Of a stretch of DNA of 64,000 bases, positions 1-64,000 are shown piece after piece (position 1 is the stretch's first letter; each line of letters starts with the position of its first letter). The stretch lies in assembly GCF_016907515.1 (NCBI RefSeq), contig NZ_JAFBBY010000001.1, positions 806,001-870,000 on the forward strand, read 5' to 3'. Under the pieces are notes generated by a model that was not told where the DNA came from, ran no database searches, and worked only from the letters and a program-made list of their open reading frames with translations. This stretch comes from Nocardioides nitrophenolicus. Its GTDB lineage: Bacteria; Actinomycetota; Actinomycetes; Propionibacteriales; Nocardioidaceae. The position numbers and the translations under genes were made by a program.

Positions 1-45
1 ATGCCGCCCCGGCGGGTCCCCCTCGGCCTGGGGGTGGGGCGGTGA
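1..45 (+). CDS. possible 3' end of an upstream gene (partial)
   Basis: An open frame enters the window and ends with TGA at 43-45, overlapping the GTG start of the ClpP-like gene in a GTGA arrangement. This is the usual form of translational coupling within an operon. Too little is visible to name the product. In related actinobacteria clpP genes often come in pairs, so a second ClpP subunit is one possibility, but nothing in these 45 bases proves it. Confidence 0.25.
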   Translation: MPPRRVPLGLGVGR

Positions 46-668
46 GCAGCTACCTGGTCCCCAATGTGATCGCTCAGCATCCGCGGGGCGAGCGGATCAT
101 GGACGTCTACTCGCACCTGCTGACCGAGCGCGTGGTCTATCTCGGGACCGCCATCGACGCAGGGGTCGCGAACTCACTGGTCGCCCAGCTGCTGCATCTC
201 GAGGCCGACAACCCGGACCGCGACATCCAGCTCTACATCAACTGCGAGGGCGGCGACCCGAGCGCGATGCTGGCGGTGCACGACACCATGCAGTTCATCC
301 GGCCGCAGGTCGCGACGACCTGCATCGGGCAGGCGATCGCGGTCGGAGCGGTGCTGCTCGCCTCCGGCGCGGCGGGCAAGCGCTCCGCGCTCCCCCATGC
401 CCGGGTCGTGCTGCACCAGCCGGCCGCGCAGGGCCGCGGCGCGATCCCCGACCTGATCCTGCAGGCCGACGAGGTGGTGCGGGTGCGCGCCGACATCGAG
501 CAGATCCTGTCGCGGCACACCGGCCAGGACACCGCGACGCTGCGCGCCGACACCGACCACGACCGGGTGTTCACGGCGTCGGGCGCCCGCGAGTACGGGC
601 TGATCGACCACGTGATCGAGGAACGCGGACCGGCGGTGGTGACTCAGGCGGCGAGCGCCAGGGCGTAG
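42..668 (+). CDS. ClpP-like protein lacking the catalytic serine
   Basis: The protein has 208 residues, the usual size for a ClpP proteolytic subunit, and aligns by eye over the whole fold. The N-terminus YLVPNV..RGERIMDVYS..L.ERVVYLG matches ClpP, so the GTG start is well supported. The oxyanion glycine pair is kept (INCEGGD, residues 67-72), as are the histidine (VVLHQP, His125) and aspartate (RADTDHD, Asp170). The serine motif normally GQAASMG reads GQAIAVG, so the nucleophile is Ala100 (codon gcg at 339-341). It should therefore be unable to cleave peptides and may act as a structural or regulatory partner of an active ClpP ring, like the ClpR subunits of cyanobacteria and plastids. Its start overlaps an upstream stop codon; its tail overlaps the convergent XRE gene by 25 bases. 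Confidence 0.9.
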   Translation: MSSYLVPNVIAQHPRGERIMDVYSHLLTERVVYLGTAIDAGVANSLVAQLLHLEADNPDRDIQLYINCEGGDPSAMLAVHDTMQFIRPQVATTCIGQAIAVGAVLLASGAAGKRSALPHARVVLHQPAAQGRGAIPDLILQADEVVRVRADIEQILSRHTGQDTATLRADTDHDRVFTASGAREYGLIDHVIEERGPAVVTQAASARA

Positions 669-949
669 CCGCCGCGCACCGACACCGGCGCGGCGAGCGG
701 CTGGAGGTCGCCGGCGACCGAGGTGGTGAGGTCGAGCAGGGTCGTGCCGAGCGCCCCGAGCACGGCCGCGATCATCTCGCTGCTGGGCTCCTTGATCCCC
801 CGCTCGATCTCCGAGAGGTACTGCGGCGAGATGCCGGCCCGGCCGGCCGTCTCGGTCAGCGTCTCACCACGCCCCCGGCGCAGGTCGCGCAGCCGTCGTC
901 CCACCAGGTCCCGCCACAGCGGCTCCGCCGCGTTCGTCTCCTCGGCCAT
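644..949 (-). CDS. XRE-family helix-turn-helix regulator
   Basis: This 101-residue protein has a helix-turn-helix at about residues 18-75 (RLRDLRRGRGETLTETA, then ISPQYLSEIERGIKEPS), the classic Cro/C1 pattern, and only a short alanine-rich tail. It lies tail to tail with the ClpP-like gene and overlaps its last 25 bases. Regulators of this compact type are found beside accessory clpP genes in actinobacteria, PopR next to clpP3-clpP4 in Streptomyces being the known case, so control of the neighbouring clpP operon is a reasonable inference. No operator was identified because the clpP promoter lies outside the window. Confidence 0.88.
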   Translation of the reverse strand: MAEETNAAEPLWRDLVGRRLRDLRRGRGETLTETAGRAGISPQYLSEIERGIKEPSSEMIAAVLGALGTTLLDLTTSVAGDLQPLAAPVSVRGGYALALAA

Positions 950-1018
950 GCCTCATCGTAGGTCGGCGGGTCGGCCCGGCCGGGCTGTCGGCGCGGAGTT
1001 CTGCTCTGAGCAGAAGGG

Positions 1019-1092
1019 TGCCCCCGCTGGGACTCGAACCCAGACTGCGCCGCTTTTAAGGCGGCTTCCTCTGCCGATTGGGATACGGGGGC
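1019..1092 (-). tRNA. class I tRNA with anticodon UAA (Leu codon UUA)
   Basis: The minus strand folds into a full cloverleaf of 74 nt: acceptor GCCCCCG/CGGGGGC, D arm with TCC/GGA stem, anticodon stem GCCGC/GCGGC around loop CTTAAAA, a five-base variable loop GCAGT, and T arm CTGGG-TTCGAGT-CCCAG. The discriminator is A and CCA is not encoded. Loop positions 34-36 read UAA, which would decode the rare codon UUA. True bacterial tRNA-Leu has a long variable arm, which is absent here, so the amino acid identity is uncertain. It stands between the XRE gene and def, both also on the minus strand. Confidence 0.8.
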
Positions 1093-1122
1093 GCGGCCCT
1101 GCGTGGCGGCCGCGGGGCCGAC

Positions 1123-1677
1123 CTACAGGTACGTCTGGCGAGGATAGATCGCGTGCGCGCCGGCGACCCGGTCGAGGAACAGCAGCCCGTCGGTGTGGTC
1201 GATCTCGTGCTGCAGCGCCCGCGCCTCGAACGCGTCGGTGGCGAAGGCGACGGTCTCGCCGGTCCCGGGGAGCTGGCCGCGGACGGTCAGCCGCGCGGCG
1301 CGCTTAACGTCGCCGGTGAGGTCGGGGACGCTCATGCAGCCCTCGCGGGCCCGCTCGTTGCGGCTAGACTCGACCACCTCGGCGTTGCAGAGCACGAAGG
1401 TGCCGTGGTGGGTGCGGGTCTTGGGGTGCGCGGCGACGTCGACGCAGAAGACGCGGACGCCGACTCCGACCTGGTTGGCGGCCAGGCCGACGCAACCCGG
1501 GCTGACCCGCATGGTGGCGACCAGGTCGGCGGCGAGCAGGACGATCTCGGGGTCGGTGGGGTCGACGTCGGCGCCGCGGGCGGAGAGCACGCCCTCGGGC
1601 GCGCGGACGACCTCGCGCACCTTCCCCGCGACACCGAGCTCGGCCTCGGTCCAGGCCGCGACCCGCTCGCCGCTCAC
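1123..1677 (-). CDS. def: peptide deformylase
   Basis: This 184-residue enzyme removes the formyl group from the N-terminal methionine of new proteins. All three metallohydrolase motifs are visible: motif I CVGLAANQ (usual first glycine is Cys), motif II EGCMSVPD with the metal-binding Cys, and motif III QHEIDHTDGLLF with two metal-binding His and the catalytic Glu. Length is normal. The start is GTG at 1677, overlapping by four bases (GTGA) the stop of the ACT-domain gene, so the two are co-translated. The coiled-coil gene lies just ahead of the ACT gene. The reading frame ends about 30 bases from the tRNA. Confidence 0.95.
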   Translation of the reverse strand: MSGERVAAWTEAELGVAGKVREVVRAPEGVLSARGADVDPTDPEIVLLAADLVATMRVSPGCVGLAANQVGVGVRVFCVDVAAHPKTRTHHGTFVLCNAEVVESSRNERAREGCMSVPDLTGDVKRAARLTVRGQLPGTGETVAFATDAFEARALQHEIDHTDGLLFLDRVAGAHAIYPRQTYL

Positions 1678-2198
1678 AGCTCGTCGGCCTCGGCCGGGCG
1701 CAGGGTGGCGGTGACACCGACCCGCTCGGCCGAGGCCCGGATGGCGTCCTCGACGGCCGCGACGTCGGTGCCGGCGGGCAGGTCGAGCTCGGCGACGAGC
1801 AGGTAGAGGTCGCCCGCGAGGCGGGTGGTGAGGTCGGTGACGTTGCCGCCGGCCGCGGCGACCTCGGCGATGAGGGCCGACACGATCCCGGAGCGGTCAC
1901 CGCCGTGGACGGTGAGCACCCAGGCGCTGCCGCCCGGCGCGACCGTGGCCACGTCGGCGACCGGACGCACGGCGACGTCGAGGTCACCGTCGGCGGCGAG
2001 CGGCGCGAGGACCCGCTCGATCGCGGCGGCGTCGGCGTCACCCCGGCACAGCAGCATCATCGCGAAGTGGCCCCGCAGCAGGGTCATCGTGGAGTCCTCG
2101 ATGTTGAGCCCGAGCTCCGCGAGGCCGGCGGTGGTGGCCGCGATGATGCCGGGGCGGTCGTGGCCGATGACGGTGACGGCGTAGAGGTCGGAGCTCAC
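1674..2198 (-). CDS. double ACT-domain protein (GcvR-like)
   Basis: The 174 residues form two ACT domains, about residues 5-80 (YAVTVIGHDRPGIIAATTAGL) and 92-165 (WVLTVHGGDRSGIVSALIAEV), each with the DRPGI/DRSGI turn that binds small ligands, commonly amino acids. The tandem arrangement without another domain resembles the glycine-cleavage repressor GcvR family, but no DNA-binding domain is present, so a ligand sensor acting through a partner is more likely. It starts with GTG and overlaps the peptide deformylase start. It follows the coiled-coil gene by four bases. Confidence 0.85.
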   Translation of the reverse strand: MSSDLYAVTVIGHDRPGIIAATTAGLAELGLNIEDSTMTLLRGHFAMMLLCRGDADAAAIERVLAPLAADGDLDVAVRPVADVATVAPGGSAWVLTVHGGDRSGIVSALIAEVAAAGGNVTDLTTRLAGDLYLLVAELDLPAGTDVAAVEDAIRASAERVGVTATLRPAEADEL

Positions 2199-2202
2199 GG
2201 CG

Positions 2203-2802
2203 TCATCCTCCCAGGCCGTCGGCCTCCTCGACCTCGTCGGGGCCGGCCTCGGGCGGCGCGTGCTGGGCGAGTACGTCGGCCATCCGGGCCCGGGCGCCCT
2301 CGATCCGCGAGGAGACCGCCGCCGCGGCCCAGGTCAGGTCGGCGATCGCCTCGGTGACCTCGTCGCACAGCTCAGTCGCGTGCTCGAGGACCAGGTGCGC
2401 CTCGCTCCGGATCCGGCGAGCGGCCTGCTCGGCGCGCACGGTCGCCTCGGCGACGTAGTGCCGGGCGGTCTCCTCGGCCTCGGTCATCGACGTGCGCAGC
2501 GCCTCGGCACGGATCACGTCGGCGTCGAGCGTGGCCGCCTCCGCCAGGTCGTGCACCAGGGCGTCCACCTTGGTCCGCTGCTCCGCGGCCCACTCGGCGA
2601 CCTCCAGCCGGGTGCGCTCGGCGGCCTCCCGAGCCTCGAGCACGATGGCCTCGGCGGCCCCGCTCGCCTCGTCGCGCACCTGCCCGGCGAGGGCGAGGAT
2701 GGCCTGGGCGTCGCGGTGGGCGTCACGGGTGGCGCGCAGGGTCGCGGCGTGCTGGTCGGGGTCCGCCCGCAGCTCGCCGTCGTCATCGGATCGACTGGAC
2801 AC
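2203..2802 (-). CDS. conserved coiled-coil protein of unknown function
   Basis: This 199-residue protein is almost entirely predicted coiled coil from about residue 15 to 180, rich in Ala, Glu and Arg (for example EAREAAERTRLEVAEWAAEQ). There is no signal peptide, membrane segment or catalytic motif. The composition recalls DivIVA-type or cytoskeletal helper proteins of actinobacteria, but no DivIVA N-terminal motif is seen, so no function is assigned. It is the first gene of a probable three-gene operon with the ACT protein (four-base gap) and def. Confidence 0.75.
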   Translation of the reverse strand: MSSRSDDDGELRADPDQHAATLRATRDAHRDAQAILALAGQVRDEASGAAEAIVLEAREAAERTRLEVAEWAAEQRTKVDALVHDLAEAATLDADVIRAEALRTSMTEAEETARHYVAEATVRAEQAARRIRSEAHLVLEHATELCDEVTEAIADLTWAAAAVSSRIEGARARMADVLAQHAPPEAGPDEVEEADGLGG

Positions 2803-2854
2803 GTGCCACTAGTGCACCGAACCGGCTGTTTGATCCGGGCCGAGCGGAATTCGC

Positions 2855-5446
2855 TCAGCTCCTCCCGACGTAGCGGAACGCGGCCCAGTGGTAGGGGTGC
2901 GGATGCCGTCGCGCCACCCGGCGCCGGGCCCGGCGCAGCGCCACCGCCGGCTCACTGCCCGCCGCCAGCTCGTCGTAGAAGTGCGTCATCAGCTCGAGGG
3001 TCACCTCGTCGTCGACCGCCCACAGCGCCGCGACCACGCCCCGGGCTCCGGCGGCCAGGCAGGCCGGCACCAGCCCGACCTCCTCGGCGGTGTGGTCGGG
3101 CGAGCGCCCGGAGCTGCACGCACTCAGCACCACGACCGCCCCGTCGAGGGGGACGGCCCCCGCGGCGACGTCACCGGCGCGCAGCCAGCCGTCGGCGAGC
3201 CGCAGGCCCGAGCCGAGCGGGTCGTCCGGGCGGAACACGCCGTGGCAGGCGAAGTGCACGACCTCGGCGCCGGCCGAGCGCCCGGCGACGGCGGCGCTCG
3301 TGGCGGCCGGGCCGACCAGCACCTCGGCCGCGGGCAGCACCCGGCGGATCATCGCGGCCTCGTCGGCGATCGACGGCGCGTTCGCGTCGGGTACGGCGAT
3401 CACCAGGGTCCCGAGGGCGGCCGCGGCGGCCGGCTCACCGGCCGGGTCGGCCGGCGCGCCGGGCCGCGCGAGATGGGAGTACCACGGACCGACCTCGTCG
3501 AGCAGTGCGTCGAAGGGCACGCCGTGGAGGTGGCGGTGGCCCACGACCTGGAGCCGGTCGTCGAGGTCCTCGAGCAGGTCCACGACGGGCGCCAGGAGCA
3601 GGTCGAAGAGCCCGTCGAGGGCGGCCGAGCTGGTGTGGCCGGCCGGCACACCACAGCCCGGCGCCATCAGCAGGCACTCCTGCTGCCACGCCCGGACCAG
3701 CCGGCGGCTGCCCTCGGTGGCGCTGGTGAGCACCCGCGCGTCGACGTGGCCGTCGCGGGCCACGAACACCACGATGTCGTCGCCGGCGACGTAGAACTCG
3801 ACGAGCGAGCCGTCGGGCACCGACGGCAGCACCTCCTCGACGGGCTCCCCGGGCCGGACGACCGCGGCGACGGCGACGGCGTCGGCCAGCAGCGACTCCA
3901 GCCGCCGCCCGCGCTCGACCGGTGCCGCCGATCGGGCCGGGTCGGCGACCGGCAGCCGCACCGGGGCCCGCTTGGCGGCCCGGGCCCGGCGCAGCGCCTC
4001 GACCCGGCCGGCGTGGTCGCCGCGCTCGATCAGCAGCAGGATCAGCTCCTCGGCGGCGTCGGTGAGCGACGGGCAGCCGACCCGCCCGCGCGGGCCGAGC
4101 CGCTGCTCCCAGGCCCGGCCGGCGGCGAGCGCTCGACGCAGGGTCTCGACCGCCTCGGCGACCTGGCGGGTGCGGCGCTCGTGGCGGGCTCGGGCGAGCA
4201 GGACGTCGACCTCCAGCTCGGGGCTCCCGGCCTGGGCGGCCCGCTGGTCGGCCTCGTCGAGCAGGACGGTGGCGGCGTCGACCTCGGCGACCCGGGCGGC
4301 GGCGAGGCGGGCGTGGACGGCGACGGCCGGCGGCGTGTCGGCGTCCTCGGCGGCCAGCACCCGGTCGGCCGCCGCGCGGGCGCCGTCGAGGTCGCCGAGC
4401 GCCCGGGCCACCTCGGCCCGGAGCAGCCAGGTGCGCAGCCGCATCTGCCGGCTGCCGCACTCGCCGAAGAGGCGGTCCGCGACCTCCAGCTCGGCGGCAG
4501 CGGCCCGCCGACGTCCCCACGCCAGGGAGGCCCGGGCGCTCGCGAGGGCGGCGCGAGCGGAGTGCTCGACAGCACCGATCCGGACGAAGACCTCCTCGGC
4601 GGCACAGGCCTCGGCATGCGCCTCGGCGGCACAGCCGGCACGCAGCAGGGCGCCCGAGCGGACGAGGGCGTGGAGCGCGACGTGCCACTGGGTGTGCGGG
4701 ACGTCCGGGGCGACGCAGTCGAGGACGTCGAGGGCACGGGCGACCTGACCGGTGGCGGAGTACGCCTCCGCCACGCGGGTCGCGACGGCGGCGGCACGGT
4801 CGGGCTGGCCGGCGGCGGCGTAGGCCCGCCGGGACCGGTCGAGCTCGAGGAGCGCGCTGTGGGTGAGCCCCGCGTCGAGCGCGGCGAGTCCACGGCGGTG
4901 CTGCAGGCGCGCGATGCTGTCGACGTCTCCGAGCGCGGCGAACAGGTTCTCCGCACCGTCGTACTGGCGCAGCGCGGCGCCCAGCTCGCCCCGGCCCGCG
5001 CGCGCGTCGGCGAGCTGGCGCTGCACGAGCGCGCCGAGCCGCGGCACCCGGAGGTCGTGACGGGCGAGCGCGCGGAGCTCGGCCTGGAGCCGCAGCAGGC
5101 CCGCCTCGGCGGCCGCGAACTCGCCGACCAGGAGCTGCACCTCGAGTCCGCCGGCCGCCGCGCGGACGGCCTCGGCCGGCTCGCCCGCGGCGAGCCAGTG
5201 CCGCCGGGCGGTGCGGTAGGCGCTGGCCGCGGCGCCGAGCTCGCCCGACGCGACGGCGAGGTCTCCGCGCAGCCGGTGCAGCCAGGCGACCCGGGCGACG
5301 TCGCGCTGACCGGCCAGGCCCGACTCGGCCCGGTCGAGCAGCTCGGCGCACCGCTCGGTGTCGCGATGGAGCCAGTGCTGGGCCTCGTCGATGAGGTCGT
5401 CGATGTCACCCCCGGCACCGGCCGGCAGGCAGTCCCCGAGACTCAT
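2855..5446 (-). CDS. TPR-CHAT domain protease
   Basis: The protein has 863 residues. Residues about 1-480 are alanine/leucine-rich helical repeats of TPR type. The C-terminal 300 or so residues are a CHAT domain, a caspase-like cysteine peptidase fold. The catalytic pair is visible: His735 in VVHFACHGVF and Cys777 in VVVLSACSSG, followed by the typical GLVPACLAAGARGVVAALW block and a YHWAAFRYVG end. There is no signal peptide, so it should act in the cytoplasm, with the TPR region sensing a partner or peptide. It is the last gene of an operon, four bases after an unknown protein that overlaps a sigma factor gene. The substrate is unknown; the unknown neighbour is one candidate. Confidence 0.92.
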   Translation of the reverse strand: MSLGDCLPAGAGGDIDDLIDEAQHWLHRDTERCAELLDRAESGLAGQRDVARVAWLHRLRGDLAVASGELGAAASAYRTARRHWLAAGEPAEAVRAAAGGLEVQLLVGEFAAAEAGLLRLQAELRALARHDLRVPRLGALVQRQLADARAGRGELGAALRQYDGAENLFAALGDVDSIARLQHRRGLAALDAGLTHSALLELDRSRRAYAAAGQPDRAAAVATRVAEAYSATGQVARALDVLDCVAPDVPHTQWHVALHALVRSGALLRAGCAAEAHAEACAAEEVFVRIGAVEHSARAALASARASLAWGRRRAAAAELEVADRLFGECGSRQMRLRTWLLRAEVARALGDLDGARAAADRVLAAEDADTPPAVAVHARLAAARVAEVDAATVLLDEADQRAAQAGSPELEVDVLLARARHERRTRQVAEAVETLRRALAAGRAWEQRLGPRGRVGCPSLTDAAEELILLLIERGDHAGRVEALRRARAAKRAPVRLPVADPARSAAPVERGRRLESLLADAVAVAAVVRPGEPVEEVLPSVPDGSLVEFYVAGDDIVVFVARDGHVDARVLTSATEGSRRLVRAWQQECLLMAPGCGVPAGHTSSAALDGLFDLLLAPVVDLLEDLDDRLQVVGHRHLHGVPFDALLDEVGPWYSHLARPGAPADPAGEPAAAAALGTLVIAVPDANAPSIADEAAMIRRVLPAAEVLVGPAATSAAVAGRSAGAEVVHFACHGVFRPDDPLGSGLRLADGWLRAGDVAAGAVPLDGAVVVLSACSSGRSPDHTAEEVGLVPACLAAGARGVVAALWAVDDEVTLELMTHFYDELAAGSEPAVALRRARRRVARRHPHPYHWAAFRYVGRS

Positions 5447-5450
5447 GACC

Positions 5451-6050
5451 TCAGGAGCGGAGGTCGAGCAGGGCCCGGACCCGCGTCGGTCCGGAGGTCA
5501 GCCACAGCTCGTCGACGCCGACGGGCACCCCGCGCGCGTCGAACCGGCCGTCGGGGGTGGACCGCACCGCTCGGCGCAGGTCGCCACGCTCGAGGAAGGC
5601 GAGATCGAGGCCGCCGACGCCCGACGGCAGCATGACCAGCCCCTGGACGTCGACCTCGCCGACGCCCGAGGCGGTCGCGTCGAGCACGAAGCGCCCGAGC
5701 TCGCTGTCGAAGGCGAGATGGACGCCGCCGTCGCCGAGCGAGCGGACACCCGCCACCCCGACCTGGGAGCGGGTGTCGTGGAGCAGGGCGGCGTCGGACC
5801 AGTCCCGGCCCTGCCGCGGCCGGTGCAGCTGGTCGAAGACCCCGCGCAGCCGGAGGCCGAGCTCGGGCGGACGCTGCTGCAGGGGCATGGAGGCGGCACC
5901 GGAGACGAACTCGAGGATCCACTCGACGCTCTCGAGGGTCGCGGGGTCGCCCACGGCGACGTACGACGCGACGTCCTCGGCCGCCTCGGTGGCGAGTCGG
6001 CCGTCGAGCCAGTCGACGAGCTCGGTGAAGCTCGGCCGCGCGGTGCTCAC
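5451..6050 (-). CDS. unknown protein between sigma factor and CHAT protease
   Basis: This 199-residue protein is not recognised. Its N-terminal 50 residues (FTELVDWLDGRL..EAAEDVASYV) look like the start of an anti-sigma factor, but the zinc-binding HxxxCxxC motif is absent. The rest is beta-rich, with a segment RFVLDATASGVGEVDVQG and no membrane helix. It overlaps the sigma factor gene by four bases (ATGA) and precedes the CHAT gene by four bases, so all three are translated together. The position suggests a regulator of the sigma factor, or a substrate or inhibitor of the CHAT protease. Both are inferences. Confidence 0.8.
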   Translation of the reverse strand: MSTARPSFTELVDWLDGRLATEAAEDVASYVAVGDPATLESVEWILEFVSGAASMPLQQRPPELGLRLRGVFDQLHRPRQGRDWSDAALLHDTRSQVGVAGVRSLGDGGVHLAFDSELGRFVLDATASGVGEVDVQGLVMLPSGVGGLDLAFLERGDLRRAVRSTPDGRFDARGVPVGVDELWLTSGPTRVRALLDLRS

Positions 6051-6655
6051 GCCTCCTCCCCCATGATCACCCGCAGCTTGTCGAGGCAGCGGCCGCGGAG
6101 CGGGCCGATCCCTCCGATCGACCGCCCGAAGCGCTCGGCGATCTCGGCGTAGCTGGGGGTCTCCGGCTCGAAGTAGAGCGCGAGCAGCAGGTCGCGGCAG
6201 GTGCCGCCGAGGGTGGAGAGGGCGTCGTGGAGCGCGGTGGTGGTGGCCCAGTCGGCGAACGGGTCGCTGGACTCCTCGGGCGTGTTGTCGAGCGAGGTCG
6301 TGCGCCGGCTCAGGTTGCGGGAGCGCCAGGCCTGCCGGCGCGCGACCGTCATCAGCCAGGAGGCGAGCTTCTCGTCGTCGCGCAGCCGGTCGAGCGCGTC
6401 GATGAGGGCCACGAAGGTGGCCTGGGTGACGTCAGCGGCGTCCTCGGCGCTGAGACCGTTGCGCAGGGCGACGGTGTAGACCAGCCGCTCGTAGCGGCTG
6501 ACCAGCTGGTTCCAGGCATCCGAGTCGCGGCGGCGGCAGCGGATCAGCAGGTCGGAGTCGGTGACCATCTCGCTGTGGCGAGGTTGCGGTCGACCGGTAC
6601 GGCCGGTGGGCCGTAGCTCGGTGACGCGAGCTGAGTGCTCGCTCAATGACGTCAT
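6047..6655 (-). CDS. ECF-like sigma-70 family factor
   Basis: The protein carries sigma region 2 (DAWNQLVSRYERLVYTVA..GLSAEDAADVTQATFVAL, then ASWLMTVARRQAW) and region 4 (LGGTCRDLLLALYFEPETPSYAEIAERFGRS) and lacks regions 1 and 3, so it is of the extracytoplasmic-function type. ATG at 6655 gives 202 residues and a basic N-terminal tail; ATG at 6568 would give a compact 173-residue factor that starts right at region 2. The frame is also open upstream to 6799, but that part does not look like sigma factor. It is the first gene of the operon with the unknown protein and the CHAT protease. An inverted repeat at 6679-6700 lies just upstream. Confidence 0.88.
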   Translation of the reverse strand: MTSLSEHSARVTELRPTGRTGRPQPRHSEMVTDSDLLIRCRRRDSDAWNQLVSRYERLVYTVALRNGLSAEDAADVTQATFVALIDALDRLRDDEKLASWLMTVARRQAWRSRNLSRRTTSLDNTPEESSDPFADWATTTALHDALSTLGGTCRDLLLALYFEPETPSYAEIAERFGRSIGGIGPLRGRCLDKLRVIMGEEA

Positions 6656-6678
6656 TTCGGGTCCCCAAGAAATGTCGC

Positions 6679-6700
6679 GGAACGCACCCCCACGCGTTCC
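6679..6700. repeat. inverted repeat upstream of the sigma-CHAT operon
   Basis: The arms GGAACGC and GCGTTCC (7 bp each) flank an 8-base spacer ACCCCCAC. The repeat sits 24 bases ahead of the sigma factor ATG at 6655. It could be an operator or a hairpin in the 5' leader. The rest of the 6656-7192 gap holds no convincing gene and is the divergent promoter region for the sigma operon and the small peptide. Confidence 0.5.
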
Positions 6701-7075
6701 TGAAAGAGGAGAGCCCACGCTCGCCACAACTGCGATCCGCCCGAGAGATCTTGCCGGTCGGACCCATCCGGCGCCGGCCCTCGGGTCGCTTTGGACCATA
6801 GGCGCCCGTCGCGGGGCCGGGCAAGGCCGTCCACGGCCTCTCCACAGGCCGACGGATCAGACCGGGCTCCCCCGCACACCAGTGCTGCGTGAACCCCGTC
6901 GCGACCTCCCGAGCCCCGAGGAGGAGCCCCTCCCGAGCCGAGGCTGACACCGTGTCGCAGCTACCTCGGGGTGGCCCGCGCGGGTCCGCGGGCGGCATGT
7001 CGGGCGGTGCCCGACCGGGGCCGGAGCGCGCCCGGTGTCGCGCACCGCCGGCGTCGCGCGGCCTTGTCGAGCCTC

Positions 7076-7090
7076 GGTCAAGGCTTGACC
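7076..7090. promoter_or_regulatory. perfect palindromic operator of the small-peptide gene
   Basis: GGTCAAG-G-CTTGACC is a perfect inverted repeat with 7-bp arms and one central base. Its right arm is also the best -35 candidate (TTGACC, 7085-7090) for the small-peptide gene, so a protein bound here would block or control RNA polymerase directly. The convergent XRE-TPR regulator is the obvious candidate ligand, but this is inference. Confidence 0.55.
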
Positions 7091-7113
7091 CGGAAACATT
7101 CCCCTACTTACCA
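7085..7113 (+). promoter_or_regulatory. candidate promoter of the small-peptide gene
   Basis: A -35 box TTGACC at 7085-7090 is followed after 17 bases by TTACCA at 7108-7113, a weak -10. TACTTA at 7105-7110 is an alternative -10 with a short 14-base spacing. The surrounding 7091-7135 is clearly more AT-rich than the rest of the region, as expected for a promoter. The transcript would have a leader of about 70-75 bases. Confidence 0.4.
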
Positions 7114-7192
7114 AGATGTGACAACCTCATTGGCAACCGGGTGAGCCGGCGTCCCGAGCGCTCGGCCACCGCCCCCCAGAAGGAGAACCCCG

Positions 7193-7318
7193 ATGAAGAC
7201 TCGCAAGATCCTCGCCGCCACCGCCGCCGCTCTCGCCGCCACCCTGGCCGCCACCCTGGGCGCCCCGTCGACCGGCGCGTCGGTCGTGCTCGCCGACCGC
7301 CCGGCCGGCTGCTGCTGA
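7193..7318 (+). CDS. 41-residue secreted peptide ending Cys-Cys
   Basis: A strong ribosome binding site (AAGGAGAA, 7180-7187) stands seven bases before ATG at 7193, and the frame runs 41 codons to TGA at 7316-7318. The product has a positively charged start MKTRKI, an Ala/Leu-rich hydrophobic stretch (residues 6-24) and a small-residue region PSTGAS that could be a signal-peptidase site. That would leave a mature tail of about 11 residues, VVLADRPAGCC. Only ten bases separate its stop from the stop of a convergent XRE-TPR regulator. Size, export signal and partner fit the precursor of a signalling peptide of the RRNPP type; a small toxin or a thiol peptide are alternatives. It is too short for most automated gene callers. 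Confidence 0.7.
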   Translation: MKTRKILAATAAALAATLAATLGAPSTGASVVLADRPAGCC

Positions 7319-7328
7319 TCCAGCAGAT

Positions 7329-8705
7329 CTAGGAGACCCGGACGGGCCGCTGGGCCCGGCCCGCACGCGCGCGCAGCCGCAGCCCGCTGGCACTCGCCGC
7401 CGACTTGATGGCGGCATGGGCGGCGGCGACCTCGCCGAGATACTCGAAGAGGTCCGCCAGCTCGCACCACGCCTGGGCCACCCAGCGGTCCGCCTCGGTC
7501 CGCCGGGACAGGAGCTCGGCCGCCTCGCGGCAGGCCTCGACGGCCTCGTCGTCGCGGCCGAGCTCGGCCAGCGCCTCGGCCTGTGCCATCGCGGCCTCGG
7601 CCGCCCCGAGGCTGGCCTCCTTCGGGGTGCCGGCCCGGGCGGCGGTGGCGACGTCCAGCGCCTCGTCGGCCTGTCCGTCCATCACCAGGGCCCGCGCCAG
7701 GATGGTCTGGGCGTGGGCGACCTGGGCGGTGGACCCGCTGGAGGACTGCAGCTCGTCGGCCGCCTTGGTGACGTGCTTGATCGCCGTCTCCACGTCGGGC
7801 GACTCGGACCCGAGGTGCAGCCGGCCGAGCTCGAGACGCAGGTAGGCGAGGTTGCGGGCGTCCTGGCCCTCGCCGAGCAGCGCGAGCGCCCGGGTGGCCA
7901 GGGTCAGCGCGGACTGCGTCTCGCCGCGCTCGGAGTAGGCGATGCTCGCGTTCCAGTACGCCGCGCTCCGGGCCACCGGCGAGGCCATCTCCTCGGCGAG
8001 CGCGATCGCGTCGGTGCAGATCCGGGTCGCCCGGCTGAGGTCACCGCGCTCGATGTGGGCGAGCGCGACCGTCATGGCCAGCTGCACCGCCTCGTCGGTG
8101 CGCTCCAGCCCGCTGGCCACGATCTCGGGCTGGATCCGCTCGCCGACCTCGATGGCGAGGGCGAGGTCGCCGGCCTCCCGGTAGCAGCGGCTCAGCGCGA
8201 TGCCGCACTTGATGGCCGCGACCCCGCCGACGTCGGCGAGCAGGGACTCGAGCTCGCGGATCGCGTCGTCGAGCCGCCCCGTCACCTCCAGCGAGCGGGC
8301 CACGACGAACCTGCCCCGGACGGTGAGGTCGGTGACCGACACCCCCTCCGCGCGCGCGAGCGCGGCGCGGGCCTGGCGCTCGGCGTCGACGGCCTCGCCG
8401 TTCTCGAGCGCGAGCTCGGCGTAGCTGAGCCCCAGCCGGATCTCGTCGACCTCGGCCTCGGACGCACCGGCGACCAGCTCGGCGACGTCGACGCCGAGCC
8501 GCTCGCTGATCACCGTCAGCGCCGCGAGGGTCGGGCGCCGGGCGCCGGACTCGATCCGGGAGACGTAGCCCACGGAGTACGCCTCGCCGACGAGGTCGGC
8601 CTGGTTGAGGCCCCGGGCCACCCGAGCGGCACGCACGCGCGAACCGAGAACGGCCGGATCGACCGTCCCCAGCAGCTGCGCCCAACGTGCGTCGATGTGA
8701 CTCAT
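7329..8705 (-). CDS. XRE-TPR transcriptional regulator (RRNPP-like)
   Basis: From ATG at 8705 the protein has 458 residues. Residues about 20-78 are an XRE helix-turn-helix (LGSRVRAARVARGLNQADL, YVSRIESGARRPTLAAL). The rest, about 90-445, is a chain of alpha-helical TPR-like repeats. This layout is that of peptide-sensing regulators such as PlcR, Rgg and PrgX. The frame is open upstream to 8861, but the extra 52 residues are basic and proline-rich and look untranslated. The start is supported by a -10 box TAGGAT only eight bases ahead, which would make the mRNA leaderless. Its stop lies ten bases from the stop of the small secreted peptide gene, its likely ligand partner by position. Confidence 0.88.
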   Translation of the reverse strand: MSHIDARWAQLLGTVDPAVLGSRVRAARVARGLNQADLVGEAYSVGYVSRIESGARRPTLAALTVISERLGVDVAELVAGASEAEVDEIRLGLSYAELALENGEAVDAERQARAALARAEGVSVTDLTVRGRFVVARSLEVTGRLDDAIRELESLLADVGGVAAIKCGIALSRCYREAGDLALAIEVGERIQPEIVASGLERTDEAVQLAMTVALAHIERGDLSRATRICTDAIALAEEMASPVARSAAYWNASIAYSERGETQSALTLATRALALLGEGQDARNLAYLRLELGRLHLGSESPDVETAIKHVTKAADELQSSSGSTAQVAHAQTILARALVMDGQADEALDVATAARAGTPKEASLGAAEAAMAQAEALAELGRDDEAVEACREAAELLSRRTEADRWVAQAWCELADLFEYLGEVAAAHAAIKSAASASGLRLRARAGRAQRPVRVS

Positions 8706-8713
8706 CGGGAGAA

Positions 8714-8746
8714 ATCCTAGGCGAACTTCCTCATGACGAGAGTCAA
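8714..8746 (-). promoter_or_regulatory. leaderless promoter of the XRE-TPR regulator
   Basis: On the minus strand TTGACT (8746-8741) and TAGGAT (8719-8714) form a -35/-10 pair with a long 21-base spacing. TAGGAT ends eight bases before the ATG at 8705, placing the transcription start at or next to the start codon. The -10 alone is the stronger part of the argument. Confidence 0.45.
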
Positions 8747-8913
8747 ACGTCGGGATCGGCCGGACGTCACGGACCACCTGGGACGGGGGTCCCGCACCCA
8801 TAGTCGGCACCCGTCCGAGGCGGGTCGGCGAGGGCGCCGGCGAGGTCCGCCGCGAGGCCACCCGTCGGGTCGGGCGGATCCCTCCGCACCCCCGTTCTGG
8901 GGCTTGCGCCGGG

Positions 8914-8943
8914 GCTCGAAAGGCGCTCGAAAGTGGCTCGAAA
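8914..8943. repeat. three GCTCGAAA direct repeats, 11-bp period
   Basis: GCTCGAAA occurs at 8914-8921, 8925-8932 and 8936-8943, spaced exactly one helical turn apart. They lie in the 443-bp gap between the regulator start (8705) and the end of the Ppx gene (9149), about 210 bases upstream of the regulator. An AT-richer patch with AATTC-TC-GAATT follows near 8976-8990. Nothing else recognisable was found in this gap. Confidence 0.5.
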
Positions 8944-9148
8944 TGGCCTTCTCAGGCGGGAAAACCGCGAAGGTAAAATTCTCGAATTCACCCGCCGAGT
9001 CACCCGAATCACACCCCGGAACGGCCCCATGGCCGCGCGAGGGCGGGCCCCGGAGGCCCCGGACCGGCGTCGACCGACCCGAAGCCGGCTCTCACGATGA
9101 CGTCGGATCTGATAACCCGGGCCCCTCGTGAGGCCGCCATCGGGCCGT

Positions 9149-10081
9149 TCAGGACAGCAGCGACCAGGCGATCCCGTCGAGGATGTCGGTCTCGGCCACC
9201 GTGACCACCTCCACCGAGAGCCGGGCCAGCACCCGCGCCAGGATGAGGGCGCCGGCGTCGATCACGTCGGCCCGGCCGGGGTGCATCCAGCCGAGCGCGC
9301 GCCGCTCGGCGACGGAGAGCGCCAGCAGCCGCTCGACCTGCGCCAGCAGGTCCGGCACGGCGAGCGCCCGAGCGTGGATCAGCTCGCGGTCGTACGCGGC
9401 CAGGCCGAGCGTGCCGGCGGCGATCGTGGTGTTGGTGCCGGCGACGGCGACCACCGAGCGAGCGGCGGCGGGGTCGACCGGGCACGCGTCGAGCGCGGTG
9501 TCGACGTCCGCGACGACGGCGGCGATCTCGGCGGGCGTGATCGGGTCGTGGCGCACGTGCCGCTCGTGGAGCCGGACCGAGCCGATGTCCATGGAGTGCG
9601 CCGCGCGGGGGCCCGTCGCCGGATCGCCGAGGATCAGCTCGGTCGAGCCGCCCCCGATGTCGACGACCAGGGTCGGGCCGCGGAGCTCCACGGAGGCCGC
9701 GGTCAGCCCGCGGACCGCGCCGGCGAAGGCGAGCCGCGCCTCCTCCTCGCCCGAGAGCACCTCGGGGGCGATGCCGAGCCGAGCGTGGACTCCCGCGGCG
9801 AACTCGCCGGCGTTCGAGGCGTCGCGGGTCGCCGAGGTGGCGCAGAACCGGGTCCGCTCCGGTCCCACGCCGACCGCCCGGACGATCGCGGCGAGCTCGT
9901 CGATCGCGACCCAGGCCCGCTCCAGCGCCTCCGGTGCCAGCCGGCCGGTCGCGTCGACGCCCTGTCCGAGCCGGATCATCCGGCTCTCCCGGCGCACGCC
10001 GACCGGGTCGCCCACCGGGTCGCCGACGAGAAGCTTGATGGTGTTGGTGCCGCAGTCGATCGCGGCGACCGGCTCACTCAT
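9149..10081 (-). CDS. exopolyphosphatase (Ppx/GppA family)
   Basis: At 310 residues this matches the short actinobacterial Ppx/GppA proteins, sugar-kinase-fold enzymes that hydrolyse inorganic polyphosphate or pppGpp. The phosphate 1 motif is AAIDCGTNTIKLLV (residues 6-19), and the second phosphate motif is VVDIGGGSTELILG near residue 142. It is the last gene of the eno-ftsB-DUF501-ppx operon, overlapping DUF501 by eight bases. The same order is found in mycobacteria (Rv1023-Rv1026), which supports the identification. Which of the two substrates is preferred cannot be told from the sequence. Confidence 0.9.
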   Translation of the reverse strand: MSEPVAAIDCGTNTIKLLVGDPVGDPVGVRRESRMIRLGQGVDATGRLAPEALERAWVAIDELAAIVRAVGVGPERTRFCATSATRDASNAGEFAAGVHARLGIAPEVLSGEEEARLAFAGAVRGLTAASVELRGPTLVVDIGGGSTELILGDPATGPRAAHSMDIGSVRLHERHVRHDPITPAEIAAVVADVDTALDACPVDPAAARSVVAVAGTNTTIAAGTLGLAAYDRELIHARALAVPDLLAQVERLLALSVAERRALGWMHPGRADVIDAGALILARVLARLSVEVVTVAETDILDGIAWSLLS

Positions 10082-10604
10082 CCGGGCCGTCGGCTCCCGG
10101 CGCGACGCACGGCCCCTTGGCCCACCACTCCCCGAGGAGCTCCAGCACCTCGTCGCCGAGGGGGTTCACGCCCGGCCCGGCCGCGAGCGCGTGGCCGGCC
10201 AGGACGTGCAGGCACTTGACCCGGTCGGGCATGCCCCCGGCGGAGATGCCCTCGATCTCGGGTACGTCGAAGCGCCCGGCCTCCCCGATCGCGGCCCGGT
10301 CGGCCAGGTAGGCCTCGTGGGCGGCACGATAGGCGGCCGCCAGCTCGGGGTCGGTGCCGAGCCGGTCCTGCATCTCCCGCATCAGTCCCGACGCCTCGAG
10401 CGTGCCGATCTTCGAGTTCACCCGGGGACAGGTGAGGTAGTAGGTGGTCGGGAAGGGCGTCCCGTTGGGCAGCCGCGGCTCCGTCGCCACCACGTCGGGA
10501 TTGCCGCACGGACACCGGTGCCCGATCGCGTGCACGCCGCGTGGAGGCCTCCCGAGCTGGGCCGCGATGACCGCCTCGTCCGTGCTGGTCATGGCGTCGC
10601 TCAC
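10074..10604 (-). CDS. DUF501 domain protein
   Basis: This 176-residue cytoplasmic protein is the actinobacterial DUF501 family, whose function is unknown. The family signature is visible: IGHRCPCGNPDVVATEPRL with a CxC pair, then YYLTCPRVNSKIGTLEASG. The three cysteines and the histidine could bind a metal. It lies between ftsB (four-base overlap) and ppx (eight-base overlap) in a tightly packed operon, an order conserved across actinobacteria. Confidence 0.88.
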   Translation of the reverse strand: MSDAMTSTDEAVIAAQLGRPPRGVHAIGHRCPCGNPDVVATEPRLPNGTPFPTTYYLTCPRVNSKIGTLEASGLMREMQDRLGTDPELAAAYRAAHEAYLADRAAIGEAGRFDVPEIEGISAGGMPDRVKCLHVLAGHALAAGPGVNPLGDEVLELLGEWWAKGPCVAPGADGPDE

Positions 10605-11200
10605 TGCTCGAGGTCCTCCTTGGGAGCCTTGATCTCGTCCTGGGGGTCGCGCACCGTGGTGGGCGGGTTGCCGGCGATCTTCATCGAGTCCCAGGCGTCG
10701 TCGTACCAGGTGCGCCGGTCGGGATCGGCGACCTTCGCGGGATCGCCCAGCTCGGCCGAGACGTCGAGCGGCTTGCCGTCGGCGTCGACGACCACGAACG
10801 GCGTCTCGCCCTTGGCGACGTAGCCGAACCGGGCCCGCGCCTGCTGGGCGACGTAGGCCGGGTCGTCCCAGCGCTTCTTCTCGTCGCGCAGGTCGTCGAT
10901 CTTGTCCTCGCGCTGGGCGATCTGCGCCTCGAGCGCGTTGATGTTGCTGCGCTGCTGGAGGTAGGCCCGCAAGGAGGAGGCGTAGGACACGGCGAGCACG
11001 GCGAGGACCAGCACCACGATGGCCGCCCGGCTGGTCAGCCGGGCCTTCTGCTGGTGCTCGGCCCGGGCCCGGACCAGGGCCGCCTCGCGCTCGCGGGCGG
11101 CCTTCTTGCGCTCGGCCTTCAGCCGCTCGGCGTACCGCGGCCCGGACCGCCCCGAGACGGGGCGGCCGGGCTTGCGGGACGTACGGCGGTCGTCGGCCAT
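10601..11200 (-). CDS. FtsB/DivIC-type septum formation initiator
   Basis: This 199-residue bitopic membrane protein has a basic cytoplasmic N-terminus of about 57 residues (MADDRRTSRKPGRPVSG...), one membrane helix (AAIVVLVLAVLAVSYASS), then an extracytoplasmic coiled coil (LQQRSNINALEAQIAQREDK) and the family's WDDPAYVAQQARARFGYV segment. Such proteins join the FtsQ-FtsL-FtsB complex that activates septal wall synthesis. It lies 16 bases after eno and overlaps DUF501 by four bases. The long charged N-terminus is usual for actinobacterial members. Confidence 0.88.
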   Translation of the reverse strand: MADDRRTSRKPGRPVSGRSGPRYAERLKAERKKAAREREAALVRARAEHQQKARLTSRAAIVVLVLAVLAVSYASSLRAYLQQRSNINALEAQIAQREDKIDDLRDEKKRWDDPAYVAQQARARFGYVAKGETPFVVVDADGKPLDVSAELGDPAKVADPDRRTWYDDAWDSMKIAGNPPTTVRDPQDEIKAPKEDLEQ

Positions 11201-11216
11201 CGGATGCTCCGGTCGG

Positions 11217-12536
<1,320 letters not shown>

Positions 12537-12606
12537 TCAGCCTAGTGGCTGCCGCCGCGAGATCGTCGGAGGTGGTCCCGTGCCCCGGCTGCGGCATGCT
12601 GGGGCC

Positions 12607-13002
12607 GTGACCGCACCCGATCGCCCGGAGGCGACGCCCCGGCCGCGACGCCGCCCCCACCACGTGTACGACGCCGGGCGGGATCCCGAGCCGCGCGACT
12701 CGCTCGCCAACGAGCGCACCTTCCTGGCCTGGGTGCGCACCTCGCTGGCCCTGGTCGCCGGCGCGGTGGCGGTCAGCTCACCCGCCCTGGAGTTCACCCT
12801 CGCCACCCGGCTGGTGCTGTCGCTGGGCCTGGTCGTCGTGGCCGGGGTGGCGCTCGGCGTCGGCTGGCACCGCTGGACCCGCACCGAGATCGCGATGCGG
12901 ACCGGCGGGGTGCCGCCGGGCTTCACCGGCGGCATGGTGGTGCTCGGCGCGGTCGGGCTGCTGATGGCCGGCGCGCTGGCCAGCACGATCATCAGCCACT
13001 GA
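12607..13002 (+). CDS. DUF202 membrane protein
   Basis: From GTG at 12607 the protein has 131 residues. After a basic N-terminus it shows the DUF202 signature (RDSLANERTFLAWVRTSLAL) and three membrane helices at about residues 55-72, 76-98 and 110-130. The role of this family is unknown; in yeast a related domain sits in the VTC polyphosphate complex, and a polyphosphatase gene is nearby, but linking the two is speculation. It is transcribed divergently from eno with a 112-base gap. No Shine-Dalgarno sequence is evident. Confidence 0.85.
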   Translation: MTAPDRPEATPRPRRRPHHVYDAGRDPEPRDSLANERTFLAWVRTSLALVAGAVAVSSPALEFTLATRLVLSLGLVVVAGVALGVGWHRWTRTEIAMRTGGVPPGFTGGMVVLGAVGLLMAGALASTIISH

Positions 13003-13091
13003 CCCTGCTCGATCAGGGCTCGGTCAGGGGGACAGCACTGCTGTGGAGCGGCTCCGAACGCTCCTCCTCCGTGTATGGGAGAGTCGGGACC

Positions 13092-14039
13092 GTGCCCCAC
13101 GTGATCGACGGCGCGATCCCGCTGCTGCGACCCGAGAACCTCGCCGAGCACGAGCCGGACCTCCGGCGGGGTGGCATCACCGCCGTCGCCCCGACGGTCG
13201 CCAGTCTCGAGGGGTACGCCGAGGCGATGACGGTCGTCCGGGCGTGGCACGCGTGCGCGGCGGCGGCGCCAGACCGGCGGCGGATCTGCACCGCGCCGGG
13301 CGACCTCGCGGCCGCCCGCGAGAACGGACAGCTCGGGATCGTCCTCCACTTTCAGGGCGGCGATCCGCTCGAAGGCAGCCTCGACCACCTGCGCGCGTTC
13401 GCGGCGGCGGGCGTCCGGGTGCTGCAGCCGACCTACAACGACGCGAACCTGCTCGGCGGCGGCGCCTTCGCCGAACCCTCCGCGGGTCTCACCGCGCTCG
13501 GCCGCGACGTCGTCGCCGAGATGGGTGCGCTCGGCGTCGTCTGCGACGTCTCCCACGCGAACGAGCGGACGGCCCTCGACGCGATCGCCGCGGCGGGCGG
13601 TCCGGTCCTCGCGTCGCACTCGAACGCCCGCGCCCGCTACGACCACCCGCGCAACCTCCGCGATGTCGTGATCCGCGAGATCGCCGCGCGGGGCGGTGTC
13701 ATCGGTGTCTGCGGGTTCCCGGGCTTCCTCGGCCCCGAGGGGCGGCGACCGACCGCGGACGACGTCCTCGACCACGCGGCGCACATCGCCGACCTGGCCG
13801 GCCCCGAGGCGGTGAGCCTCGGGCTGGACTTCGCCGACGAGGACGAGGACGACGTCGCCTTCTTCGGCTACGACCCGGCCTTCTACCCGCCGCCTCCGTG
13901 GGACTACCCGGTCGGGATCGCGGGCTTCGCGGACTTCCCGGGATTCGCGGCGCGGGCCCAGGCGCGGGGTTGGGACGAGCAGTCGCTGGCCGGCCTGATG
14001 GGGGACAACTACGCGCGGGTACTCGGCGCGGTGGCCTAG
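13092..14039 (+). CDS. M19 (membrane dipeptidase)-like protein with altered metal site
   Basis: The 315-residue protein has the TIM-barrel pattern of the M19 renal dipeptidase family: VCDVSHANERT and VLASHSNARARYDHPRNL carry the two conserved histidines, and VSLGLDFAD stands where the substrate/metal Asp occurs. The usual N-terminal HxD ligand pair (DGHNDLP) is replaced by VIDGAIPLL, and the bridging Glu (usually in an EGG turn) is Gln in FQGGDPL. One of the two zinc sites is probably lost, so activity may be different or absent. GTG at 13092 was chosen because the family consensus begins there; ATG at 13071 would add seven residues. It is flanked by unrelated genes. Confidence 0.8.
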   Translation: MPHVIDGAIPLLRPENLAEHEPDLRRGGITAVAPTVASLEGYAEAMTVVRAWHACAAAAPDRRRICTAPGDLAAARENGQLGIVLHFQGGDPLEGSLDHLRAFAAAGVRVLQPTYNDANLLGGGAFAEPSAGLTALGRDVVAEMGALGVVCDVSHANERTALDAIAAAGGPVLASHSNARARYDHPRNLRDVVIREIAARGGVIGVCGFPGFLGPEGRRPTADDVLDHAAHIADLAGPEAVSLGLDFADEDEDDVAFFGYDPAFYPPPPWDYPVGIAGFADFPGFAARAQARGWDEQSLAGLMGDNYARVLGAVA

Positions 14040-14083
14040 ACGTTCCTCCCCGAAGGGGCGCCGTCGCGAGGGATGTCTCCGGG

Positions 14084-14785
14084 TCAGGCCTCCAGGCCCA
14101 GCTCGGCCATCCGGGCCATGTGTCGCTCGGTGAGCCGGGTGAACATCCGGCCCATCGCGGCCAGGTCGAGGCCGGGGCGGTCGACGCCGCCGGCGAGCAG
14201 CGCGGTCAGCGCGTCGCGGTCGGCGGCCACCCGCTGTGCCTGGGTGAGCGCCTCCCCCATCAGCCGGCGGCCCCACAGCGCGAGCCGGCCGCCGAGCCGG
14301 GCGTCCTGCGCGATGGCGGCACGGACCCGGTCGACGACGAAGGTCGCGTGCGTGCCCTCCTCCATCGAGGTGACGACCAGGTCGCGGGTCTGGGGGTCGA
14401 GATAGGCCGCGATCTCGCGGTAGAAGTCGTTGGCGAGCCCGTCGCCGACGTACGCCTTCACCAGGCCCTCGTGCCAGTCGGCGGGAGCGGTGTGGCGGTG
14501 GAAGGCGTCGAGCGGCTCGCGGAACGGCAGCATCGCCTCGAACGGGTCGGCGCCGAACGCGCGGATCCGGTCGTGGAGGGCGTGCACCTTGGTCAGCTCG
14601 CCGCTCGCCATGGTCGCCAGGTCGACCTTGTCGGCCAGGCTCGGCGCGAGCTTGGCGTCCTCGGCGAGGCGCTCGAAGGCCGAGATCTCGCCGTACGCGA
14701 TCGCCCCCAGCAGGTCGACGACGGCCTCGCGGTAGGCCGGGTCGGAGTCGGCGAAGTCGGGGCTCGCGGCGGCGGATTCAGCCAT
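14084..14785 (-). CDS. ferritin-like diiron protein (MiaE-like fold)
   Basis: The 233-residue protein is a four-helix ferritin-like domain. Metal-ligand helices are visible: GEISAFERLA, MASGELTKVHALHDRI and SMEEGTHATFVVDRV, giving the E..ExxH..ExxH pattern of a diiron site. The family occurs widely in actinobacteria next to the rhlE-type helicase (Rv3210c/Rv3211 order), as here, and resembles the tRNA hydroxylase MiaE, but its substrate is not established. The start at 14785 follows a palindrome that contains a TANNNT box, so the mRNA may be leaderless. Confidence 0.82.
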   Translation of the reverse strand: MAESAAASPDFADSDPAYREAVVDLLGAIAYGEISAFERLAEDAKLAPSLADKVDLATMASGELTKVHALHDRIRAFGADPFEAMLPFREPLDAFHRHTAPADWHEGLVKAYVGDGLANDFYREIAAYLDPQTRDLVVTSMEEGTHATFVVDRVRAAIAQDARLGGRLALWGRRLMGEALTQAQRVAADRDALTALLAGGVDRPGLDLAAMGRMFTRLTERHMARMAELGLEA

Positions 14786-14791
14786 GCGCTG

Positions 14792-14807
14792 AGCGTACAA
14801 GTACGCT
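14792..14807. promoter_or_regulatory. palindrome at the start of the ferritin-like gene
   Basis: AGCGTAC-AA-GTACGCT is a perfect 7+7 inverted repeat. On the minus strand it contains TACGCT six bases before the ATG at 14785, so it may be both -10 box and operator. It lies in the 128-bp divergent region shared with the helicase gene; that region holds no other recognisable element. Confidence 0.45.
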
Positions 14808-14913
14808 AGGGGGTGGTGAGAGCCAGTCCGATCCCCTGAACCACCCGGGGAGCACGGCCGGCCCGCCCGGGCACCCGCCCACGTATGTGCGCGGCTGAGT
14901 GTGAACAGCCGCA

Positions 14914-16497
14914 TTGATCTGGCGCCATGCCGACCGGCTGACGACACTCACGAAAGCGAACAGAACACTGACTTCCAACGACACCACCGCTGCGTCCACC
15001 ACCGAGACCGCGGCGGAGGCTCCGACCTTCCGCGACCTCGGCGTGATGCCGGCGATCTGCGACGCGCTCGAGCGGGCCGGGATCGTCCATCCCTTCGCCA
15101 TCCAGGAGATGACCCTCTCCGTCGCGCTGATGGGCACCGACCTGATCGGCCAGGCCCGCACCGGCACCGGCAAGACCCTCGCGTTCGGGATCCCGGTGAT
15201 CCAGCGCAGCGTCGCGCCCACCGACCCCGACTACGCCGAGCTCCCCCAGGGCAAGCCCCAGGCACTCATCGTGGCGCCGACCCGCGAGCTCGCGATCCAG
15301 GTGTCCAGCGACCTCGAGATCGCCAGCCGCGACCGCGGGCTGCGGGTCCTCACGATCTACGGCGGCGTCGGCTACGAGCCCCAGATCGAGGCGCTCGAGA
15401 GCGGCGTCGACATCGTCATCGGTACGCCGGGCCGGCTGATCGACCTCGCCAACCGCCGGGTCCTCGACCTCTCCCACGTGCACGCCCTGGTCCTCGACGA
15501 GGCCGACGAGATGCTCGACCTCGGCTTCCTGCCCGACGTCGAGAAGCTGCTCCGGATGACCCCGGAGACCCGCCAGACCATGCTCTTCTCGGCGACCATG
15601 CCCTCCGCGATCGTCTCGCTGGCCCGCATGCACATGCGGCACCCGATGAACATCCGCGCCGAGTCGTCGTACGAGAACGCGACCGTGCCGGCGACCGCGC
15701 AGTTCATCTACCTGGCCCACGACCTCGACAAGCCGGAGATCCTCGGCCGCCTGCTGCAGGCCGAGGACGCCGACAAGATGATCGTCTTCACCCGCACCAA
15801 GCGCCAGGCCCAGCGGGTCGCCGACGACCTGGTCGAGCGCGGCTTCAAGGCCAGCCCGCTGCACGGCGACATGGCGCAGGTGGCGCGCGAGAAGGCGCTG
15901 ACCCGGTTCCGCGAGGACAAGATCAAGGTCCTCGTCGCCACCGACGTCGCCGCCCGCGGCATCGACGTGTCCGGCGTCAGCCACGTCGTCAACTACACCT
16001 GCCCCGAGGACGACAAGACCTACGTCCACCGGATCGGCCGCACCGGCCGCGCCGGCGCCTCCGGCATCGCGATCACGCTGGTCGACGCCACCGACGTGCA
16101 CCGCTGGAAGATGATCAACAAGGCCCTCGACCTGCCCTTCGACGAGCCGGTCGAGACGTACTCCACCTCCGAGCACCTCTTCCACGACCAGGGCATCGCC
16201 CCCGGCACCAAAGGCCGGATCGCTCCCCCGGCGCCGCCCGCCCCCAAGGGCGAGCGGGCCGAGCGCTCGGGCGAGCGCTCCGAGCGTCGTTCCAGCGACC
16301 GCAACCGGACCCGCACCCGGACCCGCACCCGTGGCGGCAAGCCGGTCGAGGACGGCGCCGAGGCGTCGGCGCCGAAGGCCGAGACCGGCGAGGGCGCGGC
16401 CGCCGAGGGCGGCGAGCGTCCGGCCAACCGCAACCGCCGGCGTCGTCGCCGCAGCAGCGGTGGCGGCGCGGCGAAGGCCGAGACGCCCAGCGCCTGA
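14914..16497 (+). CDS. DEAD-box ATP-dependent RNA helicase (RhlE/DeaD type)
   Basis: All helicase motifs are present in order: Q motif (FRDLGV..GIVHPFAIQEMTL), Walker A ARTGTGKT, PTREL, GTPGRLIDL, DEAD box LVLDEADEML, FSATMPS, then domain 2 with VFTRTKRQAQ, VATDVAARGIDV and YVHRIGRTGRAG. A basic Arg/Gly-rich tail of about 100 residues (RNRTRTRTRTRGG, RNRRRRRRSSGG) probably binds RNA. Length 527 counted from TTG at 14914, the only standard start codon upstream of the Q motif in this frame; no Shine-Dalgarno site is visible there, and an atypical CTG at 14968 is possible. The gene ends ahead of a strong hairpin terminator. Confidence 0.93.
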   Translation: MIWRHADRLTTLTKANRTLTSNDTTAASTTETAAEAPTFRDLGVMPAICDALERAGIVHPFAIQEMTLSVALMGTDLIGQARTGTGKTLAFGIPVIQRSVAPTDPDYAELPQGKPQALIVAPTRELAIQVSSDLEIASRDRGLRVLTIYGGVGYEPQIEALESGVDIVIGTPGRLIDLANRRVLDLSHVHALVLDEADEMLDLGFLPDVEKLLRMTPETRQTMLFSATMPSAIVSLARMHMRHPMNIRAESSYENATVPATAQFIYLAHDLDKPEILGRLLQAEDADKMIVFTRTKRQAQRVADDLVERGFKASPLHGDMAQVAREKALTRFREDKIKVLVATDVAARGIDVSGVSHVVNYTCPEDDKTYVHRIGRTGRAGASGIAITLVDATDVHRWKMINKALDLPFDEPVETYSTSEHLFHDQGIAPGTKGRIAPPAPPAPKGERAERSGERSERRSSDRNRTRTRTRTRGGKPVEDGAEASAPKAETGEGAAAEGGERPANRNRRRRRRSSGGGAAKAETPSA

Positions 16498-16515
16498 GCG
16501 CACCCAGCGACAACA

Positions 16516-16548
16516 ACAGGAGCCCGGGCCATCGGCCCGGGCTCCTGT
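16516..16548. terminator. hairpin terminator after the helicase gene
   Basis: ACAGGAGCCCGGGCC and GGCCCGGGCTCCTGT form a 15-bp stem with a three-base spacer, 18 bases after the helicase stop. There is no U-run, which is normal for actinobacterial terminators. It shares the core ACAGGAGCCCGG/CCGGGCTCCTGT with the next hairpin. Confidence 0.75.
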
Positions 16549-16603
16549 GTCGTTGTGGCGCTGTCGCGAACCCCCGCCACCACCGAGCGGCCTGACCAAC
16601 ACA

Positions 16604-16637
16604 ACAGGAGCCCGGACATCCGTGTCCGGGCTCCTGT
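16604..16637. terminator. hairpin terminator after the secreted EEP gene
   Basis: ACAGGAGCCCGGACA and TGTCCGGGCTCCTGT form a 15-bp stem with loop TCCG. It lies 27 bases past the stop (16665) of the minus-strand EEP gene. The stem core is nearly identical to that of the helicase terminator 56 bases away, so the pair insulates the two convergent genes. Confidence 0.75.
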
Positions 16638-16664
16638 GTTGACTTGGCGAGCGCCAAACAAACC

Positions 16665-17516
16665 TCAGCTGGCGAGCGGCTCGACCCAGATGTTGCCGAC
16701 GACGACCGGGTGGTCGCTGATGCCGTTGTAGACCTTGGCGTAGTCGCTGAACTTGGTGCCGGTCCAGGTGGCGAGCATCCAGTCCGGTCCGGCCTTGGGC
16801 GGCACCGGGCAGGGCTTCTTCTTCGTACCGCCGATGGAGACCAGGTCGGTCGCCTTGGCGACCCGCTGGCAGAACTCGACCCGCTCGTTCATGTCACCCA
16901 TGACGAGCACCGGGTTGCCCTTGGCGCCGAGGCGCTTGATCAGCTTGATCTCGCGGTCGGTGGAGACGTCGCGCTCGTGCTCCAGGCCGCCGGGGGCGTT
17001 GTGGATCGCGACGACGTAGAGCACGCGCTTGGTGCCGCGGTTCTTGAGCTTGACCCACGGGATGGCGCGCATCTTGCCCATCGAGGGACGGTAGATCGCA
17101 CCCTTGTCGAGGACGTCGAACTCGTCGGTCTTCCACGCGATCTGGATCGCGCCGCTGAAGTTGTCGAGGGTGCGGCGCGGCCAGAACTTGAACCGCGAGA
17201 GCCGGTGCCGCAGCACCTTCAGCTGGGACTGGTGCACCTCCTGGAAGGCGACCACGTTGCGCTTGCGCTGCTGGACCTGGGTCGCGGCGGCGTTGGCGCG
17301 GCCGATGCCGCCGGGCGCCATCGAGGCGGTGAGGATGTTGAAGGTCATCGCGCGGACCTCGAACCCACCGCCCTTGGCGGCGGGGACGGCGGGGGTGCCG
17401 TCGGGCTCAGGCGCGGCGGCCGTGGCGCTCTGGCTCTGCGCGAGCGAGGCGCCGAGGGCGAGGACCAGGAGGGCGACGCAGATCTTGGCGAGGTGCTTCC
17501 CGTACGTGGCGAGCAT
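16665..17516 (-). CDS. secreted endonuclease/exonuclease/phosphatase (EEP) family protein
   Basis: The 283 residues begin with a Sec signal peptide (MLATYGKHLAKICVALLVLALGASLAQS). The mature part is an EEP fold with all catalytic positions: Asn in RAMTFNILTA, Glu in VVAFQEVHQ, Asp/Asn in VLVMGDMNERVE and Asp-His in GISDHPVVVG. Members of this fold cleave nucleic acid or phospholipid/phosphoinositide phosphoesters; the substrate cannot be told here. The window contains two further secreted EEP proteins (39985-41343 and 48112-49239). The gene is convergent with the helicase and followed by a terminator. Confidence 0.88.
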   Translation of the reverse strand: MLATYGKHLAKICVALLVLALGASLAQSQSATAAAPEPDGTPAVPAAKGGGFEVRAMTFNILTASMAPGGIGRANAAATQVQQRKRNVVAFQEVHQSQLKVLRHRLSRFKFWPRRTLDNFSGAIQIAWKTDEFDVLDKGAIYRPSMGKMRAIPWVKLKNRGTKRVLYVVAIHNAPGGLEHERDVSTDREIKLIKRLGAKGNPVLVMGDMNERVEFCQRVAKATDLVSIGGTKKKPCPVPPKAGPDWMLATWTGTKFSDYAKVYNGISDHPVVVGNIWVEPLAS

Positions 17517-17560
17517 CCGGGCACCCTAGGCAGAAGCCCCCGCTCCGGGGCAAATCGAGG

Positions 17561-18301
17561 TCAGGCGGTGACGACGACGGTGGTGCCGACCGGGGCGAAG
17601 TCCCACAGCGCGATCGCGTTGGGGCGGGCCTGCCGGATGCAGCCGTGGGAGAGGGGGGTGCCGAGCTGCTCGCGGGTCTGGACCGGCTTGCCCTCGTCGA
17701 CGGGGATGGTGTGGAAGCCGATCGCCGCGCCCTGGGTGCCGCGGGTGAACCGGACGAAGTATTCCATGGTGCCGGAGTCGTCGACGCCGATGGCGTGGCG
17801 GCTGCGGGAGTAGACGGCGTACGTGCCGGGGTCGAGGTTGTCCTCGACGCTGCCCGAGACCAGGTAGGTGCGGGCGACCTCTCCGTCTCCGTCGACCAGC
17901 CAGACCCGCTGCCGGCCCTCGCTGAACACGATCCGGCGGCCGGTCCCGGACCGCGGCGGCAGCTCGGTGGAGTCGGAGAGCGCGGCGAGCGGGGCGCTCA
18001 CGTCGGCGAGGTCGGCGGTCGCGGACGGCTGGAGCGCGGTGAGGTCGTCGCGCTCCGGGGTGGCGCTCTGGGTGGAGGCGGCCGGCGTCGTCGGGCTGTC
18101 CTGGCTGGCGGCGGCCGGCGCCTCGGGCTCGCCGGGGAGCAGTCCGAAGCCGCCCGCGACCGCGACGGCGGTCACGCTGAGCGCCGCGGCGACGGCGGTG
18201 ATCCGGCCGTAGCGCGGGCGCACCGGCGTGGCGCGGCGGCGGCCGGCGGCGCGGCGGGCGCGGTGGCGGCCGGGATCGGGGCGGGCGGCGTGCTTCGACA
18301 C
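17561..18301 (-). CDS. L,D-transpeptidase (YkuD domain)
   Basis: This 246-residue protein has an arginine-rich cytoplasmic start, a membrane helix near residues 31-52 (ITAVAAALSVTAVAVAGGFG), a Ser/Thr/Pro-rich linker and a C-terminal YkuD domain. The catalytic motif is intact: GFHTIP then SHGCIR with His219 and Cys221. Such enzymes make 3-3 cross-links in peptidoglycan or anchor proteins to it. Unlike mycobacterial homologues it lacks an Ig-like domain. The start is GTG at 18301, five bases after the ParA gene stop, so the two are probably co-transcribed. Confidence 0.9.
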   Translation of the reverse strand: MSKHAARPDPGRHRARRAAGRRRATPVRPRYGRITAVAAALSVTAVAVAGGFGLLPGEPEAPAAASQDSPTTPAASTQSATPERDDLTALQPSATADLADVSAPLAALSDSTELPPRSGTGRRIVFSEGRQRVWLVDGDGEVARTYLVSGSVEDNLDPGTYAVYSRSRHAIGVDDSGTMEYFVRFTRGTQGAAIGFHTIPVDEGKPVQTREQLGTPLSHGCIRQARPNAIALWDFAPVGTTVVVTA

Positions 18302-18306
18302 GGCGT

Positions 18307-19110
18307 TCAGCGGGCCGACCGGGCGAGCAGGGAGCCGGCGACCTCGCGGTAGGCCTCGGCGCCCTTGCTCGTGCGGCTGGTCGCGAGGATCGAGCGGCCC
18401 GCGGCCGGCGCCTCGGCGAACTTGATGGTCTTGGGGATCGGCGGCTCGACGACCTCGAGGTCATAGGTCTCCGCGATCGTGTCGAGCACGGCGCGCGCGT
18501 GGTTGGTGCGGCCGTCGTAGAGCGTCGGGAGGACGCCCCACACCGCGAGGTCGCGGTTGGTGAACCGGCGTACGTCGTGGACGGTGTCGAGCAGCTGGCC
18601 GACCCCGCGGTGGGACAGGGTCTCGCACTGCAGCGGGATGAGGACGCCGCCGGCCGCGGTCAGCGCCGCGACGGTGAGCACGCCGAGCGAGGGCGGGCAG
18701 TCGAGCAGCACCCAGTCGTAGCTGCGTCCGCTGGCCTGGAGGTCCTCGAGCACCCCGCGCAGGACGTGCTCGCGGCCGGTGCGGGTCAGCAGGTCGGCCT
18801 CGGCGCGGGCCAGCTCGATGGTCGCCGGCAGCAGGTCGACGCCGTCCTCGGTCTCGAGGATCACCTCCCCCACCGCGGTGCCCTTGGTCAGCACGTGGTG
18901 GACCGAGAGCTCGAGGTCCTCGGGGTCGATGCCGAGCGAGAAGGTCAGGCAGGCCTGCGGGTCGAGGTCGACGAGCAGCACCCGCTGCCCCCGCTCGGCG
19001 AGGGCCGCTCCGATCGACGCGACACTGGTGGTCTTCGCGACGCCACCCTTCTGGTTGGCGACAGCGAGGATCGTGGGAGCCGCCTGCACGCTGTTCATCG
19101 GGACCATCAT
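18307..19110 (-). CDS. ParA/Soj-like ATPase
   Basis: The 267-residue P-loop ATPase has the deviant Walker A motif KGGVAKTT (Lys21 and Lys26), switch I/II region LLVDLDPQACLTFSLG, and VLLDCPPSLGVLT. It belongs to the MinD/ParA superfamily, but no ParB gene or parS is nearby, so it is more likely an orphan ParA-like positioning protein such as Rv3213c, which sits in the same neighbourhood as the ferritin-like and helicase genes. ATG at 19110 is used; ATG at 19098 is an equally plausible start. It is divergent from the SDR gene by 26 bases and lies upstream of the L,D-transpeptidase. Confidence 0.88.
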   Translation of the reverse strand: MMVPMNSVQAAPTILAVANQKGGVAKTTSVASIGAALAERGQRVLLVDLDPQACLTFSLGIDPEDLELSVHHVLTKGTAVGEVILETEDGVDLLPATIELARAEADLLTRTGREHVLRGVLEDLQASGRSYDWVLLDCPPSLGVLTVAALTAAGGVLIPLQCETLSHRGVGQLLDTVHDVRRFTNRDLAVWGVLPTLYDGRTNHARAVLDTIAETYDLEVVEPPIPKTIKFAEAPAAGRSILATSRTSKGAEAYREVAGSLLARSAR

Positions 19111-19124
19111 GCCCGATCGGGGCC

Positions 19125-19130
19125 TAGGGT
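19125..19130 (+). promoter_or_regulatory. -10 box giving a leaderless SDR mRNA
   Basis: TAGGGT ends six bases before the ATG at 19137, the spacing expected when transcription begins at the start codon. No Shine-Dalgarno sequence precedes the ATG. Confidence 0.5.
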
Positions 19131-19136
19131 TGCGGC

Positions 19137-19898
19137 ATGCCCACAGCCCTCGTGACCGGCGCCACGGCCGGCATCGGCCTCGAGTTCGCCCGCCAGCTCG
19201 CCGCGCGCGGCCACGACCTGGTCCTGGTGGCCCGCGACGAGGCCCGGCTCGGGTCCGTCGCCGAGGAGCTCCGCTCGTCGTACGCCGTCGGGGTGCAGGT
19301 GCTGCCCGCCGACCTCACCTCGCTGGACGCCCTCGCCCGCGTCGAGGCCCGGCTGGCCGACCGCGCGGCGCCGGTCGACCTCCTGGTCAACAACGCGGGC
19401 TTCGGGCTCAAGGAGCGCTTCCTCGACAACCCGGTCGACGTCGAGCAGGCCCAGCAGGACGTGCTGGTGCGCGCCGTGCTGCGGCTGACCCATGCCGCGC
19501 TCGGCGGCATGGTCGAGCGTGGGCGGGGCGGCGTGATCAACGTGTCGAGCGTGGCCGCCTTCCTGCCCCGCGGCACCTACAGCGCGGCGAAGGCCTGGGT
19601 GAACTCGTTCAGCGCCTGGGCGCACCAGGAGTACGCCGGTCGGGGCGTCACCGTGATGGCGCTGTGCCCGGGCTTCGTCAAGACCGAGTTCCACCAGCGG
19701 CTCGGTGTCGACCGCGACGCCTCGGCGCCCCGGCTGCTGTGGCTGGAGCCCGACCGGCTGGTCCGCGACGCGCTCGCCGACTTCGACCGCGGCCGGGCGC
19801 TGTCGATCCCGTCGAAGCGCTACCAGGCGATCGTCGCCGGCACCCGCGTGGTCCCCAGCTCGCTGCTCCAGCGGCTGCAGTCGCTGGGGCGGAAGTGA
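19137..19898 (+). CDS. short-chain dehydrogenase/reductase
   Basis: This 253-residue Rossmann-fold oxidoreductase has the cofactor loop TGATAGIG (residues 8-15), VNNAG (85-89), the catalytic Ser in INVSS and the Tyr148/Lys152 pair in YSAAK. ARDEARL after the second strand, with an Arg, suggests NADP rather than NAD. It is a classical SDR most like the family annotated as oxidoreductases acting on ketones or fatty acyl chains; the substrate is unknown. It has its own leaderless-type promoter and ends ten bases before the convergent MarC gene. Confidence 0.9.
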   Translation: MPTALVTGATAGIGLEFARQLAARGHDLVLVARDEARLGSVAEELRSSYAVGVQVLPADLTSLDALARVEARLADRAAPVDLLVNNAGFGLKERFLDNPVDVEQAQQDVLVRAVLRLTHAALGGMVERGRGGVINVSSVAAFLPRGTYSAAKAWVNSFSAWAHQEYAGRGVTVMALCPGFVKTEFHQRLGVDRDASAPRLLWLEPDRLVRDALADFDRGRALSIPSKRYQAIVAGTRVVPSSLLQRLQSLGRK

Positions 19899-19907
19899 GG
19901 GGCCGGC

Positions 19908-20516
19908 TCAGCCCTCGCCGGCGATGAACGCCCGGACGGCGTCGGCGACCAGCTGCACCGCGATGGCGGACAGCAGCAGGCCGGCGATCCGGGTGACGAG
20001 CAGGACGCCGCCGTCGCGGATCAGGCGCAGGATCGGCAGCGAGTAGCGCATCGCGGCCCAGAGCGCGACGTGGACGCCGACCACGCCGAGGGCCACGGAG
20101 ACGCCGTCGCCCCAGGAGCCGATGTCCTGGACGAACAGCATGGTGGCGACGATCGCGCCCGGGCCGGCGAGCAGCGGGGTGCCGAGCGGGACGAGGGCGA
20201 TGTTGGCGTCGGCGGAGGCGGTCAGCTCGTCCTGCTTGCCGGTGAGCAGCTCGAGGGCGACCAGCAGGAGCAGCAGGCCGCCGGCGCACTGCAGCGCGGG
20301 CAGCGAGATGTGCAGGTAGTTGAGGATCTGCTGGCCGAAGAGCGCGAACAGCGTGATCACCAGGAACGAGACCGCGACCGCCTGCCAGGCGGCGCGCCGG
20401 GCGGTGGCCGCGCTGCGGCCCGCGGTCAGCGACAGGAAGATCGGCACCGTGCCGACGGGGTCCATGATCACGAAGAGGGTCACGAACACCTCGACGAGCA
20501 GCACGGCGTCGATCAT
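19908..20516 (-). CDS. MarC family integral membrane protein
   Basis: This 202-residue protein has six hydrophobic segments, beginning VEVFVTLFVIMDPVGTVPIF, and the family motif DPVGTVPIFLSLT. Other family features are ALQCAGGLLLLLVALELL and PLGTPLLAGPGAIVATML. MarC proteins were once linked to multidrug resistance, but their transport function is not established. The start at 20516 overlaps the stop of the PHP gene by four bases, so both are translated together. Confidence 0.9.
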   Translation of the reverse strand: MIDAVLLVEVFVTLFVIMDPVGTVPIFLSLTAGRSAATARRAAWQAVAVSFLVITLFALFGQQILNYLHISLPALQCAGGLLLLLVALELLTGKQDELTASADANIALVPLGTPLLAGPGAIVATMLFVQDIGSWGDGVSVALGVVGVHVALWAAMRYSLPILRLIRDGGVLLVTRIAGLLLSAIAVQLVADAVRAFIAGEG

Positions 20517-21385
20517 CGGCGCACGCCCCCGACCAGGCCGGTGGGCGAGCCGAGCTCGGCGGCCCGGTCGAGCAGACGCCGCAGCTCGCCCCGGGAGGTG
20601 GTCTCGCAGCCGAGCTCGTGCCCGGTCTTGCCGGTGCCGTGATGGTCGCTGGAGCCGGTGACCAGCAGCCGCAGCCGCGAGGCGATCCCCCGCAGCTGCC
20701 CCCGCTCGGCCCGGTCGTGGTCGAGGTGGTCGACCTCGATGCCGCCCAGCCCGGCCGCGGCGAGCTCGGCGAAGGCCGCCTCGTCGAGCACCGACGCCGA
20801 GCCGCGCCCCCACGGGTGGGCGACCACGCTGACCCCGCGGGCGGCGGTGACCAGCCCGATCATCTCGACCAGGTCGGCGGCGTACCGGTCGACGAACGCC
20901 GGGCCGTCGTCGGCGAGGTAGCGGGCGAACGCCTCGTTGCGGTTGCGGACGACGCCCAGGCGCACCAGCAGGTCGGCGACGTGGGGGCGCCCGGTCACCT
21001 GGTTGTCGGGACTCACCTCGGCCAGCGCCTCCTCGGTCGCGGGTACGCCGAGCTCCCGCAGCCGGGCGAGCATCGTCGGCACCCGCGCCTCGCGTCCCTC
21101 CACGATCCGGCCGAGCTCGGCCTGCAGCGCCGGGTCGGCGTCGTCGGGGAGATAGGCCAGCAGGTGGACACCGGCCCCACGGAACCGGGTGCTGACCTCG
21201 ATCCCCCGCACCAGCCCGATGCCGACCTGCTCCGCCGCCGCGGCCGCCTCGGCCCAGCCGGCCGTGGTGTCGTGGTCGGTGAGCGCCACCACGTCCAGCC
21301 CCGCCGCCGCGGCCGCCCGCACCAGGTCGGCGGGCGCCGCGGTCCCGTCGCTGACGCTGGAGTGGGTGTGGAGGTCGATCGTCAC
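20513..21385 (-). CDS. PHP domain phosphoesterase
   Basis: The 290-residue protein has the PHP metal-binding layout: DLHTHSSVSDG (residues 4-14), LTDHDTTAG near 36-44, RGIEVSTRF, a histidine in VSVVAHPWGRG and SSDHHGTGK near the end. It matches the stand-alone PHP phosphoesterases that hydrolyse 3',5'-nucleoside bisphosphates or similar small substrates. The start is GTG, only six bases after a TAGCCT box. The gene leads the operon with marC. Confidence 0.9.
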   Translation of the reverse strand: MTIDLHTHSSVSDGTAAPADLVRAAAAAGLDVVALTDHDTTAGWAEAAAAAEQVGIGLVRGIEVSTRFRGAGVHLLAYLPDDADPALQAELGRIVEGREARVPTMLARLRELGVPATEEALAEVSPDNQVTGRPHVADLLVRLGVVRNRNEAFARYLADDGPAFVDRYAADLVEMIGLVTAARGVSVVAHPWGRGSASVLDEAAFAELAAAGLGGIEVDHLDHDRAERGQLRGIASRLRLLVTGSSDHHGTGKTGHELGCETTSRGELRRLLDRAAELGSPTGLVGGVRR

Positions 21386-21391
21386 CGTACG

Positions 21392-21397
21392 AGGCTA
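21392..21397 (-). promoter_or_regulatory. -10 box giving a leaderless PHP mRNA
   Basis: On the minus strand TAGCCT ends six bases before the GTG start at 21385. Confidence 0.45.
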
Positions 21398-21423
21398 GTG
21401 CCCGCGGCGGGCGGCCGTCGCCG

Positions 21424-23088
21424 TCAGGCCGCGGCGGGCACCCGCTCGCCCCGCTCGGCCTGCTCGACCTGCTCAGCGGCCACCGGGACCGGCCAGGTGA
21501 GCGGCGTACCGGCCTCGCGGGTCTTGGGAGTGACCAGGTACGCGATGAGCACCGCCGCCCCGATCCGGGGCAGCTCCCCCAGCGAGCGGTAGGTGAGGTG
21601 CAGGGCCTCGCAGCGGGGCGAGAACTTGGCCTTGAAGGCGTGCAGCGAGCTGAACCCGTAGAGCGGCTCGAGCAGCCGCGCCGAGCGCTCCAGCCCCCGC
21701 TGCAGCCAGCCCTCCGCCTCCCCCGCGCTGCGGGCCAGCGGCGCCGCCGACAGGGACACGACGGTCGCGCCCTCCGCCTGGAAGGCCAGGCACGACTCGG
21801 CGATGAGGAACTCGATGACCGGCCGGAAGCCGTCGTCGGGGCGTCGCATCAGGTCCAGGGTCCAGCCGTCGATCCGGCCGCCGGCCCCGTGGACGGGCAG
21901 CCACGAGAGGAACCCGTGCACCCGGTCGTCGGCGTCGAGGGCCAGCGCGACCCGCACCCGCGGGTCCATGGCGTGGTCGACGCCGCCGAGGGTGAAGCCG
22001 AGCTCGGGGGTGCGCTGGCGGCGCAGCCAGGCCGCGCTGATCTCCCGCACCTGGGCGATGATCCGCGGGTCGGCGTCGGCGAGGGCGACCAGCTCGAACC
22101 GGATGCCGTCCCGGGCCGCGCGGTTGCGGGCGGTACGCACGTCCTGCCACCGCTTGCCCCGGAACTCCAGGCCCGGCAGGTCGAGCAGGGTGTCCTCGCC
22201 GATCTGCAGGCTGCGCCCGCCGACCGTCCGCGCCACCGGCCCGGTCACCGCGAAGTGGCTCGGGACCAGGTGCTCGTCGTCGCAGAAGGCCGCGAACTCG
22301 CGCGCCGCGCGGGCCCGCCAGTCCGGTGTGCCGATCGGGTCGCCGAGGGCCAGCGCGACGCCGAGGTGGCGGCGGTAGGCGAGATAGCCCTCGCCGCGCG
22401 GGTCGTAGAAGTAGCGCACGCCGGGCCAGGTGGTCATCCAGGACAGGGTGCCGCCGCCGTCGCGCCGCAGGTGCTCGATCGCGCGGTCGCGGTTGACCAG
22501 CGGCCGGCGCCGCGGGCCGATCAGGGAGCCGATCAGCAGGCCGGCGGCGACCGCCACCAGGTGGACGACGTCGGCGAGATGGCCGATCAGGAAGAGGGAG
22601 AGCACGGCGTACCCGACCAGGCCGGTGCGGACCACGCGCCGGGGGACGGTGCCGAGGAAGGCGGTGATCGTGGCGCCTACGGCGAGCGCGCCACCCGACG
22701 GGCCGACGTCGCGCGCGTGCTGGAGGGAGTCCGGGCCGACGGCCAGGATCAGCGCGCTCGCGACCACGACGCTGCCGACCTGGGTGACCAGCCAGAGCAG
22801 GGCGGTGCGCAGGGTCCCGAGCCGGGGCTCGGCGTACCCGATGCACAGCGCGAAGCTCAGCAGCACCGGTAGGTAGCACCAGGGGGCGATGGCGAGCAGG
22901 GGGCCGGTGAGCAGGGTTCCCCAGTGGCCGGCGGCCAGCGGGTCGGGGCCGTAGGCCAGGGCTCGGCCCCAGTCGTGGTCGAGGATGTCGCCGGTCAGCG
23001 CACCGGAGCCGAGGCCGACCACGACGAGGGTCAGCAACCCGAGCACGGTGAACGGCCGGCGACGGAGGGCGGTTCGGAGGGCTGGCAT
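21424..23088 (-). CDS. DUF2156 (LPG-synthase C-like) protein with rhomboid-like membrane half
   Basis: The 554-residue protein joins two parts. Residues about 10-200 are six hydrophobic helices resembling a rhomboid core, with GPSGGA near residue 130 and a histidine in HLADVVHLVAVAAG. Residues about 225-520 are a DUF2156 domain, the aminoacyltransferase part of MprF/LysX-type enzymes (GVRYFYDPRGEGYLAYRR, KRWQDVRTARNRAARDG, LIAESCLAFQAEGA). Such enzymes transfer amino acids from aminoacyl-tRNA to membrane lipids and reduce surface negative charge. No tRNA synthetase domain is fused. Acceptor and amino acid cannot be deduced. Confidence 0.85.
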   Translation of the reverse strand: MPALRTALRRRPFTVLGLLTLVVVGLGSGALTGDILDHDWGRALAYGPDPLAAGHWGTLLTGPLLAIAPWCYLPVLLSFALCIGYAEPRLGTLRTALLWLVTQVGSVVVASALILAVGPDSLQHARDVGPSGGALAVGATITAFLGTVPRRVVRTGLVGYAVLSLFLIGHLADVVHLVAVAAGLLIGSLIGPRRRPLVNRDRAIEHLRRDGGGTLSWMTTWPGVRYFYDPRGEGYLAYRRHLGVALALGDPIGTPDWRARAAREFAAFCDDEHLVPSHFAVTGPVARTVGGRSLQIGEDTLLDLPGLEFRGKRWQDVRTARNRAARDGIRFELVALADADPRIIAQVREISAAWLRRQRTPELGFTLGGVDHAMDPRVRVALALDADDRVHGFLSWLPVHGAGGRIDGWTLDLMRRPDDGFRPVIEFLIAESCLAFQAEGATVVSLSAAPLARSAGEAEGWLQRGLERSARLLEPLYGFSSLHAFKAKFSPRCEALHLTYRSLGELPRIGAAVLIAYLVTPKTREAGTPLTWPVPVAAEQVEQAERGERVPAAA

Positions 23089-23181
23089 GCGTCCAGCCTT
23101 CCGCCGCGACGCCGCGCCGTCAGGGGCCCACCGACCCCGATCGGTGGTGGTGCCCGCACCACCCCCGGGGTGGGGACGGCC

Positions 23182-25137
23182 TCACAGCTCGGCGAGGACC
23201 ACGACCCGGTCGCCGGGCTCGACGACCACGGTCTCGCTCTTGGCGAGGTTGACCGCGACACCGACCCGCGAGCCGGCTTCGGCCAGCCGGGGCGAGGAGA
23301 ACCCGATCGCGGTCTCGCCCCGGCGGGCGGCGGCCGCGACGACGGTCGCCCAGGAGAGCTCACGGCCGGGGCCGACGTACCACTCCGCCGGGCGCAGGTA
23401 GATCTCGCTGCCCTCCTCCTCGAGCAGGTCGTGGAAGACCGGCTCGATCCGGGAGTCCTCGGACAGCTGCGCGACCATCAGGCTCACGATCTCGCCGCTG
23501 ACCACGACGTCGTCGATGTCGGCGACCTGGGCGAGCACCCGGTTGCGGTCGTCCATCATCTCGCTGATGACCGGGGCGCTGCTCGCGGAGCTGGCCAGGA
23601 TGTCGCGCACGTGGAGCAGCGTGATCAGCGTCGTCGCGTCGGCGGCCTCGGCGTCGAGGTCGTCGGAGTAGCAGAGCACGATCACCTGGTCGCAGCCCGG
23701 TGCGACGTGCTCGTCGAGGACCGCGCGGCGGGTGGTGGCGGCCTCGACGACGGTCACCGCGAGGTTCGCCGTGTCGGGTACGCCGGGCGCGCCGTGCTCG
23801 GTCACCACGGTGAGGGTCGAGCCCGGGGCGGCGTACCGGTCCAGCTCGCGCAGCACGATCGGCGCCCGCTCGTTCCACCCGAGGACCACGGCGTGGGTCG
23901 GTCGCGGCTGCTCCGCCGGCTGGCCGGCGAAGGCGTCCTCGGCGACCGTGGCGCTCGAGCGCGGCGCGGTGGCGAGCACGGAGTCGTCCTCCGCGATCAC
24001 GACGAGCGAGCGGTCGCCGACGACGGTGTCGGGCGCCGGGTTGAGCTGCACGCTGCTGCCGGTGGCCACGCCGATCACGGTCAGCTGGTCGTAGTGGAGC
24101 TGGGCGTCGGCGTAGGTCGCGCCGGCCAGCTCGTGCTGCTCGAGGAAGTAGATCTCGTCGCCGTCGTAGTCGAAGAGCTCGCGGTACACGGCGGCGGCGC
24201 CGGACTGGCGCGAGGTCTGGACGACGAGCTTGGCGACCGTCTCGCGGATGTCGAGCAGCGAGATGCCGCCCGGCCGGTCGCGGCCGATCAGCCGCGCCAC
24301 CTCGAGGTTCGCCGGGTCCCGCAGCTGGGCGACGACCCGCGGGCCGGCATCGGCCGCGAGCAGGGAGCGCAGCGCGAGCAGCGCCTTGATCACGTCGCGG
24401 TCCGGCTCGGCGCCGTCGCCGGACAGGACGACGACCGAGCGGGCCGCGGCGGGGCTGACGATGGCGAGGTCGTCGATGTCGGAGGGCGCTCCGGAGCGGC
24501 AGACGACGCGGGTGCCGCGCAGGTTCGGCACCTTCGCGCGGATCTCCTCCTCCATCTCGACCTTGTCGCGGTCGGCGAGCACCGCCACCACCGGCCGGCG
24601 CCGGCTCTCGTTGGCGATCGACAGCTCGCTGATGACGGTGAAGATCGAGTCCGACCAGCCCAGGATGACCGAGTGGTCGCTCTCCAGGACCACCGACCGG
24701 CCGCGCCGCAGCTCGGCGATCCGGGCGTCGATGCCCGCGGCGATCACGCCGATCAGCGCACTGACGATGAACAGGCCGGCCACGGTGAGCACCAGCATGG
24801 TGACGATGAAGCTCCAGCGCGCGCCGGTGTCGCCGGCGACGGTGCCCGGGTCGAGGGCGTGCAGCAGGGCCTGAAAGGCGGCCTCCCAGAACCCGATGTG
24901 GTCGCGCCGCATCCCCGAGACGATGTCGATGACGGCGAACACGACGACCAGCAGCACGGTGACGGCGAACAGCCAGGCCACCAGGGCCGGCGTACCGCGG
25001 GCCATGGTGTTGTCGAAGCCGTAGCGCAGGCGGGCCCGCAGGCCCGTCGGCGCGCTCCGGGTGCGGACCGTCAGGTCCGAGCGCTGGGCGATCGCCTCTG
25101 CCGTACGACGCCGCAGCGCCTGCGCGTTCCGCGCCAT
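23182..25137 (-). CDS. CASTOR/POLLUX-like ion channel with RCK-type domains
   Basis: The 651-residue protein has two membrane helices (LVAWLFAVTVLLVVVFAVID near residue 52; WSFIVTMLVLTVAGLFIVSA near 108) with a pore-like loop between, followed by two nucleotide-binding RCK/TrkA-N-like modules (VILGWSDSIFTVISEL; VVLGWNERAPIVLREL) and an end resembling TrkA-C. This is the layout of CASTOR/POLLUX/DMI1 channels, known in plants for nuclear calcium oscillations; bacterial members are poorly studied. Two helices per subunit suggest a tetrameric cation channel. A strong AGGAGG precedes ATG at 25137. No partner gene lies next to it. Confidence 0.85.
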   Translation of the reverse strand: MARNAQALRRRTAEAIAQRSDLTVRTRSAPTGLRARLRYGFDNTMARGTPALVAWLFAVTVLLVVVFAVIDIVSGMRRDHIGFWEAAFQALLHALDPGTVAGDTGARWSFIVTMLVLTVAGLFIVSALIGVIAAGIDARIAELRRGRSVVLESDHSVILGWSDSIFTVISELSIANESRRRPVVAVLADRDKVEMEEEIRAKVPNLRGTRVVCRSGAPSDIDDLAIVSPAAARSVVVLSGDGAEPDRDVIKALLALRSLLAADAGPRVVAQLRDPANLEVARLIGRDRPGGISLLDIRETVAKLVVQTSRQSGAAAVYRELFDYDGDEIYFLEQHELAGATYADAQLHYDQLTVIGVATGSSVQLNPAPDTVVGDRSLVVIAEDDSVLATAPRSSATVAEDAFAGQPAEQPRPTHAVVLGWNERAPIVLRELDRYAAPGSTLTVVTEHGAPGVPDTANLAVTVVEAATTRRAVLDEHVAPGCDQVIVLCYSDDLDAEAADATTLITLLHVRDILASSASSAPVISEMMDDRNRVLAQVADIDDVVVSGEIVSLMVAQLSEDSRIEPVFHDLLEEEGSEIYLRPAEWYVGPGRELSWATVVAAAARRGETAIGFSSPRLAEAGSRVGVAVNLAKSETVVVEPGDRVVVLAEL

Positions 25138-25161
25138 GCGGGCCTCCTCGTGGTCCGCTGG

Positions 25162-25177
25162 GGATGCTCTCGCATCC
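25162..25177. terminator. small hairpin after the zinc-ribbon protein gene
   Basis: GGATGC-TCTC-GCATCC is a 6-bp stem with a four-base loop, about 40 bases past the stop at 25217. It is weak for a terminator and could be chance in GC-rich DNA. Confidence 0.3.
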
Positions 25178-25216
25178 GGGCGCCGCCAGGAGCGGAAATG
25201 GCCAAAGTCGGGACGG

Positions 25217-25897
25217 TCACCAGGACGGCGCCGGGCCGCCGAACGGCAGGGCGACCAGCTGGGGGCCGGTGGCGGAGATGTCGCGCAGGATCCAGTCGTC
25301 GCGCAGGAGCAGGATCGCCGAGGCGGGCCGCAGCACCAGCCACAGCCACCGGCCGCCCGCCTCGCCCGCCAGCACGGAGCGGTCCCACTCCCCCGGTGAG
25401 GTGCTGACCGAGACCGGCCACAGCCCGACCGGGTACTGGTCGACGCGCACCCGGACCGGTGGCGGGCCCTCGCCGACCTCGTGGCCGGGATCGAGCGGCT
25501 CGGTGTCGCCGGCGCTGGCCAGCCCGGCGACCCGGGCGCCGAAGCCGGTGCCGGGCTCCTCGCTGATCACCATCACGTCGACCGGGCCGTCGAGCTGGCT
25601 GGTGCCGGCCACGCAGGCCATGGTCGCGCGGGCGCTGTCGCCCTCGGAGACCACGGCCGCGAAGTCGCTGACGGACCACCCCGGCCCCAGCGGCCACGGC
25701 AGGAAGGTCGGGAACGGGCCGACCCGCTGGAGGTGGGCGGCGAACTCCTCGTAGGACGACGTCAGCGGCCGCCACAGCGGGACGACCACGCCGTGGTCCG
25801 GGCAGGACCAGCTCCCGTCCCCCACCTCGGCCACGGGGGCCGGACAGCGGGGGCACTCCACCCGCACCCCGGACTCCGCTGGCTCATCGGTCGGCAT
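25217..25897 (-). CDS. conserved actinobacterial protein with zinc-ribbon start (DUF6758-like)
   Basis: The 226-residue protein begins VRVECPRCPAPVAEVGDGSW and then SCPDHG, a CxxC..C..H pattern that probably binds zinc. The rest is a soluble domain with conserved Trp/Pro segments (GPFPTFLPWPLGPGWSVSDFA). It matches a family that RefSeq calls DUF6758, of unknown function. ATG at 25897 was chosen because the cysteine pattern starts 15 residues later; the frame continues open upstream into the neighbouring gene but without family resemblance. It lies 56 bases after the histidine phosphatase gene on the same strand. Confidence 0.75.
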   Translation of the reverse strand: MPTDEPAESGVRVECPRCPAPVAEVGDGSWSCPDHGVVVPLWRPLTSSYEEFAAHLQRVGPFPTFLPWPLGPGWSVSDFAAVVSEGDSARATMACVAGTSQLDGPVDVMVISEEPGTGFGARVAGLASAGDTEPLDPGHEVGEGPPPVRVRVDQYPVGLWPVSVSTSPGEWDRSVLAGEAGGRWLWLVLRPASAILLLRDDWILRDISATGPQLVALPFGGPAPSW

Positions 25898-25953
25898 GAT
25901 CGACACCGTGCTGCGCGACGCGCCGTTCGTCAAGCATCCGCCCCGCTCCTCGC

Positions 25954-26514
25954 TCAGCTGTTCCAGCGCAGCAGCACCGGCGTCTCCCGCTCGTGCCCGA
26001 GCTCGGACAGGGTCGCCGTGTCGAGGCGGAACAGCCGCCCGTCCGCGACCGGCAGCCCCAGCCAGCGCGCCGCCAGGGCACGCAGCACGTGGCCGTGCGC
26101 GAACACCAGCACCGGACCGCCCGCCGCCCGGATCCGGGCCACCACCCGGTCGCACCGCGCGGCCACCGCCGCCGCCGGCTCGCCGCCAGGGCTGGGATGG
26201 GTCCAGACGGTCCAGTCCGGCACCTCCTCGCGGATCTCCGCGGTCGTGCGGCCCTCGTAGTCGCCGTACCCCCACTCGAGGAGGTCGTCGCACACCTCCG
26301 CGTCCGGGAAGCCGGCCAGCTCCGCCGTACGCCGGGCACGCAGCAGCGGGCTGGTCAGCACCTCGGCGAAGGCGGTGCCGGCCAGCCGGTCGGCCAGCCC
26401 ACGAGCCACCTGCTCGCCCTCGGGGAGAAGCGGCAGGTCGGTGCGGGAGGTGTGTCGCCCCGAGACACTCCACTCGGTCGCGCCGTGCCGGGCCAGGAAC
26501 GCGGAATCGGCCAT
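25954..26514 (-). CDS. histidine phosphatase (phosphoglycerate mutase-like)
   Basis: The 186-residue enzyme has the branch-1 histidine phosphatase signature FLARHGATEWS with catalytic His10, Arg60 in TSPLLRARRTAE, Glu/Trp region LLEWGYGDYEGRT, and the second His in VFAHGHVLRAL. It resembles small phosphatases acting on sugar phosphates or alpha-ribazole phosphate rather than true glycolytic mutases. No cobalamin genes are nearby to favour CobC. It is transcribed divergently from an MFS gene with a symmetrical 45-base promoter region. Confidence 0.9.
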   Translation of the reverse strand: MADSAFLARHGATEWSVSGRHTSRTDLPLLPEGEQVARGLADRLAGTAFAEVLTSPLLRARRTAELAGFPDAEVCDDLLEWGYGDYEGRTTAEIREEVPDWTVWTHPSPGGEPAAAVAARCDRVVARIRAAGGPVLVFAHGHVLRALAARWLGLPVADGRLFRLDTATLSELGHERETPVLLRWNS

Positions 26515-26520
26515 GCCGAC

Positions 26521-26553
26521 ATCCTGCCAGCCACCCCCGAGCAGTGGCAGGAT
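26521..26553. promoter_or_regulatory. symmetrical divergent promoter
   Basis: ATCCTGCCA (26521-26529) and TGGCAGGAT (26545-26553) are perfect 9-bp inverted repeats. Each arm ends in CAGGAT placed six bases before the ATG of the gene on its side (26514 and 26560). Both genes therefore appear to have the same -10 element, probably leaderless transcripts and possibly a shared operator. Confidence 0.5.
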
Positions 26554-26559
26554 CCCCGC

Positions 26560-27720
26560 ATGCCCACCCTCCACCGCTACCGGCTCGCGATCGCGGCCGG
26601 GTTCGCCACCCAGGGCTTCGTCTTCATCGGGCTCACCACCCGGCTGCCCGATCTCAAGGACCGCTGGGACCTCTCCGAGCTCGGGATCTCCGGCGTGCTG
26701 CTGGCGATCGTGCTGCTGGCCGGCGCGGGGTCGGTGCTCGCCGAGCGGCTGTCGGCGCGGACCGCGAGCGCGCGGGTGCTGCGGGCCGGGCTGGTGCTGG
26801 TGGCGGGCGGGGCGGCGCTGATGCTGGCGGCGCCGGCGTGGCCGGCGTTCCTCCTCGGCGTGGGGGTCTACGGCGTCGGGCTGGGCATGGTCGACGCGAC
26901 CACCAACATGCAGGCGGTCGCGCTCGAACGACGCTACGGCCGCACCATCCTGCCGAGCTTCCACGGCTCGTGGACCTTCGGCGGACTGGTCGGCGCGGCG
27001 CTCACCCTCGCCACGGCGGACCTCGACCTCCCGTGGACCGCGCTGATCACGGTGCTGCCGCTGGTCGTGGCCGGCGCCCGCTTCCTGCCGCGCGACCCCG
27101 AGGCCGCGCTGGCCGGTCCCGGGCCCGACCTCGCGATCCCGTGGCGGCCGATCCTGATGGTCGGCCTCGGCATGGTGGTCTTCTACATGGTCGACACCGC
27201 CGCCCAGACCTGGGGCGCGGTCTACCTCGACGAGGTCGTCGACGCCCCCTCCCGGTGGGTCGCCCTCGCCACCCTCCCCTACCTGGTCGCCAGCCTCCTG
27301 GTCCGGGTCGCCGGCGACTCCCTCGTCGAGAGGTACGGCGTCACCCCGGTGCTGCGCGTCGGCGCGGTCGTCGCCTGCGGCGGCCTGGTCGTGGTCACCG
27401 CCGCCCCGACCTGGCCGGTCGCCGTCCTCGGCTTCACGCTCACCGGCGCGGGCATCTCCGTCGTCGCCCCACTGAGCTTCTCGGCGGCCGCCCGGATCGC
27501 CGGCGGCTCGGTCGAGCGGGTGGACGCGGTGATCGCCCGGTTCAACCAGTTCAACTACGTCGGCGGACTGCTCGGCGCGGTGCTCACCGGCGTGGTCGGG
27601 AAGGACGAGCTGAGGTTCGGGTTCGTCGTACCGATGGTGCTGGTGCTGACCCTGCTCCCCCTCGCGCGCTGGTTCGCGGCGCGGACGGAGGCGGAGACAC
27701 CGCAGGAGAGCGCGGCCTAG
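26560..27720 (+). CDS. MFS transporter
   Basis: The 386-residue protein has about twelve hydrophobic segments and an MFS A-motif-like loop (RLPDLKDRWDLSELGI). Resemblance is to the small 'YbjJ/inner-membrane MFS' group with a conserved GVGLGMVDATTNMQAVALER segment. Substrate unknown. ATG at 26560 has no Shine-Dalgarno site but follows a CAGGAT box by six bases, in a promoter region shared with the histidine phosphatase. A hairpin 77 bases downstream probably ends transcription. Confidence 0.88.
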   Translation: MPTLHRYRLAIAAGFATQGFVFIGLTTRLPDLKDRWDLSELGISGVLLAIVLLAGAGSVLAERLSARTASARVLRAGLVLVAGGAALMLAAPAWPAFLLGVGVYGVGLGMVDATTNMQAVALERRYGRTILPSFHGSWTFGGLVGAALTLATADLDLPWTALITVLPLVVAGARFLPRDPEAALAGPGPDLAIPWRPILMVGLGMVVFYMVDTAAQTWGAVYLDEVVDAPSRWVALATLPYLVASLLVRVAGDSLVERYGVTPVLRVGAVVACGGLVVVTAAPTWPVAVLGFTLTGAGISVVAPLSFSAAARIAGGSVERVDAVIARFNQFNYVGGLLGAVLTGVVGKDELRFGFVVPMVLVLTLLPLARWFAARTEAETPQESAA

Positions 27721-27796
27721 GAGGCCAGGCGCGTGTCGTCCACAGGCCGGGGCGATCCGCCTGGTTCGGCGTCGACGACCGTGATCTAATGGAGAC

Positions 27797-27839
27797 ACGG
27801 GCCCGGAGGCCGTCCCCATGGACGTTTAGCCGGGCCCGT
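27797..27839. terminator. long-stem hairpin after the MFS gene
   Basis: ACGGGCCCGG and CCGGGCCCGT make a perfect 10-bp stem. The 23-base interior can form a second small stem GTCC-CCAT-GGAC. It stands between the MFS gene (stop 27720) and the end of the convergent operon (28046), so it may act in both directions. Confidence 0.55.
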
Positions 27840-28020
27840 CTTCTGTGTCCGCGGCGATGTCCGCGACCACCAGGTCACTGACCGCGCGCCGCCACGGCTG
27901 CCCGCGCTGGAGACACCACGCCACGGCATCGCTGACCCAGAGCAGGGGCTCCGGGCGCGAACGACGGCTGCACCGCTCCAGCCAACCAGCGGCGCCCGTC
28001 CTCCGCGCCCGGCTATCCAC
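27826..28020 (-). CDS. possible small hypothetical protein
   Basis: A 64-codon frame starting with GTG at 28020 encodes a basic protein whose middle reads WVSDAVAWCLQRGQPWRRAVSDLV, which looks more protein-like than a chance frame. However, it overlaps the terminator hairpin, has no ribosome binding site and has no recognised family. It may be a remnant or not a gene at all. Confidence 0.25.
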   Translation of the reverse strand: MDSRARRTGAAGWLERCSRRSRPEPLLWVSDAVAWCLQRGQPWRRAVSDLVVADIAADTEDGPG

Positions 28021-28045
28021 AGGCGCGAGTCACCCCAACCGCGGC

Positions 28046-28603
28046 TCAGCGGCGCGCCGTCGGCCGGCACACCCGGCAGGTCGCGAGGTGCGCGTTGTCC
28101 TCCCCCACGGGGGTGAGGTCGTCGCGGTGGGCGATCAGCGCACAGTCCCGGCGGTGCATGGTGGTGCCGCCGCCGGCGACGACGGGGATGGCGCCCACGT
28201 CGTGGCCCTGCTCGTCGGTGCGGGCGGAGGTGGCGGTGACCTCGGCGAGGACGAGCAGCGTGTCGGCGAGACGCTTCGAGGACTCGCGGCCGTCGGCGGC
28301 GATCCGGGCCAGCCAGGCACCGAAGTAGAGGAAGCCGCCGACGAAGGTCAGGCCCAGGCCGAGCATGCCGCCGGAGACGACATAGGACATCTGGTCCCAC
28401 TGGTACGGCGTGTTGGCGGCGCCGTACCAACCCAGGATGATCACCACGATGCCGAGCGGGAGCATGATCGCGCCCGCCCAGAACAGCACCACCTGGAGCA
28501 GGGCGTAGTGGTTGTCCTTGAGGGGCGCGATGCCCGAGCGGGTGGACTCGCCCGCCCGGGGCAGGCTGCCGGCGCGGCCGGAGGGGGTGGCGGCGGTGGT
28601 CAT
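28046..28603 (-). CDS. small membrane protein at the end of the ABC-importer operon
   Basis: This 185-residue protein has two membrane helices (VVLFWAGAIMLPLGIVVIILG near residue 40; SYVVSGGMLGLGLTFVGGFLY near 75) followed by a cytoplasmic tail. The tail contains MHRRDCALIAHRDD and CRVCRPTARR, a His/Cys set that could bind zinc. Function unknown. It begins four bases after the stop of the large surface protein gene and appears to be the last gene of the long importer operon. Confidence 0.75.
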   Translation of the reverse strand: MTTAATPSGRAGSLPRAGESTRSGIAPLKDNHYALLQVVLFWAGAIMLPLGIVVIILGWYGAANTPYQWDQMSYVVSGGMLGLGLTFVGGFLYFGAWLARIAADGRESSKRLADTLLVLAEVTATSARTDEQGHDVGAIPVVAGGGTTMHRRDCALIAHRDDLTPVGEDNAHLATCRVCRPTARR

Positions 28604-28607
28604 GGGC

Positions 28608-30233
28608 TCAGGCCTTTCGGAGGTCGGGCAGGCCGCTGTCGAGGCCGTGGGGACAGGAGGCGCCGAGACCGAGGGCCGCGGCGCCCAGCCGGCGGAACCA
28701 GGACCCGGCGACCGCCGCGAGGGCGAAGGCGGCGACGAGGAGCATGCCGGGGATGGAGAACAGCTCGGGCAGGCCGGCGCTGGTGGGCGCGGCGTCGACC
28801 AGGTCGCCGGTGGGCGCGGAGCCCGCGGTGGGCACGGTGCCGACCGGCACCGGCGTCGCGGCCGACGGTACGCCGACCCCACCGGCCGCGGCGGGCGGCG
28901 CGGCCTCCGGGGCGGCGGGCGGGGCGGCGGCCTCGTCGGTGGCGGGCGGCGGGGCAGAGATGTCGATCGGCGGCACCGTGTCGACCTCGGCCTTGGCGAC
29001 GCCGAGGGTGACGACCACCTTGGGCGCCAGGTTGGACAGACCGGAGACGACGCCCTTGAGCGGTCCGGCCTGGGCGGGGATCAGCTCGCCGAGGACGCTG
29101 GTGGGCAGCGCCTTGAGCAGCGGCGAGAGCAGCTGGGTGTCGATGGTGATCCGCAGGCCCTGCGACAGGCTGGTGCCGGCGTCGCCGTCGACGGTGCGGA
29201 CCTGCTCGGGGATCTCGAAGGTGACGCCGAGGGCCTTCAGCGCGTCGAGCGGCAGCTGGTCGAGACCGGGGATCGGGGTGGTCTTGCCCATCGCGACCGC
29301 ACCGTCGGGGCCGAGGCCGAACTCCTGGCCGGCGATCGCCAGCTTGCCCCAGACCGCCTTGCCGGTGGCGGTGCCGGTGCTGCCGTCGGAGGTGGCCTTG
29401 GCGACGGTCTCGACGCCGCCGAGGGTGATCAGGCCGCCGAGCAGCCGGATCTCGCCCAGGGTGGCCCGCGAGACGCCGACCACCTTGCTGTCCTTGGCCT
29501 CCATCTTCGACGTGGACACGTAGCCGTCGACGTCGACCAGCGCCGCGAGCTGGGGCGGCAGGCCGGGCGCCGACGCCGGGGTGGTCGCCGAGGCGCCGCC
29601 GAGCCCACCCCCGAGCCCACCACCGAGCCCACCACCGGTGAGCATCCCGGTGATCCCGTTGAGCAGGTCCATCAGGCCGCTCTTCTGGCTGGGGTCGGCG
29701 ACCGGGCCGTCGGGCCCCTGCACCGTGCCGTCCGGTGAGAAGCCGGTCTCCGCGCTCGCCGTCCCCTCGCCGGAGGTGGTGGTCATGATCGCGCCCGGGA
29801 TCGACTCGTCCTTCTGGGTGGGCGTGTCGCCGGGATACTGGGAGTTGACCTGCATCGGGTAGCCGTTCGCCGTCAGCGGCGTCGACGGCAGCCCGAGCTG
29901 CTCGCCGAAGGTCTTCAGGCCCTCGCCGACCGGGTCACCGGGCCAGAACAGGCTGGAGCGGCCGCGCGACTCGCCCGAGTCGGCCTTGACCTTGCTGTAG
30001 CCGAGGTCGAACTCGACCTGGGCCTGCCCCGCGTCGACGGGGATCGGGATGCTCGGCTCGAACACCTCGACCCGGATCGGGGCCGACCAGGCCTGCGTGG
30101 TGTACCCGCCGTAGGGCGCCGCGCCCCCGTCGGCCGACGCGGGCTGGGCGGCGGGACCGGCGGCCAGCAGCGCCAGGGAGCCCACCAGAGCGCCGGTGAC
30201 GGCGAGTCGGAGTCGGTGGTGTGTCGCGGTCAT
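28608..30233 (-). CDS. large secreted, membrane-anchored surface protein
   Basis: This 541-residue protein has a signal peptide (VTGALVGSLALLAAGPAAQPASA), a Gly-rich stretch (LTGGGLGGGLGGGLGGAS), a beta-rich body, a Pro/Ala-rich linker (about residues 400-470) and a C-terminal membrane helix (GMLLVAAFALAAVAGSWF) followed by a short tail. It should project outside the cell. No enzyme motif is seen. The start overlaps the livF stop by four bases, so it is translationally coupled to the transporter and may help deliver substrate to it. That role is inference. Confidence 0.8.
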   Translation of the reverse strand: MTATHHRLRLAVTGALVGSLALLAAGPAAQPASADGGAAPYGGYTTQAWSAPIRVEVFEPSIPIPVDAGQAQVEFDLGYSKVKADSGESRGRSSLFWPGDPVGEGLKTFGEQLGLPSTPLTANGYPMQVNSQYPGDTPTQKDESIPGAIMTTTSGEGTASAETGFSPDGTVQGPDGPVADPSQKSGLMDLLNGITGMLTGGGLGGGLGGGLGGASATTPASAPGLPPQLAALVDVDGYVSTSKMEAKDSKVVGVSRATLGEIRLLGGLITLGGVETVAKATSDGSTGTATGKAVWGKLAIAGQEFGLGPDGAVAMGKTTPIPGLDQLPLDALKALGVTFEIPEQVRTVDGDAGTSLSQGLRITIDTQLLSPLLKALPTSVLGELIPAQAGPLKGVVSGLSNLAPKVVVTLGVAKAEVDTVPPIDISAPPPATDEAAAPPAAPEAAPPAAAGGVGVPSAATPVPVGTVPTAGSAPTGDLVDAAPTSAGLPELFSIPGMLLVAAFALAAVAGSWFRRLGAAALGLGASCPHGLDSGLPDLRKA

Positions 30234-30937
30234 GCTGCCCCTCCCAGGATGACGTCGGCCATGGTCTCGAGGATCTCCCCCGGCTCACCGGTGGCCACGA
30301 TGCGTCCACCGCTCATCACGGCGGCATAGTCGGCGACCCGCAGCGCGGTCCGCGCGAACTGCTCGATGCACAGGATGGACACGCCGGACTCGGCGATCCG
30401 GGCGACGGTCTCGTAGAGCTCGTCGACGATCAGCGGCGCCAGGCCCATCGACAGCTCGTCGAGCAGCAGCAGCGCCGGGTCCGAGGCGAGCGCCCGCGAC
30501 ATCGCGAGCATCTGCTGCTCGCCCCCGGACATGGTGCCGGCGAGCTGGTGGCGCCGCTCGTGCAGCCGCGGGAAGTACGCGTAGGCGGTGTCCAGGACGG
30601 CCGAGGCCGGGACGCCGGCGTACGACATCAGGACCAGGTTCTCCTCCACCGTGAGGTTCGGGAACACCGAGCGGCCCTCGGGGATGGTGCACAGGCCGAC
30701 CCGGGCCAGCGCGTCGGACGCGGCGCCCTGGACGTGGACGCCGGCCAGGTGGATGTCGCCGGACGTCGCCTCCTTCTGGCCGCTGATCACCTTGACCAGC
30801 GTCGACTTCCCGGCACCGTTCGGGCCGAGCAGCGCCATCACCGCGCCGCGGGGCACGGACAGGTCGACGCCGCGCAGCACCTCGATCCGGCCGTACGCCG
30901 CGTGCAGGTCGATCACGTCGAGGATCGGGACGCTCAC
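30230..30937 (-). CDS. livF: branched-chain amino acid-type ABC transporter ATPase LivF
   Basis: The 235-residue ATPase has Walker A GPNGAGKST, the ABC signature MSGGEQQML, Walker B ALLLLDELSMGLAP and the LivF-type sequence CTIPEGRSVFPNLTVEENL. It energises uptake with LivG and the fused permease. The start is GTG at 30937, overlapping the livG stop by four bases (GTGA). The true substrate may not be an amino acid, since this importer class also takes up aromatic acids, amides and steroid fragments. Confidence 0.93.
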   Translation of the reverse strand: MSVPILDVIDLHAAYGRIEVLRGVDLSVPRGAVMALLGPNGAGKSTLVKVISGQKEATSGDIHLAGVHVQGAASDALARVGLCTIPEGRSVFPNLTVEENLVLMSYAGVPASAVLDTAYAYFPRLHERRHQLAGTMSGGEQQMLAMSRALASDPALLLLDELSMGLAPLIVDELYETVARIAESGVSILCIEQFARTALRVADYAAVMSGGRIVATGEPGEILETMADVILGGAA

Positions 30938-31701
30938 GAGACCACCTCCAGCACCGTGGTGTCGCCCTCGTCCTCGGCGTAGCCGAGATAGGCGCGCTGC
31001 ACCTCCGGGTCGGTGCGGATGTCGGCGGGTGCCCCGGAGGCGATGATCTCGCCGAAGTCGAGCACGTGGATGTCGTGGCACACGCTCATCACCAGGTCCA
31101 TGTCGTGCTCGACCATGAGGATCGAGCAGCCCTCGGCGGCGAGCTCGACCAGCAGCTCGCCGAAGGCGTCGGTCTCGGTCTCGTCGAGGCCGGACGACGG
31201 CTCGTCGAGCAGCAGCAGCTGCGGGTCGCTCGCCAGGCACCGGGCCAGCTCGAGCAGCCGCGCGGTGCCGGTCGGGACCGAGTCGGCCCGCTCGTCGGCG
31301 TAGTCCGCGATCCCGACCCGGTCGAGCAGCACCTCGACGGAGACCGCGCCGCGCCGGCCGCCGAACCAGGCCACTGGTCCGCCGTGGATCTCCTGGGCCA
31401 CCCGGACGTTGTCGCGCACCGACAGCGACCCGAACGCCTCGAGCCGCTGGAAGGTGCGGCCCACGCCGTGCCGGGCGCGGCGGTGCACCGGCCAGCCGGT
31501 GACGTCGCGGTCGCGGTAGCGCACCCGGCCCTTGGTCGGCCGCTGCAGGCCGGTGATCACGTTGAAGCAGGTGGTCTTGCCGGCGCCGTTGGGGCCGATC
31601 AGCCCGGTGATCACGCCCCGGTCCGCGGTGAAGGTGGCCCGGTTGACGGCGGTCACCCCACCGAACCGGACCACGACGTCGTCGACCTCGAGCAGCGCCA
31701 T
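30934..31701 (-). CDS. livG: branched-chain amino acid-type ABC transporter ATPase LivG
   Basis: The 255-residue ATPase has Walker A GPNGAGKTT, VGRTFQRLEAFGSLSV (LivG-type Q-loop region), Walker B LLLLDEPSSGLDE and the LivG C-terminal end (VLDFGEIIASGAPADIRTD). The ABC signature is not the usual LSGGQ but SVPTGTARLLELAR, a variant known in actinobacterial LivG proteins. It follows the permease gene by three bases and overlaps livF by four. Confidence 0.92.
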   Translation of the reverse strand: MALLEVDDVVVRFGGVTAVNRATFTADRGVITGLIGPNGAGKTTCFNVITGLQRPTKGRVRYRDRDVTGWPVHRRARHGVGRTFQRLEAFGSLSVRDNVRVAQEIHGGPVAWFGGRRGAVSVEVLLDRVGIADYADERADSVPTGTARLLELARCLASDPQLLLLDEPSSGLDETETDAFGELLVELAAEGCSILMVEHDMDLVMSVCHDIHVLDFGEIIASGAPADIRTDPEVQRAYLGYAEDEGDTTVLEVVS

Positions 31702-31704
31702 CGC

Positions 31705-33654
31705 TCAGCCCACCCTCTCCATGTCGACCAGCGGCACGTCGACCGCACCGTCGGTCCCGTCGGGGCTCCCGCCGCGGGGCAGCAGTGACTGCAGCCGGCC
31801 CTCGAGCCCGGGGGCGACCCGCCCGCGCAGCCAGCGGCCGACCCGGAACAGGTGGTTGGCCAGGCCGTTGGGATCGCGGCCGAGGAGCACCGCGCCGAAG
31901 CCGATCACCGCGAACATCAGCCCGGCCAGGCCGGGCGAGGCCGCCTGGAGCTCGGGCAGCAGCATCAGCGCGAACCCGCCCAGCAGCGCGCCGGTCACCG
32001 AGGTGGCGCCGAAGACGACGGCGAGCAGCAGCACGAGCAGCGACTGGAAGTAGAGGAAGTCCGCCGCGCCGACGGTGCCGCGCAGGCCGGCGAACAGGCC
32101 GCCCGCGAGGCCCGCGATGCCGGCCGAGAGCGCGAACAGGCCGACCCGGAACCAGCGCATGTCGAGGCCGAGGGTGCCGCACGCCGACGGGCTGTCGCGC
32201 ATCGCGACCAGCAGCCGGCCCAGCGCCCCGCGCCGCAGCACGAGGAGGCCGAGCGAGAGCAGCACGAAGGCGAGCACCATGAACCAGACGTACGCCGTGT
32301 CCGAGCCGATCCGCAGCCCGACGATCGAGAGCCGCTCGGCGGCCAGGGTGCCGTTGAACTTGAACGCGAAGTCGGCGTTGAAGACCACCTTGTCCATCAG
32401 CACCGCGAACGCCATCGTCGACAGCGCGAGGTAGAGCCCGGTCAGCCGCAGCACCGGCAGCGCCACCAGCGCTCCCGCCGCGGCCGCGATCAGCGCCGAG
32501 AGCAGCAGCCCGAGCAGGTTGGGCTCGTCGAGCTTGGCGTAGGCGAGCGCGCCGATGCCGGCGAAGGTGAACTGCGCGAGCGAGACGTGGCCGCCGTACC
32601 CGGTCAGCAGCACCAGCGAGAGCATCACGATCGCGTACGTCGCCGCCACGCCGACCAGCAGCACCTGGTTGGGCGCGACCAGGTTGACGACCAGCAGCAC
32701 CACGACGAGCAGCCCGGCGCCGGACCCGAGCGAGAGCCTCATGGTCGGCACCGGCGCGGTGACGATGCCCTTGACCTGACCGATCCGCAGCTGCGCCTGT
32801 GGCATCAGCACCACGATCGCGAACAGGAAGAGCGCCGGGATCACCGCCCGGAAGGAGTTGATGACACCCTCCTTCGGCAGGTAGGCGACGGCGAGCGACT
32901 CGAGGACACCCAGCGCCATCGCCCCGCCGAAGGTCATCGGCAGGCTCTTGAGCCGGCCGAGCATGGCGGCCGCATAGGCGTTGATGACGAGGAGGGTGAG
33001 GGCGTAGTAGTCGAGCAGCACGACGGGAGCCAGCAGGATGCCGCCGAGCGCGGCCAGCGACATGCCGATCGCCCACGACAGCGCGGCGACCCGGTCCGGC
33101 TTGCCGCCGAACAGCCGGAGCAGGTCGGGATTGTCGACCGAGGCCCGCATGGCGGTGCCGATCCGGGTGCGGTTGAGCAGCAGGTAGAGCCCGAAGGCGA
33201 CCGCGATCGCGCAGACCAGGGTGATCACCTGGTGCGCGCTGACGTAGGTGCCGCCGACGTTCCAGGTGGTGCCGTTCCAGAACGGCAGCAGCGAACGCGG
33301 CTCCGGCGGCCAGATCTGCTGGGCCAGGCCGATCAGGCCCACCAGCAGGCCCACCGTCACGACGAGCGCGACCGAGACGGGTCCCTCGCCGAGGCCACGC
33401 GTGACGAAGCGCTGGATGAACCAGCCGATCGCCGGCGCCACCACGCCGAGCACCAGGATCAGCGACAGCACCGTGGGCATCCCCTGGCGCTGGGTGAAGT
33501 CCCAGAACACGAAGGACAGGAACATCCCGAAGGCACCGTGGGCGATGTTGAACACCCGGGTGGTGGTGTAGGTCAGCACCAGGCCGCTGGCCATGATCGC
33601 GTAGGCGGCGCCCGTGAACAGGCCCAGCAGCGTGTAGGAGAAGAGGGAGCCCAC
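31705..33654 (-). CDS. fused LivH-LivM permease
   Basis: In one 649-residue chain, residues about 1-290 are a LivH-type permease (TYTTTRVFNIAHGAFGMF, AAMLGRLKSLPMTFGGA) and about 310-600 a LivM-type permease (LLTGYGGHVSLAQFTFAGIG, LYLALSTMAFAVLMD, RDSPSACGTLGLDM). Together they have about 16-18 membrane helices. In most bacteria these are separate genes. GTG at 33654 was chosen; it is five bases after the stop of the substrate-binding protein gene and begins right at the first helix. The frame open further upstream is the shadow of that gene. Confidence 0.9.
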   Translation of the reverse strand: MGSLFSYTLLGLFTGAAYAIMASGLVLTYTTTRVFNIAHGAFGMFLSFVFWDFTQRQGMPTVLSLILVLGVVAPAIGWFIQRFVTRGLGEGPVSVALVVTVGLLVGLIGLAQQIWPPEPRSLLPFWNGTTWNVGGTYVSAHQVITLVCAIAVAFGLYLLLNRTRIGTAMRASVDNPDLLRLFGGKPDRVAALSWAIGMSLAALGGILLAPVVLLDYYALTLLVINAYAAAMLGRLKSLPMTFGGAMALGVLESLAVAYLPKEGVINSFRAVIPALFLFAIVVLMPQAQLRIGQVKGIVTAPVPTMRLSLGSGAGLLVVVLLVVNLVAPNQVLLVGVAATYAIVMLSLVLLTGYGGHVSLAQFTFAGIGALAYAKLDEPNLLGLLLSALIAAAAGALVALPVLRLTGLYLALSTMAFAVLMDKVVFNADFAFKFNGTLAAERLSIVGLRIGSDTAYVWFMVLAFVLLSLGLLVLRRGALGRLLVAMRDSPSACGTLGLDMRWFRVGLFALSAGIAGLAGGLFAGLRGTVGAADFLYFQSLLVLLLAVVFGATSVTGALLGGFALMLLPELQAASPGLAGLMFAVIGFGAVLLGRDPNGLANHLFRVGRWLRGRVAPGLEGRLQSLLPRGGSPDGTDGAVDVPLVDMERVG

Positions 33655-33659
33655 GGCGA

Positions 33660-35141
33660 TCAGCCCCCGACCCCGGAGTCGACGACATTGCCGCACAGGT
33701 AGGTGCCCGAGGAGACCTGCGACCACTGGCCGCCGCTGAACTGGAGCATCTTCAGACAGGGCGGGGTGGCCCCGGTCGAGAGGTTCATCGCCGTGTGGGC
33801 TCCGTTCCCGGTCCAGGCCGTGGTGGCGCGGATGGCGTCGACGAGGGAGGCGCGGGTCAGCTTGCCGCCGAGCGCGATCGCCTTCTCCACGAACAGCCGG
33901 GTCGCCGACCACGCGAACAGGCCGTAGTAGTTGGGGATCGCACCGGGCTTCACCTGCTGCAGCCAGGAGAGGTAGAGCTGGATCTCCGCGTTGGCCTTGT
34001 TCTCGAACAGGTCGTTGGGCGAGAAGACGTAGGTGCCCTCGGCGACCGCGCCGGCCTGCTGGATGTAGCGCTTGTCGTAGATCGTCGGGTCCTGCAGGTA
34101 GAAGTCCGGCTTGAAGCCCTGCTGCTGCATGGCCTGCTGCAGCTTCACCGTGTTCTGGTACGGCCCGTAGTAGATGACCGCCCGGATCCCCTTGTCCTTC
34201 ATCTGCTGGACGTAGGGCGCGAAGTTGAACTCCGCGACGTCGATGCCCTGGACGTACTTCGCCGACCACCCGGCGGCCTTCTCGAAGCCGGCCGCGAGGC
34301 TCTTGGCGTTGACCGGAGCCGCGCCGGCGTTGATGTAGAGGAAGGCCGCGTTCTTGACCGCGTCGGGGTACTTGGCCGCCAGCCACTTCGCGGCCGGGTC
34401 GGAGATCAGGTTGGTGCGGATCGAGTAGGTGCCGAAGCAGGTCTTGCAGGCCTGTCGCTCCGGGTTGACGATCGTCGAGCGCAGGTCGGGGATCCCGCAC
34501 GCGTTGGCCGTGGCCGCGCCGCCGGAGTCGAAGGCCGACATCGAGCCGACCGCGGCGAAGGCGTCGCTGCAGGCCTTGACATAGGCCTGCTGGTCGGCGC
34601 CGGCGTCGGCCCGGCTGTCGAGGTTGACCAGCGACAGCTTGCGCCCGCAGACGGTGTTCTGGGAGTTGAAGTACTCGACGTACGCACGCGTGGCCTGCTG
34701 GGCCGACTCGAAGATGCCCGGCACCGGACCGGAGATGTCGGAGACGTTGGCGAGCGTGATCGCGCTGTCGGTGATGCCGGTCTGGTTCTTGAAGCCGTCG
34801 CAGGAGCCGGCCTTGGCCTCGCCCGTGGGTGAGCCCTTGCCCTTCGACTTGCCGCCGCCGCTCGCGGCGCCGCCCGTGGCGCCTGCCGCCGGGGCGCCGG
34901 CGTCACCCCCCGTACCGGCCGCGGGTGCCTCGCCCGCGGCCGGTACGTCGCCCGCGGCCGGTGCCTCGCCGGCCGGGAGTCCGGTGTCGCCGCTGGTGCC
35001 GGTGGTGCCGGTCGTCGTACCGCCGCCCTGGCCGCCGGCCTTCGCCACGGTCGCCGGGTCGAGCTGGGAGCCGCAGGCGGTGAGGGCCAGCAGGACGACG
35101 CCGGCCGCGACCGCGCGGCGGACCCGGGTGCGCGCGCCCAT
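33660..35141 (-). CDS. ABC importer substrate-binding lipoprotein (second copy)
   Basis: The 493-residue protein is a lipoprotein (lipobox LALTACGS) with a low-complexity Gly/Ala/Pro linker of about 80 residues and then a periplasmic-binding-protein fold of the LivK type (ITLANVSDISGPVPGIFESA, FAPYVQQMKDKGI, YYGLFAWSATRLFVEKAIAL). Six or more cysteines include CKTCFG and a C-terminal LCGNVV, which may form disulfides outside the cell. It is a close tandem duplicate of the gene upstream, whose stop overlaps this start by one base (TGATG). It precedes the permease by five bases. Confidence 0.92.
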   Translation of the reverse strand: MGARTRVRRAVAAGVVLLALTACGSQLDPATVAKAGGQGGGTTTGTTGTSGDTGLPAGEAPAAGDVPAAGEAPAAGTGGDAGAPAAGATGGAASGGGKSKGKGSPTGEAKAGSCDGFKNQTGITDSAITLANVSDISGPVPGIFESAQQATRAYVEYFNSQNTVCGRKLSLVNLDSRADAGADQQAYVKACSDAFAAVGSMSAFDSGGAATANACGIPDLRSTIVNPERQACKTCFGTYSIRTNLISDPAAKWLAAKYPDAVKNAAFLYINAGAAPVNAKSLAAGFEKAAGWSAKYVQGIDVAEFNFAPYVQQMKDKGIRAVIYYGPYQNTVKLQQAMQQQGFKPDFYLQDPTIYDKRYIQQAGAVAEGTYVFSPNDLFENKANAEIQLYLSWLQQVKPGAIPNYYGLFAWSATRLFVEKAIALGGKLTRASLVDAIRATTAWTGNGAHTAMNLSTGATPPCLKMLQFSGGQWSQVSSGTYLCGNVVDSGVGG

Positions 35142-36628
35142 CAGCCGCTCACCCCGGAGTTGACGACATTGCCGCACAGCCAGGTGCCGGGCGAGACCTG
35201 CTGCCAGCGTCCGCCCTTGTACTGGATGATCTTCTGGCACGGCGGGGTCTCCGCGCTGCCGACCCGCATCGCCGCGTGGGCGCCGTTGTCGGTCCAGTCG
35301 TTGACCTTGCGGACCGCCGCGACCAGGGACTCCCGGGTCAGCTTGCCGCCGAGGGCGGTCGCCTGCTCGACGAACAGGCGCATGGCCGACCAGGCGAACA
35401 GGCCGTAGAAGTTCGGCACCGCGCCGGGCTTCACCTGGTTGAGCCAGGACAGGTACAGCTGGATCTCGGGATTGGCCTTGTTCTCGAACAGGTCGATGGT
35501 CGAGTACACGAAGCTGCCCTCGGCCAGCGAGCCGGCCTGCTGGACGTAGCGCTGGTCGTAGATCGTCGGGTCCTGCAGGAACACGTCGGGCTTGAAGCCC
35601 TGCTGCTGCATGGCCTGCTGGAGCTTGACGGTGTTCTGGTAGGGCCCGAGGTAGACCACCATCTTGATGCCCTTGTCCTTCATCTGCTGGACGTAGGGCG
35701 CGAAGTTGAACTCCGCGACGTCGATGCCCTGGAGGTAGTTGACCGACCAGCCCATCTTCCCCCAGGCCGCGGCCTGGCTCTTGGCGTTGCCGACCGCGGC
35801 GCCGGCGTTGATGTAGAGCATGGCGACGCTCTTGACCGCGTCGGGGTACTGGCTCGCCAGCCACTTCGGGCCCGAGTCGGCGATCAGGTTGGGGCGCACC
35901 GAGTAGATGCCGAAGCAGGTCGAGCAGGCGGCCCGCTCGGAGGTGGTCATCGCGGCCCGGATGTCGGGGAGTCCACAGCCCTGGGCGGTGCTGGCGCCGC
36001 CGGAGTCGAAGGCGCCCATCGAGCCGACCGCGGCGAACGCCGAGCTGCACGCCTTGGTGTACGCCTGCTGGTCGGCACCGGCGTCGGCCCGGCTGTCGAG
36101 GTTGGCGATGGCGAGCTTGCGACCGCAGATGGTGTTCTGCGAGTTGAAGTACTCCACGTAGGCGCGGGCGGCCTGCTGGGAGGCCTCGAAGATGCCGGGC
36201 ACCGGCCCCGAGAGGTCCGCGACGTTGGCCAGGGTGATGGTGCTGTCGGTGATGCCGGTCTGGTTCTTGAACCCGTCGCACGACCCGGCCTTGGCGGTGC
36301 CCGTGGGCGAGCCCTTGCCCTTCGACTTGCCCCCGGCGTCGCCGCCCTTCGGCGTGCCACCGCCGCCCGCGGCGGCGTCCGGGCCCCCTCCGGCCGTGGG
36401 CGCCTGCCCGCCGGCTCCGGCGTCGGAGCCGGGCACCTCGCCGCCGGCGGCCGGGACGCCGTCGCCGGAACCGCCGACCGGGGCCGCGACCCCGCTCGTC
36501 TGATCGGCGCCGGACTGGCCGTTGACGCTCGCCACCGTCGCGGGGTCCAGCTGGGAGCCACAGGCGGACAGCGCGAGCACGATGACGGAGACGCCGAGCA
36601 GTCGCCGCACACGCGGGGGTCGAGGCAT
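35141..36628 (-). CDS. ABC importer substrate-binding lipoprotein (first copy)
   Basis: The 495-residue lipoprotein (lipobox LALSACGS) has the same layout as its downstream twin: a long Gly/Ala/Pro linker (about residues 30-100), the tract KSKGKGSPTG, then a LivK-type binding domain (ITLANVADLSGPVPGIFEAS, YYG/FYGLFAWSAMRLFVEQA). The cysteines CSTCFG and LCGNVV are conserved between copies. The two mature domains are mostly identical, but loops that could face the ligand differ. ATG at 36628 is the operon's first start; regulatory palindromes stand 20-56 bases upstream. Confidence 0.92.
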   Translation of the reverse strand: MPRPPRVRRLLGVSVIVLALSACGSQLDPATVASVNGQSGADQTSGVAAPVGGSGDGVPAAGGEVPGSDAGAGGQAPTAGGGPDAAAGGGGTPKGGDAGGKSKGKGSPTGTAKAGSCDGFKNQTGITDSTITLANVADLSGPVPGIFEASQQAARAYVEYFNSQNTICGRKLAIANLDSRADAGADQQAYTKACSSAFAAVGSMGAFDSGGASTAQGCGLPDIRAAMTTSERAACSTCFGIYSVRPNLIADSGPKWLASQYPDAVKSVAMLYINAGAAVGNAKSQAAAWGKMGWSVNYLQGIDVAEFNFAPYVQQMKDKGIKMVVYLGPYQNTVKLQQAMQQQGFKPDVFLQDPTIYDQRYVQQAGSLAEGSFVYSTIDLFENKANPEIQLYLSWLNQVKPGAVPNFYGLFAWSAMRLFVEQATALGGKLTRESLVAAVRKVNDWTDNGAHAAMRVGSAETPPCQKIIQYKGGRWQQVSPGTWLCGNVVNSGVSG

Positions 36629-36647
36629 GCCCGACCAACGAGCCGCC

Positions 36648-36663
36648 TGTGACCCAGGTCACG
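36648..36663. promoter_or_regulatory. CRP/GlxR-like site upstream of the importer operon
   Basis: TGTGACCCAGGTCACG fits the CRP-family pattern TGTGA-N6-TCACA with one mismatch, and GTGACC-CA-GGTCAC within it is a perfect 6+6 inverted repeat. It lies 20 bases ahead of the first start codon (36628), close to or downstream of the likely transcription start, a position that favours repression. Confidence 0.6.
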
Positions 36664-36670
36664 GCCGAAA

Positions 36671-36684
36671 TGAAACTTGTTTCA
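36671..36684. promoter_or_regulatory. KstR-like palindrome upstream of the importer operon
   Basis: TGAAAC-TT-GTTTCA is a perfect inverted repeat that fits the pattern TNNAACNNGTTNNA published for the TetR-type repressor KstR of actinobacterial steroid catabolism. It is 8 bases from the CRP-like site. Other TetR proteins bind similar sequences, so the regulator is not proven. Confidence 0.5.
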
Positions 36685-36763
36685 GTTTCGCCGCGGGACG
36701 CCAGGCGACGCGCGGGGCAGAGCCCGGGGGAACCGTGCGGCCCCCTCGATCGTCCCAGGCATC

Positions 36764-37264
36764 ATGAGGACCATGCGCCTGCCCACCACCCTCGCGACCG
36801 CCGCCCTGACCGTGCCGCTCCTGCTGGCTCTCTCGGCCTGCACGAAGGAGTCGGAGCGGGCCGCCGACACGACCTCCGCGGCGCCGAGCAGCACCGGCGC
36901 CCCGACGCCGAGCGCGACGCCGTCGTACCCGACCTTCGCAGCGCAGGACTACAGCTACCACCTCGAGGTGCTCTGCTTCTGCCCGCAGCTGGGCACCGTC
37001 GAGGTCGTCGTACGCGACGGGAAGGTCACCGAGGCGACCTCCCTCGACGGCCCCCAGGCGGGGGCCTCGGCGCCCGAGTTCGCCCGGCTGAGCATCAACG
37101 ACATCCTCGCCCAGGCGCACGCCCCCGAGATCGCCAAGACGAAGATCGACTGGCCCGACGGCCAGGACCACCCCGGCTCGGTCATGATCGACCGGATCGC
37201 GCAGGGCGTCGACGACGAGGTGACCTACACGATCAAGGACGTGCAGGTCACCCCGGAGGGGTGA
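36764..37264 (+). CDS. lipoprotein with DUF6174 domain
   Basis: The 166-residue protein has a lipoprotein signal (LLLALSACTKES), a Ser/Thr/Pro-rich linker, and a small domain that matches the DUF6174 family (YSYHLEVLCFCPQLGTVEVVVRDGKVTEA) with a CFC motif. Function unknown. ATG at 36764 or ATG at 36773 are both possible starts, three codons apart. It is transcribed divergently from the importer operon and ends three bases before the stop of the convergent MaoC gene. Confidence 0.8.
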   Translation: MRTMRLPTTLATAALTVPLLLALSACTKESERAADTTSAAPSSTGAPTPSATPSYPTFAAQDYSYHLEVLCFCPQLGTVEVVVRDGKVTEATSLDGPQAGASAPEFARLSINDILAQAHAPEIAKTKIDWPDGQDHPGSVMIDRIAQGVDDEVTYTIKDVQVTPEG

Positions 37265-37267
37265 GCG

Positions 37268-38320
37268 TCAGCGCGGGACGAGCGCCCAGTAGTCGAGGTC
37301 GAGCAGCACGCCCGGGGCGTACTTGCCGTCCTCGCCACGCAGGGTCATCGACTCGTCGCGGCCCTTGGTGGCCACCAGCCGCAGCCGCAGCGCACCGACT
37401 CCGGGCGCGGCGGTCTCGGCCTTGTCGAGGACCTCGGACCAGGCATAGACGGTGTCGCCCGCGAACGCCGGCGCGGCGTGGGCGCCGGCGTTGATCGCGG
37501 CGATCAGCTGCGCGTTGGCGAGACCGTTGAACGACAGCGCGCGGGCCAGCGAGATGACGTGGCCGCCGTAGACCAGGTTGCGGCCGTCGGGTCGGGCCTC
37601 GACGTTGAAGTGGACCTTGGCGGTGTTCTGCCACAGCCGGGTGGCCTGCTGGTGCTCCGACTCGGTGAGCGTGACGCCGTCGACGTGGTCGATCCTCTCC
37701 CCGACGGCGTAGTCGTCGAAGCGGTGCGGCTCGCCCGCCGCACCGAAGTCGTACTCGCTGTAGTCGAGCCCCTCGGGCAGGACCAGGTCGCTCGGTGCCA
37801 CCACCGACGCGAGGTCGGGCACGACGGTCTCCGGCGCGGGGGCGTCGAGGTCGCGCTTGTGGACCATCACCCAGCGCGCCCACTCCAGCACGACCTCCTC
37901 GCGCTGGTTGACCGCGGTGGAGCGGACGTAGACGACGCCGCTCTTGCCGTTGGAGTTCTGCTTGAGCCCGATCACCTCCGAGGAGGTGCTCAGCGTGTCG
38001 CCGGGCAGGACCGGGCGGCGGAAGCGGCACTCGGCGTACCCGAGGTTGGCGACCGCGTTGAGCGAGACGTCCGGGACGGTCTTGCCGAAGGCGATGTGGA
38101 AGGCGATCAGGTCCTCGACCGGGTGCGGGTCGAGCCCGACCGACGCCGCGAACACCGCGGACGACGGTAGGGCGAAGCGGGTCGGGTAGATCGAGCCGTA
38201 GACCGCCCGGTCCCCCTCGGTCACCGTGCGCGGGGTGGCGTGCCGGATGACCTGCCCGACCGCGAAGTCCTCGAAGAAGTTGCCCGGGTTCGTCTTGCCC
38301 GACGGCGCGGCGGTGCTCAC
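37268..38320 (-). CDS. MaoC family double-hotdog dehydratase
   Basis: The 350-residue protein has two hotdog folds: about residues 15-165 (FFEDFAVGQVIRHATPRTV) and 195-345 (FDDYAVGERIDHVDGVTLTE, VYGGHVISLARALSFNGL). Size and layout match mesaconyl-CoA hydratase of the ethylmalonyl-CoA pathway and related enoyl-CoA hydratases, though the exact substrate is unknown. It starts with GTG at 38320, overlapping the acyl-CoA dehydrogenase stop by four bases, so oxidation and hydration of the same acyl-CoA is a fair inference. Its stop is three bases from the convergent DUF6174 gene. Confidence 0.85.
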   Translation of the reverse strand: MSTAAPSGKTNPGNFFEDFAVGQVIRHATPRTVTEGDRAVYGSIYPTRFALPSSAVFAASVGLDPHPVEDLIAFHIAFGKTVPDVSLNAVANLGYAECRFRRPVLPGDTLSTSSEVIGLKQNSNGKSGVVYVRSTAVNQREEVVLEWARWVMVHKRDLDAPAPETVVPDLASVVAPSDLVLPEGLDYSEYDFGAAGEPHRFDDYAVGERIDHVDGVTLTESEHQQATRLWQNTAKVHFNVEARPDGRNLVYGGHVISLARALSFNGLANAQLIAAINAGAHAAPAFAGDTVYAWSEVLDKAETAAPGVGALRLRLVATKGRDESMTLRGEDGKYAPGVLLDLDYWALVPR

Positions 38321-39513
38321 TTGAGCTTGTACTCCTTGAGCAGCTGGCGGCCGATGATCATCTTCTGGATGTCGGAGGTGCCCTCGCCGATGAGCATGAA
38401 CTTGACCTCGCGCATCAGCCGCTCGATCTCGTACTCCTTGGAGTAGCCGTAGCCGCCGTGGATCCGGAAGGAGTCCTCGACGACCTCGTTGGCGTACTCG
38501 GAGGCGACCATCTTGGCCATGCCGGCCTCGACGTCCATCCGCTTGCCGGTGTCCTTGAGGCGCGCGGCGCGGACCATCATGTTGTGGGCGGTCTCGACCT
38601 TGGTCGCCATCTCCGCGATCCGGAAGAGCACCGCCTGGTGCTCGGCGATGACCTTCCCGAAGGTCTTGCGCTGCTGGGCGTAGGCCACGCCGAGCTCGAA
38701 GCCGCGCCAGGCCAGGCCGCAGGCGCGGGCGGCGACGTTGACCCGGCCGACCTCGACGCCGTCCATCATCTGGAAGAAGCCCTTGCCGGGCTCGCCGCCG
38801 AGGATCTGGTCGGCGCCGATCCGGTGGCCCTCGAGGATCAGCTCGGTCGTCTCGACGCCCTTGTAGCCCATCTTGTCGATCTTGCCGGGGACGGTGACGC
38901 CCTGGGCGGTCTCGCCGAAGCCGGCCTCCTTCTCGACGAGGAAGGTGGTCATGTTCTTGTAGACGCTCTCGGCACCCTCGTCGGTCTTGACGAGCAGCGC
39001 GACCAGCGTCGAGGACGCACCATTGGTCAGCCACATCTTCTGGCCGGTGATGGAGTACGAGCCGTCGTCCTGCTTCGTGGCCTTGGTCGACACCGCGGAG
39101 ACGTCGGACCCGAGGCCGGGCTCGGACATCGAGAAGGCGCCGCGGACCTCGCCGGTGGCCATCCGGGGCAGGTACTTCTGCTTCTGCTCCTCGGTGCCGT
39201 GCTGCATGAGCAGGTAGGCCACGATGAAGTGGGTGTTGATGACACCCGACACGCTCATCCAGCCGCGGGCGATCTCCTCGACCACCAGGGCGTAGGTCAG
39301 CAGGGACTCACCCAGGCCGCCGAACTCCTCGGGGATGGTCAGGCCGAAGACGCCCAGCTCCTTGAGACCGTCGACGATCTCCTGCGGGTAGGTGTCGGAG
39401 TGCTCGAGCTCCTGGGCGACCGGGATGATCTGCTCGTCCACGAAGACCCGCACGGCCTTCAGGATCTCGGACTGGTCCTCGGTGAGGCCTTCGGTCTGGC
39501 AAAGCCGGGTCAT
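38317..39513 (-). CDS. acyl-CoA dehydrogenase
   Basis: The 398-residue flavoprotein has the family's conserved blocks FGLTIPEEFGGLGESLL, FSMSEPGLGSDVSAVSTKA, KMWLTNGASSTLVALLVKT and the C-terminal LIGEGTSDIQKMIIGRQLL, where Glu in EGT is the usual catalytic base. Start ATG at 39513 is preceded by AAAGGGAA at a good distance. With the coupled MaoC gene it makes a two-step module (dehydrogenate, then hydrate). A methylsuccinyl-CoA role is possible by partner, but the protein lacks the N-terminal extension of known methylsuccinyl-CoA dehydrogenases. A palindrome over the -10 box suggests repression by a TetR-type protein. Confidence 0.93.
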   Translation of the reverse strand: MTRLCQTEGLTEDQSEILKAVRVFVDEQIIPVAQELEHSDTYPQEIVDGLKELGVFGLTIPEEFGGLGESLLTYALVVEEIARGWMSVSGVINTHFIVAYLLMQHGTEEQKQKYLPRMATGEVRGAFSMSEPGLGSDVSAVSTKATKQDDGSYSITGQKMWLTNGASSTLVALLVKTDEGAESVYKNMTTFLVEKEAGFGETAQGVTVPGKIDKMGYKGVETTELILEGHRIGADQILGGEPGKGFFQMMDGVEVGRVNVAARACGLAWRGFELGVAYAQQRKTFGKVIAEHQAVLFRIAEMATKVETAHNMMVRAARLKDTGKRMDVEAGMAKMVASEYANEVVEDSFRIHGGYGYSKEYEIERLMREVKFMLIGEGTSDIQKMIIGRQLLKEYKLK

Positions 39514-39544
39514 CGCGTTCCCTTTCGCTGGTGGTGCCGGACCG

Positions 39545-39561
39545 CACTGTACCGGCGGGTA
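39545..39561 (-). promoter_or_regulatory. promoter with overlapping palindromic operator of the acyl-CoA dehydrogenase operon
   Basis: On the minus strand TACCCGCCGGTA (39561-39550; TACC-N4-GGTA) runs into TACAGT (39551-39546), the probable -10 box, about 33 bases before the ATG. A protein bound to the palindrome would cover the -10 box. Confidence 0.5.
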
Positions 39562-39628
39562 GCGGACGAGACCGACGACCGTGAGACATGTCACCGCTCG
39601 CCTGGAAACCCGCTTCCGAGCGGGCGCC

Positions 39629-39634
39629 TAGCCT
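39629..39634 (+). promoter_or_regulatory. -10 box giving a leaderless mRNA
   Basis: TAGCCT ends seven bases before the ATG at 39642 and no Shine-Dalgarno site is present. Confidence 0.45.
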
Positions 39635-39641
39635 GGTCTCC

Positions 39642-39929
39642 ATGAGCGAGTACGACGCCCCGGGCAGCCCGACCGACGCCGACCTCACCGCCGCGCTGCG
39701 CGAGTTCAGCGCCTCCGTCACGGCCTTCACCGCCGCCGTCGCCGAGCTCGACCGGGTGGTCGAGCGGGCCGACGGCCTGCTCACCCGCGCCGACCGGCTG
39801 CTGGCGCCGCTCGCGGCCACGCAGCAGGTCGGCGACCAGATCAAGGTCGCCGGTCAGCTGGCCTCCCAGGTCGCCTCCGCCGCGGTGAAGCGGGGCGTGG
39901 CCGCCGCGAAGACGGTCACGGGGCCGTAG
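39642..39929 (+). CDS. small helical protein of unknown function
   Basis: This 95-residue protein is helical and alanine-rich with heptad-like spacing (FSASVTAFTAAVAELDRVVE, RADGLLTRADRLLAPLAA), suggesting a coiled coil. No signal peptide or enzyme motif. The start is supported by a TAGCCT box seven bases upstream. It stands alone between the acyl-CoA dehydrogenase and the surface-polymer region. Some small phasin-like or scaffold proteins look similar, but no function is assigned. Confidence 0.7.
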   Translation: MSEYDAPGSPTDADLTAALREFSASVTAFTAAVAELDRVVERADGLLTRADRLLAPLAATQQVGDQIKVAGQLASQVASAAVKRGVAAAKTVTGP

Positions 39930-39984
39930 GGACCCCACTCCCCACGACCCCGCCGACCGGGCTCAGCCTGGAACCAGGCTTCGG

Positions 39985-41343
39985 TCAGATCGTCCGGCCC
40001 ACGGCCGCGAAGAACCGGATGAACATCTCGTCGTAGCCGAACTGGTCGGAGCGGATCTGCGCCGCCGAGCCGGGACGCTTCTGCTCCTTGGTGACCCAGA
40101 CCCGGCTGGAGTCGATCCGCACCGCACGGGTGCCGCCCGACGTACTGGCGAGGACCAGGCCCTTCGGCAGGCCGTACTGGCCCCAGTTCGGCTTCCGCTT
40201 GGCCCACGACTTGTGCTTCTTCTTGGTGCCGAGCAGCTTGGCGAGCTTGCGGTCCAGGTCGGTCGCCTTGCGGTGCCCGGTGATGATCTGCACCTCGACG
40301 CCGCGGGCCCGCGCGTTCACGATCGCACGGTAGATGCTGGTGCCACCGAGCTTCTTGGTCGCCAGGTGCAGCGCGGAGCCGGGCGGCGCCTGGTTGATGG
40401 CGCTGCGCACCAGGCGCAGGGTCGCCTTCTTGTCGTCCTTGTTGGACATCCAGCCCGGCGCGAAGGCGCCGGCGCGCGGCCCGACGTTGCCGAGGTCGAC
40501 GGTGAGCAGCTTGTGGTCGGAGTTGAGCTCGGTGGTCGTCAGGTTGGTGACCGGCAGCAGCGGGTCGCCCTGGTAGAGGTAGGCGTGGTCGATGACCGCG
40601 CCGCTGTCGTGGGTCGGCGGCGCGACCCCGAACAGGTCGAAGGCGTTGACCAGGCCCATCGCCGCGATGTCGTTGCGCGGGTAGGCCGCGCTGCGGAAGT
40701 TGACGTTGACGTCACCCGCCATCAGCACCGGCCCCTGCGCGGAAAGGGTCTGCGCGAGACCCGCCAGCCGCTGGTACGACGGCAGCGTGATGCCCGGCGT
40801 GTACGCGGTGACCGGCGCGAAGTGCACCGCCACCACCGACACGGTGCGGCCCTCGGCGTTGCGCAGCGTGGCCCAGTTGGCGTACCGGACCCCCCAGTGC
40901 ACCTTCTGCTTCTTCGACTTCCCCCAGACCTCGCTGATGTTGTAGGTCCCGGCGGCGATCTTGGTCCACCGCGAGGTGTCCCACACGACAGCGGTGGCGC
41001 CGGTGTAGGTGCCCGGCGTGCGCTGGATGGCGTAGCCCGGAGGCGCGAGCAGCGTGTCGGGGCGGCTGGACACCTCGTTGAAGGTGATGAAGTCGGGCAG
41101 CTGCGCGAAGACCTGGCCCAGGTCGGCGGCGGTGCGGTCGAGCGACATCCCGGACTTGATGTTGGCCTGGACCAGGCGCACCCCGCCCGCCGCCGACGGG
41201 TCGGCCTGCGCGGCGGTGCGGGCCAGGTCGTCCCGGCCACCGCCGCCACCCGCCGCGAGCACCAGCAGGGCCGCGAGGACCGCGAGCGCCGTGACCGTCG
41301 CCGGTAGGGCTCGAAGCCGTCGAAGCGAGCTCAGCGTGCGCAT
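39985..41343 (-). CDS. secreted EEP protein fused to a partial PLD-like domain
   Basis: This 452-residue exported protein has a signal segment (ALPATVTALAVLAALLVLAAG) and an EEP domain (about residues 54-285) with LVQANIKSG, TFNEVSS, VLMAGDVNVNF and NSDHKLL, all catalytic positions kept. A further domain follows (about 300-450: ATLRLVRSAINQAPPGSALH..IVNARARGVEVQIITGHR) that looks like the first half of a PLD fold but without any HxK motif. The same PLD-type start occurs in the intact PLD protein at 46568-47956. The gene is the last in the minus-strand surface region and is preceded by an AT-rich promoter zone. Confidence 0.85.
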   Translation of the reverse strand: MRTLSSLRRLRALPATVTALAVLAALLVLAAGGGGGRDDLARTAAQADPSAAGGVRLVQANIKSGMSLDRTAADLGQVFAQLPDFITFNEVSSRPDTLLAPPGYAIQRTPGTYTGATAVVWDTSRWTKIAAGTYNISEVWGKSKKQKVHWGVRYANWATLRNAEGRTVSVVAVHFAPVTAYTPGITLPSYQRLAGLAQTLSAQGPVLMAGDVNVNFRSAAYPRNDIAAMGLVNAFDLFGVAPPTHDSGAVIDHAYLYQGDPLLPVTNLTTTELNSDHKLLTVDLGNVGPRAGAFAPGWMSNKDDKKATLRLVRSAINQAPPGSALHLATKKLGGTSIYRAIVNARARGVEVQIITGHRKATDLDRKLAKLLGTKKKHKSWAKRKPNWGQYGLPKGLVLASTSGGTRAVRIDSSRVWVTKEQKRPGSAAQIRSDQFGYDEMFIRFFAAVGRTI

Positions 41344-41369
41344 GGGACCTCCCGATTCCGGTGCCGAGA

Positions 41370-41515
41370 ATGCACCGAGCGAACAATTTCCTCAGGAATC
41401 ACATCAGTAACAACTTCACCATGGCAATACAGCGCGAATAACTACAATGATGTAATTCATCAAATGACAACGATGTAATTCGCCGCGGAATACACGGGTT
41501 CCCATCAGGGAGATG
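41370..41515. other. AT-rich intergenic island
   Basis: In DNA that is otherwise very GC-rich, about 41370-41515 is roughly half or more A and T. It lies between the sulfotransferase stop (41574) and the EEP-PLD start (41343) and is that gene's promoter region. Such islands in actinobacteria are often bound by Lsr2. It contains two direct repeats, listed separately. Confidence 0.6.
41444..41481. repeat. two 15-bp direct repeats in the AT-rich island
   Basis: ACAATGATGTAATTC (41444-41458) and ACAACGATGTAATTC (41467-41481) differ at one base and are 23 bp apart, close to two helical turns. GATG-TAATT-CATC (41449-41461) is an inverted repeat over the first copy. Confidence 0.55.
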
Positions 41516-41573
41516 GCGTGCGATTTCCTGCGCCTTTCGGCGAGAGCGCGGCCGACCTGAGCGGTCGCCCGCG

Positions 41574-42656
41574 TCAGCGGCGGCGCAGCGCGCCGAGCAG
41601 GCCCCGCTTGCCGGTGGCCGGCTCGGGGTTCATCGCCACCCGCTGGTCGCGGACCTCGCCGAGCATCACGGCGACGAGATCGGTGGCGACCTCGGCGACC
41701 TCGGCGTCGCTCACCGTGTCCGGCGTACGACGCGCGGGCAGCTCGGCGGGGATCTCCAGGCGGGAGAGGTCCCCGACGACGTCGACGGGATGCGTGCGCA
41801 GGTAGGCCAGCGCGGCCTCGTTGCGCTCGCGGCACTCGGCGATCCGGTCGGGCTGGGGCCAGAACTTCTCGCCGCGGCGCGGGACCAGGCGCTCGTCGGC
41901 GAGGAAGGTGCGGATGAACATGCCGCGGTCGCGCGCGCCACCGAGGGACTTGCGGGCGACGAGGTGCTGGTTGACGCGGCGCAGCACCTCGGCCTCGACC
42001 ACGCCCATGGACTCGTTCGGGAAGGACTGGGTGAGGTCGTAGGCGCCGGCGCGCAGGCCGAGCAGCCCGGCGAAGCGGTGCCAGATCTCCTCGCGCGGGG
42101 CGGTGGTGTCGAGCGGGAGCACGTGGATCCGCTCGTGGGCGACCGCCTCGGCCCAGCGCTGGAGCACCAGGTGGAGGTCGAGGGTGCGCCAGTTCCACAC
42201 CTCCCGCGGGTCGTCGGACACCTCGCGGGAGTAGTCGGACATCGGCGTGGTGCCGCGGTTCTTCAGGCTCTCCTGCCAGCTCGCGGTGAACAGCCCGAGC
42301 AGGTCGCGCGCGGTGATCACGACATGCACCTCGGCGGGAGCCAGCTGCGCCGCCATCCGCCGGGCCTGCTCGGCGCTGGCGGCCGCGAAGAACTCGTGGG
42401 TGATCAGCGCGTCGCCGTCGTGGGACGCGATCTCCGCACGCAGTCGCTCCCAGGCGGTGCGGTGCTCCTCGGACGCCTTGGGGATCCGCGGGTCGTCCCG
42501 GACGATCCGGCTGGTCCACAGGTGGTCGAACCGGCCCAGTCCCGGCAGCAGCACGCCGTCGGCCAGCAGCTGCTCACGCGATCCCCAGACGATGGTCTGG
42601 AGATAGGTCGTTGCCGTCTTGGGCAGCCCGATGTGGACGAAGACGCGACGTGCCAT
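41574..42656 (-). CDS. sulfotransferase family protein
   Basis: This 360-residue cytoplasmic protein begins VFVHIGLPKTATTYLQTIVW, with the 5'-phosphosulfate loop PKTATTYLQ, and has ITARDLLGLFTASWQES as the 3'-phosphate region (Arg and Ser). It should transfer sulfate from PAPS to a carbohydrate or other acceptor. A second sulfotransferase lies at 45435-46481. ATG at 42656 was chosen because the family begins there; an upstream in-frame start at 42725 would run into the next gene. It follows the small coiled-coil gene by 16 bases. Confidence 0.85.
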   Translation of the reverse strand: MARRVFVHIGLPKTATTYLQTIVWGSREQLLADGVLLPGLGRFDHLWTSRIVRDDPRIPKASEEHRTAWERLRAEIASHDGDALITHEFFAAASAEQARRMAAQLAPAEVHVVITARDLLGLFTASWQESLKNRGTTPMSDYSREVSDDPREVWNWRTLDLHLVLQRWAEAVAHERIHVLPLDTTAPREEIWHRFAGLLGLRAGAYDLTQSFPNESMGVVEAEVLRRVNQHLVARKSLGGARDRGMFIRTFLADERLVPRRGEKFWPQPDRIAECRERNEAALAYLRTHPVDVVGDLSRLEIPAELPARRTPDTVSDAEVAEVATDLVAVMLGEVRDQRVAMNPEPATGKRGLLGALRRR

Positions 42657-42672
42657 GACCAGCCGACCCGCC

Positions 42673-42900
42673 TCAGAGACTCTTGTCGAACGCCTCGATC
42701 GCCTCGGCGATCCGGGCCTCGTCACGCTGAGCCAGCGGGATGAGCAGCTCCTGGACGACGTCGACCAGCTCCGCCATCCGCACGTAGTGGCGCTGCAGCT
42801 CGGCGACCTCGGTCTCGAGCTTCTCGATCCGCAGCCGCTGGGCGCGGACGGTGGCGAACAGGTTCCAGCGATTCTGGGTCATCTTCTCTTCTTCACGCAT
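42673..42900 (-). CDS. small coiled-coil protein (DUF6752-like)
   Basis: The 75-residue protein is one long helix (VRAQRLRIEKLETEVAELQR and onward) with heptad spacing, of a type often found beside sulfotransferase and glycosyltransferase genes in Nocardioides and relatives (DUF6752). It may hold partner enzymes together; this is inference. ATG at 42900 or ATG at 42882 are possible starts. It lies seven bases after the LicD-methyltransferase gene and 16 before the sulfotransferase. Confidence 0.7.
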   Translation of the reverse strand: MREEEKMTQNRWNLFATVRAQRLRIEKLETEVAELQRHYVRMAELVDVVQELLIPLAQRDEARIAEAIEAFDKSL

Positions 42901-42907
42901 CGACAAC

Positions 42908-44449
42908 TCACCACTCCGCGACCACGACGGCCCGGCCGGCCCGGCCCGGCGCACCGGGCTCGACGTCCGTGGACAGGACCGATCCCCCGAACCGCCCGAT
43001 CGACGCGAGGACCTCGTCGAGGGAGACAGGATACAAACCCGCGTCGGCCTCGCCCTCGCCCGTCGCGAACTCGGCGTGCAGCCGGCCGCCACCGCGCAGC
43101 GTCATCGCGGCGAAGCGCAGCAGCCCCTCGCGACCACGGTCGGTCGTCGCGTCGAGCACGTGGCGCGCGAGCATCGCCCGCGGCCCGTCCTGGCGAGCCA
43201 CCCGGGCGCCCTCGCCGAGGACCGAGCGGAGCTGGGTGAGGCTGATCATCCGCACGTCGAGCGCATGCCCCTCGCGGCCGGCGACCCGGCCGGCCTTGCG
43301 CAGGGTCAGCGGGACGTAGTCGTAGGCGGTGGTGCGGAAGCCGGCGCGGGCGAGGTGCAGCGCGTCGCTGCCCCGCCCGGCGCCGACGTCGAGGACATGG
43401 GTGCCCGCGGCGGTGTCGGCGGCGAGCCGGAGGGCGAGCGCGGACGCCGGCGCGTTGACGTCTCCCTTGCGGTGCGCCTGGTCGGTCTGCCAGTCGCGGC
43501 GGTACGGTGAGAGTCCGCGGAACCAGCTGTCGAGGCGCGCCTTGACCCGCGGGGAGGTCTCGAACTTGAACGCCGGGTCGGGCACCCTCCAGTGCGGGCC
43601 GTACATCGCCTCGAGCAGCCGTTCGGGCTCCGCCGGGGCGGGGAACTCGTGGCCGGCGAGGGTCACCGTCGAGAGCGGGAGGATCCACTCCTCACGGAAC
43701 TCCACTCCCACCTCCCCCATCAGGTAGAGCCTGCCGTCGCCGGCGAAGAAGCCACCGAACAGGTCGAGGCCGCGGACCGACCCGTCGCTCTCCTCGACGT
43801 CGATCCGGAACGCCGCGCCGCTGTAGCGGAAGGTGGCCATGCCCCGCCGGGTCAGCGCGCGCTGGAGCCGGAACGACTCGCGGACGACGTCGACCGGAGA
43901 GGTGTGCCGCGAGACGTAGCCGAGGTCGGCGTCGGAGTCGTGACCGAGGAAGTCCTGCTCCCGGACCGCGCCGAGGAGCGTGCCGTACGCCGGGAACGCC
44001 GCGATCCCCTCGTCGTCGAGGATCGAGATGACCAGGTGCATGGCCTCGAGCAGCGGCTCGAGCTGGTCGCCGCTGCGGACCGAGAACTCGGGGTGGAAGC
44101 GGCCGGACTTGTCGAGCGCGATCGGCAGGCCGGACTTGTTGACGAAGGCGATCCGCTCCTCGGCCGTGCCGAAGCGGGTCTCCGCGTCGTGGAGGACCGT
44201 GCCGGCGACGTGGTCGCGCACCGCGAGGCGGGTCGCTCCGTCGAGGAAGCGCACCATCCGCTCCGGCCAGGCGATCCGGCGCTCGCCGGGCAGCTCTGGA
44301 TCGAGCTCCTCGGTGTCGCGCACCGACCAGAACGACCAGATCCGGCGCTCGTCGAAGAGCACGTCGAGGGCACGGTCCTCCTCGACGCCGGTGAGCACCA
44401 GGCCGGCGGCGTCGGCGGACCGCACGGCCGGGCCGGACGGGTTGGTCAT
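42908..44449 (-). CDS. LicD-like transferase fused to a methyltransferase
   Basis: The 513-residue protein has a LicD/fukutin-type nucleotidyltransferase fold at about residues 125-310 (FPAYGTLLGAVREQDFLGHD SDADLGYV, the Asp pair binding metal). A class I SAM methyltransferase follows at about 345-510, with motif I HVLDVGAGRGSDALHLARAG. LicD proteins add phosphorylated groups such as phosphocholine to cell-surface glycans; here an added methyl group is likely. No signal peptide. It lies within the sulfotransferase cluster, 12 bases after the broken glycosyltransferase. Confidence 0.82.
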   Translation of the reverse strand: MTNPSGPAVRSADAAGLVLTGVEEDRALDVLFDERRIWSFWSVRDTEELDPELPGERRIAWPERMVRFLDGATRLAVRDHVAGTVLHDAETRFGTAEERIAFVNKSGLPIALDKSGRFHPEFSVRSGDQLEPLLEAMHLVISILDDEGIAAFPAYGTLLGAVREQDFLGHDSDADLGYVSRHTSPVDVVRESFRLQRALTRRGMATFRYSGAAFRIDVEESDGSVRGLDLFGGFFAGDGRLYLMGEVGVEFREEWILPLSTVTLAGHEFPAPAEPERLLEAMYGPHWRVPDPAFKFETSPRVKARLDSWFRGLSPYRRDWQTDQAHRKGDVNAPASALALRLAADTAAGTHVLDVGAGRGSDALHLARAGFRTTAYDYVPLTLRKAGRVAGREGHALDVRMISLTQLRSVLGEGARVARQDGPRAMLARHVLDATTDRGREGLLRFAAMTLRGGGRLHAEFATGEGEADAGLYPVSLDEVLASIGRFGGSVLSTDVEPGAPGRAGRAVVVAEW

Positions 44450-44461
44450 GGGGTCATGCTG

Positions 44462-45438
44462 TCAGACGAGCCGGCGCAGCTCGTCGGGGATGCGGACGTA
44501 CGGCGGCTTCACCAGTGCGAGGTGCTGGCCGGCACCGGTGGCCCGCCACAGCTCGCCCTCGTGCTGCACGATCGCGGCCAGCTTCTTCGGCCCCGGCCGG
44601 AACCTGCCGAGCTCGTCGGCCGCCACGGCCTGCTCGAGCTGGGCCGAGCCGGTGCGCAGCGCCTCGACGATCTCGTCGGTGGGCTTGCTCCAGCTCGACT
44701 TCAGCGCGCGCCCCTCGACGACGGCCGCCTGGTGACGGCGCTCGGCGAGCAGCTCGAGCTGAGCGAGATCGGCGAACTTCAGGTGGAACATGAACAGGTC
44801 GGGGTCCGGCGCGAACGGGTGCTTGATGCCGTGGGAGGCGTGTCCCCAGTCGGCGTCGACCCACTTCAGGGCGGGCTTGCACATCAGGGGGTGAACCGGG
44901 CGAACTCGCGCTGGCTCAGCAGCGAGGGCGCGTCGAAGTCGAGCTCGGGCTCCACGCCGATGCGGTGCACGACGTTGTAGCCGAGCACCCCGGCGACGTC
45001 GGTCCCGCGGCGGGCCGCGGCGAAGTGGCGCAGCGAGGCGTGCCGGGCGGGGTCGGCGACCACGAACTCGTCGGCGTCGGCGAGCAGCACCGCGTCGTAG
45101 GCGAAGAGCAGGGACTTCGCCAGCCCGCTCAGGATGCCCATCCGGGACGGTTCGAAGGTGTACTTGTCGAGGTACGGCAGCCGCAGCACCGTGCACGGCA
45201 GGTCGTCGGTCGAGCCGTCGACGCTGTGGTCGTCGATCACGAACACGTCGTCGGCGCCGACCTGGCGCTGGTAGTGGTCCACCCAGCGGCGCAGCACCGG
45301 ACCGCTGTCGCGGGTCATCGTGATGACCGCGACCCGGGGCAGGCCGTCACCCGAGGGCCGGTCGGTGGTGGCGCGGGCCGGCTCGGGGCCCGGGGCGCCT
45401 GCGGTCGCGCCCGTCTCGCGGCGTCCACGCCACTTCAT
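44462..45438 (-). pseudogene. family-2-like glycosyltransferase split by a one-base frameshift
   Basis: The N-terminal part (45438-44884, 184 residues, start ATG overlapping the upstream sulfotransferase stop) carries VAVITMTRDSGPVLRRWVDH, VIDDHSVDGSTDD and the metal motif LLADADEFVV, and ends abruptly at FARFTP-stop. The C-terminal part (44884-44462, 140 codons from an ATG that overlaps that stop) begins MCKPALKWVDADWGHASHG, which is the expected continuation of the family. One extra C in the run of five at 44887-44891 would join them as FTPLMCKP into a normal protein of about 325 residues. It may be a true mutation, a slippage switch or a sequencing error. If active it would add a sugar to the surface glycan. 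Confidence 0.82.
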
Positions 45439-46481
45439 GCCTGCTCCTCCCCCGCACCGCGTCCGGCGGTGCTCCACTTGGTGAGGGCGACCTGGAGCCC
45501 GTCGAGCGCGGCCGCCAGCACCTCCTCCGTCGGTACGTCGGCCGGCTGGAGCCCGGGGACGGCGCGTGGGCGCAGCTCGTCGAGGTCGCCGACGACGCGG
45601 TGCTTGCCCTTGCGCAGCCGGGCGACCTGCTCCTCGCCCTTGGTGCGCGCCCAGGGGTCGTCGTACCCCAGCCGCTGGCCGCCGCCCGAGCGCAGGGAGA
45701 GGCCCCGCTTGGCGAGCTGGTGCTTCACCAGACGGTCGTAGAACGCGGGCAGCTCGCCCTTGCCGCTCGGCCGGAACCGGCGGTTGAGCTCGAGCAGCAG
45801 CAGCGCGCTGGGCAGGTCGATGCTCGGGTTGCTGCGGACGTCGAGGGCGATGCCCTGCGGGTCGATGCCGACGGCCTCGGCGAACCGGCGCCACAGCAGG
45901 TCGCCGGGCGCCCCCGCCGGCGGCACGGTGACCAGGCTGAGCGCCCCCCTGTCGAGCCCCTTGGCCCAGCGTCCCGCGATCGCGGGCACGTCCTGATGGC
46001 GCCAGAACCGGGTCGCGGACGGGGTCAGGTCCTTGCGCGCGCCGAGCGCGGCGACGTAGTCGGTCCAGCCGACGACCCCACCGTTCTGCACCGACTCCAG
46101 CCACATGGCGGGCACGTTGCGCGCCAGGTCGCGACAGGTCACCACCGCCTCGACCCGGCTCTCGGGGAAGGTCTTGCGGATCCGCTGGATCTGTCGCTCG
46201 TCGCGCGGCGCGAGGTACTCCATCGAGACCACGGCGGTGCCGGGCCAGGCCCGGATCTCGTCGACGAGCTGCTGCCAGATCCCGTCGGACGGCATCGGCG
46301 GCTGCCCGGGGCCGCCGAAGGCGATCAGCTCCTTGACCGCCCGGACCTGGCGCCGCCAGCGCCGCCCGGGGAAGAGCACGCCCCGCTCGGCCAGCTCGGC
46401 CTTGTTCTCGCCGAGCACGTTCTGCAGGAAGCTGGTCCCCGACTTCATGGTGCCGACGTGCAGCACCACCCGCTGCGCCAT
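45435..46481 (-). CDS. sulfotransferase family protein
   Basis: The 348-residue cytoplasmic protein starts VVLHVGTMKSGTSFLQNVLG, with the PAPS-binding loop MKSGTSFLQ, and has VVTCRDLARNVPAMWLESVQ as the 3'-phosphate region. It is related to, but clearly different from, the sulfotransferase at 41574-42656, suggesting two different acceptor positions. Its stop overlaps the glycosyltransferase start by four bases. Confidence 0.87.
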   Translation of the reverse strand: MAQRVVLHVGTMKSGTSFLQNVLGENKAELAERGVLFPGRRWRRQVRAVKELIAFGGPGQPPMPSDGIWQQLVDEIRAWPGTAVVSMEYLAPRDERQIQRIRKTFPESRVEAVVTCRDLARNVPAMWLESVQNGGVVGWTDYVAALGARKDLTPSATRFWRHQDVPAIAGRWAKGLDRGALSLVTVPPAGAPGDLLWRRFAEAVGIDPQGIALDVRSNPSIDLPSALLLLELNRRFRPSGKGELPAFYDRLVKHQLAKRGLSLRSGGGQRLGYDDPWARTKGEEQVARLRKGKHRVVGDLDELRPRAVPGLQPADVPTEEVLAAALDGLQVALTKWSTAGRGAGEEQA

Positions 46482-46567
46482 GTACGCCCTCTCGGTCTCT
46501 CAGGTCCTGGCGGCCGAAGCCCGGGCCGCCGCCTCTCGGCAGCGACCCGGGCCCGGGATCCGCGTCG

Positions 46568-47956
46568 TCAGTTCAGCTCGGCCTCGAGCTCGTGGAACGG
46601 GTAGTCCTTCGGGCCGAGGTACTCGCTGCCCGGCTTGATCCGCACCTGCGGGTCCGGGTCGGCGGAGTTGACGTAGTTGGCCAGTGTCCGCGGCGCGGTG
46701 TTGTAGATCATGTCGACCCAGTCGGCGTACTTGGCGGCCATCGGGGCGTCGTCCCAGAAGATCAGGTCGTGCTCGTCGGAGAACCAGCCGAGCTGGGTCC
46801 AGTTCTCGCTGCTGGAGAGCACCGCCGTCGCGTTGGGGTTGCCGTCGAGGTTGCCCTGTACCGAGAGGCCCTTGAGGTGGACGTAGCGGTCCTTGAACTT
46901 GTTGGCCGTCGCGCCGGTGATGTAGACCATCTGCTTCGCCGGGACCGGGGCCAGGATGCTGCGGATCTTGCCCGACATCATCATGAAGACCACCCGGACG
47001 TCACAGCCCTGGGAGTGCAGCTCGCGGACCTTGCGCGCGATCCGGGCACCGCGCTCGTCGCCCCACACCGCGTTGGCCACGCGCACCTTCGTGCGGCCGT
47101 TGGCGGTGTTGGCGGCGCCATTGCACTGGACCTTGTTGAGGACCCGCAGCGGCGGGTCGACCTGGTCGCGGTGCGGCGCGAACTGCGTGGTGATGGTGGA
47201 GCCCGGGGTGGTGGTGCTGGGCACGGTGAACTGCAGGGAGGGGAAGCTCTTGTCCTTCTTGGCCTGCTCCCACATGGTCATCCAGCCGTCGTAGAGGGCC
47301 TGGTTGTCGGTGACCGTGGTCCAGTCGTTGAACTGCTGGACGGCGGCGGCGCCGGTGAAGTTGCCGGAGCCCTGCATCACGATCCAGCTCGTGGCGCCGG
47401 ACTTGCTGACCAGCATCATCTTGTTGTGCATCGCGCCGCCCTTGCCGCGGCAGGTGGCCGAGCAGGTGCGGATCCAGCTACGCAGCTCCTTGGGGCGGTC
47501 GGCGTTGCCCTTCTTGAGCGCCCGGCTCAGGATGCCGTAGGAGCGGTGGGAGCCCTGGGCCTTGGCCAGGCCGCGGGCCATGATGATCTGGACCGAGACG
47601 CCGCGCTTGTGGGCCGCGATCATCTTGCCGGCGAGCAGGGGCGAGTCGAAGTTCCAGGTCATCAGCCGGACGGTCTGACCGCCCTCGACGTTCTTGAGCG
47701 TCTTGATGATCTTGCGCTGGATCGCGCCGCGCTTCTTGGCCTTGAACGGGTGGTTGAAGGTGATGCCGGGCGTGACGACGTAGGCCGGGTTCGGCTGCTT
47801 CTTCGCCGCGACCGTGGCGGCGACCGGAGCGGCGTCGGCCCGGGTCAGGCCGCCCTGGGCGGCGACCAGGAGGCCCGCGGCGACGAGCAGCGCGGCGAGC
47901 GCGGCCACCCCTCTCGTCCGACCTGCTGTCGACGGGGTCCCCCACACATTCGCCAC
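46568..47956 (-). CDS. secreted phospholipase D-like protein
   Basis: The 462-residue exported protein has a signal peptide (GVAALAALLVAAGLLVAAQG) and two PLD half-domains. The first active motif is AMHNKMMLVSK followed by GSGNFTGAA, and the second is RYVHLKGLSV followed by SSENWTQLG. Both HxK pairs are kept, while the Asp of HxKx4D is Ser and Gln. Such proteins cleave phosphodiesters in lipids, nucleic acid or teichoic-acid-like polymers. The start is GTG at 47956 with TAGGAG seven bases ahead. Confidence 0.88.
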   Translation of the reverse strand: MANVWGTPSTAGRTRGVAALAALLVAAGLLVAAQGGLTRADAAPVAATVAAKKQPNPAYVVTPGITFNHPFKAKKRGAIQRKIIKTLKNVEGGQTVRLMTWNFDSPLLAGKMIAAHKRGVSVQIIMARGLAKAQGSHRSYGILSRALKKGNADRPKELRSWIRTCSATCRGKGGAMHNKMMLVSKSGATSWIVMQGSGNFTGAAAVQQFNDWTTVTDNQALYDGWMTMWEQAKKDKSFPSLQFTVPSTTTPGSTITTQFAPHRDQVDPPLRVLNKVQCNGAANTANGRTKVRVANAVWGDERGARIARKVRELHSQGCDVRVVFMMMSGKIRSILAPVPAKQMVYITGATANKFKDRYVHLKGLSVQGNLDGNPNATAVLSSSENWTQLGWFSDEHDLIFWDDAPMAAKYADWVDMIYNTAPRTLANYVNSADPDPQVRIKPGSEYLGPKDYPFHELEAELN

Positions 47957-48052
47957 GACCTGACTCCTACCACTTCACCCGAGAATTGACCGGGTTCCGA
48001 ACGGGCACATCCCCTTCGGGAGGCAGGCGGCTCTCGACCCTTTGACGCGGGC

Positions 48053-48058
48053 ACTATA
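48053..48058 (-). promoter_or_regulatory. candidate -10 box of the PLD gene
   Basis: On the minus strand TATAGT would start a transcript with a leader of about 90 bases. A convincing -35 was not found. The remaining 47957-48111 gap holds no other element. Confidence 0.35.
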
Positions 48059-48111
48059 CCCGCCAGGTGCGGCTGAAACCCGCCGCACACGGCCCCGCCG
48101 TTCGCGTCTTG

Positions 48112-49239
48112 TCAGTCGGTCTCGCCGGGCGCGCCGGGGGTGCCGGGGGTGCCGGAGCTGCCGGGATCGCGTGGCTTGGCCTTCGCGTCGCCCGTGCACT
48201 TCTCGGTCTTGATCCCGCCCAGGGTGAACTCGGAGCGCACCGGCAGGTGGTCGGAGCCGCCCGCCGGCATCACGACCGAGCTGGTCGCGGTGAGGTCGGG
48301 ACCGCCGTACAGCAGGTAGTCGATGCGGGTCCGCGGCTTGCCGGCCGGGTGGGTCGCGCCACCACCGCTGCCGGCCACCACGAAGCTGTCGCTGAGCCGC
48401 GAACTGAGGATCCGCTCCGGGCCGGAGTTGGGCCAGGTGTTCATGTCGCCGCCGAGGATCTTCGGTCGCGGGTCGGCGGCCAGGATGCTCGAGATCCGGG
48501 TGGCCTGGGCGGTGCGGATGTTGGCGGAGGTGTTGTCGAGGTGGGTGCTGTAGATGCTGACCTCGACGCCCTCGACGTCGATCACGACGTGCAGCAGCCC
48601 GCGCGGCTGGGCGCGGCCGATGTTGGGCAGCGGGGTGTTCTCCGAGGAGAGGATCGGGTACTTCGAGACGACGGCGGTGCCGTAGAGGCCGTCACCGAAG
48701 GTGACATTGCGGCCGAAGGCGGAGCCCCACCCGCCGAGTCGCTCGGCGAACCAGCCCGCCTGGTCGACGCTGCCGGTGCTGCGCCGCTTGTAGTCGACCT
48801 CCTGCAGCAGGATCACGGTCGCCTTCGACTGCTGCATCACGCCGAGCAGGCGCTCGAGGCTGCCGGCACGGGCCGACTTGATGTTGTAGGAGAGCGCGGT
48901 GAACTGGGTGGTGCCGATCTGGGCCCGGCACACCAGCTGGGCGGACTTGCGCTCGGCCTCCATCGCCAGGGGCGGGACGAGCACGCCTCCGGTGTCGGTC
49001 GGCACCGGCGCCGTGGGCGTGACCGGGTCGCCGACGTCGGTCGCCCTCGGGGCGGCGGACTCGCGCCGGCCCTCGTGGGCCACCTGCGGATCGGGGGCGT
49101 CGGGCGGGAAGATCAGCGAGACGCTCAGCCCGGCGAGCACGACCACGACGGCCACCAGGGTGACGACCATGTCGACGGAGGAGACGGCAGGGCCCAGCCG
49201 CTTGCCCGCGCGGGCACCCCGCTTCCCCTGCTCCTCCAC
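48112..49239 (-). CDS. membrane-anchored EEP family protein
   Basis: The 375-residue protein has a basic start, one membrane helix or signal anchor (DMVVTLVAVVVVLAGLSVSL), a Pro/Thr-rich stalk and an EEP domain with ALSYNIKSA, ILLQEVDYK, ILGGDMNTWP and GGSDHLPVRS, all catalytic positions present. It is closest in type to sphingomyelinase/DNase-like secreted hydrolases, but the substrate is open. GTG at 49239 was chosen because a basic N-terminus follows directly; the ribosome binding site is poor. It is divergent from the FGE gene by 67 bases. Confidence 0.83.
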   Translation of the reverse strand: MEEQGKRGARAGKRLGPAVSSVDMVVTLVAVVVVLAGLSVSLIFPPDAPDPQVAHEGRRESAAPRATDVGDPVTPTAPVPTDTGGVLVPPLAMEAERKSAQLVCRAQIGTTQFTALSYNIKSARAGSLERLLGVMQQSKATVILLQEVDYKRRSTGSVDQAGWFAERLGGWGSAFGRNVTFGDGLYGTAVVSKYPILSSENTPLPNIGRAQPRGLLHVVIDVEGVEVSIYSTHLDNTSANIRTAQATRISSILAADPRPKILGGDMNTWPNSGPERILSSRLSDSFVVAGSGGGATHPAGKPRTRIDYLLYGGPDLTATSSVVMPAGGSDHLPVRSEFTLGGIKTEKCTGDAKAKPRDPGSSGTPGTPGAPGETD

Positions 49240-49306
49240 GCCGGAATGGTAGACGACGACGCGGCGGCGCCGGGCTTCTTCGCTCCCTGGGGCACACTGG
49301 ACGGCG

Positions 49307-50305
49307 ATGCCCACCCAGTCACCCGGCCCGCGCCCGTGCTGCGTCCCCGCGGGAGCCCCCACGGGAGCCCCCGCGACCACACCGGTCACGGTCGGCGGCG
49401 CCGGGCGCGGGACGGACCCGGTCCCGCTGGCCGTGATCCCCGGCGGCGCCGCCGCCCTCGGCGACCACTTCGGCGACGGGTACGCCGGCGACGGCGAGGG
49501 CCCGGTGCACGAGGTGGAGCTGTCGGCCTTCCGGCTCGGCACCACCACGGTGACGAACGCCGCGTTCGCCGCGTTCGTCGAGGCGACCGGCCACCGCACC
49601 ACCGCCGAGGCCGAGGGATACTCCGCGGTCTTCCACACCGACGTCGCGGCCACCGTCGCCGACGTCCTGGGCTACTCCCCCGCCACGCCGTGGTGGGTCG
49701 GGGTGCGCGGCGCCGACTGGCGCCACCCCGAGGGTCCGCGCTCCGGCGTCGACGAGCGCGCCGACCACCCCGTCGTCCACGTCTCCCACGACGACGCCCT
49801 CGCCTACGCCCGCTGGGCGGGGCGCCGCCTCCCCACCGAGGCGGAGTGGGAGTACGCCGCCCGCGGCGGCCTGGCCGGCCGGCGCTACCCGTGGGGCGAC
49901 GAGCTGATGGCGGGCGACTCCTGGCAGGTCAACATCTTCCAGGGCGAGTTCCCGGCCACGAACACCGCCGACGACGGCTGGACGACGACCGCGCCGGTGA
50001 CGGCGTACCAGGCCAACGGCTACGGCCTGCACCAGATGGTCGGCAACGTCTGGGAGTGGTGCGCGGACTGGTTCGACCCGGCGGCGTACGGCACCCGCGA
50101 GCGGCTCGATCCGCGCGGACCCGCGAATGGTACGGTCCGCGTGATGCGCGGGGGCTCGTTCCTGTGCCACGACTCGTACTGCAACCGCTACCGGGTCGCC
50201 GCCCGCTCGGCGGCTCCGCCGGACTCCACGGCCTCGAACCTCGGCTTCCGCTGTGCCGCGGACGTCGTCCCCGACCGCCCCGTCGAGAAGGAGAACCTCG
50301 CGTGA
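49307..50305 (+). CDS. formylglycine-generating enzyme
   Basis: The 332-residue protein has the FGE/SUMF1 fold (FRLGTTTVTNAAFAAFVEAT, RRLPTEAEWEYAARGG, GNVWEWCADWFDP) and, decisive for true FGE, the copper-binding cysteine pair Cys287 and Cys292 in GGSFLCHDSYCNRYRVAARS, ending NLGFRCA. It oxidises the active-site cysteine of sulfatases to formylglycine using oxygen. Its stop overlaps the start of a Cys-type sulfatase, which is surely its client. Confidence 0.94.
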   Translation: MPTQSPGPRPCCVPAGAPTGAPATTPVTVGGAGRGTDPVPLAVIPGGAAALGDHFGDGYAGDGEGPVHEVELSAFRLGTTTVTNAAFAAFVEATGHRTTAEAEGYSAVFHTDVAATVADVLGYSPATPWWVGVRGADWRHPEGPRSGVDERADHPVVHVSHDDALAYARWAGRRLPTEAEWEYAARGGLAGRRYPWGDELMAGDSWQVNIFQGEFPATNTADDGWTTTAPVTAYQANGYGLHQMVGNVWEWCADWFDPAAYGTRERLDPRGPANGTVRVMRGGSFLCHDSYCNRYRVAARSAAPPDSTASNLGFRCAADVVPDRPVEKENLA

Positions 50306-51858
50306 CTCGCCCCGGCCGCCTGCGCCTGGCCACCGCCGCCGTCCTCAGCGCGAGCGTGCTCGCCGCCTGCTCCGGCGGAGGTGGGGGCGACGGTGAGGCC
50401 GGACCGGGACCGATCGTGAAGTTCGACAAGCCCGGCGAGCAGCCGTCGGTCGCCGCGCCCTCGCCGAAGGACACGGTGCTCGGCCCCGACGCGACGCCGG
50501 CTCCGGTGGCCTCGCCGGAGAAGCCGAACCTGCTGATGATCACGATGGACGACGCGGCGATGAAGGACATGCAGTTCATGCCGCACCTGCAGGAGGTGAT
50601 CGCCGGCCAGGGCGTCACCATCGAGCAGGGCCTGGCCCCGACGCCGATCTGCGTGCCGGCGCGGGCCTCGCTGCTCACCGGTCAGTACTCCCGCAACCAC
50701 GGCGCCGTCACCGTCGGCGGCGAGGGTGGCGGCTACCAGGCGTTCGACGACGAGAACACCATGCCGGTCAGCCTCCAGGAGGCCGGCTACGACACGATGA
50801 TGGTCGGCAAGTACCTCAACGGGTACACCAAGGACGAGGTCCACCACCAGCCGCCGGGCTGGACCGTGTGGCGCCCGACGGTCGACTTCGCGACGTACAA
50901 CTTCGAGCACCCGCAGCTGCTCGTCGACGGCAAGATCAAGGACTACGACACCTACTCCACGACGCTGCTCAGCGACCAGTCCAACGGCCTGATCGAGGAC
51001 CAGGCCGACAGCGACAAGCCCTGGTACCTGTGGGTCAACTACGTCGCGCCCCACCACGGCAGCCCCCACGAGAGCGACGACCCCGACGGCATCTCCACGA
51101 CGGTCCCCGACAAGCGCGACCGCGACACCTTCGAGGACCTCGAGCTCGACACCACGCCGGAGATGTTCGAGGCCGACCCCAGCGACAAGGCACTGATCCG
51201 CAACGCGCGGCAGAAGTGGTCGGAGAAGCGCCGCGCCGGGCTGCGCGAGGCGCGCCAGCAGCGGGTGGAGGCGCTGCAGGCCGTCGACCGCGCGATCGAG
51301 CGCACCGTCGCCACGCTGAAGAGGACCGGCCAGCTCGAGAACACCTACATCGTGGTGACCTCCGACAACGGCTTCTACGTCGGCGAGCACAACCTCTACG
51401 GCAAGCTCTGGTACTTCCGCGACGCGATCAACATCCCGATGTTCATCCGCGGGCCGGGCCTGCCCGCCGGCACGACCACGCGGGCGCCGGTCACCAATGC
51501 CGACTGGGCGCCCACCTTCGCCGCGCTGGCCGGCGCCACGCTGGGCCGCGAGGCCGACGGGGTCGACGTGATGCCGTGGCTCGACAGCGACGCCACCCGC
51601 CGGGTGATCCCGATCTCCGGGTGGCCGGTCAAGGGCGGCCTGAACCCGCTCTACACCGGAGTGATCGTGGGGCCGTGGACCTACGTCCGCGGACGCAAGG
51701 GGCGTGGCGAGCTCTACTACACGACCAACGACCAGTACCAGCTCTACAACCTCTACGGCGACCCCCGCTACAAGCCGGTGCGCCAGCAGCTGCGCCAGCT
51801 GTGGCAGCAGACCAAGGACTGCGCCGGCGCGACCTGCCCGCGGACGTTCATGAAGTAG
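50302..51858 (+). CDS. lipoprotein sulfatase (Cys type)
   Basis: The 518-residue protein is exported as a lipoprotein (lipobox VLAAC, Cys23) and anchored outside the membrane. The alkaline-phosphatase-type fold shows metal ligands in LMITMDDA (Asp83/84) and VVTSDNGFYVGEHNLYGK. The sulfatase signature is ICVPARASLLTG, with Cys117 as the residue converted to formylglycine. It should release sulfate from an extracellular substrate, likely a sulfated glycan. The start is GTG within the FGE stop (GTGA). Sulfotransferases encoded a few kilobases away may make the substrate. Confidence 0.93.
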   Translation: MTRPGRLRLATAAVLSASVLAACSGGGGGDGEAGPGPIVKFDKPGEQPSVAAPSPKDTVLGPDATPAPVASPEKPNLLMITMDDAAMKDMQFMPHLQEVIAGQGVTIEQGLAPTPICVPARASLLTGQYSRNHGAVTVGGEGGGYQAFDDENTMPVSLQEAGYDTMMVGKYLNGYTKDEVHHQPPGWTVWRPTVDFATYNFEHPQLLVDGKIKDYDTYSTTLLSDQSNGLIEDQADSDKPWYLWVNYVAPHHGSPHESDDPDGISTTVPDKRDRDTFEDLELDTTPEMFEADPSDKALIRNARQKWSEKRRAGLREARQQRVEALQAVDRAIERTVATLKRTGQLENTYIVVTSDNGFYVGEHNLYGKLWYFRDAINIPMFIRGPGLPAGTTTRAPVTNADWAPTFAALAGATLGREADGVDVMPWLDSDATRRVIPISGWPVKGGLNPLYTGVIVGPWTYVRGRKGRGELYYTTNDQYQLYNLYGDPRYKPVRQQLRQLWQQTKDCAGATCPRTFMK

Positions 51859-51871
51859 CAGCCGCGACCGG

Positions 51872-51877
51872 TAGCGT
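51872..51877 (+). promoter_or_regulatory. -10 box giving a leaderless mRNA
   Basis: TAGCGT ends eight bases before the GTG at 51886. Confidence 0.45.
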
Positions 51878-51885
51878 TGCGCTTC

Positions 51886-53145
51886 GTGAGCACCACCCCC
51901 TCCCGCGTGTTCGCGGCCAGGCTGGTCGGGCTCCCGATCTTCGACCCCCAGGGCGACCAGGTCGGGAAGGTCCGCGACCTGGTCGTGACCCTGCGCACCG
52001 AGGGAACCCAGCCGCGGGTGCTCGGGATGGTGGCCGAGGTGTTCGGCCGCCGCCGGATCTTCGTGCCGATGACCCGGGTCACCAACATCGACAGCGGCCA
52101 CGTCTACACCACCGGCCTGCTCAACATGCGCCGCTTCGAGCAGCGCTCGACCGAGACCCTGGTCATCGGCCAGATGCTCGACCGCACGGTGACCATCAAG
52201 GAGAGCGGCATCACCGGCACCGTCTACGACGTCGCGATGGAGCCCGCCCGCACCCGGGACTGGGTGCTGTCCCGGGTGGCGGTGCGCGAGCCGTCGAAGG
52301 GCTTCCGGCGCCGCGGGCAGTCCCACGTCGTCGAGTGGCGCGACGTGGTCGGCCTGACCCGCACCGACGACCGGCAGGGCGCCACCCACCTGGTCGCCGC
52401 CCTCAACGAGATGCGCCCGGCCGACGCTGCGAGCATCCTGCACGACCTGCCCCCCGAGCGCCGCACGGCGGTCGCGCTGGCGCTCGACGACGAGCGGCTC
52501 GCCGACGTGCTCGAGGAGCTGCCCGAGGACGACCAGGTCGAGATCCTCAAGGGTCTGGACTCCGAGCGCGCCGCCGACGTCCTCGAGGAGATGTCGCCCG
52601 ACGACGCGGCCGACCTGGTGAGCGACCTGCCGCCCGAGACCGCCGAGATCCTGCTGGGGCTGATGGAGCCCGAGGAGGCCGAGGACGTCCGCCGCCTGAT
52701 GTCGTACGTCGAGAACACCGCCGGCGCGATGATGACCTCCGAGCCGGTGATCCTCGGCCCCGACGCGACGATCGCCGACGCGCTCGCCCACGTCCGCAAC
52801 CCCGAGCTGACCCCCGCGCTCGCGGCGCTGGTGTACGTGTGCCGCCCGCCGCTGGAGACGCCGACCGGCAAGCTGCTCGGCGTCGCCCACATCCAGCGGC
52901 TGCTGCGCGAGCCGCCCTCGACCCTGGTCGCGGGGGCGCTCGACGACTCCATGGAGTGGCTGCGCCCCGAGGCCTCGATCGACGAGGTCGCCGCCCACCT
53001 GGCGACCTACAACCTGGTCGCGGCACCCGTCGTCGACGAGGACCGGCGGCTGATCGGCGCGGTCACCGTCGACGACCTGCTCGACCACATGCTGCCCGCC
53101 AACTGGCGCGAGCGGGCCCGCGAGCGCGGACGGGGCGAGTCGTGA
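51886..53145 (+). CDS. MgtE-N/CBS domain protein without membrane part
   Basis: The 419-residue soluble protein has PRC-barrel-like halves (about residues 8-150), an MgtE intracellular N domain (about 165-270: LHDLPPERRTAVALALDDER, LEELPEDDQVEIL) and two CBS domains (about 275-405: MMTSEPVILGPDATIADAL; ASIDEVAAHLATYNLVAAPV). The magnesium-channel transmembrane domain of MgtE is missing, as in Rv1232c of mycobacteria. It probably senses magnesium or nucleotides for another protein. It overlaps the DUF1003 membrane gene by four bases. Confidence 0.87.
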   Translation: MSTTPSRVFAARLVGLPIFDPQGDQVGKVRDLVVTLRTEGTQPRVLGMVAEVFGRRRIFVPMTRVTNIDSGHVYTTGLLNMRRFEQRSTETLVIGQMLDRTVTIKESGITGTVYDVAMEPARTRDWVLSRVAVREPSKGFRRRGQSHVVEWRDVVGLTRTDDRQGATHLVAALNEMRPADAASILHDLPPERRTAVALALDDERLADVLEELPEDDQVEILKGLDSERAADVLEEMSPDDAADLVSDLPPETAEILLGLMEPEEAEDVRRLMSYVENTAGAMMTSEPVILGPDATIADALAHVRNPELTPALAALVYVCRPPLETPTGKLLGVAHIQRLLREPPSTLVAGALDDSMEWLRPEASIDEVAAHLATYNLVAAPVVDEDRRLIGAVTVDDLLDHMLPANWRERARERGRGES

Positions 53146-53681
53146 GTGAGGCGCGTCGCGAGCGGCTCGACACGCCGCGCGAGGAGCGGCGCCAGCTGGT
53201 TCGGCGCCCGTCCTACAACGCCGACACGTTCGGCGTCTTCGCCGAGCAGTTCGCCCGGTTCATGGGCACCGCGACCTTCCTGATCTACATGACGCTGTTC
53301 GTGGTGGGCTGGATCTGCTGGAACCTGTTCGCGCCCCGTGACCTGCGCTTCGACGACTACCCGTTCATCTTCCTGACCCTGATGCTGAGCCTGCAGGCGT
53401 CGTACGCCGCCCCGCTGATCCTGCTCGCGCAGAACCGGCAGGAGGCGCGCGACCGGGTCGTCGCCGAGCAGGACCGGCAGGCCGACGCGCGGGCGCACGC
53501 CGACATGGAGTTCCTCGCCCGCGAGGTCGCCTCGCTGCGGATGGCGGTCGGTGAGGTCGCCACCCGCGACTTCCTGCGCTCCGAGCTGCGCTCGCTGCTC
53601 TCCGACCTCGACGAGCGGGCCGAGGAGCGTGCGCAGTCTCACGAGGACGGCGCCGACGAGGCGTCACCTGCCAGTCCCTAG
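53142..53681 (+). CDS. DUF1003 membrane protein
   Basis: This 179-residue protein has two membrane helices (TFLIYMTLFVVGWICWNLF; YPFIFLTLMLSLQASYAAPL) and the DUF1003 motif LILLAQNRQEARDR, followed by an acidic coiled-coil tail. Function unknown. It starts with GTG inside the stop of the MgtE-N/CBS gene, a pairing conserved in actinobacteria, so the two may form one membrane-linked sensor complex. Confidence 0.87.
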   Translation: MSEARRERLDTPREERRQLVRRPSYNADTFGVFAEQFARFMGTATFLIYMTLFVVGWICWNLFAPRDLRFDDYPFIFLTLMLSLQASYAAPLILLAQNRQEARDRVVAEQDRQADARAHADMEFLAREVASLRMAVGEVATRDFLRSELRSLLSDLDERAEERAQSHEDGADEASPASP

Positions 53682-53841
53682 GGTGGGCCTCCCGCTCCTC
53701 GGCGGATGCCCACGTCGTCCAGTGCGTGCGATGGCAAGGCGCCGGTGCGCAGGCAGACTGGACGTCTTTCCAGCATCGGCAACGCCGCCAGGGTGCGTGC
53801 TGGGCGGGGTGGGCGCCGCCATGGGAGTGGGAGGCGCACCC

Positions 53842-53847
53842 TAGACT
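53842..53847 (+). promoter_or_regulatory. -10 box giving a leaderless mRNA
   Basis: TAGACT ends eight bases before the GTG at 53856. The 53682-53841 gap shows nothing else recognisable. Confidence 0.45.
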
Positions 53848-53855
53848 CAGGGGTT

Positions 53856-55037
53856 GTGACTACCACGCAGTCCCCGTCCGTCGAGCAGGTCATGACCGCG
53901 CTCAGCAAGGTCAACGACCCCGAGATCAAGCGACCCATCACCGAGCTCGGGATGGTCGAGGGCGTGGACATCGCCGCCGGCGACGGCGGCTCGGTGGTGA
54001 CCGTCAAGGCGCTGCTGACCGTGGCGGGCTGCCCGCTCAAGGACACCATCAACCGCGACGTGTCGGCCGCCGTGGCCGCGCTGCCCGGCGTGACCCGGGT
54101 ACAGGTCGAGCTGGGCGTGATGACGGCCGAGCAGCGCTCCGGCCTCCACGAGACCCTCCGGGGCGGCCAGGCGCAGCGCGAGATCCCGTTCGCACAGCCC
54201 GGCTCGCTCACCAAGGTCTTCGCCATCGCGTCCGGCAAGGGCGGGGTCGGCAAGTCGTCGCTGACCGCCAACCTGGCGATCGCGCTGGCCCAGGCCGGCC
54301 GCAAGGTCGGCCTGGTCGACGCCGACATCTACGGCCACTCCATCCCCGCCATGCTCGGCGTCGCGGACTCCCGGCCCACCCAGGTCGACGACCTGATCAT
54401 GCCGGTCCCCACCCCCTCCGGCGTCTCGGTCATCTCGATCGGCATGCTCAAGCCGCGCCGCGACCAGGTCGTCGCCTGGCGCGGACCGATGCTCGACCGG
54501 GCGCTCGTGCAGATGCTCGCCGACGTCTACTGGGGCGACCTCGACGTCCTGCTCCTCGACCTGCCCCCGGGCACGGGCGACATCGCCATCTCGCTCGGGC
54601 AGCACCTCCCCGGTGCCGAGGTGGTCGTGGTGACCACCCCGCAGGAGGCGGCCGCCGAGGTCGCCGAGCGCGCCGGCACCATGGCCTCGATGATGCACCA
54701 GCGGGTCGTCGGCGTCGTCGAGAACATGAGCTACCTGCCCTGCCCCCACTGCGCGGAGGAGGGCAAGGAGCACCGGCTCGAGATCTTCGGCACGGGCGGC
54801 GGCGAGCGGGTGGCCGGCACCCTGTCCGAGCGCTTCGGCTACGACGTGCCGCTCCTCGGCGAGGTCCCCCTCGACGTCGCGCTGCGCGCGGGCGGCGACG
54901 CCGGTACGCCGATCGTCGAGTCGGACCCCGGCTCGCCCGCCGCGGTGGCCCTGCGCGCGGTCGCCGAGCGGCTCGGCGGACGTGGACGAGGCCTGGCCGG
55001 CATGCAGCTCGGGCTCACGCCGACCAGTAAGTTCTGA
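53856..55037 (+). CDS. mrp: Mrp/NBP35-type iron-sulfur cluster carrier ATPase
   Basis: This 393-residue protein has an N-terminal MIP18/DUF59 domain (about residues 8-95, with AGCPLKDT) and a P-loop domain (from about 120) with deviant Walker A SGKGGVGKSS, VDADIYGHSIP, LLLDLPPGTGDI and the cluster-binding CPHC. It carries Fe-S clusters to target proteins. It starts with GTG, probably leaderless, and lies six bases before tatB, an order shared with mycobacteria (Rv1229c-Rv1224 region). Confidence 0.94.
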   Translation: MTTTQSPSVEQVMTALSKVNDPEIKRPITELGMVEGVDIAAGDGGSVVTVKALLTVAGCPLKDTINRDVSAAVAALPGVTRVQVELGVMTAEQRSGLHETLRGGQAQREIPFAQPGSLTKVFAIASGKGGVGKSSLTANLAIALAQAGRKVGLVDADIYGHSIPAMLGVADSRPTQVDDLIMPVPTPSGVSVISIGMLKPRRDQVVAWRGPMLDRALVQMLADVYWGDLDVLLLDLPPGTGDIAISLGQHLPGAEVVVVTTPQEAAAEVAERAGTMASMMHQRVVGVVENMSYLPCPHCAEEGKEHRLEIFGTGGGERVAGTLSERFGYDVPLLGEVPLDVALRAGGDAGTPIVESDPGSPAAVALRAVAERLGGRGRGLAGMQLGLTPTSKF

Positions 55038-55043
55038 CCCACC

Positions 55044-55400
55044 ATGTTCGGGATCGGGTTCGGCGAGCTCGTCGTCATCGTGTTCCTCGCCGTGCTCGTC
55101 TTCGGCCCCGACAAGCTGCCCGACCTGGCCCGCCAGGCCGGGCGCCTGGTCCGCGACCTGCGCCGCTTCGCCACCAACGCCCGTGACGAGCTGCGCGCCG
55201 AGCTCGGCCCCGACTACGCCGACCTCGAGCTCACCGACCTCGACCCCCGCGCGATCGTCCGTAAGCACATCGCCGAGGCGATGGCCGAGCTCGACGAGCT
55301 GGAGGACACGATCCGTGGCGCCGGCGAGGACGACGCCCCCGCGCCGGCGCGGATGCTGGAGCCGGGCGAGCTGCCGCCGTACGACTTCGAGGCGACCTGA
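55044..55400 (+). CDS. tatB: Sec-independent translocase protein TatB
   Basis: The 118-residue protein has one N-terminal membrane helix (MFGIGFGELVVIVFLAVLVF), the hinge GPDKLPDLARQAGRLVR and an amphipathic helix with an acidic tail. The Glu at residue 8 of the helix is typical of TatB. It forms the twin-arginine receptor with TatC for folded proteins. Only six bases separate it from mrp. tatA and tatC are elsewhere, as is common in actinobacteria. Confidence 0.92.
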   Translation: MFGIGFGELVVIVFLAVLVFGPDKLPDLARQAGRLVRDLRRFATNARDELRAELGPDYADLELTDLDPRAIVRKHIAEAMAELDELEDTIRGAGEDDAPAPARMLEPGELPPYDFEAT

Positions 55401-55414
55401 TCCCGGTCATGGGC

Positions 55415-55951
55415 TCAGGCTCGTGACTGCGCCGCGGCGAGGGCGCTGAACGCGATCAGCACCGTACGCCGGCCCTCGGCCTCCGCGAGCTCGCAGAAGT
55501 CCGCGCCCACCCGGCGCAGCACGCCGTCGTGGCGGCCGCCGTCGCGCAGGTGGAGCAGGCAGGGCTCACCGGCCTCGGCGAGCCGGCGCAGCGCGGAGGC
55601 CAGGCCGAGCCGGGTGATCGGTGACCACGCGACCTCGGGCACCGCGCGCTCGGAGGCGCCGCCGACGCTCGTCACGGCATCCAGTGCGACCACCCAGTCG
55701 TGCTCGCCGGCCGCGAGCAGCAGCCAGCCGCGGGCGACCCGCTCGACCGTGCCGCTGACCGGGCCGGGGCCGTGCAGGCCGAGGGTGACCCGGCGGCCGA
55801 CGCTCGCCATCAACCGCCCGGCGAGGGTCACCTGCTGGTACTCCGCACGGCTGCGGTCGGCCAGCTCGAGGTCGCGCTCGGCCGCGTAGAGGGCGCTGGC
55901 GCGGCCCTCGAGGTCGTCGAAGAGCGCGAACAGCTCCTCCTCCCAGCCCAT
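55415..55951 (-). CDS. conserved hypothetical protein
   Basis: The 178-residue soluble protein begins MGWEEELFALFDDLEGRASA with a helical first third and continues as beta strands (VTLGLHGPGPVSGTVERVAR, CLLHLRDGGRHDGVLRRVG). It recalls a fold repeated twice. The family is widespread in actinobacteria next to tatB and mrp, function unknown. ATG at 55951 with a GGGTGGG purine stretch upstream is preferred to the earlier start at 55981. It is convergent with tatB. Confidence 0.75.
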   Translation of the reverse strand: MGWEEELFALFDDLEGRASALYAAERDLELADRSRAEYQQVTLAGRLMASVGRRVTLGLHGPGPVSGTVERVARGWLLLAAGEHDWVVALDAVTSVGGASERAVPEVAWSPITRLGLASALRRLAEAGEPCLLHLRDGGRHDGVLRRVGADFCELAEAEGRRTVLIAFSALAAAQSRA

Positions 55952-56034
55952 GGACCCACCCTCGCACGGGGCGCTCGGCATTCTGCGCAGCCGCCGGATC
56001 CGACGATTGACACCGCTCAGAGAACTTGCTCATC

Positions 56035-56064
56035 CTGAATCAAACGTAAGCAAACGCAAAGGTT
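56035..56064. promoter_or_regulatory. AT-rich promoter zone of the LysM gene
   Basis: The stretch TGAATCAAACGTAAGCAAACG and onward is AT-rich and contains two AAACG(T/C)AA repeats at an 11-base distance. It lies just upstream of ATG at 56071 and could hold a regulator site. Confidence 0.35.
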
Positions 56065-56070
56065 CTCGGG

Positions 56071-56745
56071 ATGAATCAGGCCACCGCCCGCCAGGTGCGA
56101 CTCCGTGCGACCCTGCTCTGGATCCTGGTCACGGCCGGTCTGGCCGGGCTCGGCACGCTCACCGCGCCGTCGGTACGACGCCTGGTGAGCGCGCCCGGCC
56201 CGGGCTTCGCCGAGCTGCTGGTCCAGGCCTGCGCGGCCGCGGCACTGGTCGCCGGGGGCGTGCTCTGGCTGGCCACCACCGAGGTGGTCGCCGGCGTACT
56301 GCGTGCCCCGGCCGGCCGGAGCGGTCGCGCCGGCCGGCCCGTCGGCCCGGTCCGGCTCGCCCTGCTCGCCGCCTGCGGCTGCACCGTCCTCGCCACCACC
56401 CCCGCCCACGCGCGCGCTGACCCGGGGCCCGGGGACGGACCGCTCGGCAGCGGCGCCCTCCACGCCGCCACCGCCCTCGGCGCGGACGCGCTCAGCGGCC
56501 TGCCCCTCCCCGACCGGCCCGTCGGGCAACGCCCCGCCCGCCCCCGCGACACTCGCCCGGTCGCGGTCACTGTCCGCCCCGGCGACTCGCTGTGGACCAT
56601 CGCCGCGCGGCGCCTCGGGCCGGATGCGTCGCGAGCCGAGGTGACGTCGTACTGGCAGCGGGTGCGGGCGCTCAACGCCGACGCCCTCGGCCCCGACCCC
56701 GATCTCATCCGGCCCGGCCAGACGGTCCGGCTGCCGCCCGCCTGA
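56071..56745 (+). CDS. LysM domain membrane protein
   Basis: The 224-residue protein has two or three membrane helices (LRATLLWILVTAGLAGLG; LLVQACAAAALVAGGVLWLA; RLALLAACGCTVLATTPAHA) and a C-terminal LysM domain (about residues 165-223: VTVRPGDSLWTIAARRLGP and LIRPGQTVRLPP) for peptidoglycan binding. The gene is followed by the Rv3235-like gene and then secA, an actinobacterial order. It may be a cell-wall sensor or hydrolase partner. Confidence 0.85.
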   Translation: MNQATARQVRLRATLLWILVTAGLAGLGTLTAPSVRRLVSAPGPGFAELLVQACAAAALVAGGVLWLATTEVVAGVLRAPAGRSGRAGRPVGPVRLALLAACGCTVLATTPAHARADPGPGDGPLGSGALHAATALGADALSGLPLPDRPVGQRPARPRDTRPVAVTVRPGDSLWTIAARRLGPDASRAEVTSYWQRVRALNADALGPDPDLIRPGQTVRLPPA

Positions 56746-56774
56746 CCGCACCGGTCCGATCCGCAGGAGGAACC

Positions 56775-57296
56775 ATGTCCGCCGTACCCCACGACCTCGT
56801 CAGCCTCCGGGCGCCGGTCCCGGTGAGCTCCACCCAGGGCACCCTGGCGCTCGCCCTGCTCCCCCGTCAGGCGCCGCCACCGGGCCGGCCGCCCCAGTGG
56901 CGCCCACCGGTCCGCCCCGGCGCCGTCGTCGTGCCGATCGACCACCGACTGCGCCACGCCATCGAGGAGTGGACGCACCGCTTCGTCCAGGCGGCCGTCG
57001 AGATCGTCGGCGGCGACCGGCCCGTGTCCCAGCTGGTCCGCTGGACCACCCGCGACGTGTACGCCGACCTGCACCGCCGCGCCCTGCTGGTCGCCCGGGC
57101 GGGCGGCCACCAGCCCGGGCTGGCCCGGGTGCAGCCGGTCCGGCCGCGGGTCGAGAGCGTGCACGCCTGCTTCATCAGCGACACCGTCGTCGAGTGCGGG
57201 GTGCGGGTGCGCCACGGCGACCGGTCGCGCGCCGTCGCCGCCCGGTTCGAGCGGTTCGACCAGCGCTGGGTCTGCACCGCCCTCGACTTCTCGTGA
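56775..57296 (+). CDS. Rv3235 family protein
   Basis: The 173-residue soluble protein matches the actinobacterial Rv3235 family by the segments HAIEEWTHRFVQAAVEIVGG, RPVSQLVRWTTRDVYADL and RWVCTALDFS. Function unknown; it is encoded close to secA in many genomes. A perfect AGGAGG stands four bases before ATG at 56775. It follows the LysM gene by 29 bases and ends before a long palindrome. Confidence 0.87.
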   Translation: MSAVPHDLVSLRAPVPVSSTQGTLALALLPRQAPPPGRPPQWRPPVRPGAVVVPIDHRLRHAIEEWTHRFVQAAVEIVGGDRPVSQLVRWTTRDVYADLHRRALLVARAGGHQPGLARVQPVRPRVESVHACFISDTVVECGVRVRHGDRSRAVAARFERFDQRWVCTALDFS

Positions 57297-57317
57297 CCAG
57301 TAGCGCGACCCGTCAGA

Positions 57318-57386
57318 AAGTAGCTCGAGAAACACGCCGACCCGGCAGAAAGTTTCTGCCGGGTCAGCGTGTTTCTCGAGCTACTT
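57318..57386. repeat. 69-bp near-perfect palindrome
   Basis: Arms of 34 bases (57318-57351 and 57353-57386) around a single base match at 33 of 34 positions. They read AAGTAGCTCGAGAAACACGC on the outside and CCCGGCAGAAA inside. Part of the arm also recurs as a direct repeat, GACCCGTCAGAAAGT versus GACCCGGCAGAAAGT. It lies between the Rv3235-like stop (57296) and the convergent secA stop (57405), so it can end transcription from both sides. Confidence 0.85.
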
Positions 57387-57404
57387 CGAGCCGGGTCGGC
57401 GGGA

Positions 57405-60290
<2,886 letters not shown>

Positions 60291-60296
60291 GCGGCC

Positions 60297-60302
60297 ACTC
60301 TA
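60297..60302 (-). promoter_or_regulatory. -10 box of secA
   Basis: On the minus strand TAGAGT ends six bases before the GTG start at 60290. Confidence 0.45.
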
Positions 60303-60313
60303 CCCAGCGGTAT

Positions 60314-60697
60314 CTACTCGCCCGATTCTCGGCGCTGGTCATAGGCCGCGAAGGCCGCGGCCCGCTCGGTCTCGATCTTGCGGCCCAGGCCGTACGCCGT
60401 GCCCCACAGCAGCGCGAAGATGCCGCCCACGACGAACATGAGCGGGGCGAGGAAGCCGAGCGCGACGGCGCCGACCTGGAGCACGTGCCCGAGCAGGTAG
60501 GCCGACTCCCGGCGCAGCATCCCGGCGACCAGCACGCACAGCACCGCCAGCCCCAGGCCGAGCGGCAGCGCGACGCCGGGGCTGATGTCGGAGATGCCGA
60601 TCATCACGGGGGTGGAGAGCCCGACCGCGATCGCCTCGAGGGAGAGCACGGCGGCGCACATGCCCCGGCGGGGCGACCTCTCGCGCTCGTCGGTCAC
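60314..60697 (-). CDS. DUF4233 membrane protein
   Basis: The 127-residue protein has four membrane helices (MCAAVLSLEAIAVGLSTPVM; GVALPLGLGLAVLCVLVAGM; LLGHVLQVGAVALGFLAPLM; MFVVGGIFALLWGTAYGLG) and matches DUF4233, a family almost always encoded after folC in actinobacteria. Function unknown. It overlaps the folC stop by four bases. Confidence 0.88.
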   Translation of the reverse strand: MTDERERSPRRGMCAAVLSLEAIAVGLSTPVMIGISDISPGVALPLGLGLAVLCVLVAGMLRRESAYLLGHVLQVGAVALGFLAPLMFVVGGIFALLWGTAYGLGRKIETERAAAFAAYDQRRESGE

Positions 60698-62046
60698 TTG
60701 CGGCCTCCGAGCAGCACCCGGGCCTCGCCGACGGTGACGACCGAACCGGTCACCAGCACCGCGCCCGAGCTGAGCGCGTCGGTGCCGTCGGACTCGGCGA
60801 GCGCGGCGGCGGCGTCGATGGCGTCGGAGAGGAGCGGTACGACGGTGACCCGGTCCTCCCCGAACACCTCACGCGCGATCACGGCGAGCCGCTCGGCGGG
60901 CATCGCCCGTTCGGTGGAGCTCTGGGTGACGACCACCTGGGCGAGGTGCGGCTCGAAGGCGGCGAGCAGGCCCTCGGCGTCCTTGTCGCCCATCACGCCG
61001 ACCACGCCGACCACCGGGTCGAACTGGAAGGAGTCCTCCAGCGCGGCCGCGGTCGCCTCGGCGCCGTGGGGGTTGTGGGCGGCATCGAGCAGGACCGTGG
61101 GGCTGCGGCGGACCACCTCGAGCCGGCCGGGCGAGGTGATCTCGCCGAGCGCACCGCGCACGATGTCGTCGCCGAGCGGCTCGTCGCCGCCGACGAAGGC
61201 CTCGACCGCGGCGAGGGCGGTGGCGGCGTTCTGGGCCTGGTGGGCGCCGTACAGCGAGAGGAAGACGTCGTCGTAGCGTCCGCGCAGGCCCTGGAGGGTG
61301 ACCACCTGACCGCCGACGGCCGGGGTCCGGCTGACGACGCCGAACTCGAGCCCCTCGCGGGCGACCGTCGCACCGACCTCGGCCGCGCGCTCCAGCAGCA
61401 CCGCCGCGACCTCGGCGCTCTGCTGCGCGAGCACGGCGACCGCGCCGGGCTTGATGATGCCGGCCTTCTCGCGGGCGATCTCGACGGGCGTGCCGCCGAG
61501 GTAGTTGGCGTGGTCCACGGCGATCGGGGTCACCACGGCCACGTCGGCGTCGATGACGTTGGTGGCGTCCCACGAGCCGCCCATCCCGACCTCGACGACC
61601 GCGACGTCGACCGGCGCGTCGGCGAAGGCGGCGTACGCCATCCCGACGACCGCCTCGAAGAAGCTGAGCGGGTGGTCCTCGGCCTCGTCGACGAGGTGCA
61701 TGTACGGCGCCACGTCGTTGAAGGCCCGCACGAACGCCTCGTCGTCGAGCGGCTCGCCGTCGACGCTGATCCGTTCGCTCATCCTCTCCACGTGGGGGCT
61801 GGTGAACCGCCCGGTGCGCAGGTCGAGGGCGCGCAGCAGCGCGTCGATCATCCGCGAGGTCGACGTCTTGCCGTTGGTGCCGGTGAGGTGGATCGAGCGG
61901 TAGGCGTGCTGCGGGTCGCCGAGCAGCTCGGTGAAGGCGCGGATCCGGTCGAGCGAGGGCTCCAGCCGGGTCTCGGGCCACCGGGACAGGAGGGCGTCCT
62001 CGGCCTCGTCGAAGGTCTCGGCTGGGCGCGCTGCGGGCTCGTTCAT
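60694..62046 (-). CDS. folC: bifunctional folylpolyglutamate/dihydrofolate synthase
   Basis: The 450-residue Mur-ligase-type enzyme adds glutamate to folates. Motifs: P-loop LTGTNGKTSTSRMID, SPHVERMSERISVDG (folate-binding), VVEVGMGGSWDATNVI, YLGGTPVEIAREKAGIIKPG and LLDAAHNPHGAEATA. ATG at 62046 is used; the frame is open further but only through low-complexity sequence. It is divergent from the GH43 gene, with overlapping -10 boxes, and is followed by its usual partner DUF4233. Confidence 0.95.
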   Translation of the reverse strand: MNEPAARPAETFDEAEDALLSRWPETRLEPSLDRIRAFTELLGDPQHAYRSIHLTGTNGKTSTSRMIDALLRALDLRTGRFTSPHVERMSERISVDGEPLDDEAFVRAFNDVAPYMHLVDEAEDHPLSFFEAVVGMAYAAFADAPVDVAVVEVGMGGSWDATNVIDADVAVVTPIAVDHANYLGGTPVEIAREKAGIIKPGAVAVLAQQSAEVAAVLLERAAEVGATVAREGLEFGVVSRTPAVGGQVVTLQGLRGRYDDVFLSLYGAHQAQNAATALAAVEAFVGGDEPLGDDIVRGALGEITSPGRLEVVRRSPTVLLDAAHNPHGAEATAAALEDSFQFDPVVGVVGVMGDKDAEGLLAAFEPHLAQVVVTQSSTERAMPAERLAVIAREVFGEDRVTVVPLLSDAIDAAAALAESDGTDALSSGAVLVTGSVVTVGEARVLLGGRK

Positions 62047-62056
62047 GGCGCCGCCG

Positions 62057-62066
62057 AGTCTAGGGT
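62057..62066. promoter_or_regulatory. overlapping divergent -10 boxes
   Basis: AGTCTAGGGT holds TAGACT on the minus strand (toward folC) and TAGGGT on the plus strand (toward the GH43 gene), sharing the central TA. Only one of the two promoters can be occupied at a time. Confidence 0.45.
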
Positions 62067-62090
62067 GTGGCAGCGAGAGGGAGGGAAAGC

Positions 62091-63281
62091 ATGGGGGCTC
62101 GGCGAGGTCTGGCGGTGGCGGTGGCCGCGATGCTGGCGGTGCCGGGGTTGTCGGCGTGCTCGGCCGCCGGCGACTCCCCCACCGCCGAGCCGACGACGAG
62201 CGAGGCACCGCTGATCCCCGAGCCGAGCGCGCTGCCGACCGCACTGCCGAGCGACGTGCTCGCCGGCGAGATGCAGGACCTGGCCAAGCTCGCCGAGCGC
62301 CTCGCCCAGCAGCTCCCGGCGCAGCGCCGGCCGGAGCCGGTGCGGATCGCGGGCAGCAGCACCCGGTGGCAGCCGGGGGCGGCCTACCGCGGAGTGTTCG
62401 CGGATCCCGACATCCTGCGCCACGACGGCCGCTGGTACGCCTACGCCACCAACACCTCGCACCTCAAGCTCCCGGTGCTGACCTCGCGCGACCTGACGAC
62501 CTGGACCCCGCTGGCCACGAGCGGCGGGGGCCGGATCGACCCGATCGAGGTCGCCGGCTGGGTGCGCAGCAGCGACGGCGGCCGCGACCTGTGGGCGCCG
62601 GGCGTGGCCGAGGTCGGTGGCGGCTGGACCGCGGCGTACGCCGCACCGGCCGGCACCCAGGGCGGCCAGCGGCACAACTGCATCGGGCTGACCCGCGGCC
62701 CCTCGCCGGCCGGGCCGTTCCGGCCGGTCGGGGAGCCGCTCTGCTACGGCGAGGCCCAGCTCGGCGTCATCGACCCCGACGTGTTCGTCGACGAGCACGG
62801 CGTGGCGTGGCTGCTGTGGAAGTTCTCCGGCGTCGTCAACCGCCGCCCGGCCGGGCTGTTCATCCGTCGGCTCAACGCCGACGGAACCGGCTTCGCCGAC
62901 GGCTCGCAGACCCGGGAGCTGCTCACCCTCGACCGGCCGTGGGAGGGCGACACCATCGAGAACCCGAGCATGGTCCAGTTCCGCGGGGTCACCTATCTCT
63001 TCTACTCCGGCAACTCGTGGGAGCGCGCCGACTACGCGACCGGGTACGCCATCTGCGCCGGACCCGAGGGGCCGTGCGTGCGCCAGAACCACGGGGAGCC
63101 GCTGCTCTCCACCGCCACGACCGGCCGGCTCGGTCCGGGCGGCGCGTCGGCGTTCGTCGACCGGAAGTCGCTGCGACTGGTCTACCACGCGTGGGACCGG
63201 GTCGGGCAGACCCGCCGGCTGCACGTCGCCGGGCTGTGGCAGCGCGACGACGGCACGCTGGAGGTCGTGGACCCGGGCTGA
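62091..63281 (+). CDS. glycoside hydrolase family 43 lipoprotein
   Basis: The 396-residue protein is a lipoprotein (lipobox GLSACSA) with a Pro/Ser-rich stalk and a five-bladed beta-propeller. GH43-type active residues are visible: Asp in FADPDILRHDGRWY, Asp in VIDPDVFVDEHG and Glu in TIENPSMVQF, with WAPGVAE between. Such enzymes release arabinose or xylose from glycans, possibly arabinan in the cell wall. ATG at 62091 has a GAGGGAAAG binding site. It stands between folC and the VapBC pair. Confidence 0.88.
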   Translation: MGARRGLAVAVAAMLAVPGLSACSAAGDSPTAEPTTSEAPLIPEPSALPTALPSDVLAGEMQDLAKLAERLAQQLPAQRRPEPVRIAGSSTRWQPGAAYRGVFADPDILRHDGRWYAYATNTSHLKLPVLTSRDLTTWTPLATSGGGRIDPIEVAGWVRSSDGGRDLWAPGVAEVGGGWTAAYAAPAGTQGGQRHNCIGLTRGPSPAGPFRPVGEPLCYGEAQLGVIDPDVFVDEHGVAWLLWKFSGVVNRRPAGLFIRRLNADGTGFADGSQTRELLTLDRPWEGDTIENPSMVQFRGVTYLFYSGNSWERADYATGYAICAGPEGPCVRQNHGEPLLSTATTGRLGPGGASAFVDRKSLRLVYHAWDRVGQTRRLHVAGLWQRDDGTLEVVDPG

Positions 63282-63299
63282 CGGCGCAGGCCGAAGGGG

Positions 63300-63722
63300 C
63301 TACGCGTCGAAGGGGAGCAGCCGGAAGCTGTCGCCTCCCCAGAGCGGCGTGATGGCGCGGAAGTGCCGCTGGTCGACGGTGAACAGGCTGCGGGTCCGAT
63401 GATCCTGCGCGTGCACGACGAGCGTGGCGTCGGTCAGGCCGAGGGGGAAGTCACCGTAGACCCCGGCGACGCCGGCGGCACGGGCGGCGATGGCCTGGTC
63501 GAACGGGACGACGTCCATGGTGTCCAGGACGTCGTCGAGCACCGCGGCGCGGGCCTGCTCGCCGAGCCGGGCACCGACGAGGTGGTCCAGCTCGGCCAGC
63601 ACCAAGGCGGGCACCAGGAGCCTCTCGTCGACGCCGCTCAGATACTCCCTGGCGGCTGCGTGGTGAGCGTCGGAGCGGTCGTAGCAGGCGTAGATCGCTC
63701 CCGTGTCGGCGATGATCGTCAC
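63300..63722 (-). CDS. VapC-like PIN domain toxin
   Basis: The 140-residue ribonuclease has the PIN acidic residues: Asp in IIADTGAIYA, Glu in LAELDHLVG, Asp in GLTDATLVVHA and Asp in FTVDQRHF. VapC toxins cut specific tRNA or rRNA sites. It overlaps the antitoxin gene by four bases, the standard toxin-antitoxin order (antitoxin first). It is convergent with the GH43 gene, 18 bases from it. Confidence 0.9.
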   Translation of the reverse strand: MTIIADTGAIYACYDRSDAHHAAAREYLSGVDERLLVPALVLAELDHLVGARLGEQARAAVLDDVLDTMDVVPFDQAIAARAAGVAGVYGDFPLGLTDATLVVHAQDHRTRSLFTVDQRHFRAITPLWGGDSFRLLPFDA

Positions 63723-63952
63723 GCGATCCCGAACCCGGTGTCGGAGAGGATCTGGTCGACATCGGTCGAGGTGGACGACGCCCCGCTGTCGTACAGGCCG
63801 AAGCGCATCTCGCGAGCGGTTCGGCCCCGGCCGCGCAGCTTCTCGGTCAGGGCCTCACGGATCACGTCGGCCTCGGTGCGCCCTTCGGCCGCGGCGCGCG
63901 CCTCGAGCGCGGCCTTGAGGTCCTCAGGGAGGTAGATCGTCGTGCGCACCAT
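63719..63952 (-). CDS. VapB-like ribbon-helix-helix antitoxin
   Basis: The 77-residue protein begins MVRTTIYLPEDLKAALEARA, the ribbon-helix-helix DNA-binding fold, and the C-terminal part (YDSGASSTSTDVDQILSD) would bind the toxin. ATG at 63952 is preferred to ATG at 63970, because the ribbon starts there and the palindromic operator lies just ahead. Stop overlaps the toxin start. Confidence 0.88.
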   Translation of the reverse strand: MVRTTIYLPEDLKAALEARAAAEGRTEADVIREALTEKLRGRGRTAREMRFGLYDSGASSTSTDVDQILSDTGFGIA

Positions 63953-63964
63953 GCCACCAGGGTA

Positions 63965-63982
63965 CGCCATATGCGTATGGCG
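63965..63982. promoter_or_regulatory. palindromic operator of the VapBC operon
   Basis: CGCCATA-TGCG-TATGGCG is a perfect 7+7 inverted repeat with a four-base spacer, 12 bases upstream of the antitoxin start. It fits autoregulation by the VapB dimer. Confidence 0.6.
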
Positions 63983-64000
63983 CGCCCGGTCTCAGCGCCG

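Follow-up and report, generated by a model that had tools for sequence, protein, structure and literature searches.

The window analysed here is a stretch of 64,000 nucleotides from Nocardioides nitrophenolicus, in which a micro-peptide gene adjoins the gene of an XRE-TPR regulator. The micro-peptide precursor gene (7193-7318, plus strand) was seen in the sequence and is kept in relatives; it starts with ATG and encodes 41 residues (MKTRKILAATAAALAATLAATLGAPSTGASVVLADRPAGCC). A Shine-Dalgarno sequence, AAGGAG, was read 7 bases ahead of the ATG (7180-7185, plus strand), as expected from the original prediction of a 41-residue ORF with a ribosome binding site, and many relatives' peptides are preceded by similar purine-rich sites. 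The precursor consists of a basic start (KTRK), a hydrophobic stretch, a cleavage-like region of small residues, a variable tail and a C-terminal Cys40-Cys41 pair, the codons of which (7310-7315, plus strand) are directly followed by TGA. The leader appears to be of the Sec type, as judged by composition from the basic start and the hydrophobic stretch, the latter being part of the search filter. Neither Pfam nor NCBIfam holds a family matching the window's peptide, and two of its relatives gave no NCBIfam match. The regulator gene (7329-8705, minus strand, ATG at 8705) encodes 458 residues and ends 10 bases from the peptide stop, in agreement with the tail-to-tail order and ten-base gap proposed at the outset. 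Its neighbour on the far side is a Ppx/GppA phosphatase gene. To the left of the peptide, on the minus strand (window 2855-6571), an operon-like group encodes a CHAT-domain protein, a 199-aa protein with no Pfam match and an ECF-type sigma factor; the cluster of the sigma factor is common to 7 of the compared loci.

The regulator, the proposed cytoplasmic peptide receptor, matches Pfam HTH_3 and TPR_12 above their cut-offs (for TPR_12, 46.4 bits versus a cut-off of 30.1). Its HTH DNA-binding domain comprises residues about 20-78 (8472-8648, minus strand), with the HTH_3 match at residues 24-77. An AlphaFold2 model (mean pLDDT 94.3) and fold comparison place a TPR superhelix, the putative peptide-binding part, at residues about 82-443 (7377-8462, minus strand). 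The PlcR profile matches the protein at 4.5e-15 over the HTH and part of the TPRs, both of which are common domains. The earlier description of the regulator as RRNPP-like is compatible with the domains, the PlcR profile and the fold, the model resembling Rap, NprR and PlcR, yet also unrelated TPR proteins.

A search for the regulator in 58 relatives was extended to 215 genomes of the genus; 100 of the latter contain a match at E 1e-20 or better, and 129 regulator ORFs were located in the retrieved stretches. Loci L001-L012 (duplicates) and L013-L030 (HTH-only) were dropped ahead of counting, and G161, G196 and G212 were not included. A fixed rule was applied to the flanks: a convergent frame of 25-75 aa within 450 bp, with a hydrophobic stretch and CC within the last five residues. 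Such a peptide was found at 88 of the 113 full-length genus regulators with enough flank. At control positions the same rule gave 0/113 (same strand, downstream), 0/114 (same strand, upstream) and 0/112 twice (further away), and 4/2260 on Markov shuffles. The divergent upstream position gave 8/114 matches, so it is not empty; six of these appear to be real peptides in another arrangement (L081, L104, L134, L139, L140 and L143), and two are unconvincing (L094 and L138). Four further convergent peptides overlap the regulator end or were mis-picked in locating (L080, L095, L097 and L121). Among full-length genus regulators, the share of matches is 66/76 at an identity to the window's regulator of at least 40%, 16/23 at 36-40% and 6/15 below. 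Under a wider rule, 54 of 63 loci in named records carry a CC peptide, mostly in Nocardioides and also in Pimelobacter, Marmoricola and a few others, this set overlapping in part with the genus genomes. In other genera of the family a CC peptide was present at 12/18 loci, at one of them 1.6 kb away. At two loci (L141 and L146), where four regulator paralogues lie in tandem, only one CC peptide was found, at an end of the array.

In the converse search, the 215 genus genomes were scanned with a profile built from 56 peptides, which returned 90 hits at E 2e-6 or better. Of these, 87 have a regulator within 1 kb; two of the three exceptions are near contig ends and the third is a partial match inside a 275-aa frame. 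The window's own peptide scores 4.9e-5 and is hence outside these 90, and many weaker hits cover the signal-peptide part only. The frame is moreover constrained at the protein level, with a dN/dS of 0.44 and a pN/pS of 0.48 over 86 related, non-independent pairs, the other two frames giving pN/pS values of 1.17 and 1.94. Between the window's peptide and its relative at L046 there are 10 synonymous and 2 non-synonymous differences. Purifying selection on the frame implies translation, and the expectation that 7193-7318 is translated is thereby upheld by sequence comparison. Control counts, converse search and selection place the micro-peptide far beyond chance expectation.

The pair is also found beyond the family. 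With an alignment of 70 regulators, matches were obtained in 119/341 family genomes at E 1e-30 (8/26 genera) and in 85/394 class genomes at E 1e-40 (34/137 genera), the own genus being included in both counts. At the 22 best-scoring class loci retrieved outside the family (L268-L289), a signal-peptide ORF ending in CC was found within about 500 bp in 18 cases, as against 0/660 shuffles and 0/18 far flanks; 11 of the 18 positives come from one family (f23, 11/12), the others from f17 (4/4), f20 (1/4), f12 (1/1) and f24 (1/1). A further 20 hand-picked loci (L290-L309, L307 and L309 having the same regulators as L275 and L273) gave a CC peptide at 4/20, with 1/600 in shuffles. Among 246 genomes sampled in one genus, 14 encode a total of 16 regulators related to a Streptomyces plasmid copy. 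The genus is taken as Streptomyces because one genome has an 88% identical copy of the S. goshikiensis plasmid regulator; 10 of these 16 presumed Streptomyces regulators have a CC peptide (shuffles 0/480). The micro-peptide and the XRE-TPR regulator therefore form a conserved pair, which recurs outside the family, and conservation of the peptide beside regulator homologues, on which the original prediction had staked itself beforehand, is what was found.

Outside the family and in the Streptomyces set the gene order is mostly divergent and otherwise convergent. On plasmids of Streptomyces goshikiensis and Streptomyces sp. Mg1 the order is same-strand, and a downstream hypothetical protein ends DIPLCC. 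Plasmid matches amount to 19 records, 15 of them Streptomyces. On the Mg1 plasmid (L334:14941-21677), a BTAD (SARP-like) regulator and a P450 adjoin the regulator of the pair, its CC peptide (WP_008741297) and another small protein, a layout that hints at a part in controlling specialised metabolism. Database relatives of the non-Nocardioides peptides, called hypothetical proteins where annotated, include Jiangella, Haloactinopolyspora and Candidatus Nanopelagicaceae entries and all end in CC (13/13); CC was fixed in the search profiles, so this count and that of 54/54 CC-ending hits are partly by construction. Phage linkage is little, with one partial hit among viral contigs and one unverified 'Bacteriophage sp.' record. 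The latter (L314, MT836207.1) is 11.9 kb long, has a 49% identical regulator fragment at its end and may be bacterial DNA.

Genus peptides are 36-56 aa long (n=89; sought between 25 and 75 aa). Apart from the start residue, the Cys-Cys pair is their only fixed feature, invariant in 56/56 aligned peptides, partly by construction since the rows were CC-filtered. The residue ahead of CC is W in 54 of the 89 and G in 14, the window's included. Tails were compared in pairs whose leaders are at least 80% alike. When the two peptides come from different loci, they agree on average at 55% of the seven positions ahead of CC (361 pairs), whereas tandem copies within one locus, at about equal leader similarity, reach 93% (16 pairs, 10 loci); the pairs are not independent. 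Of the within-locus pairs 16/18 passed the leader threshold, and the two omitted ones, both from L078, agree by eye in 5 and 6 of the seven tail residues; two database peptides (P0041 and P0048) were shortened to an inner start for this comparison. Two or three tandem peptide genes occur at 10 of the 93 regulators with a peptide. A constant leader, together with a variable code that is alike among same-locus copies, is what a signal fitted to its local receptor would be expected to show. In family f23 several of the CC tails read WPGMCC (e.g. L278, L281 and L285). Some relatives deviate from the CC ending. Beside a distant regulator relative, a divergent precursor (L295:2131-2358, locus oriented with the regulator on the plus strand) carries the tail GNWPDPM twice, like multi-copy pheromone precursors. 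A signal-peptide ORF at the divergent place (L303:2282-2431) ends in FGWNHPG rather than CC, and the receptor family may thus have other tail types besides CC.

On the receptor side, R173, R220, D222, W251 and W413 of the TPR part are kept in 12/12 CC-linked regulators compared across families; these twelve were hand-picked, and W251 is also kept in some relatives where no CC peptide was found (e.g. L240 and L309). In a covariation analysis of 76 of the 85 peptide-regulator pairs, the regulator positions that covary most with tail residue -3 are 215, 218 and 268, all in the TPR part, a signal confounded by shared ancestry. One strong covarying pair, regulator residue 59 with tail residue -6, falls in the HTH and is thereby a misfit to simple contact.

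An alignment of 10 clade members revealed a conserved block upstream of the peptide gene, CATTCC...TTACCAAGATGTGACAACCTCATTGGCAA (7097-7136, plus strand), which is probably its operator and promoter. A motif model from 74 upstream regions pairs TTGcCA-type half-sites at a spacing of about 10-13 bp, in most cases 40-125 bases ahead of the start; it reaches at least 14 bits in 52/74 of these regions, its own training set, and some misses are second tandem copies. We scanned 22 genomes, all selected for having the motif in a peptide promoter, and allowed up to 3 mismatches. The 21-base core (7108-7128) has a single site in each of 8/10 clade genomes, the remaining two having a more diverged version at the same place, and a 19-base core, its counterpart in another clade, likewise has one site per genome in 12/12; reversed control patterns matched in 0/10 and 3/12 genomes. 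All 20 core sites (20/22 chosen genomes) lie directly upstream of the peptide gene. A single core site at the peptide promoter makes the pair look autoregulated. Outside that promoter, the 22 chosen genomes yielded no site with 3 mismatches or fewer, so a wider regulon, if there is one, would have to rely on sites that are weaker or of another kind. Comparison of neighbourhoods yielded no conserved target gene: the commonest other cluster was present in 25/87 loci, mostly close relatives, the clusters being unannotated and the flanks of many loci just 1.5-2 kb long.

The operator had previously been sought in the perfect palindrome GGTCAAG-G-CTTGACC, which is present exactly at 7076-7090. We rejected this candidate: perfect palindromes of the 7-1-7 type number 22 in the window, and this one is not conserved in the nearest relatives (among nine clade relatives the right arm alone recurs, in two), so it is at chance level, and the block that is kept lies nearer the gene.

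Intracellular TPR receptors for peptide signals have been described for Firmicutes and their mobile elements, as stated in a large RRNPP survey that covered Firmicutes and viruses (PMC10075063). The five signature criteria given there are a propeptide of 10-100 aa, Sec secretion (SignalP), a receptor of 250-500 aa, TPRs and direct adjacency (-60 to 400 bp). Set against them, the pair has a propeptide of 41 aa, a receptor of 458 aa, TPRs by the TPR_12 match and the superhelix model, and a spacing of 10 bp tail to tail; it thus shows four of the five computable features, Sec export being judged by composition only (PMC10075063). Like Rap, Rgg, NprR, PlcR and PrgX, and especially NprR-NprX and PlcR-PapR, it combines a small precursor having a basic start, a hydrophobic stretch and a variable C-terminal part with an adjacent gene for a TPR receptor of 250-500 aa of HTH + TPR architecture and a profile match to PlcR. 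Unlike them, it sits in Actinomycetes and not in Firmicutes, its gene order is convergent or divergent, its promoter motif was found only at the peptide gene, and a Cys-Cys C-terminus is fixed in most members seen. To our knowledge, RRNPP peptides lack a Cys-Cys end. The arbitrium system (AimR-AimP) likewise has a TPR receptor with a DNA-binding part, an adjacent peptide and few target sites, whereas the pair shows little phage linkage. TPR regulators of the NsdA family (NCBIfam NF053720), for which we know of no partner peptide, match weakly, the best stretch (residues 323-453) scoring 35.3 bits, far under the curated cut-off of 75 bits. The gamma-butyrolactone systems of Streptomyces differ in that they use an enzyme-made small molecule and a different receptor type. 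What they share with the pair is signalling in Actinobacteria, as described in a phylum review (PMC4748050).

We consider it probable that the pair is a self-contained peptide signalling module working like the RRNPP systems of Firmicutes. The precursor would be exported by Sec, and a C-terminal piece of about 7-12 residues ending in CC would be released, re-imported through an oligopeptide permease and captured by the neighbouring XRE regulator in its TPR superhelix; the regulator would then alter transcription, foremost of the peptide gene itself, via the block at 7097-7136. The genome encodes 14 SBP_bac_5 binding proteins. The fixed CC end may serve as a family-wide anchor, and the variable residues ahead of it as a strain or clade code. 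We infer these steps, as well as the direction of regulation and any further target genes, and the pair is presented as analogous to RRNPP systems and not filed as a proven member, ligand binding and re-import being parts of the proposal.

The peptide could also be an end product, that is a secreted antimicrobial, metal-active or thiol-active effector, with the regulator as a dedicated switch sensing something else. We regard this as unlikely, though worth some weight. Two adjacent cysteines could serve in metal binding or disulfide formation, tandem copies would raise the dose, and a promoter motif conserved solely at the peptide gene in 20/22 genomes is compatible with such a switch; however, no neighbour cluster, be it for immunity, export or another function, is kept in more than 25/87 loci (clusters unannotated), and tails that vary among loci and agree among same-locus copies suit a receptor match. 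It is rather improbable that the peptide reports the state of the envelope, its cysteines being oxidised outside and the returned peptide informing the cell not of its density but of the redox, metal or secretion state outside. The single-site feedback and the Cys pair as sole fixed feature besides the start residue, in CC-filtered rows, would fit this, but it leaves the variable residues ahead of CC unexplained, and beside some regulator relatives (L295 and L303) the peptide in the equivalent position has a tail without CC. A precursor of a modified, RiPP-like natural product under regulator control is suggested by the leader with its short variable core and by the plasmid copy near a SARP-like regulator and a P450; we find it very improbable, as the leader resembles a Sec signal and no widely kept neighbour, among unannotated clusters, is fit to be a modification enzyme. 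A chance ORF, as might be supposed where open frames abound in high-GC genomes, is already refuted at the level of conservation by 88/113 versus near-empty controls, a pN/pS of 0.48 versus 1.17 and 1.94, and 87/90 hits beside a regulator.

Among the titles and abstract openings of open PMC papers, with subscription papers and preprints outside the scope, we found no description of an actinobacterial RRNPP-type pair, and the Cys-Cys peptide-TPR pair appears to be undescribed. Actinobacterial signals are typically small molecules according to the survey (PMC10075063), whereas the phylum review instead names cyclic or modified peptides and gamma-butyrolactones and reports quorum sensing in 25/342 actinobacterial genera, nine with experiments (PMC4748050). 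With the signalling module as the preferred reading, a broader one can be put forward tentatively, at somewhat less than an even chance: the Actinomycetes may possess a class-wide peptide language, present in more than 100 genomes from small-genome Nanopelagicaceae-like bacteria to Streptomyces, in which short secreted peptides, alike in their Cys-Cys end and differing in a code specific to the clade, would each address a dedicated TPR receptor. The Cys pair would act as recognition anchor or redox gate, and at least one Streptomyces plasmid copy, beside a SARP-like regulator, may time specialised metabolism. The module follows a simple rule at the sequence level, namely a signal peptide with a short tail and a CC-stop beside an XRE-TPR gene. 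This makes the proposal directly testable in many culturable species, and by way of such a two-gene module synthetic peptides could serve to switch gene expression.
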